Virus record (IMG/VR): IMGVR_UViG_3300031578_000144
Span: 1-39,143 of that record
Length of the DNA: 39,143 bases
Reading direction: 5' to 3' (one strand)
From: a virus
In this document: positions 1-39,143 of the stretch, in pieces
Position numbering within the stretch: the stretch's first letter is position 1
Layout of the letters: every line of letters starts with the position of its first letter
Program-made: the position numbers and the translations under genes
The notes under the pieces: generated by a model
Told to the model about the DNA's origin: nothing
The model's input: the letters and a program-made list of their open reading frames with translations, nothing else
Database searches by the model: none

Positions 1-2
1 CC

Positions 3-36
3 TATACTTCCCTCCTTAATAGGGGGGGGAGTATAT
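3..36. repeat. Imperfect inverted repeat with a run of eight G
   Basis: The left arm TATACTTCCCTCC and the right arm GGGGGGGGAGTATA are near-complementary around a TTAATA loop. It could be a terminator or border hairpin. It lies at the window edge, so its context is unknown. Confidence 0.45.
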
Positions 37-37
37 T

Positions 38-140
38 ATGTGAAAGATGGGATTTGGTAGGAAATGAATAATTTATATAATTATATTAAGTACTTAACGT
101 ATAAAAATAAAATTTGCGTTAATACGAAAAATGCGAAAAA
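38..140 (+). other. Candidate left-end transposase-binding region
   Basis: Three decamers of the form ATNNGAAARA lie at 38-47 (ATGTGAAAGA), 122-131 (ATACGAAAAA) and 131-140 (ATGCGAAAAA). A perfect 12-bp palindrome, TTAAGTACTTAA, lies at 86-97. MuA end sites share a CGAAAA core, and similar motifs occur inverted at the right border (39074-39112). The DNA is AT-rich, so chance matches are possible. Confidence 0.35.
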
Positions 141-197
141 CCCGACTGGAAATATACTATTTTCATAATTTATTCAAACACAAATTGAGAAAAATTA

Positions 198-428
198 TTA
201 TAATTCTTTTATGAATTTTTGAGCGACCGGGGAATCAAGTGGGATCATTATCGATTGACATTCAGGGCAACTCATAGCTGCGGCAGATGAACGCCAGGAG
301 CTGTAAAGAAGGCCAGGAATAATAAAAAAAAGATATAAAATAAGCTCTATCCCACTATTACCAGCAAGTTTCTTTTTAGACTTCCCCTGATAGCCGCAGT
401 TGGTGCACAACATTTCCTTTTTAGCCAT
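198..428 (-). CDS. Small split zinc-ribbon membrane protein
   Basis: This 76-residue protein has a CTNCG pair near the N-terminus (residues 8-12), a hydrophobic stretch at about 28-42 and a CPEC pair at about 54-57. Two half zinc knuckles around a membrane-inserting segment resemble the LITAF-like layout, but I cannot assign a family. A strong Shine-Dalgarno (AGGAGGG on the minus strand) precedes the ATG. It lies downstream of the repressor and in the same direction, so it is probably expressed from the lysogen and could be a lysogenic conversion or superinfection factor. That role is inference from position only. Confidence 0.6.
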   Translation of the reverse strand: MAKKEMLCTNCGYQGKSKKKLAGNSGIELILYLFFIIPGLLYSSWRSSAAAMSCPECQSIMIPLDSPVAQKFIKEL

Positions 429-457
429 AATACCCTCCTATTTAAAGATGGGTTTAA

Positions 458-961
458 TTAGGTTTCCTTCTTTTCGGTAGCAGCCCCGGTATGGGATTGG
501 CTGCCAGAGCCCGCCGTGGCATTTCCAATACCCTTTTTTTCAAGGGAATTTACCCTTTTTTTAAGATCCGAAATATCTTTCTTATCCTGGATAGCAGTAT
601 AAAAAGCGCGGATATTAGCAGCTAAGGCGTTGGAGTAATCTGATGTAAGTATTTCAGCGGCCATATTAAGGAGATCGCCTGTCTCCTTGGTTAGATAAAT
701 AGGATCCCCCTCTCCAGTATAAAATATAATCTTATCATCTTGTTTGTAAAGTGCTTTTTTTTGCCCACCAAGTAGAATTTCTTGGAAATCCCACCCTTCA
801 TCCTTGCAAATTGCAGATATTTTTTTAAAAGGAATAGTACCTCTATTACGCCAGGAAGAAGGCGTAGAATCCCCAACGTTAAAGAGTTTAGCAAGCTCAG
901 AGACTTTTGTAAAACCCTTAAGTTTCATAATATAATCTAAAATCTGGGAAATATCTTGCAT
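458..961 (-). CDS. CI-like phage repressor (helix-turn-helix)
   Basis: The leftward product starts at the ATG at 961 (167 residues). A TTG at 991 would add ten residues (177), but it lies inside the rightward early promoter. Residues about 1-70 look like the phage CI repressor N-terminal HTH, with LAKLFNVGDSTPSSWRNRG as recognition region and a following IPFKKI. The middle carries YLTKET-type sequence, and the C-terminus is a polar coiled coil and a low-complexity tail. It diverges from the early genes, which is the usual place for a lysogeny repressor. I see no clear LexA-type Ser/Lys peptidase motif, so induction by RecA-driven autocleavage is not supported. Confidence 0.75.
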   Translation of the reverse strand: MQDISQILDYIMKLKGFTKVSELAKLFNVGDSTPSSWRNRGTIPFKKISAICKDEGWDFQEILLGGQKKALYKQDDKIIFYTGEGDPIYLTKETGDLLNMAAEILTSDYSNALAANIRAFYTAIQDKKDISDLKKRVNSLEKKGIGNATAGSGSQSHTGAATEKKET

Positions 962-976
962 AAAGTAAATTTTTTC

Positions 977-1006
977 TTGACATCCTTGCAAAATGCAGTT
1001 TATAAA
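977..1006 (+). promoter_or_regulatory. Rightward early promoter with candidate operator in spacer
   Basis: TTGACA (977-982) and TATAAA (1001-1006) are separated by 18 nt. The spacer holds TTGCAAAATGCA, in which two TGCA words form a near-palindrome suited to repressor binding. Transcription would start near 1013 and read into the early genes. Confidence 0.6.
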
Positions 1007-1022
1007 GGTTATTAGTTATCTA

Positions 1023-1055
1023 TACACCAATTTTAAATAGATAAAAAGGAGCGCA
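1023..1055 (+). repeat. 33-bp direct repeat, copy 1 (leader and RBS)
   Basis: The 33 bases 1023-1055 recur exactly at 1417-1449. Each copy carries an AAAAAGGAG Shine-Dalgarno and sits just upstream of a small gene, so the two genes share a duplicated translation-initiation leader. Confidence 0.85.
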
Positions 1056-1061
1056 AAAGTC

Positions 1062-1325
1062 ATGAATCTTCCCGATCCGTCGGATATTGTTGAAGTGTTT
1101 TTTGCAATTGCTCTTGGACTTGGACTGATAATTCTAATAGTTGGTTCAATTTGGTCATCGTTATATGCAGATCTCGTGCTGCTGTATGCAATCCGTTCTG
1201 GAAAATACGTTGTACAGATAAAAGAAGAAGACGGAGACATACATATCCTAGTAGGAGATGAAGAAGAATTACGACACTCAAAAAAACTGCGTAAGGAATT
1301 TTATCGTGAAGAAGAAGAATCTTAG
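1062..1325 (+). CDS. Small single-pass membrane protein, first early gene
   Basis: This 87-residue protein has one strongly hydrophobic segment (about residues 10-32, VFFAIALGLGLIILIVGSIW), then an amphipathic stretch and a highly charged C-terminus rich in Glu, Asp and Lys. The ATG follows the AAAAGGAG of repeat copy 1. It is the first gene behind the early promoter and diverges from the repressor. Its function is unknown. A superinfection-exclusion or host-takeover role would fit the position but is not shown by the sequence. Confidence 0.55.
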   Translation: MNLPDPSDIVEVFFAIALGLGLIILIVGSIWSSLYADLVLLYAIRSGKYVVQIKEEDGDIHILVGDEEELRHSKKLRKEFYREEEES

Positions 1326-1342
1326 GAAGCTCCCAGAGATAG

Positions 1343-1437
1343 ATAACCATAATAGCACCAACTGCGATTACTTCAGGGCTTTTTGTTATTATTTTTGGTT
1401 TTATTTACATCATCATTACACCAATTTTAAATAGATA
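1343..1437 (+). pseudogene. Possible remnant of a membrane peptide gene
   Basis: Between two small genes one frame reads a hydrophobic peptide (GLFVIIFGFIYIIITPILNR then stop) that has no ATG and runs into repeat copy 2. The matching frame upstream of copy 1 also ends in TPILNR. This suggests a duplicated, decayed membrane-protein gene. It is short, so chance is possible. Confidence 0.3.
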
Positions 1438-1449
1438 AAAAGGAGCGCA
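1417..1449 (+). repeat. 33-bp direct repeat, copy 2 (leader and RBS)
   Basis: Exact copy of 1023-1055, ending two bases before the ATG of the next small gene. Confidence 0.85.
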
Positions 1450-1451
1450 TC

Positions 1452-1607
1452 ATGGACCCCAAAGAACAATTAAAAAAAGCTCAGGAATTAATTGATGCCT
1501 ATAAGGCCTTAAATATCCCTGAAGACAGTAATGATGAACTTTACGTGGTTCGGCTTTTTGTAGAAGCCGAATTTCCAAGATTTACCATTAAACAAAGAGA
1601 ACTTTAA
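1452..1607 (+). CDS. Small hypothetical protein (51 aa)
   Basis: The ATG at 1452 follows the AAAAGGAGCGCATC leader of repeat copy 2. The 51-residue product (MDPKEQLKKAQELIDAYKAL at its start) is helical and charged, ending in FTIKQREL. It is too short for common length cut-offs, but its strong ribosome site and its 4-base convergent overlap with the next leftward gene support it. Function unknown. Confidence 0.55.
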   Translation: MDPKEQLKKAQELIDAYKALNIPEDSNDELYVVRLFVEAEFPRFTIKQREL

Positions 1608-1762
1608 ATTTTACCTTCGATTTTTATGATTCCTTTTGCCAGGGACTCTAATTTATCAAGAATATTTTTTGAAGAATCCTTAGCAGGTAAATTTATTTGT
1701 TTTGTTTCAAGAAGCACTTTGACAATTTCGTGTGCCATTTTTATAGCTTCACTTTTCTCCAT
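1604..1762 (-). CDS. Small helical hypothetical protein (52 aa), convergent
   Basis: A minus-strand frame encodes 52 residues beginning MEKSEAIKMAHEIVKVLLET and ending LAKGIIKIEGKI. It is lysine-rich and mostly helical. A near-perfect Shine-Dalgarno (AAGGTGGTGATT) lies before the ATG. The longer plus-strand frame through the same DNA has no such site and odd composition. Its stop overlaps the stop of the upstream rightward gene by 3-4 bases. Function unknown. Confidence 0.55.
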   Translation of the reverse strand: MEKSEAIKMAHEIVKVLLETKQINLPAKDSSKNILDKLESLAKGIIKIEGKI

Positions 1763-1794
1763 AATTTTAATCACCACCTTTCAAGAGGTTTTAA

Positions 1795-2103
1795 ATGAAT
1801 CTGGTTAAAGAGCTGATAAAAGCCAAGGGCCTGACCCTAAAAGAGGTAGCCGCAGAGGTGAAGGTCGGATATCACCTGTTTGAGAAGGTTGTTATCCGGG
1901 CGCATTCTAAAACCAAAAACGGCATAAAATTCTACGAGACCCGCCATGTCCGTGAGAAGATCGCCGCCTGGTTAGGCTATCCCTATGATCTCATCTGGGG
2001 ACCTAATGCCGATCATTTCCTTAAAAAGCTGATCACTGAGGAGATCGAGCGTCAGGTCGAGGATGAGAAGGACCAAAGGCTTAAAGCCCTTGGCTTTTTA
2101 TAA
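1795..2103 (+). CDS. Ner/Nlp-like DNA-binding regulator
   Basis: This 102-residue protein has an N-terminal helix-turn-helix: IKAKGLTLKEVAAEVKVG as helices 1-3, then a lysine-rich loop and VREKIAAWLGYPYDLIWG, which matches the pattern of the Mu Ner and host Nlp family (GLT-LA-E, then A-ALG-P-EIW). The C-terminal 30 residues are a charged helix. Ner is a short regulator in Mu that tunes the early and repressor promoters, and the position here is right for that role. The ATG follows CAAGAGG. It is longer than Mu Ner (about 75 residues). Confidence 0.65.
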   Translation: MNLVKELIKAKGLTLKEVAAEVKVGYHLFEKVVIRAHSKTKNGIKFYETRHVREKIAAWLGYPYDLIWGPNADHFLKKLITEEIERQVEDEKDQRLKALGFL

Positions 2104-2125
2104 CCCTATAAATTCGGGGTTGTCA

Positions 2126-2626
2126 ATGTCTAAGTCCAAAAAAAGAATTGACCCCAATCAACTTTCCTTTCTCTTTAATAAGCAGATCGAAGAATACGCC
2201 AATCTTAAAGATGAGATTGTCAACACCCCGTCACAATCACTACAAAATCAGTCCTTTGAAGAGGCCTGCATCGAGATGGCGGCCGCGGTAAAGCGGGCGA
2301 TCCGTAATACAAATATGAGCCGCGAGCAAATGGTGGATGCCATCAATGATTATTTCGGGTTGGGCAAGGATGGATCGGGAAAGCAGCTTTCTATCCATAT
2401 GTTTAATCATTTTTTAAGTAAGCCGGCGGAATATCCGATGCCGGCTTTTTATTTGTTTGCGATCCAGCGGATCACGGAATCCCTGGAGCCGGCCCGGTGC
2501 CTGGCAGAGGCCGAGGAGGCAAAGGTGATCAGTAAGGGCGAGGTGCGGCAGTGGGCGCTGGGCAAGTTGGATGAAACAATCGTGGAGATGCAGCGGCTTA
2601 AGAAGGAATTAAGGTTGAAGAGATGA
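2126..2626 (+). CDS. Conserved-type phage protein of unknown function
   Basis: I choose the ATG at 2126 (166 residues). An upstream in-frame ATG at 2063 would overlap the preceding gene by 41 bases and adds an unlikely leader. The protein is helical, with EACIEMAAAVKRAIRNTNMS in the middle and SREQMVDAINDYFG next, then a Lys/Arg-rich C-terminus. The middle looks like a DNA-binding helical bundle, but I do not recognise the family. It is translationally coupled to the next gene through an ATGA overlap at 2623-2626. Confidence 0.6.
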   Translation: MSKSKKRIDPNQLSFLFNKQIEEYANLKDEIVNTPSQSLQNQSFEEACIEMAAAVKRAIRNTNMSREQMVDAINDYFGLGKDGSGKQLSIHMFNHFLSKPAEYPMPAFYLFAIQRITESLEPARCLAEAEEAKVISKGEVRQWALGKLDETIVEMQRLKKELRLKR

Positions 2627-3021
2627 ATAAAAAATATTGGATTACGCCCCCTGAAATATACAAAAAACTGGATGAAGAATTTCATTTTGATTTTGATCCG
2701 TGTCCTTATCCATTGCCAGAAAATTTTAATGGGTTAGAGGTTCCCTGGGGAAAATCAAATTATGTCAATCCACCGTTCAGAAAAAGTGATTTTAAATTTG
2801 GCGCTGGGCCAACAGCATTTACCCGACGGGCGATATGCGAGCAGGGACAGGGTAACTCATCTGTGATTATATTAAATACCATGCTGCACATAAATTTATT
2901 ACTCGAAGCAGGCGCAGAATTGAGAAGCATGGGAAGACTAAAATGGCTTGATTGCCAGAGCGGTGAAGAATGGAAAAGTCCATCTAACACCACATTGTTT
3001 ATTTTGAGGGGTAAAAAATGA
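2623..3021 (+). CDS. Phage Dam-type DNA N6-adenine methyltransferase
   Basis: The 132-residue product starts YWITPPEIYKKLDEEFHFDFDPCP, the typical opening of the phage DNA N-6-adenine-methyltransferase family (PF05869 type). It has W-TPPEIY at 6-13, DFDPCP at 23-28 and the catalytic NPPF tetrad at 49-52. Such enzymes methylate adenine in phage DNA, often to evade host restriction, with S-adenosylmethionine as donor. It is somewhat shorter than usual members (about 160-190), mostly in the C-terminal half. It starts inside the previous stop (ATGA). Confidence 0.8.
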   Translation: MNKKYWITPPEIYKKLDEEFHFDFDPCPYPLPENFNGLEVPWGKSNYVNPPFRKSDFKFGAGPTAFTRRAICEQGQGNSSVIILNTMLHINLLLEAGAELRSMGRLKWLDCQSGEEWKSPSNTTLFILRGKK

Positions 3022-3227
3022 ACGCTGTATATAATAGGAACGATAGAGGAGCCCTTCGACAGGCTCAGGGTCTAACGAGAGATAATAAAAATCATCTTAT
3101 GACAATTAACGAGGTGGATGCCTATTATGAAGAATTATTAAAGGAGATTAAGGAGTTAAAAAAATTGTTAAATGAGGGGGATAACAATGGGCAGACGAGC
3201 CGAGAGGAAGTTAACCCGAGAGGTTAA
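3018..3227 (+). CDS. Small coiled-coil protein with in-frame repeat element
   Basis: This 69-residue frame starts at an ATG behind GAGGGG and overlaps the methyltransferase stop. Residues 12-18 (ALRQAQG) come from an inserted CCCTTCGACAGGCTCAGGG element. From MTINEVDAYYEELLKEIKEL onward it is a charged coiled coil. The real ancestral gene may begin at the internal ATG at 3099. The 3' end overlaps the next gene by about 40 bases. Function unknown. Confidence 0.45.
   Translation: MNAVYNRNDRGALRQAQGLTRDNKNHLMTINEVDAYYEELLKEIKELKKLLNEGDNNGQTSREEVNPRG
3052..3070 (+). repeat. CTTCGACAGGCTCAGG-type repeat, copy 1
   Basis: CCCTTCGACAGGCTCAGGG is identical to the copy at 9302-9320. Its core recurs at 7580-7595 and 16204-16219, and as a split inverted pair at 27214-27252. 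All four linear copies lie within reading frames. Confidence 0.9.
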
Positions 3228-3414
3228 GAAGGACAAGCGCGAGGCTGCGATTAGCAGCGTTATTCACACCGGGTTAGAGGGCGGCGAGACGTTTCGGAAT
3301 ATCGCCAACCAAATCGGTATGGATTTTCACATCGATAAGGATCAGGCGCTCGGTATGGTGATGAAAGAGTACCGGGTGAGCGTGCAAAACGGCGTGGAGG
3401 TAAGTGCACAGTAA
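3187..3414 (+). CDS. Small basic hypothetical protein
   Basis: The ATG at 3187 follows GAGGGGGATAACA and is preferred over an upstream start at 3172 (75 residues). The N-terminus is strongly basic (GRRAERKLTREVKKDKREA), followed by a helical segment with DKDQALGMVMKEY. It may bind DNA, but no family is recognised. The last codons run into the GTAAGTGCAC repeat cluster that precedes the transposase. Confidence 0.5.
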   Translation: MGRRAERKLTREVKKDKREAAISSVIHTGLEGGETFRNIANQIGMDFHIDKDQALGMVMKEYRVSVQNGVEVSAQ

Positions 3415-3432
3415 GTGCACGGGTAAGTGCAC
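3400..3432 (+). promoter_or_regulatory. Three GTAAGTGCAC repeats before the transposase gene
   Basis: Copies at 3400-3409, 3411-3420 and 3423-3432 are identical decamers spaced 11 and 12 bp apart, that is on one face of the helix. A fourth lies at 3529-3538 inside the transposase start. The core GTGCAC is palindromic. A regulator or transposase binding array is the simplest reading. Confidence 0.55.
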
Positions 3433-3498
3433 GTGATTTTCAAGCGATTTTAGGGGTGTTGAAATTGAAATTATTTAAGGAAATAAGGATATTACGTC

Positions 3499-5481
3499 AT
3501 GAGTGACATATGGTTGAGCCAGGAAGAGGTAAGTGCACTCGAAAATATTAAAAAAAGAGCATTTTGGAAGCGTTTTAAGCAAAATCACTACAAAAGCTTT
3601 CGCTACGTAAAATCGGAAAATGGCGGCCGCGGAGGCCAGCGATTAGAGATCACTCTCTCCTCACTTTCAACCGAGGCGCAAAACCTCTACCTTCAAAAAA
3701 AATACAACCATACCGAGCTTACTCCCCAGGAATTGGCAGCCGATTTTAAGATCAACATCCCGCCGGAAAAACTCATAAATCCAAAAATACAATCAAAGGT
3801 CCGCATGATTGTCCGCTGCCTCTCAATACCGGATGAGGTCAACGATCGCAGCGCGCAGATCCGGGAGATAGCGGAGTCATGTGGGTATGCACAGGCGACC
3901 GCGTACCGGCTCCTCGATCGTGTCAAAAAAGGGGAGCTCCTGATCAAGCCTACAAAAAACTACGGCATTCATAAGGCCGATCTGGGCATCACACTTAGGG
4001 CATGGGACGAACGGGCCGCTGAAATGTCGATCGAGCTGATCATGGGAAACAAGCGCAGGCATCAAGACGGCCTGACGCTGTATACTATTATAAAGGATAC
4101 CGCCGAGGCCGAAAATCTCACGATAGGTACTTATGCATCGTTCATGAGACTCAAGAAAAAAATTGGCGGCGCCATAAAAACGTATCGCGATAAAGGCCGC
4201 CAGGGCCTCAGACAGGATATCATTCCGGGCATCCGTCGGGATCCCACGTCATACCGCCCGATGGAGGTGTTGATCGGCGACCAACACAAGGCGGATTATT
4301 ATGCGATCGATTCCAACGGCAAGGTGGCCACGCTCGAGCTTTTCTGCTGGATGGATTTTCGCTCCCAGATGGTATGGGGCGCAGTCAGCTACAAGCATTA
4401 TAATAGATATACGGTGGGCCAGGCTCTTATTAATGCAGTGGGCTGGGGCCTGCCTTCTGTCTGCTACACGGACTGGGGCAAGCCGGAAGAATCTAATTAC
4501 ATGACTTTGCTTATAGAGCAGCTTACCGGGCTCGGCGTTACAACCGAGTCTATCGACCATATAAAAGCAGAGGGCCGCCATCCGCAGGCGAAGCCGATCG
4601 AGGGATTTTTCGGGAATTTCGACCGCCGGCTCAAAAATGCAAAGATCCCCGGTTATTGCAAACGCCTGAAAGATTCCAGAGAAAATGAGCTTCAACAGAA
4701 ACAATTGAATCAATGGATTAAAACGAATCAATTGTGGAACATCCCTGATCTGGCAGCCAAACTGATCGGTGAATTATCACGCTGGAATAAACACCATTTC
4801 AAAAACCGCAATAATGACAACGGGCGGTCACCGCTCGAAATATACACAGATGAGGTGAAACAACACCCTGTCGCCACACTCTCAGACGATACCCTGGATT
4901 ATATCTTTCTTCCAAAGCGCGATCTCCTGATCCGGCGTTGTCAGGTAAGTTTTCAGCACGAATGGTTAGGGAAGAAAGTGTATTACGACCGGGCGCTGGC
5001 GGATTATCAGGGCTACATGGCAGAGGTCCGGTATAATCCGTTCGATCCCTGGCGCGTGTGGGTATTTGTGGAAAGAAAGCTCATCTGCGAGGCGGAGGAA
5101 TGGGGAATGATCAATCCGAAGATACCGGCGCAGGTGGAGGCAAAGCGGGCCGAGCAAAAGGCCCTGGCCGATCAGATCCGGGCAACATACAAAAAATATG
5201 CGCCGCCCACAAAGCCGGTGCGCAAAATCAACCGGCACGAGCGCGAGGCGCGGGAGGTGAGCAAAGTGATTGAGCTGCGGATCAGAAAAACAAGTCTGGA
5301 AAAGCAAATGGAAGAGCAAGGGGAGACAAAAATAAGCATCCAGGCCGGCGGCGATCCACTCGAGGAATTTCGGAAGCAATTTCATCCTGATGCTACAAAG
5401 GCCAGGATGCACGCATATGAGGAGAAGGAATATAAGCCGTTATTCAAACTAAGCATGAAGCAATTACACAAGGAGGATTAA
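3499..5481 (+). CDS. Mu-type DDE transposase (A protein)
   Basis: This 660-residue protein matches MuA architecture. Residues 1-70 form a Mu-type winged-helix DNA-binding domain (WLSQEEVSALENIKKRAFWK with a later RGGQRLEI). An HTH region follows around 115-150 (IREIAESCGYAQATAYRLLD). A retroviral-integrase-like core spans about 250-400, with candidate catalytic residues D261 (IGDQH), D325 (YTDWG) and E368 (PIEGFF). A Mu-type beta-barrel region and basic tail complete it. It catalyses integration and replicative transposition of phage DNA. The ATG follows AAGGATATTACGTC. The stop abuts the ATPase gene behind an AAGGAGG site, a typical A-B operon. Confidence 0.93.
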   Translation: MSDIWLSQEEVSALENIKKRAFWKRFKQNHYKSFRYVKSENGGRGGQRLEITLSSLSTEAQNLYLQKKYNHTELTPQELAADFKINIPPEKLINPKIQSKVRMIVRCLSIPDEVNDRSAQIREIAESCGYAQATAYRLLDRVKKGELLIKPTKNYGIHKADLGITLRAWDERAAEMSIELIMGNKRRHQDGLTLYTIIKDTAEAENLTIGTYASFMRLKKKIGGAIKTYRDKGRQGLRQDIIPGIRRDPTSYRPMEVLIGDQHKADYYAIDSNGKVATLELFCWMDFRSQMVWGAVSYKHYNRYTVGQALINAVGWGLPSVCYTDWGKPEESNYMTLLIEQLTGLGVTTESIDHIKAEGRHPQAKPIEGFFGNFDRRLKNAKIPGYCKRLKDSRENELQQKQLNQWIKTNQLWNIPDLAAKLIGELSRWNKHHFKNRNNDNGRSPLEIYTDEVKQHPVATLSDDTLDYIFLPKRDLLIRRCQVSFQHEWLGKKVYYDRALADYQGYMAEVRYNPFDPWRVWVFVERKLICEAEEWGMINPKIPAQVEAKRAEQKALADQIRATYKKYAPPTKPVRKINRHEREAREVSKVIELRIRKTSLEKQMEEQGETKISIQAGGDPLEEFRKQFHPDATKARMHAYEEKEYKPLFKLSMKQLHKED

Positions 5482-6480
5482 ATGACAATTCAACAGGCAT
5501 TAAAAGATGAAATAATAGGCATTAAATCAAGCGAGCCACCAGCCGGGTACAACGAGGAGCTTCATGAACGATTTAATAGATGGATGGACCAGAGCGGGGC
5601 ATCACTGGCAAAGGCAGCGAAGATGATCAACCGGAGCACGGCACTGGTGCATGGATATATTCACCGGACGTACGAGGGAGATATCCCGGCCATCGAAAAG
5701 GATATCGAAAATCTCCTGAGGCGAGAGGAAGAATTTGAGCTCACCATGCGATCTCCCACATTTTGCAGCACGAATGCATCCATCCTGATCTGGGAGGTGT
5801 TTGAATACTGCGATGAGCGGTGCAGGATGGGGGCGGTGATTGCGGAATCCGGCTCAGGAAAAAGCGAAACAGCGAAAGAATATCAGAGACAGAACAGGGC
5901 TACTATGATTATCACGGCTAATTCCACCACACGAACGCTCGGGGCCACGATGCGGCTCCTGGTAGATCATGTAGGGGGCAGGCCAAAGACAAATACCATC
6001 GATGATATGCTCAACAAAGTCTTAAAAAAATTAAAAGGATCCAGACGGTTATTGATTGTCGATGATGCACATTTTATCCCCTGGGCCGGCCTGGAGGTAA
6101 TACGGAAGCTCTATGATTGCGCGGGTGTGGGTGTTGTGTATCTGGGACAGGAAGAACTCTATAATCAGATGACCGGTGACACTAACAAAGCCAGATTGTT
6201 TGACCAGATCTACTCAAGAATCGCGATTAAGCGAGACCGAATAAAAATCAGTAAAAACGACGTGCAGTTGATTATCAACTCGCTCTATCCACGGGGCTTT
6301 GGAAAAGACGAGATGGATTATCTGTATCGCAAGGCCAGGGAAAAAGGCCATCTGCGTAATGTCACATATATGCTGGAGATGTTTCTGGAAATCAAAAAAA
6401 AGCAGCCGATCCTGACAGATATCGAGGCGTTGATGGCGGCTGAAAAATTCCTGATGCAAAAAGAGCGGGAGGAGAAATAA
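5482..6480 (+). CDS. MuB-like AAA+ ATPase, transposition target selector
   Basis: The 332-residue protein has an N-terminal HTH (about 30-60, ASLAKAAKMINRSTALVHGY), a Walker A SGSGKS at 123-128, a Walker B LLIVDDAH at 190-197 and a sensor-type LGQEEL further on. The C-terminal helical region matches the MuB/IstB-like pattern. MuB binds target DNA with ATP, delivers it to the transposome and gives target immunity. The ATG directly follows the transposase stop and shares its AAGGAGG site, so the two are translated together. Confidence 0.9.
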   Translation: MTIQQALKDEIIGIKSSEPPAGYNEELHERFNRWMDQSGASLAKAAKMINRSTALVHGYIHRTYEGDIPAIEKDIENLLRREEEFELTMRSPTFCSTNASILIWEVFEYCDERCRMGAVIAESGSGKSETAKEYQRQNRATMIITANSTTRTLGATMRLLVDHVGGRPKTNTIDDMLNKVLKKLKGSRRLLIVDDAHFIPWAGLEVIRKLYDCAGVGVVYLGQEELYNQMTGDTNKARLFDQIYSRIAIKRDRIKISKNDVQLIINSLYPRGFGKDEMDYLYRKAREKGHLRNVTYMLEMFLEIKKKQPILTDIEALMAAEKFLMQKEREEK

Positions 6481-6488
6481 GAAAATGA

Positions 6489-6625
6489 GGTTTGGCGAGG
6501 TATGGTCTGGTTTGGTATGGCGAGGTGAGGCTCGGCGAGGTCGGGCAAGGTCTGGCGCGGCCGGGTTTGGACGGGTCAGGTCTGGTTTGGTTAGGTCGGG
6601 CATGGTAAGGTAAGGCAAGGTAAGG
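6489..6625 (+). repeat. GGYNN pentamer array 1 (28 units)
   Basis: GG occurs at every fifth base from 6489 to 6624 without a miss, 28 times. The base after GG is a pyrimidine in 27 of the 28 spacer triplets, while the other two are free. The array ends TAAGGCAAGGTAAGGATATA. It fills the gap between the ATPase gene and the next gene. Confidence 0.95.
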
Positions 6626-6661
6626 ATATAATTCAATAACAATTAATAGGGAGGAATTCTC

Positions 6662-7198
6662 ATACAAACAATAACGGTTCGAATCGAAGGCATAAGCCCA
6701 TTGCTGATGCATAAATTTCCAATGACGGATGAAGATGCAAAGAGCAAGGCACGGGACCAAAAAAAGAACCAGGACAATGTTGAGAGTTATTTATATCTGA
6801 ACGATAAAGGCAAACTGGCGCAGCCCTCGACTCACATCATCGGGTGCCTGAAAAAGGCAGGCGCAAAATACCAGATAGTGGGCCAGGGCAAGATGACCTA
6901 CAAAAATCTTATGGGTTCCGGCGCAGTTATTGTCGACCCCGACATGATCCCTCATGAAAAGCAGGATTGGGAAATAGACAGGCGTCCTGTGGTGGTTCAA
7001 CGGGCCAGGATTGTCAGGGAGCGCCCCATGCTCAAAGAATGGGCGCTGGAATTTACCATTGAATACGATGAAGATGAAATTCATAAGGGTACGTTAAAAG
7101 AAATCATGGATTATGCGGGACGGCGCGTGGGCATCGGCGATTTCAGACCGTCGAATGGCGGGCCGTTCGGCAGATTTATCGTGACGAAATTTGAATAA
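6662..7198 (+). CDS. Unknown conserved-type protein between two GGYNN arrays
   Basis: The conserved-looking N-terminus (IQTITVRIEGISPLLMHKF) begins upstream of any ATG. A strong GGGAGG at 6649-6654 points to an ATA codon at 6662 (178 residues), with TTG at 6701 as the next usable start. The C-terminus carries RRVGIGDFRPSNGGPFGRF, a glycine-rich motif of a family I associate with phages but cannot name. Predicted beta-rich, cytoplasmic. Its role in replication or recombination is unknown. The gene is bracketed on both sides by the phased pentamer arrays, which may be linked to it. Confidence 0.6.
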   Translation: MQTITVRIEGISPLLMHKFPMTDEDAKSKARDQKKNQDNVESYLYLNDKGKLAQPSTHIIGCLKKAGAKYQIVGQGKMTYKNLMGSGAVIVDPDMIPHEKQDWEIDRRPVVVQRARIVRERPMLKEWALEFTIEYDEDEIHKGTLKEIMDYAGRRVGIGDFRPSNGGPFGRFIVTKFE

Positions 7199-7204
7199 TT
7201 TTAT

Positions 7205-7341
7205 GGCACGGCGTGGCGAGGTGGGGTCTGGTGTTGTTAGGTCGGGCTAGGTGAGGTCCGGCGCGGCGAGGTATGGCCGGGTAAGGCGCGGTAAGGCGAG
7301 GAAAGGTATGGCATGGTGAGGCGCGGTAAGGCAAGGTAAGG
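7205..7341 (+). repeat. GGYNN pentamer array 2 (28 units)
   Basis: Of 28 phased positions, 27 are GG and one is TG (7235). The spacer triplet starts with a pyrimidine in 27 of 28. It is the same length (137 bases) as array 1 and has the same last three units, TAAGGCAAGGTAAGG, but the internal triplets differ. Confidence 0.95.
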
Positions 7342-7392
7342 ATATAAAAGGAAAGAAAATAAAAAATTAAACAAATAGCTACGGAGTTAAGT

Positions 7393-7611
7393 ATGCGGAT
7401 TGTGCGATTTTTGGCAATCATATTTTTAGGCGCATGCCTGGGGGCGGCTTTGATGGTTCACATATGTCAACCTCTCACGTTGATCCAGGAGAATGAGGAG
7501 CTGCAGGCGGATGTGGCAGGCCTCTCAAAGGCATATACGCGGAGGTTTACGAGATCCCATATTATGCCGTTTCATCCCATTCGACAGGCTCAGGGTCATA
7601 AAATAAATTGA
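7393..7611 (+). CDS. Small membrane-anchored protein
   Basis: This 72-residue protein has one N-terminal hydrophobic helix (FLAIIFLGACLGAALMVHIC) and a short coiled-coil region (LIQENEELQADVAGLSKAY). The C-terminus HPIRQAQGHKIN is written by a TTCGACAGGCTCAGGG element, so the original end is lost or altered. A weak site (CGGAGTTAAGT) precedes the ATG. Function unknown. Confidence 0.5.
   Translation: MRIVRFLAIIFLGACLGAALMVHICQPLTLIQENEELQADVAGLSKAYTRRFTRSHIMPFHPIRQAQGHKIN
7576..7595 (+). repeat. CTTCGACAGGCTCAGG-type repeat, copy 2
   Basis: CCCATTCGACAGGCTCAGGG is read in frame as IRQAQG near the C-terminus of the small membrane protein. Confidence 0.85.
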
Positions 7612-7628
7612 ATCAATAGAGGTAACAA

Positions 7629-8504
7629 ATGCCACATCATGAAGTGAAATGTCCATGCGGGAAAACAAAAATGATTTACCGGAGCCCGAAACAGAAGGTG
7701 CCGAAATATTGTAGTATGGCATGCAGGCGGCGGTTTCATTCCGGCAATTATAAGCGGAAAAAATGGCTGTTCACCCCGGAGATGGATGAACAGATACGCG
7801 AGCTGTACCGAAATAAAGTGTCCATGAAATCAGTGGCCTATACCGGCCCGGTCAAGAAGCTGGCCGAGAAATTCGGCATGCCCCGGTGGAAGGTGAGCAA
7901 ACGGGCGGGCGAGCTTGACGTGGTACCGGTACAGAAAAAGGAGCCGATCTACTCAGATACCGAGATCTGGATTCTCAATCAATGCGCGCATCGAAGCCCG
8001 CAGGTCGTCCAGAAATATCTCAAGCGGGCGGGATATCGAAGATCGCAGCAAGGGATCAAGCTCAAGATGAAACGCCTGCAGCTCTCCCGCGCGACCATGA
8101 ACGGGTATACATCCCGATCGCTCGCAGGGCTTTTTGGTGTCGACGATCACGGAATTGCGCGGTGGATCAAAAAGGGCTGGCTCACTGCACAGAAGCGCGG
8201 CACGGCCCGCACCCCGCAGCAGGGAGGGGATGAATGGTTTATCCGCCCGGAATGGGTGAGGGAGTTTGTGATTGCGAATGTAGCGGTGATCGATTTCATG
8301 AAGGTGGATAAATATTGGATGGTGGAAGTTCTAACAGAAGCCCATAGCTCACAGCTGATAGCTGATAGCAAAAGAAAAACAGAAAGACCTGAGATTGAGG
8401 AGCCGGACGAAGTCGATATACGTTATTACGACGACGAAGAAGACGAGGTGGATATAGTTGATGGTATCCCGAGCTTATCGGTGGCTCGTAGTTGGGCGGA
8501 ATGA
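7629..8504 (+). CDS. Zinc-finger and HTH DNA-binding protein
   Basis: The 291-residue protein starts with a zinc-binding region (CPCG at 8-11, then YCSMAC at 27-32). It continues with HTH-like segments (GPVKKLAEKFGMPRWKVSKRAGEL) and a MerR/excisionase-like one (YTSRSLAGLFGVDDHGIARWIKKGWL). The C-terminus is strongly acidic. It is probably a phage transcription or replication regulator, but I cannot name the family. The stretch AHSSQLIADSKRK comes from an inserted AGCTGATAGC-type repeat at 8341-8372. The position in the middle region would suit a late activator. Confidence 0.55.
   Translation: MPHHEVKCPCGKTKMIYRSPKQKVPKYCSMACRRRFHSGNYKRKKWLFTPEMDEQIRELYRNKVSMKSVAYTGPVKKLAEKFGMPRWKVSKRAGELDVVPVQKKEPIYSDTEIWILNQCAHRSPQVVQKYLKRAGYRRSQQGIKLKMKRLQLSRATMNGYTSRSLAGLFGVDDHGIARWIKKGWLTAQKRGTARTPQQGGDEWFIRPEWVREFVIANVAVIDFMKVDKYWMVEVLTEAHSSQLIADSKRKTERPEIEEPDEVDIRYYDDEEDEVDIVDGIPSLSVARSWAE
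8341..8372 (+). repeat. AGCTGATAGC-type repeat arm inside a gene
   Basis: CATAGCTCACAGCTGATAGC followed by TGATAGC is the same unit as in the intergenic elements at 17634, 22879 and 34636. Here it is read in frame, encoding HSSQLIADSK. Confidence 0.75.
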
Positions 8505-8518
8505 TTTAGGGGGATAGT

Positions 8519-8713
8519 ATGCGGAATAAAGGAAAATCGTTCTGGTGTGAGACATGGGGCCAGCAAATATATGAAGCGGTCTGCATCCATCGATTCAAAA
8601 AAGGGTTAAAGAAGTGTGAAGGGTGCGCAAAGGGAAAGGAGCTCCTGGAGCAAGAAATCGCTCTAATAATGGAGGAAAGCGAGCAGTATGGATTACGTAA
8701 AAATAGTATTTGA
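8519..8713 (+). CDS. Small cysteine-containing hypothetical protein
   Basis: This 64-residue protein has WCETW, a C-IHRFKKGLKKCEGC core and a helical C-terminus. The C-x7-8-KKCEGC arrangement suggests a small metal-binding fold. The ATG follows AGGGGGATAGT. Its 3' end overlaps the start of the next tiny membrane gene by 26 bases. Function unknown. Confidence 0.5.
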   Translation: MRNKGKSFWCETWGQQIYEAVCIHRFKKGLKKCEGCAKGKELLEQEIALIMEESEQYGLRKNSI

Positions 8714-8801
8714 CATGAACTGGTTCTGGCTGGGACCGTGGCTGGCCATCAGCCTGGGAATCGGGGTCGTGGCCCTGGCTGTTGATATGTTTAGGAATTG
8801 A
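8688..8801 (+). CDS. Tiny single-span membrane protein (37 aa)
   Basis: The ATG at 8688 lies 12 bases after GGAGG. The product (MDYVKIVFDMNWFWLGPWLA, then ISLGIGVVALAVDMFRN) is essentially one transmembrane helix with a tryptophan-rich interface. It is too short for usual ORF lists. It overlaps the upstream gene in another frame and ends exactly where the first CCGCAGAT-type hairpin begins. Confidence 0.45.
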   Translation: MDYVKIVFDMNWFWLGPWLAISLGIGVVALAVDMFRN

Positions 8802-8802
8802 G

Positions 8803-8874
8803 GCCACAGATATACGCAGATAAACGCGGATAAAAATTAAAAATAATCTGTGATAATTTGTGTAAATCCGCGGC
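8803..8874 (+). repeat. CCGCAGAT-type hairpin element, copy a
   Basis: The 5' arm is GCCACAGATATACGCAGAT, the loop is A-rich and the 3' arm is AATCCGCGGC. It lies between the tiny membrane gene and the SD of the next gene. Confidence 0.85.
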
Positions 8875-8892
8875 AAAAAAGGAGTCGACTAT

Positions 8893-9387
8893 ATGAAATT
8901 GCAATGCCCGAAATGCGGATCACGGTTTGAAATGGAACAGGCCGTCAGGGAATTGGAACAGTCGGAAACGCACGACATTGCTGCAAAACTGGGGCAGCAT
9001 TGGCGGCTGGTATATGAGTATTCGGATTGTTTCAGACAGAGCGAGTATGGCAATGTTGATCTATCGAAACGGCTGCGGATCTTTAAATCTATCGTGCAGT
9101 TTTATGATACCCTGATTTTTTCGTACCGGGGGAAACGATATCGCACAAACTGGCATGAGGCGATCAAGGCAATGACGGCGATCTGCAATATGCAGTTATG
9201 GGGATTTGAAAATCACAATTATCTCTATAAAATGCTGATGAAAACGTCAGAGCGGATCAGCGCCGAGGGATTGAGTGCGGTTGAAGAGCAAGAGCGCGAG
9301 GCCCTTCGACAGGCTCAGGGCAGAGCTACCCAGGAAGAGCCAGGGCAATTGAATTTTAAGAAATTAGCCACAGATATACGCAGATAA
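8893..9387 (+). CDS. Zinc-knuckle hypothetical protein
   Basis: This 164-residue protein opens with CPKCGSRFEMEQA, a half zinc knuckle typical of MJ0042-like proteins, followed by a helical domain with aromatic residues (HWRLVYEYSDCFRQSEYGN). It carries two element insertions. ALRQAQGRA near residue 137 comes from a CTTCGACAGGCTCAGG repeat, and the final LATDIRR is encoded by the 5' arm of the hairpin element at 9367. The original C-terminus was probably different. The ATG follows GGAGTCGACTAT. Function unknown. Confidence 0.5.
   Translation: MKLQCPKCGSRFEMEQAVRELEQSETHDIAAKLGQHWRLVYEYSDCFRQSEYGNVDLSKRLRIFKSIVQFYDTLIFSYRGKRYRTNWHEAIKAMTAICNMQLWGFENHNYLYKMLMKTSERISAEGLSAVEEQEREALRQAQGRATQEEPGQLNFKKLATDIRR
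9302..9320 (+). repeat. CTTCGACAGGCTCAGG-type repeat, copy 3
   Basis: Identical to 3052-3070 and read in frame as ALRQAQG. Confidence 0.9.
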
Positions 9388-9426
9388 ACACAGATTAATC
9401 CGCGATGATCCGCGAAGATCTGCGGC
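9367..9426 (+). repeat. CCGCAGAT-type hairpin element, copy b
   Basis: GCCACAGATATACGCAGAT pairs with GATCTGCGGC. The upstream gene stops inside its 5' arm. An SD (CCGGAGG) follows at once. Confidence 0.85.
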
Positions 9427-9444
9427 AAAAACCGGAGGTTTACA

Positions 9445-10125
9445 ATGAAAGCCGAGGATATGGGGATTGACCCGCACACCGGTGAACATACCCGGGATTT
9501 CTCAAAGGCGGAGACCGCCATGATGGGGGTGCTGTCTGGGTATGTCGGCAAATATAGCAAGATCCCGGCAGAGGATCTGGCCGTACAGTGGCGCGAGCAT
9601 ATGGACTACCTCAAGGTCTCATATAACGAATACCAGCGGCGGATCGAGATGTGGAAACGGGAGGTCCGGTCGATGATCAATCACCTGGTGATCGACCATG
9701 ACCAGCCAATTTTAAGCAAGGCAGGGAGCGCCGGCGGATACTGGATTGCAGAGAGCCAGGCAGAGGTCGACGAGTTCTACGAGACATTCCGGCGCCGGGC
9801 CATGACCGGGCTCACCAAGGCGGCCCGAGGCAAGCAGGCGGTGCTGGCAGATATGGTCAAGCAGCTCACATTCGAGTTTGACGAGCTCAAGACCGCACGG
9901 CCGGCCATAGCAGCGATTTCGATTAAACCCATTGCACATGAACCGGCACCGGTAGTGATGGTATCGACCTTCCTGGACCAGATGACGCGCGAGCCGGAAA
10001 AATATGCCAACGAGCTGCGGCTCCTGCGTGATAAGTTCGGCAAGGTCTTATTACCCAGGGAGATGTTCGGGGAGATCCAGGCCCTATCACATAAGTTGAG
10101 CGGGCTGCTGGAGAAGGTGGCGTAA
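9445..10125 (+). CDS. Winged-helix-type phage protein, function unknown
   Basis: The 226-residue protein has a central segment MINHLVIDHDQPILSKAGSA with GGYWIAESQAEVDEF next. This reads like the winged-helix of phage regulatory or replication proteins, where a hairpin with GYWIA follows a helix pair. It continues with a helical FRRRAMTGLTKAARGKQAVL and a coiled C-terminus. Regulation or replication initiation are possible. The ATG follows ACCGGAGGTTTACA. It is the last gene before the cassette insertion. Confidence 0.5.
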   Translation: MKAEDMGIDPHTGEHTRDFSKAETAMMGVLSGYVGKYSKIPAEDLAVQWREHMDYLKVSYNEYQRRIEMWKREVRSMINHLVIDHDQPILSKAGSAGGYWIAESQAEVDEFYETFRRRAMTGLTKAARGKQAVLADMVKQLTFEFDELKTARPAIAAISIKPIAHEPAPVVMVSTFLDQMTREPEKYANELRLLRDKFGKVLLPREMFGEIQALSHKLSGLLEKVA

Positions 10126-10162
10126 GGATGATATGCGGAAAATTTTCTATGTATCTTAGCTG

Positions 10163-10370
10163 TTAGGAGGTAAAGAAATGAAAGTACTTATCATTGAAGT
10201 CAATAGTTGTGAAGGATGTTTGCACTGTATTGGATATGCTACCCATCGGTGCAAAGAAGCTGAGAAAACAATTAAGGACATAAAGCAAATACCAAGTTGG
10301 TGTCCATTGCCAGACATACCTCCTAACAATCAAATCAACCAGACCGCCTAAGCGGCAGGTTATCTAAGCG
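10163..10370 (+). mobile_element. Integron gene cassette 1
   Basis: The cassette runs from the TT of G|TTAGGAGG at 10162 to the cut site of attC1 (10370|10371). It is 208 bp and holds one gene (10178-10351) that ends in its attC. The array has no integrase gene, so movement would need one supplied from elsewhere. Confidence 0.7.
10178..10351 (+). CDS. Cassette 1 product: small Cys-rich protein (57 aa)
   Basis: The ATG follows TTAGGAGGTAAAGAA, with an ideal SD located in the cassette's own 5' end. The 57 residues carry C11-x2-C14-x2-C17, C25 and a W41-C42-P motif (IPSWCPLP), a pattern I associate with small metal-binding proteins of anaerobes and with integron cassettes, but I cannot name a family. 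The stop codon lies in the central part of attC1, as is common for cassette genes. Function unknown. Confidence 0.6.
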   Translation: MKVLIIEVNSCEGCLHCIGYATHRCKEAEKTIKDIKQIPSWCPLPDIPPNNQINQTA

Positions 10371-10376
10371 TTAAGT
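10322..10376 (+). other. attC recombination site 1
   Basis: CCTAACAA (R'') and GCGTTAAG (R') flank inner arms ATCAACC and GGTTAT (with one unpaired base) and a central CCGC/GCGG stem. The cut would lie at G10370|T10371. The size (55 bp) and layout match short attC sites such as that of aadA1. Confidence 0.75.
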
Positions 10377-10626
10377 GTGCTTATGAAAAAATCGATAGAG
10401 AGACTTAAACAACTGGCAAATGATAATAACAAATTTGCGGATCAAATTGAAACAGGTGAATTCAAAATCATTGATATGCCAGCTGAAAGAGTGAGCTCAC
10501 TAATAAGAACATATCGCTATTGGAGCCAGTGTCTCTATGTGGCAGCATGGTTGCTGGAACAAGATGAGCACACCTAACAAGGCGAGTAAACCCGACCACT
10601 AAAATCTGCGGCGGGTTACCGCAGCG
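10371..10626 (+). mobile_element. Integron gene cassette 2
   Basis: 256 bp between the two attC cut sites. It carries one gene, 10383-10577, whose stop TAA lies in the R'' box of attC2. Confidence 0.7.
10383..10577 (+). CDS. Cassette 2 product: small helical protein (64 aa)
   Basis: I choose the ATG at 10383; a GTG at 10377 adds two residues. The protein is helical, starting MKKSIERLKQLANDNNKFAD, with a middle FKIIDMPAERVSSLIRTYRY and an aromatic C-terminus (YWSQCLYVAAWLLEQDEH). There is only a weak SD because translation starts almost at the attC1 border, which is usual for cassettes. No family is recognised. An accessory or defence/toxin function is possible but not shown. Confidence 0.55.
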   Translation: MKKSIERLKQLANDNNKFADQIETGEFKIIDMPAERVSSLIRTYRYWSQCLYVAAWLLEQDEHT

Positions 10627-10632
10627 TTAGGC
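10573..10632 (+). other. attC recombination site 2
   Basis: CCTAACAA (R'') and GCGTTAGG (R') flank GTAAACCCG and CGGGTTAC, which pair with a single bulged A, the hallmark extrahelical base of attC. It is 60 bp, with the cut at G10626|T10627. Confidence 0.8.
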
Positions 10633-10651
10633 AGATTTAAAAAAGGGTACT

Positions 10652-10990
10652 ATGAAACATCATTGGATGGCATTTCTGATTTGTGCAATTGCCTATATCT
10701 CATTGGGCTCGGAGTGCCATACAAAACCACCGGAGAAAAACTGCCTGGATAATACACTGGCCGTGATAGAGGCCTTAAAGGATACATATCCTCTCGTCAT
10801 CGTCGAGGGTGATTATTGTAATGATACCAGGCATGTCGAATGTTTTTACTGGGAGGATGACAGGTGGAAATGCGGCTACTGGACAGGAGCGATAGTCACA
10901 GAACGGCCGCAAGATTGGCGGTTTAGCGCCTCTGTTTATAATTATGCCGAATACGAGGAGAGGGTCAGGATGTATGGATGGAGAGATTGA
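10652..10990 (+). CDS. Secreted or lipoprotein-like, possible transglutaminase-like fold
   Basis: This 112-residue protein has an N-terminal hydrophobic segment (WMAFLICAIAYISLGSEC) that could be a signal or lipoprotein peptide with a Cys at about 24. The mature part has KNCLDNTLAVIEAL and later TRHVECFYWEDDRW. A Cys-helix followed by a His-strand and Asp-Asp is the rough pattern of transglutaminase-like cysteine peptidases, but this is weak. It lies just after attC2, so it may be the phage gene interrupted upstream by the cassettes, or a third cassette whose attC was lost. Confidence 0.45.
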   Translation: MKHHWMAFLICAIAYISLGSECHTKPPEKNCLDNTLAVIEALKDTYPLVIVEGDYCNDTRHVECFYWEDDRWKCGYWTGAIVTERPQDWRFSASVYNYAEYEERVRMYGWRD

Positions 10991-11022
10991 AACTGGAAAC
11001 TGGAAACTGGAAACTTGAAAAC
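10983..11022 (+). repeat. GGAAACTTGAAAC-type tandem repeat
   Basis: Units AACTGGA repeat as GAAACTGGAAACTGG, then GAAACTTGAAA. The same opening (GGGAGATTGAAACTGGAAAC) occurs inside a gene at 33811. The preceding gene ends inside the first unit (TGA at 10988). Confidence 0.8.
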
Positions 11023-11045
11023 CTAAATCCAGAACGGGAACGATT

Positions 11046-11489
11046 ATGCCGTTGTCAAATAAACAAAAAACACTGGCGATTGTAGCCTTCCGGCAGCTGG
11101 GGATCGGCGAAGAGGACCGGCACCAGATCCAGGCCGAATTCGGTGGCCACCGGTCGCTCACAAAGATGAACTATCAGGGATGGTTGGAGCTGGTCAGGCA
11201 TCTGGAGGGGTGTGGGTTCAGGAGTTCAGGGTTCAGGGTTCAGGGTTCAAAATTAAAACCCAGAACGCAGAACCCAGAACCCAGAACGGCATTAATCGGC
11301 AAGATCTACGTCCTCTGGTACCAGTTGGCAGGCATATATTATACACCTGGAAAAGAGAAGGTCGCCCTGCGGGGATTTCTGCGCAAGCGGTTCCGGGTGG
11401 ATCATGAGAATTTCCTGGATACGTCCACGGCGATCAAGGTGATTGAAGCCATAAAATCAATTTTAAAGCGACATGCAGTTTGGGATTAA
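11046..11489 (+). CDS. gemA: GemA-like (DUF1018) protein with repeat insertion
   Basis: This 147-residue protein starts NKQKTLAIVAFRQLGIGEED and has LTKMNYQGWLELVRHLEGCGF. Later come GKIYVLWYQLAG and STAIKVIEAIKSILKR. These are the two halves of the GemA/DUF1018 family of Mu-like phages, linked to modulation of host gene expression and gyrase. Between them residues about 60-80 (RSSGFRVQGSKLKPRTQNPE) are translated from an inserted GTTCAGG/CAGAACCC hairpin element, in the linker between the halves and in frame. The protein may still work. The ATG follows CGGGAACGATT. Confidence 0.75.
   Translation: MPLSNKQKTLAIVAFRQLGIGEEDRHQIQAEFGGHRSLTKMNYQGWLELVRHLEGCGFRSSGFRVQGSKLKPRTQNPEPRTALIGKIYVLWYQLAGIYYTPGKEKVALRGFLRKRFRVDHENFLDTSTAIKVIEAIKSILKRHAVWD
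11217..11286 (+). repeat. GTTCAGGG/CAGAACCC hairpin element inside gemA
   Basis: The 5' arm is GTTCAGGGTTCAGGGTTCAG and the 3' arm CAGAACCCAGAACCCAGAAC, complementary with G-T and mismatch tolerance, around AAAATTAAAA. It is a multiple of three in effect, since the reading frame is kept. Confidence 0.85.
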
Positions 11490-11496
11490 AAACAAT

Positions 11497-11525
11497 TTGA
11501 CAAACTAAAAGATATCTTTTAATAT
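11497..11525 (+). promoter_or_regulatory. Strong sigma70-type promoter
   Basis: TTGACA (11497-11502), 17-nt spacer, TAATAT (11520-11525). It is an almost perfect consensus. It lies just after gemA and before the leader RNA and lysis genes. Confidence 0.75.
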
Positions 11526-11531
11526 TTAGAA

Positions 11532-11672
11532 AATTAGAAAACTTATCCCGCCCGGAGTTGAGAGCGGGATCAGGGGCAAACGGAGTTCTGTAAAATGAAG
11601 TAATAACGTAAGAACTCATCAGAAGCCCGGCATTCGATTCTCGAAAGAGGACCGAAGAGCCGGGCTTTTTTT
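11532..11672 (+). ncRNA. Structured leader RNA or small RNA (about 140 nt)
   Basis: No ORF of note is present. Three hairpins follow the promoter: ATCCCGC/GCGGGAT (11545-11551, 11564-11570), GAGTTCT/AGAACTC (11583-11589, 11611-11617) and the terminator hairpin with a GAAA tetraloop. The arrangement of promoter, hairpins and terminator ahead of a lysis gene resembles lambda pR'-tR'. It could be a free small RNA or an attenuated late leader. Confidence 0.6.
11623..11672 (+). terminator. Rho-independent terminator before the lysis genes
   Basis: AAGCCCGGC (11623-11631) pairs with GCCGGGCTT (11659-11667) through an inner TTCG/CGAA helix and a GAAA tetraloop, followed by a run of seven T (11666-11672). 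Confidence 0.85.
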
Positions 11673-11683
11673 ATGGGAAATTG

Positions 11684-11755
11684 GCCGCAGATATACGCAG
11701 ATGAACGCTGATTAAAAAAAATTAATATCTGCGCCTATCGGCGAAAATCCGCGGC
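11684..11755 (+). repeat. CCGCAGAT-type hairpin element, copy c
   Basis: The 5' arm is GCCGCAGATATACGCAGAT and the 3' arm AAATCCGCGGC. It sits between the terminator and the endolysin SD. Confidence 0.85.
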
Positions 11756-11770
11756 AATAAGAGGTAGCGC

Positions 11771-12340
11771 ATGAAACCCTTTAAAGTTTTCGTCGACCCC
11801 GGTCATGGCGGCCCCGACAATGGCGCAGCCTGGGGTGAGAAGTACGACTATGTTGAGGAGGATGATCTGAATCTCAATATTGGTTTTTTGCTCCGATATG
11901 ATCTTCTTCTTTCCGGTTTTGAGGTTCGGATGTCACGAGAAAGTGACGAGCCGGTTCCCCTGGAGCGCCGAGTGGCGATGGCCAATTACTGGGGCGCGGA
12001 TGTGTTCATTTCCATCCATGCCGACGCCTTTCACAACATCACCGCCAAAGGGATCACAACGCATATCTATATGCACGGCTCGCAGAATTCGTTGATTCTT
12101 GCCACATGGATACAGGCCGGGCTCATTAAAAAATTTATCGATCATACCAACCGGAAGGTCAAGAGATCGAATTTTTTTGTGCTGCATTATACCACCATGC
12201 CGGCGGCGCTGGTGGAATGCGAGTTTATCAGCAACCCTGAAACCAGGCGCTTTTTAAAGGAGCCGGAAAACCAGCTTGCCCTGGCACAGGCCATCGGGGG
12301 AGGGGTAAAGAAATATTTAGCCGCAGATCTACGCAGATAA
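11771..12340 (+). CDS. N-acetylmuramoyl-L-alanine amidase (Amidase_3) endolysin
   Basis: The 189-residue protein is an Amidase_3 type enzyme that cuts the lactyl-L-alanine amide bond of peptidoglycan. Zinc and catalytic residues are visible: H12 in VDPGHGG, a Glu at 29/30, H83 in FISIHAD and E149 in AALVECEF. FISNPETRRFL near the C-terminus is typical. There is no signal peptide, so release depends on the holin downstream. The last residues LAADLRR are encoded by the 5' arm of the hairpin element at 12320. The ATG follows AAGAGGTAGCGC. Confidence 0.9.
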   Translation: MKPFKVFVDPGHGGPDNGAAWGEKYDYVEEDDLNLNIGFLLRYDLLLSGFEVRMSRESDEPVPLERRVAMANYWGADVFISIHADAFHNITAKGITTHIYMHGSQNSLILATWIQAGLIKKFIDHTNRKVKRSNFFVLHYTTMPAALVECEFISNPETRRFLKEPENQLALAQAIGGGVKKYLAADLRR

Positions 12341-12383
12341 AAACGGATATTTAAAATCCTGAAAATCCTGAAAATCTGCGTAC
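12320..12383 (+). repeat. CCGCAGAT-type hairpin element, copy d (degenerate)
   Basis: GCCGCAGATCTACGCAGAT opens it. The 3' side is AATCCTGAAAATCCTGAAAA then TCTGCG, a tandem-like variant. It supplies the last codons and stop of the endolysin. Confidence 0.75.
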
Positions 12384-12397
12384 CAAAAAAAGGAGTT

Positions 12398-12807
12398 ATG
12401 ATGAGACAATCACTCATATTAATACTCATTATCACAATCATCAGTGCGTGCATCCTGATCTTTGCCATACGGGCGGCGCATCCTTTCACCTGGGAGGGCG
12501 AGCTGGATCCGAATGAATTCCTAAAATGGCCCCGGGTTTCGCAACGTATGGTCTCCCCGGAGATCGGTACAGTAACCGTCAAAAATCCGGATGCATCCAG
12601 CCCTATACAGAACGTGCAAGTAATCCTGAAAATTTACAGAATAACGTGTTCGCATATCAATATTTCAAGAATGGTGAGATCTATTTATATACGTTTGATC
12701 GCAAGGCTGATCGATACGAGAGAAAATATTTTACCGAGACACAACGCAAGGGCTGTATGAAGTGTCATAAAGATCTTTTAGCAGGAGGACAGAAACATGG
12801 GATTTGA
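12398..12807 (+). pseudogene. Frameshifted membrane-anchored CxxCH (cytochrome-like) protein
   Basis: The frame starting at 12398 has a membrane anchor (LILILIITIISACILIFAI) and a domain with FLKWPRVSQRMVSPEIGTV. It then loses sense near 12620, where the -1 frame continues with SNPENLQNNVFAYQYFKNGE, EIYLYTFDRKADRY and GCMKCHKDL. The whole reads like a small heme-binding protein of the cytochrome P460 type, with a C-terminal CxxCH at 12754-12768. Either one base was lost (decay or sequencing error) or a -1 shift occurs. I see no classic slippery heptamer. It sits in the lysis block, overlapping the holin start by 11 bases. Confidence 0.5.
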
Positions 12808-13423
12808 ACTATTAAAAAATATCGGCAAGGCCGCTCTTTCCTTTATCCCGGGCGTGGGGCCGATCCTCACCGGCCTGGATAAGGTGGCCGATGTCATTGG
12901 TGGCGCTGCGGGCGAGAAGATCAAGAATGGTATTTCTGTTGTAAGCGATGGCCTTACCGAGGCCGGGAAAAATCCCATGAGCCCGGAGCAGCAGGTAGAG
13001 CTCGAGAAGGCCCGCATGGATACAGAGGTGGCTCTCGCCGAGACAGGATACAAGAAAGAAAAGCTCACCTATGACGATGCGGCCGGGGGCCGCGAGGTTG
13101 TCAAAACCGCCCTTCTTTCGAACGATCCCATCGTGCGCCAGGCACGGCCGCGCATGATGATTAAAGTGGGCAATTATTCCATCCTGTATGCTTTTTATGC
13201 GCCGCTTTCGGTCATCGCCGCAGGCCATGCCGGATTTTCAGAGGCGATTATTGCGAATTTCATCTCCGTTATTATCTGGATCGGCGGATTCCTGTTTTCA
13301 GCCTTCATGACCTCGTTCACAGGATACACGGTCGCCAGATACGGAGACAAGAAAATTGCAGCCGGTGGTTCACCGGGTAAATTCCTTAATATGGCCGCTG
13401 CCATAGGAAAGAAACTATCGTAG
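12797..13423 (+). CDS. Holin of 3TM type
   Basis: The 208-residue protein has an N-terminal amphipathic and glycine-rich region (FIPGVGPILTGLDKVADVIG), a soluble coiled middle (SPEQQVELEKARMDTEVALA) and hydrophobic segments near 125-185 (ILYAFYAPLSVIAAGHAGF and ISVIIWIGGFLFSAFM). This resembles the 3TM holin family found in gene-transfer and Mu-like phages. It would form the membrane lesion that lets the endolysin reach the wall. The ATG follows GGAGGACAGAAAC. Confidence 0.75.
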   Translation: MGFELLKNIGKAALSFIPGVGPILTGLDKVADVIGGAAGEKIKNGISVVSDGLTEAGKNPMSPEQQVELEKARMDTEVALAETGYKKEKLTYDDAAGGREVVKTALLSNDPIVRQARPRMMIKVGNYSILYAFYAPLSVIAAGHAGFSEAIIANFISVIIWIGGFLFSAFMTSFTGYTVARYGDKKIAAGGSPGKFLNMAAAIGKKLS

Positions 13424-13433
13424 GAGGTGAGAC

Positions 13434-13763
13434 TTGGAAACCATCACTCTTGTCGGGCTGTTTGAGGTCTTCAAATCCTTCGGGGTAGTCGGACTCGTGA
13501 TCGTGCTCTGGTGGATTGATTCGAAAAAGGTTTATAAAATTCTGGAAAAATACAAGGAGGACATGGCTGAGCAGCGCCGGATGTACGAAAGCAACGTGAG
13601 CCTAGTCAAGGATTATGAGAGCATAGCCTCGGATTTCAAGGATTTGGTGATCGTCAATACTCAGGCAATTACCGCTCTCTCGGGGGAGATCCGGCAGAAT
13701 GAATATTGTCCCATGCAACGGGTGGACAAAAAAAAGGTTATTAAAGCAGTTGATAGCGGTTGA
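13434..13763 (+). CDS. Membrane-anchored coiled-coil protein of the lysis block
   Basis: Start is TTG at 13434, right after an ideal AGGAGGTGAGAC. The 109-residue protein has one N-terminal helix (VVGLVIVLWWIDSKKVYKIL) and a long coiled coil (EKYKEDMAEQRRMYESNVSL). It could be an inner-membrane spanin-like protein or an antiholin. No lipoprotein partner is obvious. It follows the holin by 10 bases. Confidence 0.55.
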   Translation: METITLVGLFEVFKSFGVVGLVIVLWWIDSKKVYKILEKYKEDMAEQRRMYESNVSLVKDYESIASDFKDLVIVNTQAITALSGEIRQNEYCPMQRVDKKKVIKAVDSG

Positions 13764-13768
13764 GCTCA

Positions 13769-13790
13769 TAGTCCCGATTTATCGGGACTA
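13769..13790. repeat. Perfect 10-bp-arm palindrome
   Basis: TAGTCCCGAT-TT-ATCGGGACTA. A close relative, ACCGATATATCGGAAC, lies at 22911-22926. It is between the coiled-coil gene and the SD (TGGAGCAATTTC) of the next. Confidence 0.8.
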
Positions 13791-13807
13791 AATTATGGAG
13801 CAATTTC

Positions 13808-14056
13808 ATGGACAAAGAAAAACAATTACATGAAGGGCGATTGGCGCTCAACAAACAGGAGGCCGTAAAGCTTGAGCTCAAAATCAAGGGCCTTCTTGAA
13901 TCGGTGCGGATTTATCTGGATCCCCTGGAGAAAATAGCAGAGCTGGAAATCGATGTTGCCTTTTCACAGATGACGGAGCTCGTGGCAACCTGGGCGGAGT
14001 ATAAGGAAATCCTGGCCGATATCAAGGCCGCCAATAAGATATTGGGACGGGAATAA
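13808..14056 (+). CDS. Small helical hypothetical protein
   Basis: This 82-residue, charged, helical protein has EAVKLELKIKGLLESVRIYL and a C-terminal EYKEILADIKAANKILGRE. Mu-like phages often carry such a small protein before the small terminase. No function can be assigned. Its stop overlaps the next start by one base (TAATG), so the two are coupled. Confidence 0.55.
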   Translation: MDKEKQLHEGRLALNKQEAVKLELKIKGLLESVRIYLDPLEKIAELEIDVAFSQMTELVATWAEYKEILADIKAANKILGRE

Positions 14057-14508
14057 TGACCTATCCTGAAGACACCAGAGAAATAGCAGAGGAGCTCTAC
14101 GTCTATGAAGGGCTGATACTGGAGCAGGTGGCGGACAAGACACAGATCCCCATGCCTACGCTCAAACAGTGGTCGTCCGACGGGGGCTGGTTTCAGAAAA
14201 AAAAGGAATACCGGACCGCGGCGCTGGCCATTAAGCACGATACGATCCAGCTCCAGAGGCGGTTGACTGAAAAGGCCCTGGAGACCCTGGATCCCCAGGC
14301 GGTATATGCGCTCTCCCGCCTGCGCGTAGCAACCAGGAAAGAGGGTGCGCAGGATCAAAAGGAGCCGGACATCGACCGGCCCAGAATGTTTCTCGAGGAT
14401 ATGGAGTTTGCCGTCAAGATCCTCCAGGAGGTGGATCCGGTGGCGCTGAAACTGTTCGGGAAACATTTCGGGCTGATAGTAAAGAGGTGGAAAGAAGAGA
14501 ACAATTAG
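14056..14508 (+). CDS. Small terminase subunit (DUF1804-like)
   Basis: The 150-residue protein has an N-terminal HTH (AEELYVYEGLILEQVADKTQ then IPMPTLKQWSSDGGWFQKK) of the type seen in Mu gp27-like small terminases, and helical oligomerisation segments behind it. It would recognise phage DNA for packaging. The stop TAG (14506-14508) is part of the hairpin element that begins there. Directly upstream of the large terminase, which supports the call. Confidence 0.75.
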   Translation: MTYPEDTREIAEELYVYEGLILEQVADKTQIPMPTLKQWSSDGGWFQKKKEYRTAALAIKHDTIQLQRRLTEKALETLDPQAVYALSRLRVATRKEGAQDQKEPDIDRPRMFLEDMEFAVKILQEVDPVALKLFGKHFGLIVKRWKEENN

Positions 14509-14579
14509 CCGCAGATTTTCGCTGATTTTCACGGATATTTAATTTTTATAATCTGTGAAGATCTGTGTAGATCCGTGGC
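14508..14579 (-). repeat. CCGCAGAT-type hairpin element, copy e (inverted)
   Basis: GCCGCAGATTTTCGCTGATT opens it and GATCCGTGGC closes it. The loop is T-rich (ATATTTAATTTTTATA) where the other copies are A-rich, so this copy is flipped. It supplies the TAG stop of the small terminase gene. Confidence 0.8.
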
Positions 14580-14587
14580 AAAAGAAT

Positions 14588-16240
14588 ATGAAAAAGCGAC
14601 CGAAGATAACCGAATATCGATTCGATCAGTGGGTCGAGGATCTGGCCGGCTGGATCCAGGAGAATGTCTCGCCGTTCGAGGACGACACCCCGGAGAAGCA
14701 GAAAGAGAGGAAAGCCCGCGCAAAGTGGGACAAGCTTTTCTTTATGAAGACATATCTGCCGCATTATTTTTACGGGGAGTTCGAGGACTTTCATGAGGAA
14801 TGGAGTGAGCTCGCAGATGTGAACGATGAGATCGTGCCGGTGGCGGCCCCTCGATACCATGCTAAAAGTACCTTTTTTACCTTCGGGGTCCCGCTGCATG
14901 ATATCGCCTTCGAGCTGAAGCATTTCGAAATAATTATTTCAGACAGCAACGATCAGGCCACGGGCTTCACCCTGCCGATCCGCGCGGAGCTCGAGGAGAA
15001 CCCGCGCATCAAACATGATTTCGGCGAGCTTCAGAGCACGTACGGGCGGAGATCCGCCACGTGGACGAAAAACGATTTTGTGACCGGCAATAATATCCGG
15101 GTGATGGCGCGCGGCAAGGGTGAGAAAGTGCGGGGATTAAAGCACCGCCAGTACCGGCCCGACAGGGTGATCGTGGACGATTTCGAAAATGATCAGAACG
15201 TCAAAAATCCCCGGCTCGTCAAAGAGGGGCTCGACTGGCTGCTTCAGGCGGTGCTGGGTTCGCTGGCCGAAATCTATTCCATGCTCATGGTGGGTAACCT
15301 CTTTGCACCCCGGAGCGTACTCTCACAGCTTATCGCCATGAAAGATGAGGAAACCGATGAGCGATTATATCCGCACGCACGGGTCTATGATTGCTGGATC
15401 GATTACGGCAAGCCTGAGCAGCGGCCCTTGTGGCCGGCGCTGTGGTCCGCGGAGCGCCTGGAGAAACGCAGGCGCCAGATGGGCACGGTGCGGTTTAACC
15501 GCGAGATGCGCAACATGGTGGGTGCGGAGGACAGCTCCATCAAGGAAAACTGGATCATCTATGTGCCAAGGATCGAGATCTGGACCAGGGAGGAATGGCA
15601 GGTCGCGGCCTTTCTGGATCCCTCGGGGAAGGGTAATGAGCGAAATGATTTCAAATCGATCGTCGTGGTCGGCAAAAATAAGGAAACGAGACTCATGGAT
15701 GTGCTCCATGCCTGGATCCGGCACGCCACGATCAATGCCATGTGGGACATGGCCTGGCAGGTCGACCAGGAGTTCGGGTGCGGCATGGGCGTCGAGATCA
15801 ATATGTTCCAGGATTTTTTGATCGATTCGTATCAAAACCATGCCGATAAGGCCGGGCGCTATGTACGGCTGATCAAAATGCTGCATACCACGGACAAGAT
15901 TGCCCGGATCGTGAACCGGCTTCAGCCGCTTATCGAGTTCGGAAAACTCCGGTTCGTCAAGGGGCAATCGGATCAGGATCTCCTGGTGGAGCAGCTCATC
16001 TATATCGATGATCCGAACGTGCACGACGACGGCCCCGATTCCCTGGAAGGGGCGGTGGCCCAGGTGCAGGGAACGGGCATGGCTGTCAGCGTGGGCCATG
16101 ATCCGGAGCGGCCGGAATCCATGAGCGGGCGCGGGCACGATATCTTGCGCCGGGCCTCGGGCGGCGCAGGGATTTTCGGACGGTTCAGGGAAAAATTAAC
16201 CCGTTCGACAGGCTCAGGGTCGATGAGGAGGGCTGCATAG
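14588..16240 (+). CDS. Large terminase subunit (Mu gp28-like)
   Basis: I take the ATG at 14588 (550 residues). An upstream GTG at 14555 would read through the hairpin element and adds spurious residues. The ATPase has a divergent Walker A APRYHAKST (87-95) and Walker B RVIVDDFE (193-200). The nuclease half begins near VAAFLDPSGKGNERNDF with further acidic residues in the RNase H-like fold. It pumps and cuts DNA during headful packaging. The C-terminus RSTGSGSMRRAA derives from a TTCGACAGGCTCAGGG element. The stop overlaps the portal GTG. Confidence 0.9.
   Translation: MKKRPKITEYRFDQWVEDLAGWIQENVSPFEDDTPEKQKERKARAKWDKLFFMKTYLPHYFYGEFEDFHEEWSELADVNDEIVPVAAPRYHAKSTFFTFGVPLHDIAFELKHFEIIISDSNDQATGFTLPIRAELEENPRIKHDFGELQSTYGRRSATWTKNDFVTGNNIRVMARGKGEKVRGLKHRQYRPDRVIVDDFENDQNVKNPRLVKEGLDWLLQAVLGSLAEIYSMLMVGNLFAPRSVLSQLIAMKDEETDERLYPHARVYDCWIDYGKPEQRPLWPALWSAERLEKRRRQMGTVRFNREMRNMVGAEDSSIKENWIIYVPRIEIWTREEWQVAAFLDPSGKGNERNDFKSIVVVGKNKETRLMDVLHAWIRHATINAMWDMAWQVDQEFGCGMGVEINMFQDFLIDSYQNHADKAGRYVRLIKMLHTTDKIARIVNRLQPLIEFGKLRFVKGQSDQDLLVEQLIYIDDPNVHDDGPDSLEGAVAQVQGTGMAVSVGHDPERPESMSGRGHDILRRASGGAGIFGRFREKLTRSTGSGSMRRAA
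16204..16219 (+). repeat. CTTCGACAGGCTCAGG-type repeat, copy 4
   Basis: TTCGACAGGCTCAGGG read in a different frame from the other copies (STGSG), at the C-terminus of the large terminase. Confidence 0.85.
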
Positions 16241-17634
16241 TGGGAATCAGGGAAAAAATCGTCAGTTATTTTGCAAAAGATATCATCGAGCAGCAGGTGC
16301 AGATGGGCATCAGGAAGGCCCGCATGGCCCTGCCGATCTCGGCCAATTATGATCCGAAGAATGAAGGGTACCGCCGGTTGACCGGCGACGGCCATCAGCG
16401 GCGGGATCTTTCGAGCATCAGCCAGGACCGTATGTTCGAGGTCGCTTATTTCATGTGGGATTCCTCCGCCATGACCAAGCGTATGGCAAAGATGGATAAG
16501 GGGTTTTTATTTGCCGAGCCCATAACGGTGAGCTCGGAGGATGAGGCCGTCCAGGAGATTATCGATGCGTTTCAGGATGACCCGGCGAACAATATGATGC
16601 TCAAATTTCCGGACCGGATCATGTGGCTCGGACTGCTCGGGGAGCAGTGCTGGCCCGTGGAGGTGAATCAGCATAACGGGCACGTGCGGGTTTTGTACGT
16701 TGATCCGTCCCACATCAAGGAGATTTATCTGAACCCGGACAATATCGAGGAGGCATGGCAGGTGGAGCTCAGGGGCCGGGCAGGACGGCCGGGCAGAAAA
16801 ATGGAGATCATCCGCCAGGACTGGAGCGATGTGAACTCGCCCGGGTTCGGCAAGCTCACCGGCGAGTGTTTCTTCTTCTCCATCAATCATCCGCCCAACA
16901 GCCCGCGGGGCCGATCCGATTTCCTGACCCTGTATGACTGGATCGACGGCCTGGAGCGGTACGGATTTAATTATCTGGAGCGGGCTGAGGGTTTGTTGAA
17001 TTTTATCTGGGATGTGCTGCTCGAGGGAATGAGCGAAGAGGAGATCAGGGAGTGGGCCAGGGACAATCCGCCGCCGCAGTCGGGCTCGATCCGGGCGCAC
17101 AATGAACGGGTGAAATGGCAAGCCGTGGCGCCGCAGTTGAATGCCGTCGATATGAAGTCGGGATTCGATGCGATCAAGGGGTTTATCATGGGGGCCGCGG
17201 GGCGACCCGATTCCTGGTTCGGCGGGGGCGGAAAGGCATATCAGACAGAGGCCGAGCAGTTCGGCCAGGTGCCGATCAAGGACCTGGACGAACGGCAGCT
17301 CCATGTAAAGGCCATGTATATCCAGGTGATCCAGTTCGCCATCGACCAGGCCGTGATCCATAAGCGGCTTTCAGAAAAGCGGGCCGAGGCGGGCTTTACC
17401 ATTAATATGCCGGAGATATCCAAAACGGATTTTACCTCGCTTGTGACCGGGGTACCACAACTGGCAACGGCCATGACCGTGGCAGAGGATAGCGGTTGGA
17501 TCGCACATGATACCACGGTACGCCTGTTCGGGTTTGTAGCGAGCCAGCTCGGGTTCGAGGTGGATGTGGAGGCCGAGTTGGAGAATGCAAAGAAACGGAA
17601 GGATAAAGAGGGGCTGGAGGATTATCTTAAATAG
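16240..17634 (+). CDS. Portal protein (DUF935, Mu gp29-like)
   Basis: The 464-residue protein starts at GTG 16240, one base inside the terminase stop, with GAGGAGGG upstream. It matches the Mu gp29/DUF935 portal pattern: FEVAYFMWDSSAMTKRMAKM early, a middle with NHPPNSPRGRSDFLTLYDWI, and an acidic tail (VDVEAELENAKKRKDKEGLE). The dodecameric portal forms the head vertex through which DNA enters and leaves. Position between terminase and MuF-like gene is the standard order. Confidence 0.88.
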   Translation: MGIREKIVSYFAKDIIEQQVQMGIRKARMALPISANYDPKNEGYRRLTGDGHQRRDLSSISQDRMFEVAYFMWDSSAMTKRMAKMDKGFLFAEPITVSSEDEAVQEIIDAFQDDPANNMMLKFPDRIMWLGLLGEQCWPVEVNQHNGHVRVLYVDPSHIKEIYLNPDNIEEAWQVELRGRAGRPGRKMEIIRQDWSDVNSPGFGKLTGECFFFSINHPPNSPRGRSDFLTLYDWIDGLERYGFNYLERAEGLLNFIWDVLLEGMSEEEIREWARDNPPPQSGSIRAHNERVKWQAVAPQLNAVDMKSGFDAIKGFIMGAAGRPDSWFGGGGKAYQTEAEQFGQVPIKDLDERQLHVKAMYIQVIQFAIDQAVIHKRLSEKRAEAGFTINMPEISKTDFTSLVTGVPQLATAMTVAEDSGWIAHDTTVRLFGFVASQLGFEVDVEAELENAKKRKDKEGLEDYLK

Positions 17635-17692
17635 CAGCTTAGCTGATAGCTGATAGCAACTTAGAGCTATGAGCTTTGAGCTGAACTGCTAA
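17634..17692 (+). repeat. AGCTGATAGC-type hairpin element
   Basis: The 5' arm is CAGCTTAGCTGATAGCTGAT, the 3' arm GAGCTTTGAGCTGAACTGCT. It begins at the portal stop codon and ends at the small SD hairpin. Confidence 0.8.
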
Positions 17693-17704
17693 TTGCGGAG
17701 CAAT
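17692..17704 (+). promoter_or_regulatory. Shine-Dalgarno in a hairpin loop
   Basis: ATTGC-GGA-GCAAT, a 5-bp stem with the SD core in the loop, 2 bases before ATG. The identical 13-mer precedes the gene at 22972. Confidence 0.55.
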
Positions 17705-17706
17705 TT

Positions 17707-18546
17707 ATGGCGAGTAAAGAACAGATATTTCAAACAAAGGTGAAGCAGCTTATTAAACAGGCGGAACGGCTCGAGGATCAGGCGGTGAAACGCGTGATCG
17801 GGCTGTTGAATAATGCGCGCAAGGAGGTGGCTGCCACCGTGGCATCCACGGAATGGCAGGTGTATCACCTGGGAGAGATGAAGGGCGCAGTCGAGCGGGC
17901 CATGCAGGAATGTGGCAGAAAATACGGCGTCGAGCTTAAAGAGGCGCAGCGCTCCTTTTGGGAGGCAGGAATCGACCGGGTGGATATGCCGCTGCGGGAG
18001 GTTGGAATTTATATAGCCATCCCGGAGATCGATACCACGGCGCTTGCTATTCTACAGGATTACAGCGCGGACCTGATCGGGGGCCTGAGTAAGGATGCGA
18101 TCAAGAAGATTAACCAGGAGCTTACCCTGGGTCTCATGGGCCAGAAATCACCCTATGATGTCATGGGCGCAGTCGGGCGGAATCTGAAGGATAAATCGAT
18201 CTTTCGCTCCATTGCGGCACGGGCGGAGACCATTACAAGGACAGAGGCAGGAAGAGTGCTGGAGGCGGCCGGTCAAGCACGCAAGGAGAAGGCCGCACAG
18301 GTGGTCCCCGGATTACAAAAACAATGGTTTTACGGGCATTCGCCGAAGATGCCGCGGCTGGATCACATGGCGGCGGATGGACAGATCCGGGACGTGGATA
18401 AGCCCTTTAATGTGGGCGGCGAGGAGCTTATGTACCCGCGGGATCCGGGGGGCTCCGCAGCGAATACCGTTAACTGCGGATGCAGCAGTATTCCGTATCA
18501 TCCCAGGTGGGAGGAAGTCGCCGATCAAATAGCCATAGCCATTTGA
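17707..18546 (+). CDS. MuF-like minor head protein
   Basis: This 279-residue protein has the SPP1 gp7/MuF domain at its C-terminal half: ITRTEAGRVLEAAGQARKEK, then QWFYGHSPKMPRLDHMAADG, GEELMYPRDPGGSAAN and VNCGCSSIPY, the usual closing motif. The N-terminal half is helical. Such proteins attach to the portal and are sometimes ejected with the DNA. The ATG follows the hairpin SD. Confidence 0.88.
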   Translation: MASKEQIFQTKVKQLIKQAERLEDQAVKRVIGLLNNARKEVAATVASTEWQVYHLGEMKGAVERAMQECGRKYGVELKEAQRSFWEAGIDRVDMPLREVGIYIAIPEIDTTALAILQDYSADLIGGLSKDAIKKINQELTLGLMGQKSPYDVMGAVGRNLKDKSIFRSIAARAETITRTEAGRVLEAAGQARKEKAAQVVPGLQKQWFYGHSPKMPRLDHMAADGQIRDVDKPFNVGGEELMYPRDPGGSAANTVNCGCSSIPYHPRWEEVADQIAIAI

Positions 18547-18603
18547 TCGGAATGAAAAATGCAAAATTTAAAATTAGCAATTTATTAAATGGAGGGAAAG
18601 GCA

Positions 18604-19038
18604 ATGGGAGATGAAAAAATAAAAGATCTTGAGGCACGGGAAAAGGCGGTGGCTGAAAAGGAAGAGGAGCTTGTCGCAAAGGAGAAGTTTCTCGCAGACC
18701 TTCAGGAGTTTCTGGATAAGCGTGAGAAGGAGCTTGCGGATCAGGAAAAGGCCCTGGCCGGAAAAGGCCCAAGCATAGCGCCGGCAGAGGCGGAGGAAAA
18801 GCCGCTCACCAAAGATGAGCAAAAACTCATCGATGATGGGTGCAAGGCATACGGGATTGACAAAGAATATTTGCTCAAGTCCCGGATTGATCCGCATACA
18901 AAAGAGGCAATCCTGGTAACACATGGGGGTGCCAAGGTGCGATTCAAAAAGGGCATTGAGGTGGAAATACTCGATCCGGTGCGGGTGGATGGGAAGCCCC
19001 GGAAGAAGCCGCGGGTTGTGGCGGGGAAAAAGAAGTAA
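18604..19038 (+). CDS. Coiled-coil hypothetical protein in the head block
   Basis: I choose ATG 18604 behind TGGAGGGAAAGGCA (144 residues); an ATG at 18589 would overlap this SD. The first 60 residues form a charged coiled coil (EKEEELVAKEKFLADLQEFL). A linker with EAEEKPLTKDEQKLIDDGCK follows, then a basic tail (GKPRKKPRVVAGKKK). It could assist head assembly, but no family is recognised. Confidence 0.5.
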   Translation: MGDEKIKDLEAREKAVAEKEEELVAKEKFLADLQEFLDKREKELADQEKALAGKGPSIAPAEAEEKPLTKDEQKLIDDGCKAYGIDKEYLLKSRIDPHTKEAILVTHGGAKVRFKKGIEVEILDPVRVDGKPRKKPRVVAGKKK

Positions 19039-19110
19039 ATTGGTTAAATAGTCAAACAGTTAAATAGTTAAAACGATTTAACTAATCAACCAATCAACTA
19101 TTTAACTAAT
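19038..19110 (+). repeat. GTTAAATAGTTAA-type hairpin element
   Basis: The 5' arm is TTGGTTAAATAGTCAAACAG and the 3' arm ATCAACTATTTAACTAAT. It sits between the coiled-coil gene and the SD of the capsid polyprotein. Confidence 0.8.
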
Positions 19111-19124
19111 TCAGGGAGGTTATC

Positions 19125-21629
19125 ATGAAGGTCAAAACAAAAAATAAAGGCGGTCCGCCTGACCGTTCAAAAACGGACATCAGCCTGGATGATGTCAGGA
19201 ATATGCTCTACGAGGCCCTGGAGCAAAAGGGAAGCGATATCTATCTGAACCAGGTGTATGGCTCGTATCTGATCTATGAGCAAGATGGGAAATATTTCAA
19301 ACTGCCGTATTCCATCCTCGAGGGCGAGGTGCAGCTCGGCAGCGAGCCGATCGAGGTAGAGCGCGTGTGGGTGGAGACACAATCCAAGCAGACCGAACTC
19401 GACGATGGGCTGAATATGCTTATGCGGCTGGGCCAGGTGCAGGATCAGGAGGGCACCGCCTGGGATGTTACGGTGTGCGTGCCGGGATTCACCAAGAACG
19501 GCTGGTACCTGCCCGAGAAGGTGCTCAGACAGGGCGCCGCGCTTTTTGAGGGCACGGACGTCAATATTTACGAGATACCGGCCAAGGGCGCCACACATGT
19601 CGATCATTCGCTGTTCGATGTCAAAAGCCTGCTCGTGAAAAACAAGGCCGGCTGGCTCGAAGGGGCACGGTATGTGGCGGGCGAAGGCATTAAGGCGACG
19701 CTTCATTTTCTGGATTCATTCAAGTGGATGGGCCGGAATCTGCTCGATGCCATGAATAAAGGGGCCACGGTGTACGGGCTCTCCTGGGATGCGGGCGTAA
19801 AGGCTACAAAGGAATCTATCAATAATCGGCTGGTTATGAAGCTCCTGGAGTTTCTGGCAGTCGATTCTGTGGATATCGTGACCCGCCCGGCTGCGGGTGG
19901 GGCATTTAACCGGGCCATCGCGTCGATCGTTCGACCGGACTCACAACAGATGGCTCATAAACAAAGGGAGGATATTATGAACCGAGAAGAATTACTCAAA
20001 CTCATAGGCGAGAAAAGACCGGATCTGCTCAAAGGAAAAGACCTGGAAAAGGTCACCGACGAGCAGGTCGTGGAATTTGCTCGCATGGCTATGGATCCCC
20101 CCGCGCCTCCTGGAGGAGACGGGGGGGCCGGCGGCGGAAATGACGACCCGGAGCCGGATAAGGACAAGGTCACCAGAGAGGATCTCGCGCGGTTCCGCTG
20201 CGAGATGGATCTGGACAAGGTGCTGGGCAAGAGTGAGCTGCCGGATGCGGCACAGAACCACATACGGGCCACATTCAGCGAGACCGTGGACGGCGTGGAA
20301 CGGATACGGATATTCACCGGCGAACAGCTCCAAAAGGCTATTGCGGATGAAAAAGATTACCTGGCAAAGATGACACCCCAGCCCGGCGGCGAGGGCGTGC
20401 CCGCCTCGCATATCGTTGTGGGCATGGGAACACTGGAGCGTGCGCAGATGGCGGTGGATAAGCTCTTCGGCCTGAAAAAGGACGATGTGGAGATGTGCGC
20501 CAAGATGGAAACCCTGGAACACCAGCCGTTTTTTACGGAGAGGCTGGGTGCCTCGGTGGAGCATGTGCGGAGCGTACAGGATGTGCAGGATTATGACGAT
20601 GTGCCGAGCTTTCGCACCTTACGCGAGATGTATGCTTTCTTCACCGGCGATCCCAATGTGACCGGGTTTTTTAGCAGGAATAACCTGCCGCCCGACCTTC
20701 GGAGCAGGATGGATGTCACCTCGTCCACATTCACGTATGTGCTGGGCAATACCCTGGGGAGGCGCCTGGTAAAGGAATACCGGGAGGCGAATTACCTGGA
20801 GAATCTGATTATCAGCGTGCGAAAGAATGTGAAGGATTTCCGGACACAGGAGGCGGTCAAGATAGGCGGATTCCCGGATCTTTCAACGGTGGATCCCGAG
20901 ACAGCGGATTATGAAGAGATCGCAGCGATCACCGATGAAGAGGTGACCTATACGCTGGGGCAAAAAGGAAACCTGCTCACCATTACCCGAAAGACGATCA
21001 TCAATGATGATATCTCGATTGTCCAGCGGGTCGTGAATAAGGTCGGCAGGGCTGCACGCAGAACGCACGGTCAGTATGTGTGGGATATGTATATCGATAA
21101 CGATACATGCGTGGACGGCACCGCGGTCTTTACGAGCGGACACGGAAACCTTGGAAGTTCGGCATTGAGCCATGCTACGGCATATGTTGCCTGGGCTGCC
21201 CTTGCGGGCATGACAGAGAAGGATTCCGGCAAGTACCTGGGTCTTCTGGATGCCGGTGATGTGGTGCTGAATCTGATCGGCCCGCCTGCGATCAAGAATC
21301 TGATCACCAGGATTGAAAAGGAAGAGTTTTATTATTCCAGCAACGATCTGACCACCAAGTTGCCCAATCCGATTTTGGGACTGATCAAAGGGCATGTTTT
21401 GAGCCTGCTCAGCGCCGATGCGAATGACTGGCTTATGGTGGTCCCGCCCGATATAGCGGAATTGATCGAGATGGGCTACCTGAACGGCAGGGAAGAGCCC
21501 GAGATGTTCGTGGCGGATTCCCCGCAGAGCGAGCAGGTATTCGTGGCGGATAAGATCCGGCACAAGATCAGGCACGAATATGCCGGCGCACCCATCGATT
21601 ATGTGGGGGCATATAAGGCGGAAGTGTAG
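19125..21629 (+). CDS. Prohead protease, scaffold and major capsid polyprotein
   Basis: A single 834-residue frame holds three parts. Residues about 100-270 look like an assembly protease, with candidate His (158/161, ATHVDHSLFD), Ser (S220, YGLSWDAG) and Asp (250). Residues 285-420 are acidic and helical with a PPAPPGGDGG linker, as in scaffolds. Residues about 480-834 match a Mu-type HK97-fold capsid (TFTYVLGNTLGRRLVKEYRE, EVTYTLGQKGNLLTITRKTI, TAVFTSGHGNLG). Autocleavage would release the capsid. A strong internal start (SD AAAGGGAGG, ATG 19977) would also give scaffold-capsid alone. Confidence 0.85.
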   Translation: MKVKTKNKGGPPDRSKTDISLDDVRNMLYEALEQKGSDIYLNQVYGSYLIYEQDGKYFKLPYSILEGEVQLGSEPIEVERVWVETQSKQTELDDGLNMLMRLGQVQDQEGTAWDVTVCVPGFTKNGWYLPEKVLRQGAALFEGTDVNIYEIPAKGATHVDHSLFDVKSLLVKNKAGWLEGARYVAGEGIKATLHFLDSFKWMGRNLLDAMNKGATVYGLSWDAGVKATKESINNRLVMKLLEFLAVDSVDIVTRPAAGGAFNRAIASIVRPDSQQMAHKQREDIMNREELLKLIGEKRPDLLKGKDLEKVTDEQVVEFARMAMDPPAPPGGDGGAGGGNDDPEPDKDKVTREDLARFRCEMDLDKVLGKSELPDAAQNHIRATFSETVDGVERIRIFTGEQLQKAIADEKDYLAKMTPQPGGEGVPASHIVVGMGTLERAQMAVDKLFGLKKDDVEMCAKMETLEHQPFFTERLGASVEHVRSVQDVQDYDDVPSFRTLREMYAFFTGDPNVTGFFSRNNLPPDLRSRMDVTSSTFTYVLGNTLGRRLVKEYREANYLENLIISVRKNVKDFRTQEAVKIGGFPDLSTVDPETADYEEIAAITDEEVTYTLGQKGNLLTITRKTIINDDISIVQRVVNKVGRAARRTHGQYVWDMYIDNDTCVDGTAVFTSGHGNLGSSALSHATAYVAWAALAGMTEKDSGKYLGLLDAGDVVLNLIGPPAIKNLITRIEKEEFYYSSNDLTTKLPNPILGLIKGHVLSLLSADANDWLMVVPPDIAELIEMGYLNGREEPEMFVADSPQSEQVFVADKIRHKIRHEYAGAPIDYVGAYKAEV
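19977..21629 (+). CDS. Nested scaffold and capsid product (internal start)
   Basis: The in-frame ATG at 19977 (residue 285 of the polyprotein) lies 5 bases after AAAGGGAGG at 19963-19971. The predicted 550-residue product lacks the protease. Nested scaffold genes inside protease genes are known from lambda C/Nu3 and Mu I/Z, but here the nested product includes the capsid. This is an inference from the SD, not proof of use. Confidence 0.5.
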   Translation: MNREELLKLIGEKRPDLLKGKDLEKVTDEQVVEFARMAMDPPAPPGGDGGAGGGNDDPEPDKDKVTREDLARFRCEMDLDKVLGKSELPDAAQNHIRATFSETVDGVERIRIFTGEQLQKAIADEKDYLAKMTPQPGGEGVPASHIVVGMGTLERAQMAVDKLFGLKKDDVEMCAKMETLEHQPFFTERLGASVEHVRSVQDVQDYDDVPSFRTLREMYAFFTGDPNVTGFFSRNNLPPDLRSRMDVTSSTFTYVLGNTLGRRLVKEYREANYLENLIISVRKNVKDFRTQEAVKIGGFPDLSTVDPETADYEEIAAITDEEVTYTLGQKGNLLTITRKTIINDDISIVQRVVNKVGRAARRTHGQYVWDMYIDNDTCVDGTAVFTSGHGNLGSSALSHATAYVAWAALAGMTEKDSGKYLGLLDAGDVVLNLIGPPAIKNLITRIEKEEFYYSSNDLTTKLPNPILGLIKGHVLSLLSADANDWLMVVPPDIAELIEMGYLNGREEPEMFVADSPQSEQVFVADKIRHKIRHEYAGAPIDYVGAYKAEV

Positions 21630-21641
21630 GAAATAAAAATC

Positions 21642-21717
21642 GGTTGAGTTATACGGTTGCGCTGCTCGTTCCGGTAACCGTAGTACGTGTAACGTAACGA
21701 GCTGCATAACCCCAACC
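21642..21717. repeat. Three-tier inverted repeat after the capsid gene
   Basis: GGTTG (21642-21646)/CAACC (21713-21717), GTTAT (21648-21652)/ATAAC (21706-21710) and GCTCGTT (21664-21670)/AACGAGC (21696-21702) nest around CGGTAACCG. It may act as an mRNA stabiliser or partial terminator after the heavily expressed capsid gene. Confidence 0.75.
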
Positions 21718-21752
21718 AGTAAACGAGCTTTATTTACAGGGAGGATAGTATC

Positions 21753-22874
21753 ATGAAACAAGTATTTAAAAAAGGCATAGTGGCCATGTTTGCCGTCGCG
21801 ATTATACTGGCATTCATGCTGCCACAGGCACACGCTGCATACAGCGTAAAAAAGGTGTTTTCAAGAATTTCTGTTAATGCCGGGGAGACGGTCGTTACCG
21901 GACAGGTGGTCGCGATCAAGGACGCGGACGGCGAGGCATACAAGGCGGATGCAAACGTCACGTATCTCAGGCCCGCCGTGGGCATCGTGGGCAGCAAAAC
22001 CGGCGGGGACGGGGTAGCAATCGAGATTATTACCAGCGGGATACTCACGGGCTGGTCCGGCCTGAAAGAAGGCCGTGCAGGCTATCTCTCCGAGACCGCG
22101 GGCGCGGTCACCCAGAGCCCGCCCGAGTGGACCCATAAGGTAGGGGTGGCGATTAATTCCACGGACTACTATTTCGATTTCACGGATACGCGGGATCCGA
22201 ATCTCACGGTCGAATATTTCACTGTCAACCCCGTCACCGCGGGCATCGCGGGCGGGGCTGCAACCGGGGCCGCAGGCGATGAGAATGTGATGATATTCGG
22301 GAAGAATGTATTCGAATATCATATCCTCGGCACCCAGACCATCCTGGCGCCGGTTATCGATGCAAACGGGCTGGTGGCGGATCTGGACGACACCGCGGAT
22401 GACGGCGTGGAGATCGGCCAGGGCATCACGGCACGGAGCCCGTCGGCATTCACGGTCGGAACCGATGCTTTTTATCTGAAGGTGAATTTCATCATCGAGG
22501 ATGTTGACGGCACCGATGATTGTGCTGTTGGATTCCGCGGGGACGAGGCATATCAGGCGGCTATCGACGATTATAACGACATGGCCGCACTGAATGTGAT
22601 ATCGGGCGCTATCTATATTGAGACCATCGATGATAACGGCTCCACGACAAGTACCGATACCACGGATACCTGGGCAGATGGTGAGACACATACGCTGGCG
22701 GTCTTTGTTAGTGCAGCCGGCGCAGTGACCTATCAGATCGACGGGGCGGCTCCGACCGCGACCGCTGCACATAGTATCGACAGCGGCGATGTGGTGGTGC
22801 CGTTTTTCTATTTTCTTAATGATACCAATATATCCGATCTGACTATCGTGAGTTGGGAGTGCGGGATTCAATAA
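21753..22874 (+). CDS. Decoration-like head protein with an N-terminal signal peptide
   Basis: The 373-residue protein begins with a classic Sec signal (KKGIVAMFAVAIILAFMLPQ then AHA-A). Residues about 35-140 look like the phage head decoration domain: GQVVAIKDADGEAY, YLRPAVGIVGSKTGGDGVAI and GRAGYLSETAGAVTQ. Residues about 160-373 resemble a second jelly-roll domain (FYLKVNFIIEDVDGTDDCAV). It follows the capsid gene, the usual place for decoration. A signal peptide on a capsid protein is odd and may be a recent fusion or a misplaced start. No alternative start with a good SD is seen. Confidence 0.6.
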   Translation: MKQVFKKGIVAMFAVAIILAFMLPQAHAAYSVKKVFSRISVNAGETVVTGQVVAIKDADGEAYKADANVTYLRPAVGIVGSKTGGDGVAIEIITSGILTGWSGLKEGRAGYLSETAGAVTQSPPEWTHKVGVAINSTDYYFDFTDTRDPNLTVEYFTVNPVTAGIAGGAATGAAGDENVMIFGKNVFEYHILGTQTILAPVIDANGLVADLDDTADDGVEIGQGITARSPSAFTVGTDAFYLKVNFIIEDVDGTDDCAVGFRGDEAYQAAIDDYNDMAALNVISGAIYIETIDDNGSTTSTDTTDTWADGETHTLAVFVSAAGAVTYQIDGAAPTATAAHSIDSGDVVVPFFYFLNDTNISDLTIVSWECGIQ

Positions 22875-22878
22875 AAAC

Positions 22879-22946
22879 AGCTGATAGCAATTTAGCTCAT
22901 AGCTTATAGTACCGATATATCGGAACTTAGAGGTATGAGCTATCAG
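22879..22946 (+). repeat. AGCTGATAGC-type hairpin element with inner palindrome
   Basis: The 5' arm is AGCTGATAGCAATTTAGCTC, the 3' arm GAGGTATGAGCTATCAGTTA. Its loop contains ACCGATATATCGGAAC, related to the palindrome at 13769. Confidence 0.8.
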
Positions 22947-22956
22947 TTAAATTATT

Positions 22957-22969
22957 ATTGCGGAGCAAT
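22957..22969 (+). promoter_or_regulatory. Shine-Dalgarno in a hairpin loop
   Basis: ATTGC-GGA-GCAAT, identical to 17692-17704, 2 bases before ATG 22972. Confidence 0.55.
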
Positions 22970-22971
22970 GT

Positions 22972-23664
22972 ATGAGCACACGACAGGATTATGTAACGGC
23001 CATCGATTACCTGGTATCCGGCGATCATGCGCTGGATGTCGGGGAAAAGATCCTTGCGATCAGCCAGGCGGTTAAGGAGCATTCCAAGCGCCGGCCGCAG
23101 ATAATCGTGGAGGACGAGACCGGTGACGGCGGGTTCGATTATGCCGTGACCGATCTGGCCTCCTGGGTTGCCGGATTTTCCGTGATCAAGACCGTGGAGT
23201 ATCCGGTGGATGACGACGATGAGACGCCGGATATCCTTCAGGACGACGAGTGGCGGATGTATCAGACGCCGTCAGGAGTATTTCTGCGCTTCAAGGAAGA
23301 TACGCCCGAGGCCACGGAGTCCTTTCGCGTAACATATACGGCCCTGCATACATGCACGGATACGGCGTGCACCGTAGAGACATTCGACGATGAGGCGGTG
23401 CAGACCCTGGCAGCGGCCTTTTTTTGCGATATGCTGGCCACCTTTTATGCCCAGAACCAGGATTCGACCATTGCCGCAGACAGCGTGGATCACACGAGCA
23501 AATCGCGGGATTACGCGGCGCGGGCAAAGGCATACCGGAAGATCTATTTCGATCATCTGGGCATCAAAGAAGGCCAGGCACCGGCCGCCAGCGTGACCAG
23601 GGATCAGGATCTGAAAGGATCCTGGGGAAGTGATAAGCTGACGCATAAGGGGAAGTATCGGTGA
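22972..23664 (+). CDS. Putative head-tail connector protein
   Basis: The 230-residue protein follows the head genes. It has an N-terminal helical segment (DYVTAIDYLVSGDHALDVGE) and a beta-rich middle (SGVFLRFKEDTPEATESFRV). A helical tail (VQTLAAAFFCDMLATFYAQN) follows, ending RAKAYRKIYFDHLGI. The layout is like head completion or adaptor proteins of siphophages, but the match is to layout rather than a named family. The ATG follows a hairpin SD. Confidence 0.5.
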   Translation: MSTRQDYVTAIDYLVSGDHALDVGEKILAISQAVKEHSKRRPQIIVEDETGDGGFDYAVTDLASWVAGFSVIKTVEYPVDDDDETPDILQDDEWRMYQTPSGVFLRFKEDTPEATESFRVTYTALHTCTDTACTVETFDDEAVQTLAAAFFCDMLATFYAQNQDSTIAADSVDHTSKSRDYAARAKAYRKIYFDHLGIKEGQAPAASVTRDQDLKGSWGSDKLTHKGKYR

Positions 23665-23698
23665 GAGTTAAATAGTTAATTAATTGATTGGTTAAATA
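23665..23698 (+). repeat. GTTAAATAGTTAA-type repeat arm
   Basis: AGTTAAATAGTTAATTAATT then GATTGGTTAAATA. It shares units with 19038-19110, and the arms are shorter. Confidence 0.7.
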
Positions 23699-23716
23699 GG
23701 GGAAAACGGATCAACA

Positions 23717-24211
23717 ATGTTTGAATTAGGCATAAAAACGGATTTAACGGGCGTTGAAGAGCTTTCAAAGCACTATCCGAAGGAATCGCAGGCCGCCCGA
23801 TACGCCAAGATCACCGAGGCGGTGAACCTGCTCGAGCGGGCGGTGAAAAAGGGTGCGCCTTATGGCGCCGGCCCGATCCATATGCGGGATACCATTCATG
23901 GAAAGGTGAGCATTTCCGGCGCACGAGTGGCCGGTATCGTGGGCACGCCGGTTGAATACGGCGAGCCGGTCGAGATGGGCACAAAGCCGCATTTTCCGCC
24001 TACAGGGCCGATTCAGTTCTGGGTAGAGCGAAAGCTTGGGTATAGCGGGGATGAAGCAGCCAGCGTGGCGTTTTTAATCGCTCGTGCCATTTCCGTGCGA
24101 GGCACCGAGGGCAAAAAGATGTTTTCCGCGGGATTCGAGGAGAATGAGGCGCGGGTACTCCGGATTTTGAACGAGATCCCTGATGAGATCGTGAGGAGAT
24201 TGCAGGCATGA
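23717..24211 (+). CDS. HK97 gp10-like tail completion or neck protein
   Basis: The 164-residue protein has a family-typical helix (YAKITEAVNLLERAVKKGAP), then MRDTIHGKVSISGARVAGIV, and GTPVEYGEPVEMGTKPHFPP, which matches the HK97 gp10 pattern (strand, Y-HFGT-R, P). Such proteins cap the connector or the tail end. The next gene overlaps by ATGA (24208-24211). Confidence 0.75.
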   Translation: MFELGIKTDLTGVEELSKHYPKESQAARYAKITEAVNLLERAVKKGAPYGAGPIHMRDTIHGKVSISGARVAGIVGTPVEYGEPVEMGTKPHFPPTGPIQFWVERKLGYSGDEAASVAFLIARAISVRGTEGKKMFSAGFEENEARVLRILNEIPDEIVRRLQA

Positions 24212-24657
24212 GCGAGGTTTTAATACGTGCACAGATTAAAGCGATACTATCCGGGGTGAGCGGGGTCAGCAATGTATACGATTATCAACGTTGGGCAGAC
24301 CGGTGGGATACATTCCTTGGATATTTTAAGGATAGCAATGACAAAATCAATGGCTGGACCATCACAAGAGAAAAGACCCCCGCTAAATGCGCATCAACGG
24401 ACCATGATGAACGAAGCCATAATTTTCGCATCCGTGGCTATTATGGATTACGGGATGCCGATGAAACCGAAATTACATTCCAGGCTCTCATAGAAGCTGT
24501 CTGCGCCGCATTCAGGGCAAAACGCACCCTTAATGATACAGCAGAGGATACCGAACCAATGCAGGTCGAAATAGTGGAACCACGCGTATTCGGCACAGTG
24601 CTGTGTCATTATTGCGAGCTCCTGCTCGTGGCAGAGGAGTTTGAGGATTGGAGTTAA
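24208..24657 (+). CDS. Tail terminator-like protein
   Basis: The 149-residue protein starts SEVLIRAQIKAILSGVSGVS and has HNFRIRGYYGLRDADETEIT in the middle, with IVEPRVFGTVLCHYCELLLV near the end. This is the alpha-beta layout of small tail terminators encoded between gp10-like and tube proteins. No motif is decisive. Confidence 0.55.
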   Translation: MSEVLIRAQIKAILSGVSGVSNVYDYQRWADRWDTFLGYFKDSNDKINGWTITREKTPAKCASTDHDERSHNFRIRGYYGLRDADETEITFQALIEAVCAAFRAKRTLNDTAEDTEPMQVEIVEPRVFGTVLCHYCELLLVAEEFEDWS

Positions 24658-24668
24658 GGAGGCCTACC

Positions 24669-24878
24669 ATGATCCCTTATAAAGGAATTATACAGATAAC
24701 ATGCAAAAAAAAATCGGGCTGCCTGCGGAATCTCAAAAAAAATGATGTTCAACCCGGGTGCATGGACTGCCCGGAGGCAGTTACCCGGATCCTGGACCTG
24801 GATGGGAAGGTGATCTTTGAGTACCGGTCACCGGAGATAAAAACAGGGAAGCGCAAGGCGCCTAGCGAATTTACATAA
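24669..24878 (+). CDS. Small Cys-rich protein of the tail block
   Basis: The ATG at 24669 follows AAGGAGGCCTACC; a TTG at 24648 would overlap the previous gene. The 69 residues include CKKKSGC and PGCMDCPEA, a likely zinc site. Function unknown, possibly structural. Confidence 0.5.
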   Translation: MIPYKGIIQITCKKKSGCLRNLKKNDVQPGCMDCPEAVTRILDLDGKVIFEYRSPEIKTGKRKAPSEFT

Positions 24879-24888
24879 TAATAAAATT

Positions 24889-24960
24889 GCCGCAGATGCA
24901 CGCAGATAACCGCGGAAAAATGTTAAAAATATCAGCGATAATCTGTGTAAATCAGCGGCC
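24889..24960 (+). repeat. CCGCAGAT-type hairpin element, copy f
   Basis: GCCGCAGATGCACGCAGAT opens and AAATCAGCGGCC closes it, ending 4 bases before AAAAGGAGG. Confidence 0.85.
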
Positions 24961-24977
24961 AAAAAAGGAGGTTTATC

Positions 24978-25382
24978 ATGGCATACCCAATTCATGGAAA
25001 GGTCGCACGGATCGACAAGGGCGGCGTTGCTGTCGCCTTTACCACCGGCTGGACATGCACCTTTAATGTTGACCTGGACGAGGTCACGGCCCAGGGCGCC
25101 GACTGGAAATCCTGGCTGCCCGGATGCGGGGAATGGGACGGCACAATGGAATTCATGTTTGATCCGTCCAACACCCAGCAAAAGGCGCTCATGGATAACA
25201 TCATCAATGCCACGCCGGGTACAAAGCTCACCGATATAAAATTCTTAATGGAGGATTCAGGGGATTATTTCTCAGGCGATGTCATTCTCACCTCGTTTCC
25301 TGTTACGGCGAATCTGGGCGGAAAGGTGACAGGCTCCTTCTCATTCAAAGGCAACGGTGAACCGGATCTGACGATAGGATAA
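24978..25382 (+). CDS. Tail tube protein
   Basis: The 134-residue protein is beta-rich with a pattern of small tube proteins: GKVARIDKGGVAVAFTTGWT, GADWKSWLPGCGEWDGTMEF, a middle with FMEDSGDYFSGDVIL-like sequence and a closing GSFSFKGNGEPDLTIG. This resembles the lambda gpV/TP901-1 tube group. A second copy of the WKSWLPG motif occurs in the next gene. The ATG follows AAAAAGGAGGTTTATC. Confidence 0.7.
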   Translation: MAYPIHGKVARIDKGGVAVAFTTGWTCTFNVDLDEVTAQGADWKSWLPGCGEWDGTMEFMFDPSNTQQKALMDNIINATPGTKLTDIKFLMEDSGDYFSGDVILTSFPVTANLGGKVTGSFSFKGNGEPDLTIG

Positions 25383-25393
25383 ATCATCATTTG

Positions 25394-25460
25394 GCCGCAG
25401 ATCCGCGCAGATAAACGCGGATTAAAAAAATATCTGTGACAATCTGCGAAAATCAGCGGC
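25394..25460 (+). repeat. CCGCAGAT-type hairpin element, copy g
   Basis: GCCGCAGATCCGCGCAGAT opens and AAATCAGCGGC closes it, between the two tube-like genes. Confidence 0.85.
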
Positions 25461-25478
25461 GGAAAATGGAGGAATATA

Positions 25479-26360
25479 ATGGGAGCAACACACGGAAAAC
25501 TTGGCGCGATCTATCGCCTGCGCCCGAACGGGTTCAAGGGAGACGGCCTGAATGACGTCACCTGGGGTGCGGCCTTTTCCGGCGCAGCAAGCGCCGACTT
25601 TGAGGTGGTCATCGATGCAATAGGGACTCCGGATACCTTCAAATGGCGCAAGGATGGCGGCTCCTGGACCGAGGACGTGGCTATCACCGGGGCTGCCCAA
25701 ACCCTGAGCGACGGCCAGACTATAACATTCGCAGCCACCACCGGCCACACCCTGACTGATCAGTGGTCCATCGGCAATCTCAAGGATGAGGCATGTACGG
25801 AATCAGGTACCGAGGCCCAGATCACCCTGGCTACCCGGCGCCTGCTCAATCCCAATGCCCTGCCCGTATTCACGGACACCGGCGCAAAAAATGTCCTGAC
25901 CATCGATTATACCCAGGGCAAGGCGGTGTTTGACGAAAACGTCACGGTTGTCACGGTCACCGGCAACAACGGCTATATCCTGGAGAGCGGCCTGGAAAAG
26001 GTGGGCTATCTCTTTGAATGGAATTTTAATGTTACCCTGGAGCTGTCAGAAAAGACCGCGATGGGCGATCAATGGAAATCCTGGCTCCCGGGCGGTGCAA
26101 GCGGCGAGGGCGGGGCGGGATCGTATTTCCCGGGAAAGGATTCGTTTTTCGAGGCCTTCAAAGACGGGGCAGACGGAACCCAGGCCTATTTTCTCCTTCA
26201 ATTATTTACCTATGACCCGGACCAGGATCAGACCGGTGATCATTACAATGTCTGGGTTATATTTAAGTCCGTCAATGTCAATGCCCCGATCGGCGAGATC
26301 GTCAAAGAGGCCATAGCGTTTACATTGCACGGGATACCGAGCTTTAAGCTGAATGTGTAA
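25479..26360 (+). CDS. Second tail tube-related protein
   Basis: The 293-residue protein has a domain with TFKWRKDGGSWTEDVAITGA (an insertion resembling a carbohydrate or Ig-like fold) near residue 50-100. Later the tube-type segment NGYILESGLEKVGYLFEWNF is followed by MGDQWKSWLPGGASGEG. The shared DQWKSWLPG/ADWKSWLPG links it to the previous protein, so the pair is likely paralogous. It may be a decorated tube subunit or a tail completion protein. The ATG follows GGAAAATGGAGGAATATA. Confidence 0.6.
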   Translation: MGATHGKLGAIYRLRPNGFKGDGLNDVTWGAAFSGAASADFEVVIDAIGTPDTFKWRKDGGSWTEDVAITGAAQTLSDGQTITFAATTGHTLTDQWSIGNLKDEACTESGTEAQITLATRRLLNPNALPVFTDTGAKNVLTIDYTQGKAVFDENVTVVTVTGNNGYILESGLEKVGYLFEWNFNVTLELSEKTAMGDQWKSWLPGGASGEGGAGSYFPGKDSFFEAFKDGADGTQAYFLLQLFTYDPDQDQTGDHYNVWVIFKSVNVNAPIGEIVKEAIAFTLHGIPSFKLNV

Positions 26361-26371
26361 TCCCGTGGGAT

Positions 26372-26432
26372 TGTCAGTTGTCCGTAGTCAGTCGTCCGTT
26401 GCAACGGACAACAAACAACTTACAACGGACCA
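26372..26432 (+). repeat. GTCCGTAGTC-type hairpin element
   Basis: The 5' arm is GTCAGTTGTCCGTAGTCAGT, the 3' arm CAACAAACAACTTACAACGG. It lies between the tube-like gene and the chaperone SD. Confidence 0.8.
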
Positions 26433-26445
26433 AACCGGAGGTTTT

Positions 26446-26889
26446 ATGGATCTCAAGGAAATTATCGATACTCGAGACGATCAGGCTCCCATCTGGATTG
26501 CCTACCCGGACTCGACAACCTTTCAGGTTCTTATCCGGCCTATAGGAAACAAGCATAAAGATTTCCTGGAGAAAAGCCGCGAGGTCAAATGGGACGAGGC
26601 CACAATGGAGCAAAAGGTGATCTTTAATGATGAGATTTATACAAAGCTTTTTTCAGGGCATGTGATTGCGGACTGGAAGGGGCTCCATATAACGGACCTC
26701 AAAAAACTCGTGCTCTTGAAAAACTTCAAAAAGCTCGCCGGTTTTACCGGTGATATCGCATGCGATGATGCAGCAAAGGCCATGCTGATGCAGTATTCTC
26801 CTGTCTTTAATGTATGGATTAACCGGGTGTGCATGGACATCGAGCGGTTCAACCGGGAGCGGGAAGAGGTAGAAAAAAAAACCTCATAG
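26446..26889 (+). CDS. Tail assembly chaperone G (upstream frame)
   Basis: I take ATG 26446 behind CCGGAGGTTTT (147 residues); a GTG at 26353 would read through the hairpin element. Helical segments with FQVLIRPIGNKHKDFLEKSR and LHITDLKKLVLLKNFKKLAG match the chaperone pattern of siphophages. The frame ends VEKKTS just after a run of nine A (26873-26881), where ribosomes can slip -1 to make the longer G-T protein. It lies directly before the tape measure gene, as expected. Confidence 0.8.
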   Translation: MDLKEIIDTRDDQAPIWIAYPDSTTFQVLIRPIGNKHKDFLEKSREVKWDEATMEQKVIFNDEIYTKLFSGHVIADWKGLHITDLKKLVLLKNFKKLAGFTGDIACDDAAKAMLMQYSPVFNVWINRVCMDIERFNREREEVEKKTS

Positions 26890-27185
26890 AGGCCGTCCTC
26901 TTCAGGCTGAATAACCCGCATAAAAATTGCACGCAATGCATGGAATTTTTACGAGTGGATGGACGGCAGCCGGATTGCATAGGGTGTGAATACAAAAAGA
27001 TCTCAGAGGAAAATGAAAAGGCCCTTGACATATATGATCTTGCCTGCCCCTGGGGCGAGATGGATTACATAGAGATGGCCTTTAACGCCTTCGGGATTCG
27101 GCGAGGGGCGGAAAGGAAATACTATCTCAAAAAGATAGTCAAAATTCACCGGATGATCAAGGAGCATTATGCGGAGAAAGAATAG
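26880..27185 (+). CDS. Tail assembly chaperone T extension (-1 frameshift)
   Basis: In the -1 frame the sequence continues NLIEAVLFRLNNPHKNCTQC. The A run gives the slippery heptamer A AAA AAA (26874-26880), and the fused product would be about 246 residues. The extension carries CTQC and CIGC, a zinc site like many T domains, and a helical end (YYLKKIVKIHRMIKEHYAEK). There is no independent start with an SD. Lambda G-GT is the model: the T part binds the tape measure protein. Confidence 0.8.
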   Translation, partial: NLIEAVLFRLNNPHKNCTQCMEFLRVDGRQPDCIGCEYKKISEENEKALDIYDLACPWGEMDYIEMAFNAFGIRRGAERKYYLKKIVKIHRMIKEHYAEKE

Positions 27186-27290
27186 TCCGTAGTCCATTGT
27201 CCGTAGTCCGTTGTCCTTCGACTTTGCTCAGGACCATGAGCCTGTCGAATGGCCAAAAACAACTAACAACTGACCACGAACTACGGACAA
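27185..27290 (+). repeat. Nested hairpin elements before the tape measure gene
   Basis: The outer arms are GTCCGTAGTCCATTGTCCGT and AACTGACCACGAACTACGGA. The loop holds an inner pair, CCTTCGACTTTGCTCAGG and CATGAGCCTGTCGAATGG, which is the CTTCGACAGGCTCAGG family as an inverted pair. One element has landed inside another. Confidence 0.8.
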
Positions 27291-27305
27291 AACCGAAGGT
27301 TTAAA

Positions 27306-29264
27306 ATGGCCTCAAATAAAGTAACCATAGAACTCTTTGTGGACGACAAGGGCACGGTCCACGTCAAGAAATTCGCCGGGGAGACCGAGAAGGGTTTTAA
27401 AAAGATAGAGACCCAGGCGAAAAAGACAGGCGGCACACTGAAAAATCTTGCCACGGCAGCGATCGGCTTTTTTGCCATCACTAAGATCAAGGCCGCGGTC
27501 ACCGATTTTGTGCGTTTGGCCGGAGTTCAGGAAGATGCAGTGGCCACCCTGGAGCAGGCCATGCGCAATGCGGGCACCTACCGGAAGGAAGATCTCGAAG
27601 GGCTCAAGGCCTATGCCTCCCAGCTCCAGGAAGTAACCAGGTTCGGCGATGAGGCTACTCTGGCTTTGATGGCGAATCTCCAGGGATATGGTATGCAGAT
27701 AGCCACGATCAAGGAGGCCACCAAGGCAACCCAGGATCTGGCCGCGGCCAAGAGGATGGATCTTTTTGCGGCCAGTGAGCTTATCGGCAAGGCATTCGTG
27801 GGCGAGACACAGACCCTGTCACGCTATGGTATTATCCTGGATGAAGGGATCCCCAAGGGCGAAAAATTCGCCGCCGTATTAAAACTCATCAGCGAGCGAT
27901 ACGGCGGCCAGGCAGAGGCACTGGCCAGCACCAAATACGGCGGGCTCGTGCAGCTCGGGAATCTCCTGGGCGATGCAAAAGAGGATATCGGCGCCCTGGT
28001 CATGGCCATCACCGAAAATCTGCTCCCGGCATTCAAGAGCTGGGCCGGGCACCTGAGAGAAATCGCAAAATTCTGGAAAGAGGCCCTCACCCCACCGACG
28101 GATACCGAGAAGTTATTGCAGGACAGGATCATCTTTTACCAGGAACTGGAGCTCGCCCAGGGAAGGCTCGTGCGGCTCCAGGAGCGCCTGGGTACCATGC
28201 AGGAGGCAGGCTCCGATTACCATGTGAAACGGCTCGAGGAAGAGATTGAAAAAACGAAACAAATTATCGCCATGCGTGAGGCGAATCTACGACTAATCAA
28301 TCAAACCCTGCTGGCAGACAAGGAAAAGAAAACACCAGGCGGCGCACCCACCGCACCAGGCGGACCTTCTCCCGTGACAGGAGATTATTATAAAGACCAG
28401 CTGGAAGAATGGAAGCAGGTGACCGCCGATTTCTACGCCATAAAGGCGGCCCAGGAAAAGGCGGACCTGGAGCATCATAAAGCCACCCTTGCAGAATGGG
28501 GCCAGGTGACACAGGATTTTTACGAGGCGGAACAGGCACAATGGGAGCAGGAGACAGAGGCCTACCTTGCCCTGGAGGAAATCAAGGCCCAGGCCCACCA
28601 GGAGGAGCTGGCACGGTATGAAGAGGTCATGGCCGCCAATGAGGACTATATGAAGCAATATGCAGCCAATGAGAAGGCAAAGGCTGCCCTTACCTATCAA
28701 ACCTCGCTATCGATGATCTCCTGGTATGCCGCGGCATTCAAGGAGCTTGCCAAGGGGAGTAATCTGGCATTTGGCGCAGCAAAGATCCTTTCCGTTATGG
28801 AAACCTTGATGAAAACCCATGAATTCGCGGTCAAGGCCGCTGCCTGGGCTGCCACATGGGGAGGGCTGCCTGCCGCAATGGCGGCAAGGGCTATAGCCTG
28901 GGGAGTCGGTATTGCCCATGTACGGGCTATCCAGAAGATGGAGCCGGCAGCCTATTACCATGAAGGCGGTATCGTGGGCAGAGGATCCCGGCCTTCTCGA
29001 CTTGTATCTTCCGATGTCTTTGCCGGGGCACAACGGGCGCACCAGGGATTAGGGCCGGATGAGCGGGGCGTGATCGTAAAAAAGGATGAGGGGATTTTCA
29101 CCCCTGCACAGATGAAGGCCCTGGGATATGGAGATGAATTTACCGGAAACATTTCAATCCATAACCATCTCTATGTGGATGGAAGAGAGATAACAAAAAG
29201 TCAGATTCATATTCTTGAAACCGATAGGATCCTGCTGGATCGATTTAGAAGGGCGCTATCTTAG
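27306..29264 (+). CDS. Tape measure protein
   Basis: The 652-residue protein is the longest tail gene here before the tip. It has a helical N-terminal region (FKKIETQAKKTGGTLKNLAT), a hydrophobic core segment near ATAAIGFFAITKIKAAVTDF and long coiled coils (EEIKAQAHQEELARYEEVMA). A hydrophobic C-terminal helix (AAKILSVMETLMKTHEFAVK) and a GGIVGRGSRPSR loop follow. At about 1.5 Angstrom per residue it suggests a tail near 95-100 nm. The stop TAG belongs to the hairpin element that begins at 29264. Confidence 0.85.
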   Translation: MASNKVTIELFVDDKGTVHVKKFAGETEKGFKKIETQAKKTGGTLKNLATAAIGFFAITKIKAAVTDFVRLAGVQEDAVATLEQAMRNAGTYRKEDLEGLKAYASQLQEVTRFGDEATLALMANLQGYGMQIATIKEATKATQDLAAAKRMDLFAASELIGKAFVGETQTLSRYGIILDEGIPKGEKFAAVLKLISERYGGQAEALASTKYGGLVQLGNLLGDAKEDIGALVMAITENLLPAFKSWAGHLREIAKFWKEALTPPTDTEKLLQDRIIFYQELELAQGRLVRLQERLGTMQEAGSDYHVKRLEEEIEKTKQIIAMREANLRLINQTLLADKEKKTPGGAPTAPGGPSPVTGDYYKDQLEEWKQVTADFYAIKAAQEKADLEHHKATLAEWGQVTQDFYEAEQAQWEQETEAYLALEEIKAQAHQEELARYEEVMAANEDYMKQYAANEKAKAALTYQTSLSMISWYAAAFKELAKGSNLAFGAAKILSVMETLMKTHEFAVKAAAWAATWGGLPAAMAARAIAWGVGIAHVRAIQKMEPAAYYHEGGIVGRGSRPSRLVSSDVFAGAQRAHQGLGPDERGVIVKKDEGIFTPAQMKALGYGDEFTGNISIHNHLYVDGREITKSQIHILETDRILLDRFRRALS

Positions 29265-29337
29265 CCACAGATATACGCAGCTGAACGCGGATCAAAAAAA
29301 TAAAAAATATCTGCGCCTATCGGCGTAAATCCGTGGC
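29264..29337 (+). repeat. CCGCAGAT-type hairpin element, copy h
   Basis: GCCACAGATATACGCAGCTG opens and AAATCCGTGGC closes it. The G of the tape measure stop TAG is its first base. Confidence 0.85.
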
Positions 29338-29350
29338 AAAGGATTAGATT

Positions 29351-29758
29351 ATGGCCGCAAAAGAAATGTATGACTACCTGAGCACGGTCGCCCCGGACAA
29401 TGCGGAGACGCTCACCACGCCAAAGCCCAGCGACGTAATCGAGGAGCCTTTCATAAACCAGGAGATACATGAAGGGGACGACGGCTCAGACGAGGTCATC
29501 ACCTATGATCCGGCTGTAATATACTATGCCACCGTGGTCTTTCCGAAGCTCACGGCATCCGACGCAGGCACCATACTGGATTTTTACCTTTCCGCTTCAA
29601 AAGGTAATGGCATGGCGGAGAGCTTTATGTGGGTGCATCCATCGGACGGCCATACCTATGTGGTGAAATTCCGCTCCGATGCGACACGCACGCTGAAATA
29701 TACCAAATTTAAATTTGCGAATATCAAATTTAAGGTGATGGGAAGGATAGCGGACTAA
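29351..29758 (+). CDS. Distal tail-type protein
   Basis: The 135-residue protein follows the tape measure gene. It contains VIYYATVVFPKLTASDAGTI, then AESFMWVHPSDGHTYVVKFR, which fits small distal tail (Dit-like or minor tail) proteins. No named motif is complete. A weak AAAGGATTAGATT precedes the ATG. Confidence 0.55.
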   Translation: MAAKEMYDYLSTVAPDNAETLTTPKPSDVIEEPFINQEIHEGDDGSDEVITYDPAVIYYATVVFPKLTASDAGTILDFYLSASKGNGMAESFMWVHPSDGHTYVVKFRSDATRTLKYTKFKFANIKFKVMGRIAD

Positions 29759-29769
29759 ATCAATAATTA

Positions 29770-29842
29770 GCCGCAGATCCACGCAGAATCACGCGGATAA
29801 AAAATATTAAAATATCTGTGAAGATCAGCGAAGATCAGCGGC
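29770..29842 (+). repeat. CCGCAGAT-type hairpin element, copy i
   Basis: GCCGCAGATCCACGCAGAAT opens and GATCAGCGGCAGG closes it. Its end merges with the SD region of the tail tip gene. Confidence 0.85.
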
Positions 29843-29852
29843 AGGAAATGAA

Positions 29853-32800
29853 ATGTTATCATTCGACGCAACACAACTTGCAATCGTTGCCGCGGACAAT
29901 AAGGCCGAGATCTCCTGGCTCTTTCAGATCGATAGAACCGGCAACGACGTCGTCAATGACTATTGGTCCACCAAGACCAAGACCTGGGATGGGCATGATT
30001 ATATTTATAAGATAACCGATTTCTCTGAAGCAGAGATGAACCGTGCGCAGTCCGAGTCCGGCATCCAGGCCCCGTCCGAGTTCACCTTTACCATTCATAA
30101 TAAGAATAATGTCCTGACCACCGCCGATTTCTCCTCCGCCCGCGTCAATCTCCTGCTCGTGGTCAAGGCGGGCGCAAACGAGGCAGTGATGAGATCCTGG
30201 TCGTTTCGGATCACCGAGATCGATCCCGGATATCAGAAACTCGTCTTTCACTGCGTCGACTGGCTCCAGGCATTTCTCGAAGGCGATTATCCCAATACGA
30301 CAACAATTGAATCTATCTTTTGGGGACAGCAAATAAAAACTTTTCCGTATTTGGAAGTTATCAAAACGGCAAAAGAATTTTGTATTCCCCTGGTTCTTGG
30401 CAGACCTTGTATACCCATAATGCCTGTGTATTTTCCAGCCCCCTCCTATTTTTTTGGATACCTTTTGGGGCCGACTACGGGAACACCGGCCGATTATGAT
30501 GTCTACAATGTAAAAACGCCCACAGATTGGGGTGGGGAGGCAAAAACATTTTCTAAAGCTGATTATACGTTTAATTATATCGATAAAACCGGATTGGATG
30601 GGAATGACTACACCTTTGGTGAATTTATCTGTCTGGATTATGATAGGGATGGTGTTCTCGATGCCTGTTTAGCTTTTTACGACTCAGCTGGACATAAACC
30701 AATTCCGGCGGAATATGAAGAGGATTCAAAAAAGGCAATAACAGCCCCTGCGAATGTTCTGGAATATATCCTCGAGGACTGGGGGATCCCCTCCGCCAGA
30801 ATAGATGCAACAACACAGGCGGCTGCGAACAGCATCTATGCAGGGTGGGGTCTTACCTGGAATACAGGATTATTCAATAAGGAGTCTCGTAAAAAGTTAT
30901 TAGCCCGCCTTCTTCAAATGTGCCATACGGAGCTGATCGTCCGCGATAAGATCTATTTTAAGGTGCATTCAAAGACCAGCCAGATGACCGTAACCAAGGC
31001 CTCTATCATAAAGGAAAAGGAGCGGGGCGAGGGGACCTTTAAATACGAGCTGATAGAGAAAAAAGATGAAAAGGATTCCGGCTATGTATCCTATCAAGTA
31101 CAGGGTGAATGTCTCGATCATCCTCTTAAAGCACTTGTCACAGTCAAAGGAAATTATAACAATATTGCAAGCGATGTGGTGAGCGCCGATTATGTGCAGG
31201 ACTCCCAGGCCGCCCAGAAACTCGGCATCCTTGCCCTTCAGAGAAAATTCCTTCCCCTTGCCAAGGTCAGCTTCACGCTTAAAGCCACCTGCCTGGCCCT
31301 GGAATGCGACGATGTGATCACCCTGGATCACGCCGATTACGGCGGCACATATGACGTCCTGATCGACTCCATGACCATCAACAGGGATCTCTCCATTGCT
31401 ATCGAGGCCACACGGTTCAGCCAGGCCCTGGATGATTGGGAAGATTTAGCCCCCGGTGCGTTGACTGTCGTCGAAGATGCAGGAACGGTCCATCTTGAGG
31501 TTGTCACTGTTGGCCCGGATGCACTGGACAATGCCGGCAATCACATAGGCAATGTTCTGAAAGGCCGCCTCAGAATCGGAGAAACCGGCAACCATATCCT
31601 ATTCGATCCGGTGGAGCCCATACAAACATTCGTGGAGGGCGGGATCACCCGTATGCGGATCGGGGACCTCGGCACCGATGATTGGGGCATCGAATTCCTG
31701 GATCACGCCGGCACCTCCATCTTCAAACTGGACGGTTCGGGCGTCAATACCCTGTCCGGATGGGCGGTCGATGGGCAGAAATTCACTTGCCAGAGCGGCC
31801 AGGTGGGCATGAATGCGGAGGTAACCGGCGGTGTGGACTGGCGCTTCTGGGCCGGTCATGCCACACCCGGATCCGCACCGTTCCGTGTGGATGAAAACGG
31901 CAATCTCTACTGCACCCTGATCTATGCCTCGGGCGGCACCATCGGCGGCTGGACCATCGGGGCAACGAAACTATCGATCACTGGCATAGAATTAGATCAG
32001 GCGAATAATAGAATCAGGGCATATACCGGCGATAATTATGTCGATATGACGGCGGCAGGATTGACAGGGTACGATTCGGTACTCGGCACAACATTTACAC
32101 TGCCCACGAACGGTGACGCCCCTGAATTTTCAAGCGGCATCATAAAAGAGTGTGTATATGAGATCTACACATCCGGCGTTATCAGGACGAATGCCGATCC
32201 GGCCACAAACGGCGGCCTGATTATAAACAATACCGACCTGAAAGGATATACCTCCGCCGGGCTGAAGATCCTGCAATTTATTTATGATGGCACAGATCAG
32301 GGCGATGCCTATATCGGTGATTATGACAATACTAATCCCGGGTTGAAATATGACCATTCTGCCGGAGAGCTTAATTTCAGGGGGAACATAAAGGTATTGG
32401 CCGGTGGTGATATTATAATGACGCCCAGCGATACGAATCCTTCTATTTTAAAATTTTCTACTGCCCATAATATTGGAGCTGGTAACACTGCTGCAAGAGG
32501 TTTGTGCTTGTGGCCTACTACAGAAAACCAAGATTACCTTAGTTTGGGTTTTGATCCTGTCAATAATGTATATAAGAAATACTACAGAATCTACAATTAT
32601 GTCTACCATGATTGGGGAGTAACATCCTTGTATGATGCGACTCACTATGCAAAGATAGCAGCTCGTGCTGTCTCAGATAGCGCAAGTATAAAGCTTACAG
32701 TAAAGAATGGCGCAACTGAGTATGCTTTGACATTTTATGGAGATCCCGCTGTTTTGCTCCCTTCCGTAACTGGAGCTATTGATTTGGGAAATGATGCGTT

Positions 32801-33176
32801 CAAATTTAAGAATGGGTATCTCGCTGGCTATATGGCTATCTCTGGTACTCCCGGTGGTGTCCCGGTTGCTAATGCCATCTACAAAGATAACATAGTCAAA
32901 GGCTGGATTCGGTTCGACGGCACGGGGACAATATCCATTACGGACAGCTTTAATGTGAGTTCTATTGCAGATGGGGGAACAGGGATTTATACGCTTACAT
33001 GGGACAGAGATTTTGCGAATAACGATTATGTCGTTGCGGGGTCTGCAAGTGTGAATCGAAGGGTATCAATTTCATCCTTCGCTGTTGGCAGTGTTGTTAT
33101 TAACATACATGACGATGCCGCAACATTCAGGGATGATGCCATGATTTCTGTTATTGCAATAGGAGATCAAACCTAA
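29853..33176 (+). CDS. Tail tip or hub protein with fibre-like C-terminal region
   Basis: This 1107-residue protein is the largest gene. The N-terminal 600 residues look like a tail tip/hub (AEISWLFQIDRTGNDVVNDY, then SEFTFTIHNKNNVLTTADFS and KLVFHCVDWLQAFLEGDYPN). From about 600 the sequence is glycine and aspartate rich with GGTIGGWTIGATKLSITGIE, as in tail fibre shafts. The DNA between about 30300-30900 and 32440-33176 is clearly more AT-rich than the rest, suggesting exchanged segments. Its stop overlaps the next start by one base. Confidence 0.7.
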   Translation: MLSFDATQLAIVAADNKAEISWLFQIDRTGNDVVNDYWSTKTKTWDGHDYIYKITDFSEAEMNRAQSESGIQAPSEFTFTIHNKNNVLTTADFSSARVNLLLVVKAGANEAVMRSWSFRITEIDPGYQKLVFHCVDWLQAFLEGDYPNTTTIESIFWGQQIKTFPYLEVIKTAKEFCIPLVLGRPCIPIMPVYFPAPSYFFGYLLGPTTGTPADYDVYNVKTPTDWGGEAKTFSKADYTFNYIDKTGLDGNDYTFGEFICLDYDRDGVLDACLAFYDSAGHKPIPAEYEEDSKKAITAPANVLEYILEDWGIPSARIDATTQAAANSIYAGWGLTWNTGLFNKESRKKLLARLLQMCHTELIVRDKIYFKVHSKTSQMTVTKASIIKEKERGEGTFKYELIEKKDEKDSGYVSYQVQGECLDHPLKALVTVKGNYNNIASDVVSADYVQDSQAAQKLGILALQRKFLPLAKVSFTLKATCLALECDDVITLDHADYGGTYDVLIDSMTINRDLSIAIEATRFSQALDDWEDLAPGALTVVEDAGTVHLEVVTVGPDALDNAGNHIGNVLKGRLRIGETGNHILFDPVEPIQTFVEGGITRMRIGDLGTDDWGIEFLDHAGTSIFKLDGSGVNTLSGWAVDGQKFTCQSGQVGMNAEVTGGVDWRFWAGHATPGSAPFRVDENGNLYCTLIYASGGTIGGWTIGATKLSITGIELDQANNRIRAYTGDNYVDMTAAGLTGYDSVLGTTFTLPTNGDAPEFSSGIIKECVYEIYTSGVIRTNADPATNGGLIINNTDLKGYTSAGLKILQFIYDGTDQGDAYIGDYDNTNPGLKYDHSAGELNFRGNIKVLAGGDIIMTPSDTNPSILKFSTAHNIGAGNTAARGLCLWPTTENQDYLSLGFDPVNNVYKKYYRIYNYVYHDWGVTSLYDATHYAKIAARAVSDSASIKLTVKNGATEYALTFYGDPAVLLPSVTGAIDLGNDAFKFKNGYLAGYMAISGTPGGVPVANAIYKDNIVKGWIRFDGTGTISITDSFNVSSIADGGTGIYTLTWDRDFANNDYVVAGSASVNRRVSISSFAVGSVVINIHDDAATFRDDAMISVIAIGDQT

Positions 33177-33532
33177 TGAAAGTAAGGATAGTATATAGGT
33201 CCGATAGATCTGTGGTGGTTATTCACCCAGCTCCAAAATCAAAAAGGGAGGATGAAACGGAAAGTGAGTGGCTTGAAAGAGTATTTGGCATGGCCATGCA
33301 GGGAGAGCTTGAGGGATTGGAATATGATGATGTTGATGAGTCCGAACTACCACAATCCAGAGAGAATAGGGAGGCCTGGACAGGAGAAAAAGGGAAAGGC
33401 ATATCAATAGATGAAAATAAAATTAATGCCCTTACTATAGTAAGGCAATATATATACATGATAGATGAGAAACAAAAAGAGATGGCCATTGATAAACTAA
33501 AAGAAGAGGGAAAATTACCACAAGATTATTAG
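33176..33532 (+). CDS. Hypothetical tail-associated protein
   Basis: The 118-residue protein has KVRIVYRSDRSVVVIHPAPK and a C-terminal helical region with INALTIVRQYIYMIDEKQKE. It is coupled to the tip gene through TAATG. Proteins of this type often accompany tail tip proteins in siphophages, but no function is known to me. Confidence 0.5.
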   Translation: MKVRIVYRSDRSVVVIHPAPKSKREDETESEWLERVFGMAMQGELEGLEYDDVDESELPQSRENREAWTGEKGKGISIDENKINALTIVRQYIYMIDEKQKEMAIDKLKEEGKLPQDY

Positions 33533-33542
33533 GAGGGAAGCC

Positions 33543-34112
33543 ATGAACGATAAAAAAACCGGCAATGAGAATACAATCCGGCTCAAAAACAGCTATTTCG
33601 AGGGGCTAATCATTCCCGGACCGAACCGGCAGCCCATGTTCTCCGGGCCGTTTCAGAGCCTGCTCGAAAAAAACATATTCCCGGGGGAGTTCAAGCCGCG
33701 GTACTGGCTGGGCCGGGTGTTTGACAGGATTATCCAGGAGATGAATCAATATCTGGAGATCAAACAAAAGCTCATTCGGCAGCATACAAAGAAATACGAG
33801 AAGGATGGGGAGATTGAAACTGGAAACTTGAAACTTGAAACTGGAAAGTCGCAACCCGCAACCCGTAAGGTGAAAAAAGGCGACCCCATCTTCCTGGACA
33901 ACGGCAATCCCGACTGGATCGATTTCGAGGCATACCTCAAAGAGTTTAACGAGCTCCAGGAGATCGAGGTCGACCTCGGGATCCGGCCCATCACCTTTGA
34001 TCCGGAAAAGGGCCCGGACGCGGTCGGCCAGGAAATGCTCCTGTTGATCCCGCTCCTCGAGGAGCCGAGCGATCCTGAGAATGGTAAAGTGGTGCAGTTT
34101 AAGAAGAAATAA
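33543..34112 (+). CDS. Hypothetical tail protein with an in-frame repeat insertion
   Basis: The 189-residue protein has a proline-rich start (GLIIPGPNRQPMFSGPF), a helical middle (RIIQEMNQYLEIKQKLIRQH) and an acidic end. GEIETGNLKLETGKSQPATR around residues 90-109 is translated from a GGAAACTTGAAAC repeat (33811-33867), so the gene tolerated insertion. The ATG follows AGGAGGGAAGCC. Function unknown. Confidence 0.5.
   Translation: MNDKKTGNENTIRLKNSYFEGLIIPGPNRQPMFSGPFQSLLEKNIFPGEFKPRYWLGRVFDRIIQEMNQYLEIKQKLIRQHTKKYEKDGEIETGNLKLETGKSQPATRKVKKGDPIFLDNGNPDWIDFEAYLKEFNELQEIEVDLGIRPITFDPEKGPDAVGQEMLLLIPLLEEPSDPENGKVVQFKKK
33811..33867 (+). repeat. GGAAACTTGAAAC-type repeat inside a gene
   Basis: AGATTGAAACTGGAAACTTG then AAACTTGAAACTGGAAAG, followed by GCAACCCGCAACCCG. 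It keeps the reading frame. Confidence 0.8.
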
Positions 34113-34118
34113 TAATTT

Positions 34119-34190
34119 GCCGCAGATACACGCAGATAACCACAGATAAAAATTAAAAATATCCGTGAAAATCTGTGTAAATCCGCGGCC
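34119..34190 (+). repeat. CCGCAGAT-type hairpin element, copy j
   Basis: GCCGCAGATACACGCAGAT opens and AAATCCGCGGCC closes it, directly followed by AAAAAGGAGG. Confidence 0.85.
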
Positions 34191-34206
34191 AAAAAGGAGG
34201 TTCATC

Positions 34207-34632
34207 ATGAGAAAAAGACTATTTACATTCATTACAATCCTGTTTTTCATCGTTTTATTGGTGCCGTCCCTGGCCCTTGCCGGCGCAGATGTCACCTTTG
34301 AATGGGATAGTAACACCGAGCCGGATATGAGTCATTACAATATCTATCGTTCGGATGATGGTCAAGCAACCTGGCACAAAGTGAATCCAGAGCCAATTTC
34401 GCATACGGGGATGGGGACAGAAACATGGACCGAAATGGATGTGCCTGACGGGACCTATCATTGGTATGGGACGGCAATCGACACGGGAGATAACGAAAGC
34501 GATCCGAGCAATATCGCAACAAAAACAATAGATACCCAGGCCCCGGCACCGCCACAAAACTTTCTGGTGAGCCTGATTAAAAAGATCATCGCCTGGATAA
34601 TGAATTTGTTTAAGCCGTTTCGGCTTGCATAA
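34207..34632 (+). CDS. Secreted fibronectin type III protein
   Basis: I take ATG 34207 after AAGGAGGTTCATC (141 residues); the earlier frame start at 34165 lies in the hairpin element. A Sec-type signal peptide (LFTFITILFFIVLLVPSLAL then AGA) precedes an FN3 domain (ADVTFEWDSNTEPDMSHYNI and GTYHWYGTAIDTGDNESDPS). The C-terminus has an amphipathic or membrane-associating helix (LVSLIKKIIAWIMNLFKPFR). FN3 domains bind surfaces or sugars. A secreted version in a tail operon is uncommon. Confidence 0.65.
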   Translation: MRKRLFTFITILFFIVLLVPSLALAGADVTFEWDSNTEPDMSHYNIYRSDDGQATWHKVNPEPISHTGMGTETWTEMDVPDGTYHWYGTAIDTGDNESDPSNIATKTIDTQAPAPPQNFLVSLIKKIIAWIMNLFKPFRLA

Positions 34633-34635
34633 ACG

Positions 34636-34707
34636 CGGCTCATAGTTCATATCTCATAGCAATTTAGACCTATGAGCTGAGCTGCTAACAGCTAAATTGC
34701 TGATTAG
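34636..34707 (+). repeat. AGCTGATAGC-type hairpin element
   Basis: GGCTCATAGTTCATATCTCA forms one arm and ATGAGCTGAGCTGCTAACAG belongs to the other, closing near TTGCTGATTA. Confidence 0.75.
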
Positions 34708-34742
34708 AGGCTATTCGTATAGAATAATATAGGAGGTAAATA

Positions 34743-35210
34743 ATGGCAACAAGGCAGGAAATTCAAATAGCACAGGACTTGGTGCGATTTGTCAATATTA
34801 TGAATGATCTACTGGATTGTGCTTCATGGGTTTTAAAAGAAGTAGACCCGCAACTTGGCAATAAATTTCAAATGCAGGAAGAAGATGGTATATTCAGAGA
34901 TGCCACATTGGAAGAGCTTAAAGAACGTGGAAAGCGAACAGGCCAAAACGTACTTGGTTATCGTAATATGATAACTCAATTCATTTCAAAATACGGAGCA
35001 AACAAAGTCAAAACCGCACTAACAAGCATAGAGATTGATATTGCAGACATTCAGAATGATGTTACAAAAATGGAAGCTGAGGCTCGTAATCTCAATAATT
35101 TTATAGAGAACGCCAAGAGCAAGGCTGAATTAATATCCTTTGCTGAAAGCATTGACAGTAATATTCCAAAATTAACGCTTGTAAGGCGTTCATGGTGTTT
35201 GGGGGCATAA
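34743..35210 (+). CDS. Helical hypothetical tail protein
   Basis: The 155-residue, mostly helical protein has DLVRFVNIMNDLLDCASWVL and a coiled-coil middle (IDIADIQNDVTKMEAEARNL). It ends with VRRSWCLGA. The ATG follows AGGAGGTAAATA. The region here is lower in GC than the head genes. It ends with GGGGGCATAA, which provides the SD for the next gene. Confidence 0.5.
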   Translation: MATRQEIQIAQDLVRFVNIMNDLLDCASWVLKEVDPQLGNKFQMQEEDGIFRDATLEELKERGKRTGQNVLGYRNMITQFISKYGANKVKTALTSIEIDIADIQNDVTKMEAEARNLNNFIENAKSKAELISFAESIDSNIPKLTLVRRSWCLGA

Positions 35211-35768
35211 ATGACTATTGATGTAGGACCAGGGTGTGGTAATAGGGGATTTACCTGGCCAGCAAATTATTCACTTATAGTTAAAGACAATCCGGCAAAT
35301 GCTGCGGGTACTATAGATTATGTCTGTGTTTATGCCGATAGTGATATGTCTGGTATAGAATTTGCCTCTTTTGCTGATGAGGGTAGTGAGGTTCTGTCAA
35401 CTAATGGTAATACAAGTGGCTCTAATTTAGGTGCGATAGGGGATCAGCAAAATGAATATAATGCGCCTGGTGATTTTACGGCATTTAATATTAATGTTGG
35501 TGAATATATAGGAATCTACTGGAGCGGAGGTAATATAGATAGAGATTCTTCTGGCTTTGCTGGCATGTGGTGGGTAGCTAATGATCAAATTCCCTGCTCA
35601 TCTGTAACTTTCAACCTTGAAGTTGATGATACAATATCCCTTTACGCAATCGGAACGGAGGCAGGCGGCGAGACCTATGAGCTGAGTGCATTAATCAGCG
35701 GGGCGAGCGCTACGGGATCGCCGGGCATGAATGTCTTACGGGAATTGTCAGCGAGTATAGGGGCATAA
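35211..35768 (+). CDS. Fibre-type protein ending in a truncated repeat module
   Basis: The 185-residue protein has a beta-rich N-terminal part (NRGFTWPANYSLIVKDNPAN and NINVGEYIGIYWSGGNIDRD) and ends with YELSALISGASATGSPGMNV, then LRELSASIGA. This tail is homologous to the first repeat of the next protein (YQLNASINGASSTPATDLNV). It reads like a receptor-binding head domain with its shaft cut off. The DNA is AT-rich. Confidence 0.55.
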   Translation: MTIDVGPGCGNRGFTWPANYSLIVKDNPANAAGTIDYVCVYADSDMSGIEFASFADEGSEVLSTNGNTSGSNLGAIGDQQNEYNAPGDFTAFNINVGEYIGIYWSGGNIDRDSSGFAGMWWVANDQIPCSSVTFNLEVDDTISLYAIGTEAGGETYELSALISGASATGSPGMNVLRELSASIGA

Positions 35769-35769
35769 A

Positions 35770-37737
35770 ATGGCACTTACTGCTCAAACAGATTCAAGAA
35801 TAGCAGATGCTAATAGAGCCTGGCAGGCGGTCTGCAATGTTGACATCACTGATTGGGTTAAAATCAATGAGTTTATTATATCTACATTTGCTCTTGCTGA
35901 CTCTGTCAATCCTGATTCAGACTGTAAACTCCAATGGCGCAGGGCAGGCGGCTCTTTTGCTGATGTAGGAGCAGATACCGAAATCTGTTGGGGGACAAGT
36001 ACGGTATTAACTGATGCATTGGCTCTTGAGGCAGGTCTCACATCAGGTTGTTTATCTCCCATTGATAATGGGAGTGTAGAGAATGAGGGGGATAATCTTG
36101 CTTACCTGCTTAATATTGGCAAGAGCATGTATGGTGAGATTCAATGGGCTTTGGGATTTGGCTCTGGTGCGTTGGATAACCAGGAATACGAATTACAATT
36201 GGTTGTTATTGACTTTGCCAGCACGGCGATCCTTCAAACGACTATTACAACGGCAACGGCCGGAACAATCTATCAGCTGAATGCATCGATCAATGGTGCG
36301 AGCAGTACGCCGGCGACTGATCTGAACGTCTTGAGAAGCGTGTCGGCATCGGCCCCTGTGGTATCTGCAACTCCTGATACGGTAGGGATTAATATACTGC
36401 GAGCATTGGCCGCAACTATCCAGGCCGGGACGGCAACTCCTACTGATGTTGTATTATCGGTTCTCAGAGGGCTGCTTGCCAATGTTCAGGCCGGATCAGC
36501 CACACCCGATGATGTAGCGCTCAACATTTTTAAGGTATTCAGCGCCACTATTACTATGGAAAGTGCAACGGCGGATACGGTAGCGCTCTCAATAGTACGT
36601 GGTCTTGTGGCAAATATTGCAGGTGCCGGCGCCGCATCGGATACCGTTGCCATCGGGATCTTACGTGAGATTGTGGCGAGCATCGCAGCAACCACTTTAA
36701 CATCGGAAGCGCACCTGGATACAGGATCGCAGACGCATACATCCGATATCACACTCAATATCCTTCGTTCGGTAAGCGGAAGTATGCCTGTTGGCAGTAC
36801 AACGCCGGATACCGTGGCCCTTGCCATTATAAAGGCCTTTATGGCCAGCATAAACGTAAACAGTGCAACGGCTGATATAATTGCGTTGGATGTCTTGCGG
36901 GCCTTGGGCGCCGCCGCATCGATAGATTCGGCGACGGCGAGTATATCACTCAGGATCCTGCATGCACTTACCGCAACCATGCAGGCCGGATCAGCCACGC
37001 CCGATGATGTAGCCCTGCTTATCATCAAGGTCTTCAGCGCAAATGTCCAGGTGGCTACAGCAGCGCCGGATGATATCATGCTCGGCCTACTGCGGGTGCT
37101 TACGGCCAGCATCCAAGGCGCATCCGATACGAGTGCGGCAGCGCTGACCGTGCTCAGGGCAGTGAGTGCGGCCATCAGCGCACAATCACAGACTCCCGAT
37201 GACGTGGATTTGCTTATTGCGGGCATCCTTGTGGTTTCTGCGGCCATCAGCGCGGCGAGTGCGTCATCTGATACGGTAATGTGTGCGGTATTACGGGAGA
37301 TCTCATCAGCGGTCGCTGCGGAAAGCGCAACCACGGATGAGGCAGATCTGGCCGTTTTAAGGGAGGTATCATCCAGCATCCAGGCCGGATCAGCTACGCC
37401 CGATGATGTGGCCCTTTTCCTGCTAAGGGCGCTTAGTGCAAGCATCCTGCCCGGCACTGATACGGCAACGGCCGCCCTGGGGATTTTACGTGAGATTACC
37501 GCAGCGATCGCTGCTGGGAGCACGACACAAAGTGCGATTCTCTCTGTTGTGCGGCAGGCATCGGCAACCATTAGCCCGGAGACCCTGACGAGTGCAATCA
37601 CGCTTATTACCGGGGGCATGGGTGTGATTATTGATGCGACCATAGAATCGTTGACGGCAAAGCGAACTATATCATCGCTCACAGCGGAGAGGATGTTTGA
37701 ATCCCTCACGCCTGAGCGAACCATCGAAAAAACATAG
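35770..37737 (+). CDS. Repeat-rich tail fibre shaft (22-residue repeats)
   Basis: The 655-residue protein has a N-terminal domain of about 160 residues, then about seventeen repeats of roughly 22 residues of the type VLRALSASIQAGSATPDDVA, which is Ala/Ser rich. Examples: IFKVFSATITMESATADTVA, IIKVFSANVQVATAAPDDIM, VLREISSAVAAESATTDEAD. The C-terminus has a different short repeat (SLTAKRTI, SLTAERMF, SLTPERTI). A trimeric beta or helical shaft is likely. The underlying DNA keeps nearly identical words at 36486, 36990 and 37380, which points to recent unit duplication. Confidence 0.7.
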   Translation: MALTAQTDSRIADANRAWQAVCNVDITDWVKINEFIISTFALADSVNPDSDCKLQWRRAGGSFADVGADTEICWGTSTVLTDALALEAGLTSGCLSPIDNGSVENEGDNLAYLLNIGKSMYGEIQWALGFGSGALDNQEYELQLVVIDFASTAILQTTITTATAGTIYQLNASINGASSTPATDLNVLRSVSASAPVVSATPDTVGINILRALAATIQAGTATPTDVVLSVLRGLLANVQAGSATPDDVALNIFKVFSATITMESATADTVALSIVRGLVANIAGAGAASDTVAIGILREIVASIAATTLTSEAHLDTGSQTHTSDITLNILRSVSGSMPVGSTTPDTVALAIIKAFMASINVNSATADIIALDVLRALGAAASIDSATASISLRILHALTATMQAGSATPDDVALLIIKVFSANVQVATAAPDDIMLGLLRVLTASIQGASDTSAAALTVLRAVSAAISAQSQTPDDVDLLIAGILVVSAAISAASASSDTVMCAVLREISSAVAAESATTDEADLAVLREVSSSIQAGSATPDDVALFLLRALSASILPGTDTATAALGILREITAAIAAGSTTQSAILSVVRQASATISPETLTSAITLITGGMGVIIDATIESLTAKRTISSLTAERMFESLTPERTIEKT

Positions 37738-37746
37738 GAGGGAAAA

Positions 37747-38547
37747 ATGGGATCATTAGCGGATTACTCAGAAATTGAATTGCTTGATCATGTGTGCAAT
37801 GCGGCATACACACCGGCTGCCACGGTATATTTGGGGCTCAGCACGGCGGACCCGACCGATGACGCAAGCGGCCTGGCAGAGCCCAGCGGAAACGGCTATG
37901 TTAGAAAGGCCATCACCTTTGGGGCGGCTGCGAGCAGGGTGGTGACCCAGAGCGGGGTTGTGACCTTTGCCCAGGCAAGCGGTGCCTGGGGCACGATCAC
38001 CCACTGGGCGCTCTTTGATGCGGAATCAGCCGGCAATATGCTGGCACACGGCGCTCTGGCAGCATCAAAGGAGGTAGTTTCAGGCAATACGCCATCGGTT
38101 GCGAGTGCAGAGGTGACCGTATCCTTTAATGCGGGCTATGTGTCCGATTATCTAGCCAATAAGCTCCTCGATCTCATGTTTCGGAATCAGGCTTATAGCA
38201 CGCCTGATACCTATTGTGCATTGCCAACGGCCACCGTTGCAGACGCTGATACCGGATCGACCATCACGGAGCCCAGCGGCGGTGCCTATGCGCGAAAGCA
38301 GGTTAATATCAATGGCGGCAGTTCGCCAACCTGGGATCTGGCCGCAGCAGGGGCACTCGATAATACCGATAATGTGGATTTCGCCGAGGCAACCGCATCC
38401 TGGGGCACGATTGTGGCCCTTGCCATCCTGGATGCGGCAACCGTGGGAAATCTGCTTTTTTATGATAACGGAGTGGCCGATCAGGCCGTAGGCGACGGCG
38501 ACACCGTGCGGTTCCCGGCCGGAGATCTTGATATCGCAATGAGCTAA
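37747..38547 (+). CDS. Tail fibre protein with two tandem domains
   Basis: The 266-residue protein consists of two related halves of about 130 residues. The first has ELLDHVCNAAYTPAATVYLG, GYVRKAITFGAA and WGTITHWALFDAESAGNMLA. The second repeats it with NKLLDLMFRNQAYSTPDTYC, AYARKQVNI and WGTIVALAILDAATVGNLLF. Such domains occur at phage tail fibres and tip proteins, probably for receptor contact. The ATG follows ATAGGAGGGAAAA. Confidence 0.75.
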   Translation: MGSLADYSEIELLDHVCNAAYTPAATVYLGLSTADPTDDASGLAEPSGNGYVRKAITFGAAASRVVTQSGVVTFAQASGAWGTITHWALFDAESAGNMLAHGALAASKEVVSGNTPSVASAEVTVSFNAGYVSDYLANKLLDLMFRNQAYSTPDTYCALPTATVADADTGSTITEPSGGAYARKQVNINGGSSPTWDLAAAGALDNTDNVDFAEATASWGTIVALAILDAATVGNLLFYDNGVADQAVGDGDTVRFPAGDLDIAMS

Positions 38548-38561
38548 TTAAGAGGCAACTA

Positions 38562-38867
38562 ATGATCACTGAAATTGTATATCTCGCTCGAGATAACACG
38601 ATTGATCTGCTCCTCAAGGCCGATGGCAGCGCGCAGGATCTCTCTGCGGTGACACAGATGACACTGGAGTTAGACGAAACGACTACTATTGACTCCGATG
38701 ACTCGCCCGATGCATTTGATTGGGATACAGGCACAACCGGCAAGCTTATACTCGCTCTAGGTGGAGAATCAATTACCGAAGGCGACTACACCGCCAAGCT
38801 TACAGTTTATGATCCTACAAACGAAAATGGCGTCTTCTGGGGCTATATTCACCTTTTGGTGAAATAG
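38562..38867 (+). CDS. Small beta-rich tail-associated protein
   Basis: The 101-residue protein has IVYLARDNTIDLLLKADGSA, then TQMTLELDETTTIDSDD and ALGGESITEGDYTAKLTVYD. The pattern is like small phage baseplate upper or Ig-like modules. It is the last gene of the late operon in this window. Confidence 0.55.
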   Translation: MITEIVYLARDNTIDLLLKADGSAQDLSAVTQMTLELDETTTIDSDDSPDAFDWDTGTTGKLILALGGESITEGDYTAKLTVYDPTNENGVFWGYIHLLVK

Positions 38868-38884
38868 ATTATAATAAATATTAC

Positions 38885-38925
38885 ATGGCTGCCGGTATGC
38901 TTCGTGTGTATATCCAAGCAGCCAT
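38885..38925 (+). terminator. Hairpin after the last fibre gene (weak terminator)
   Basis: ATGGCTGC (38885-38892) and GCAGCCAT (38918-38925) are exact complements with a 25-nt loop. No T run follows, so it may only stabilise the mRNA. Confidence 0.45.
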
Positions 38926-39014
38926 TTAACCCGGTTTAAATCGATTTTTATGAGCTATTAAATCGGTGTTATTGTTCTTCAGATTACGGGAGGAAATTTG
39001 CCCATCCCGACAGA

Positions 39015-39048
39015 CCTGACCGGGCCTTTTGACTCGGACAGGCTTTTT
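39015..39048 (+). terminator. Intrinsic terminator 1 of the late operon
   Basis: CCTGACCG (39015-39022) and CGGACAGG (39035-39042), one mismatch, then CTTTTT. Confidence 0.55.
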
Positions 39049-39058
39049 ACGTCCTAAC

Positions 39059-39078
39059 GCAGGGTGGCCCTGCTTTTT
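39059..39078 (+). terminator. Intrinsic terminator 2 of the late operon
   Basis: GCAGGG-TGG-CCCTGC followed by TTTTT (39074-39078). Together with terminator 1 it marks the right border of the phage operon. Confidence 0.75.
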
Positions 39079-39112
39079 CTCATAATACGTGCAAAAATTT
39101 CTCATTTCACTT
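39074..39112 (-). other. Candidate right-end transposase-binding region
   Basis: On the minus strand, ATGAGAAAAA (39074-39083), ATGAGAAATT (39096-39105) and AAGTGAAATG (39103-39112) resemble the left-end motif ATNNGAAARA in inverted orientation. The exact phage end (a terminal CA) is not resolvable here. Confidence 0.35.
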
Positions 39113-39143
39113 GCAAGACTACACTGTCCAACGGGGCGGCCAT

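Follow-up and report, generated by a model that had tools for sequence, protein, structure and literature searches.

The window, by which we mean the whole stretch of DNA analysed here (virus record IMGVR_UViG_3300031578_000144, 39,143 bp), carries genes for a MuA-type transposase and a MuB-type ATPase directly upstream of a GG-rich pentamer array, and terminase, portal and head genes in its downstream part. A single gene separates this array from a second one. The features of the locus are listed below.

3499..5481, + strand: MuA-type transposase (phrog_310, 4.5e-54; Mu-transpos_C)
5482..6480, + strand: MuB-type transposition ATPase (phrog_296, 1.8e-55; AAA_22), directly upstream of array 1
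6489..6625, + strand: putative vrRNA array 1, with 28 GG at 5-nt pitch and 27 GGYNN spacers, 24 of them variable
6609..6631, + strand: presumed 3' terminus of guide 1, GGTAAGGCAAGGTAAGG then ATATAA, a candidate vrRNA tail
6650..6654, + strand: Shine-Dalgarno-like GGAGG of vipr, 7 nt before 6662; GGAGG also precedes the ATG of the sister phage
6662..7198, + strand: vipr gene for a RAMP-fold Vipr of 178 aa, with an apparent ATA start codon
7205..7341, + strand: putative vrRNA array 2, with 28 positions in phase, 27 of them GG and the one at 7235 TG
7325..7347, + strand: presumed 3' terminus of guide 2, GGTAAGGCAAGGTAAGG then ATATAA, identical to the array 1 end

Both arrays are 137 bp long, and the coordinates and GG counts given in a preliminary description of this DNA, according to which two arrays with GG every 5 bases flank one gene, proved correct. 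The 28 GG of array 1 follow one another without a miss; this is the longest phased run in the region, and when the region was shuffled 500 times with dinucleotides preserved, no run exceeded 6. Of the 54 internal spacers, 52 have a pyrimidine directly after GG, the exceptions being GGACG in array 1 and GGAAA in array 2; the strong bias described earlier is therefore real, but its count of 54 of 56 is not. Array 2 is composed of 24 variable units and the last three units of array 1 (spacers TAA CAA TAA), and we confirmed that the two arrays share the end GGTAA GGCAA GGTAA GG ATATAA. This shared 3' end, GGTAAGGCAAGGTAAGGATATAA, a candidate for the invariant vrRNA tail, has no predicted stable structure, and the array end in the sister phage (IMGVR_UViG_3300017989_000528, locus L140; 93% identity in Vipr and 89% in MuB) is similar, with GGYAA-rich and A/T-rich sequence. 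The RNA of array 1 folded slightly better than its shuffles (z -1.7), whereas that of array 2 did not (z -0.5), and Rfam gave no match.

The arrays had been described as resembling no named element, a statement that is now outdated. VIPR (Viral Interference Programmable Repeat) consists of phage-encoded RAMP proteins (Vipr) and vrRNAs of alternating GGY and NN. The NN dinucleotides serve to read dsDNA, with a 1-nt skip, and the system, a CRISPR-like phage weapon, represses competitors, for the most part phages but also satellites (PMC13142463, a 2026 preprint). The expression of vrRNAs, Vipr binding, 1-nt-skip recognition and transcriptional repression were shown on homologues, and staggered arrays with overlapping vrRNAs were described alongside vrRNAs of 9-16 units; seven types are distinguished (PMC13142463). 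VIPR is an RNA-guided phage-versus-phage system that has been proposed to precede CRISPR, and its hallmark was recovered here blind, from raw sequence alone. We have high confidence that the locus is the VIPR locus of a Mu-like phage, a new example of an already known system, and the two tracts are very probably the genes for its gapped guide RNAs (vrRNAs).

The product of the flanked gene belongs to phrog_4652, a PHROGs family without an assigned function. A family profile built around this protein matched PDB 36pp (SUSP1 Vipr) with E=4.4e-32, and the window protein as a single sequence matched it with E=4.4e-10. Its AF2 model has a mean pLDDT of 91.8, and the nearest Foldseek neighbors were the RAMPs of Csm and type VII CRISPR effectors (probability 1.00, TM-score roughly 0.4-0.6, identity 8-16% against the effector chains), with a likeness to Csm3/Cas7 subunits. 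The RRM-like RAMP fold appears in the predicted structure together with a conserved glycine-rich loop near the C-terminus, and G153, G157, R162, P163, G170 and F172 are near-invariant in the family. Judged by homology, the flanked protein is a Vipr, a homologue of the RAMPs, and protein and array together firmly indicate VIPR membership.

The vipr frame opens with ATA (6662-6664), seven bases after GGAGG, at the place where the sister phage has ATG (L140, 4593). An open reading frame listing gives only 6701-7198 for this frame, and the next in-frame ATG, GTG or TTG is the TTG at 6701, within the conserved N-terminus of the product. The ATA would be either a rare start codon or a sign of impaired translation, and on its account the translation of vipr is not certain.

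The preliminary description had proposed a search for GGYNN units in other genomes, and an exact 14-unit GGYNN pattern had at least 120 matching stretches among viral contigs, with linkage to homologues of the flanked gene. Among the matches listed, the base after GG was C or T in 97% of the units while the other two bases varied widely, the Vipr family formed by far the biggest protein cluster near the arrays (62 loci, in 57 of which the gene lies no more than 300 bp from an array), and a profile search found Vipr at 87 of 119 array loci. In the reverse direction, arrays were present at all eight genome-contig loci and in all five named phages, including phiSUSP1, that had been picked by protein alone. 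A control pattern, GGRNN, retrieved simple repeats for the most part (no more than 4 distinct triplets in 61 of 80 matches), and its median of 2 distinct triplets compares with 10 of 14 in a typical GGYNN array. The contrary picture considered earlier, in which such tracts are random low-complexity sequence with no link to this gene, disagrees with the Vipr linkage, the GGRNN control and the shuffles. Vipr was also present in 17 of the GGRNN control loci, and in the loci inspected the array has the GGANN form. GGANN arrays beside a Vipr homologue, with A nearly throughout at the third base and a variable NN, were seen at L193, L199, L167, L174, L196 and L176, and further such loci are L201, L225, L211, L186, L204, L237 and L164; the GGANN form may be the 'related consensus' mentioned in PMC13142463.

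Very long arrays of up to 143 phased units were observed beside or near Vipr genes (L013, 6301-7012; L099, 413-914; L026; L062; L045), and these may be the staggered arrays of the preprint (PMC13142463). L132 (3453-4252) also holds a Vipr relative accompanied by an array of 14 units, on a contig that binning assigned to the archaeon Methanoregula; this contig is either from an archaeal virus or mis-binned.

The locus resembles the VIPR of phage SUSP1 and of a Pseudomonas fulva prophage (PMC13142463; PDB 36pp) in its homologous Vipr, its location in a phage, its same-strand GGY/NN pentamer arrays flanking the gene and probably its invariant array end. In contrast to those systems, the window has no evident vap gene, an apparent ATA start and a position right behind MuA and MuB, and its tail is short, A/T-rich and without predicted structure, whereas that of SUSP1 is structured. 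Its arrays are also longer, with 27 repeats each (24 variable) against the 9-16 per vrRNA published for VIPR, a range that describes the characterised clades and is not a strict criterion. The window thereby extends VIPR by a Mu-like phage whose guides would be longer. The predicted fold and the C-terminal glycine-rich loop are shared with the RAMPs of Class 1 CRISPR (Csm3/Cas7 and type VII Cas7); however, the pitch in the window is 5-nt rather than the 6-nt of Class 1, and pentamer arrays were seen instead of a CRISPR array or cas genes. None of 19 scanned window proteins matched a cas family (9 scanned with Pfam, 19 with PHROGs).

In the sister phage the two places are likewise occupied by arrays, but these have about 18 and 17 units and differ in most of their content. 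The unit number is therefore not fixed, and the equality of 28 and 28 looks coincidental; of the constraints proposed earlier, that on phase and the freedom of most of the sequence held, and that on unit number did not. Judged from this pair, the guides turn over faster than the surrounding genes. In units 6-14 of array 1, window and sister agree at 16 of 18 NN bases, against just 2 of 9 third bases, a difference that was significant within this one pair of phages (Fisher p=0.0012; unit-order permutation, 0 of 20,000). This pattern argues that selection, or else recurrent choice of one target, acts on NN but does not extend to the third base. The comparison thus tests the reading code through evolution, with no target required: NN is conserved and the third base varies freely. 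It supports, from sequence and independently of any target, the view that NN would be the message-carrying part of the array, in agreement with the published code. Within the shared array-1 core, GG has become GA twice in the sister. The second sister array has a one-base phase slip (an insertion) after seven units, at about 5130-5217 of L140, and may be a decayed or split guide.

By analogy with the characterised systems, both GGYNN arrays would be transcribed into vrRNAs, which would bind copies of the Vipr encoded between them, probably with one subunit per pentamer. The suggestion that the protein between the arrays is their binding partner was right in spirit, and the element is best read as an RNA guide carrying many Vipr subunits. 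The GGY parts would hold the protein and the NN pairs would read dsDNA with one base skipped between pairs, so that a 24-unit guide could read about 72 bp, and the most likely role of the complex would be to repress a gene in a rival phage or mobile element. That the guides of the window phage are expressed and processed, with all 24 units in use, is an inference, and so are the subunit pitch and the target. We tentatively propose, as a possibility somewhat short of even, that a long-guide branch of VIPR exists in Mu-like phages, with about 24 variable units per vrRNA, roughly 72 bp read as one gapped target, and selection on NN only.

Each array could instead give rise to two or more overlapping, shorter guides, as in a staggered array, with the locus still a VIPR. 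The published vrRNA sizes and overlapping vrRNAs provide a precedent for this arrangement (PMC13142463), and array 1 of the sister lacks about 10 units that are located in the window between the shared core and the tail. However, no tail-like sequence was found inside either array, the GGYAA-rich end with ATATAA occurring once only, at the 3' end, and unit counts in near relatives run from 9 to 35, several of them at 15-35, with long single arrays of 30 units (L129) and of 35 and 25 units (L131). Staggered guides are credible but rather doubtful for this locus.

Two further explanations dispense with guide RNAs. The arrays had been suggested to form two-tetrad G-quadruplexes with 3-nt loops, in RNA or ssDNA. 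As a rival to the guide reading, these would regulate expression or replication, and the GG-N3-GG spacing does permit such structures on paper. G4-aware folding nevertheless brought no gain, its minimum energy being equal to the ordinary folding energy for both arrays, and G-quadruplexes, which tolerate variable loops, do not predict the exact 5-nt pitch, nor do they account for the Vipr linkage, for the retention of NN beside a free third base or for the two GG-to-GA changes in the sister. We consider such a role very improbable. That the arrays are a functionless, degraded pentanucleotide repeat maintained by slippage is more improbable still, to the point of being negligible: slippage can generate tandem pentamers, and the unequal unit numbers of the sister phages would suit it, but the triplet diversity of GGYNN arrays relative to the GGRNN control, the wide linkage to one protein family and the NN-specific conservation would all be unexpected.

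Guide RNAs of a VIPR system being the preferred reading, targets were sought by several routes. Exact 9-unit patterns read by the 1-nt-skip rule had no matches in viral contigs for either array. The core that window and sister have in common yielded 4 candidate matches, roughly as many as chance would be expected to give, and these were rejected since the outer units fitted poorly (11 of 30 at best). A scan of all local loci, among them the window, with skips of 0-3 remained at shuffle level and so revealed no self-target, and a test of skip length over all arrays put none ahead in a small database. With up to 3 mismatches allowed, a pattern from the core of array 1 had no matches in 395 genomes of the phylum of a Desulfobulbaceae MAG, and the decoded peptides had none by tblastn, Pfam or PHROGs. 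Decoded array 1 ([FL][DE][IM]L[FL][IM][DE][DE]S[DE]R) has a Walker-B-like look, which is a mere impression.

As to the host, MuA had distant matches in the phylum of the Desulfobulbaceae MAG and the terminase had none in the phylum of a Dehalococcoidales MAG, results that together assign no host. The position of vipr and the arrays right behind the transposition genes suggests co-expression with MuA and MuB; scans for promoters and terminators around the locus gave chance-level results only and so lend it no promoter backing. VIPR loci 'typically' have an accessory vap gene (PMC13142463), and none was identified beside vipr, where the window and the sister carry different genes downstream. Both phages have an HTH-like gene (7629-8504 in the window), but the sister has extra sequence between the array and this gene, and no accessory gene is therefore fixed beside vipr. 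In the window, the region 3' of array 2 (7393-8504) holds a 72-aa ORF followed by the HTH-like gene, which encodes 291 aa.
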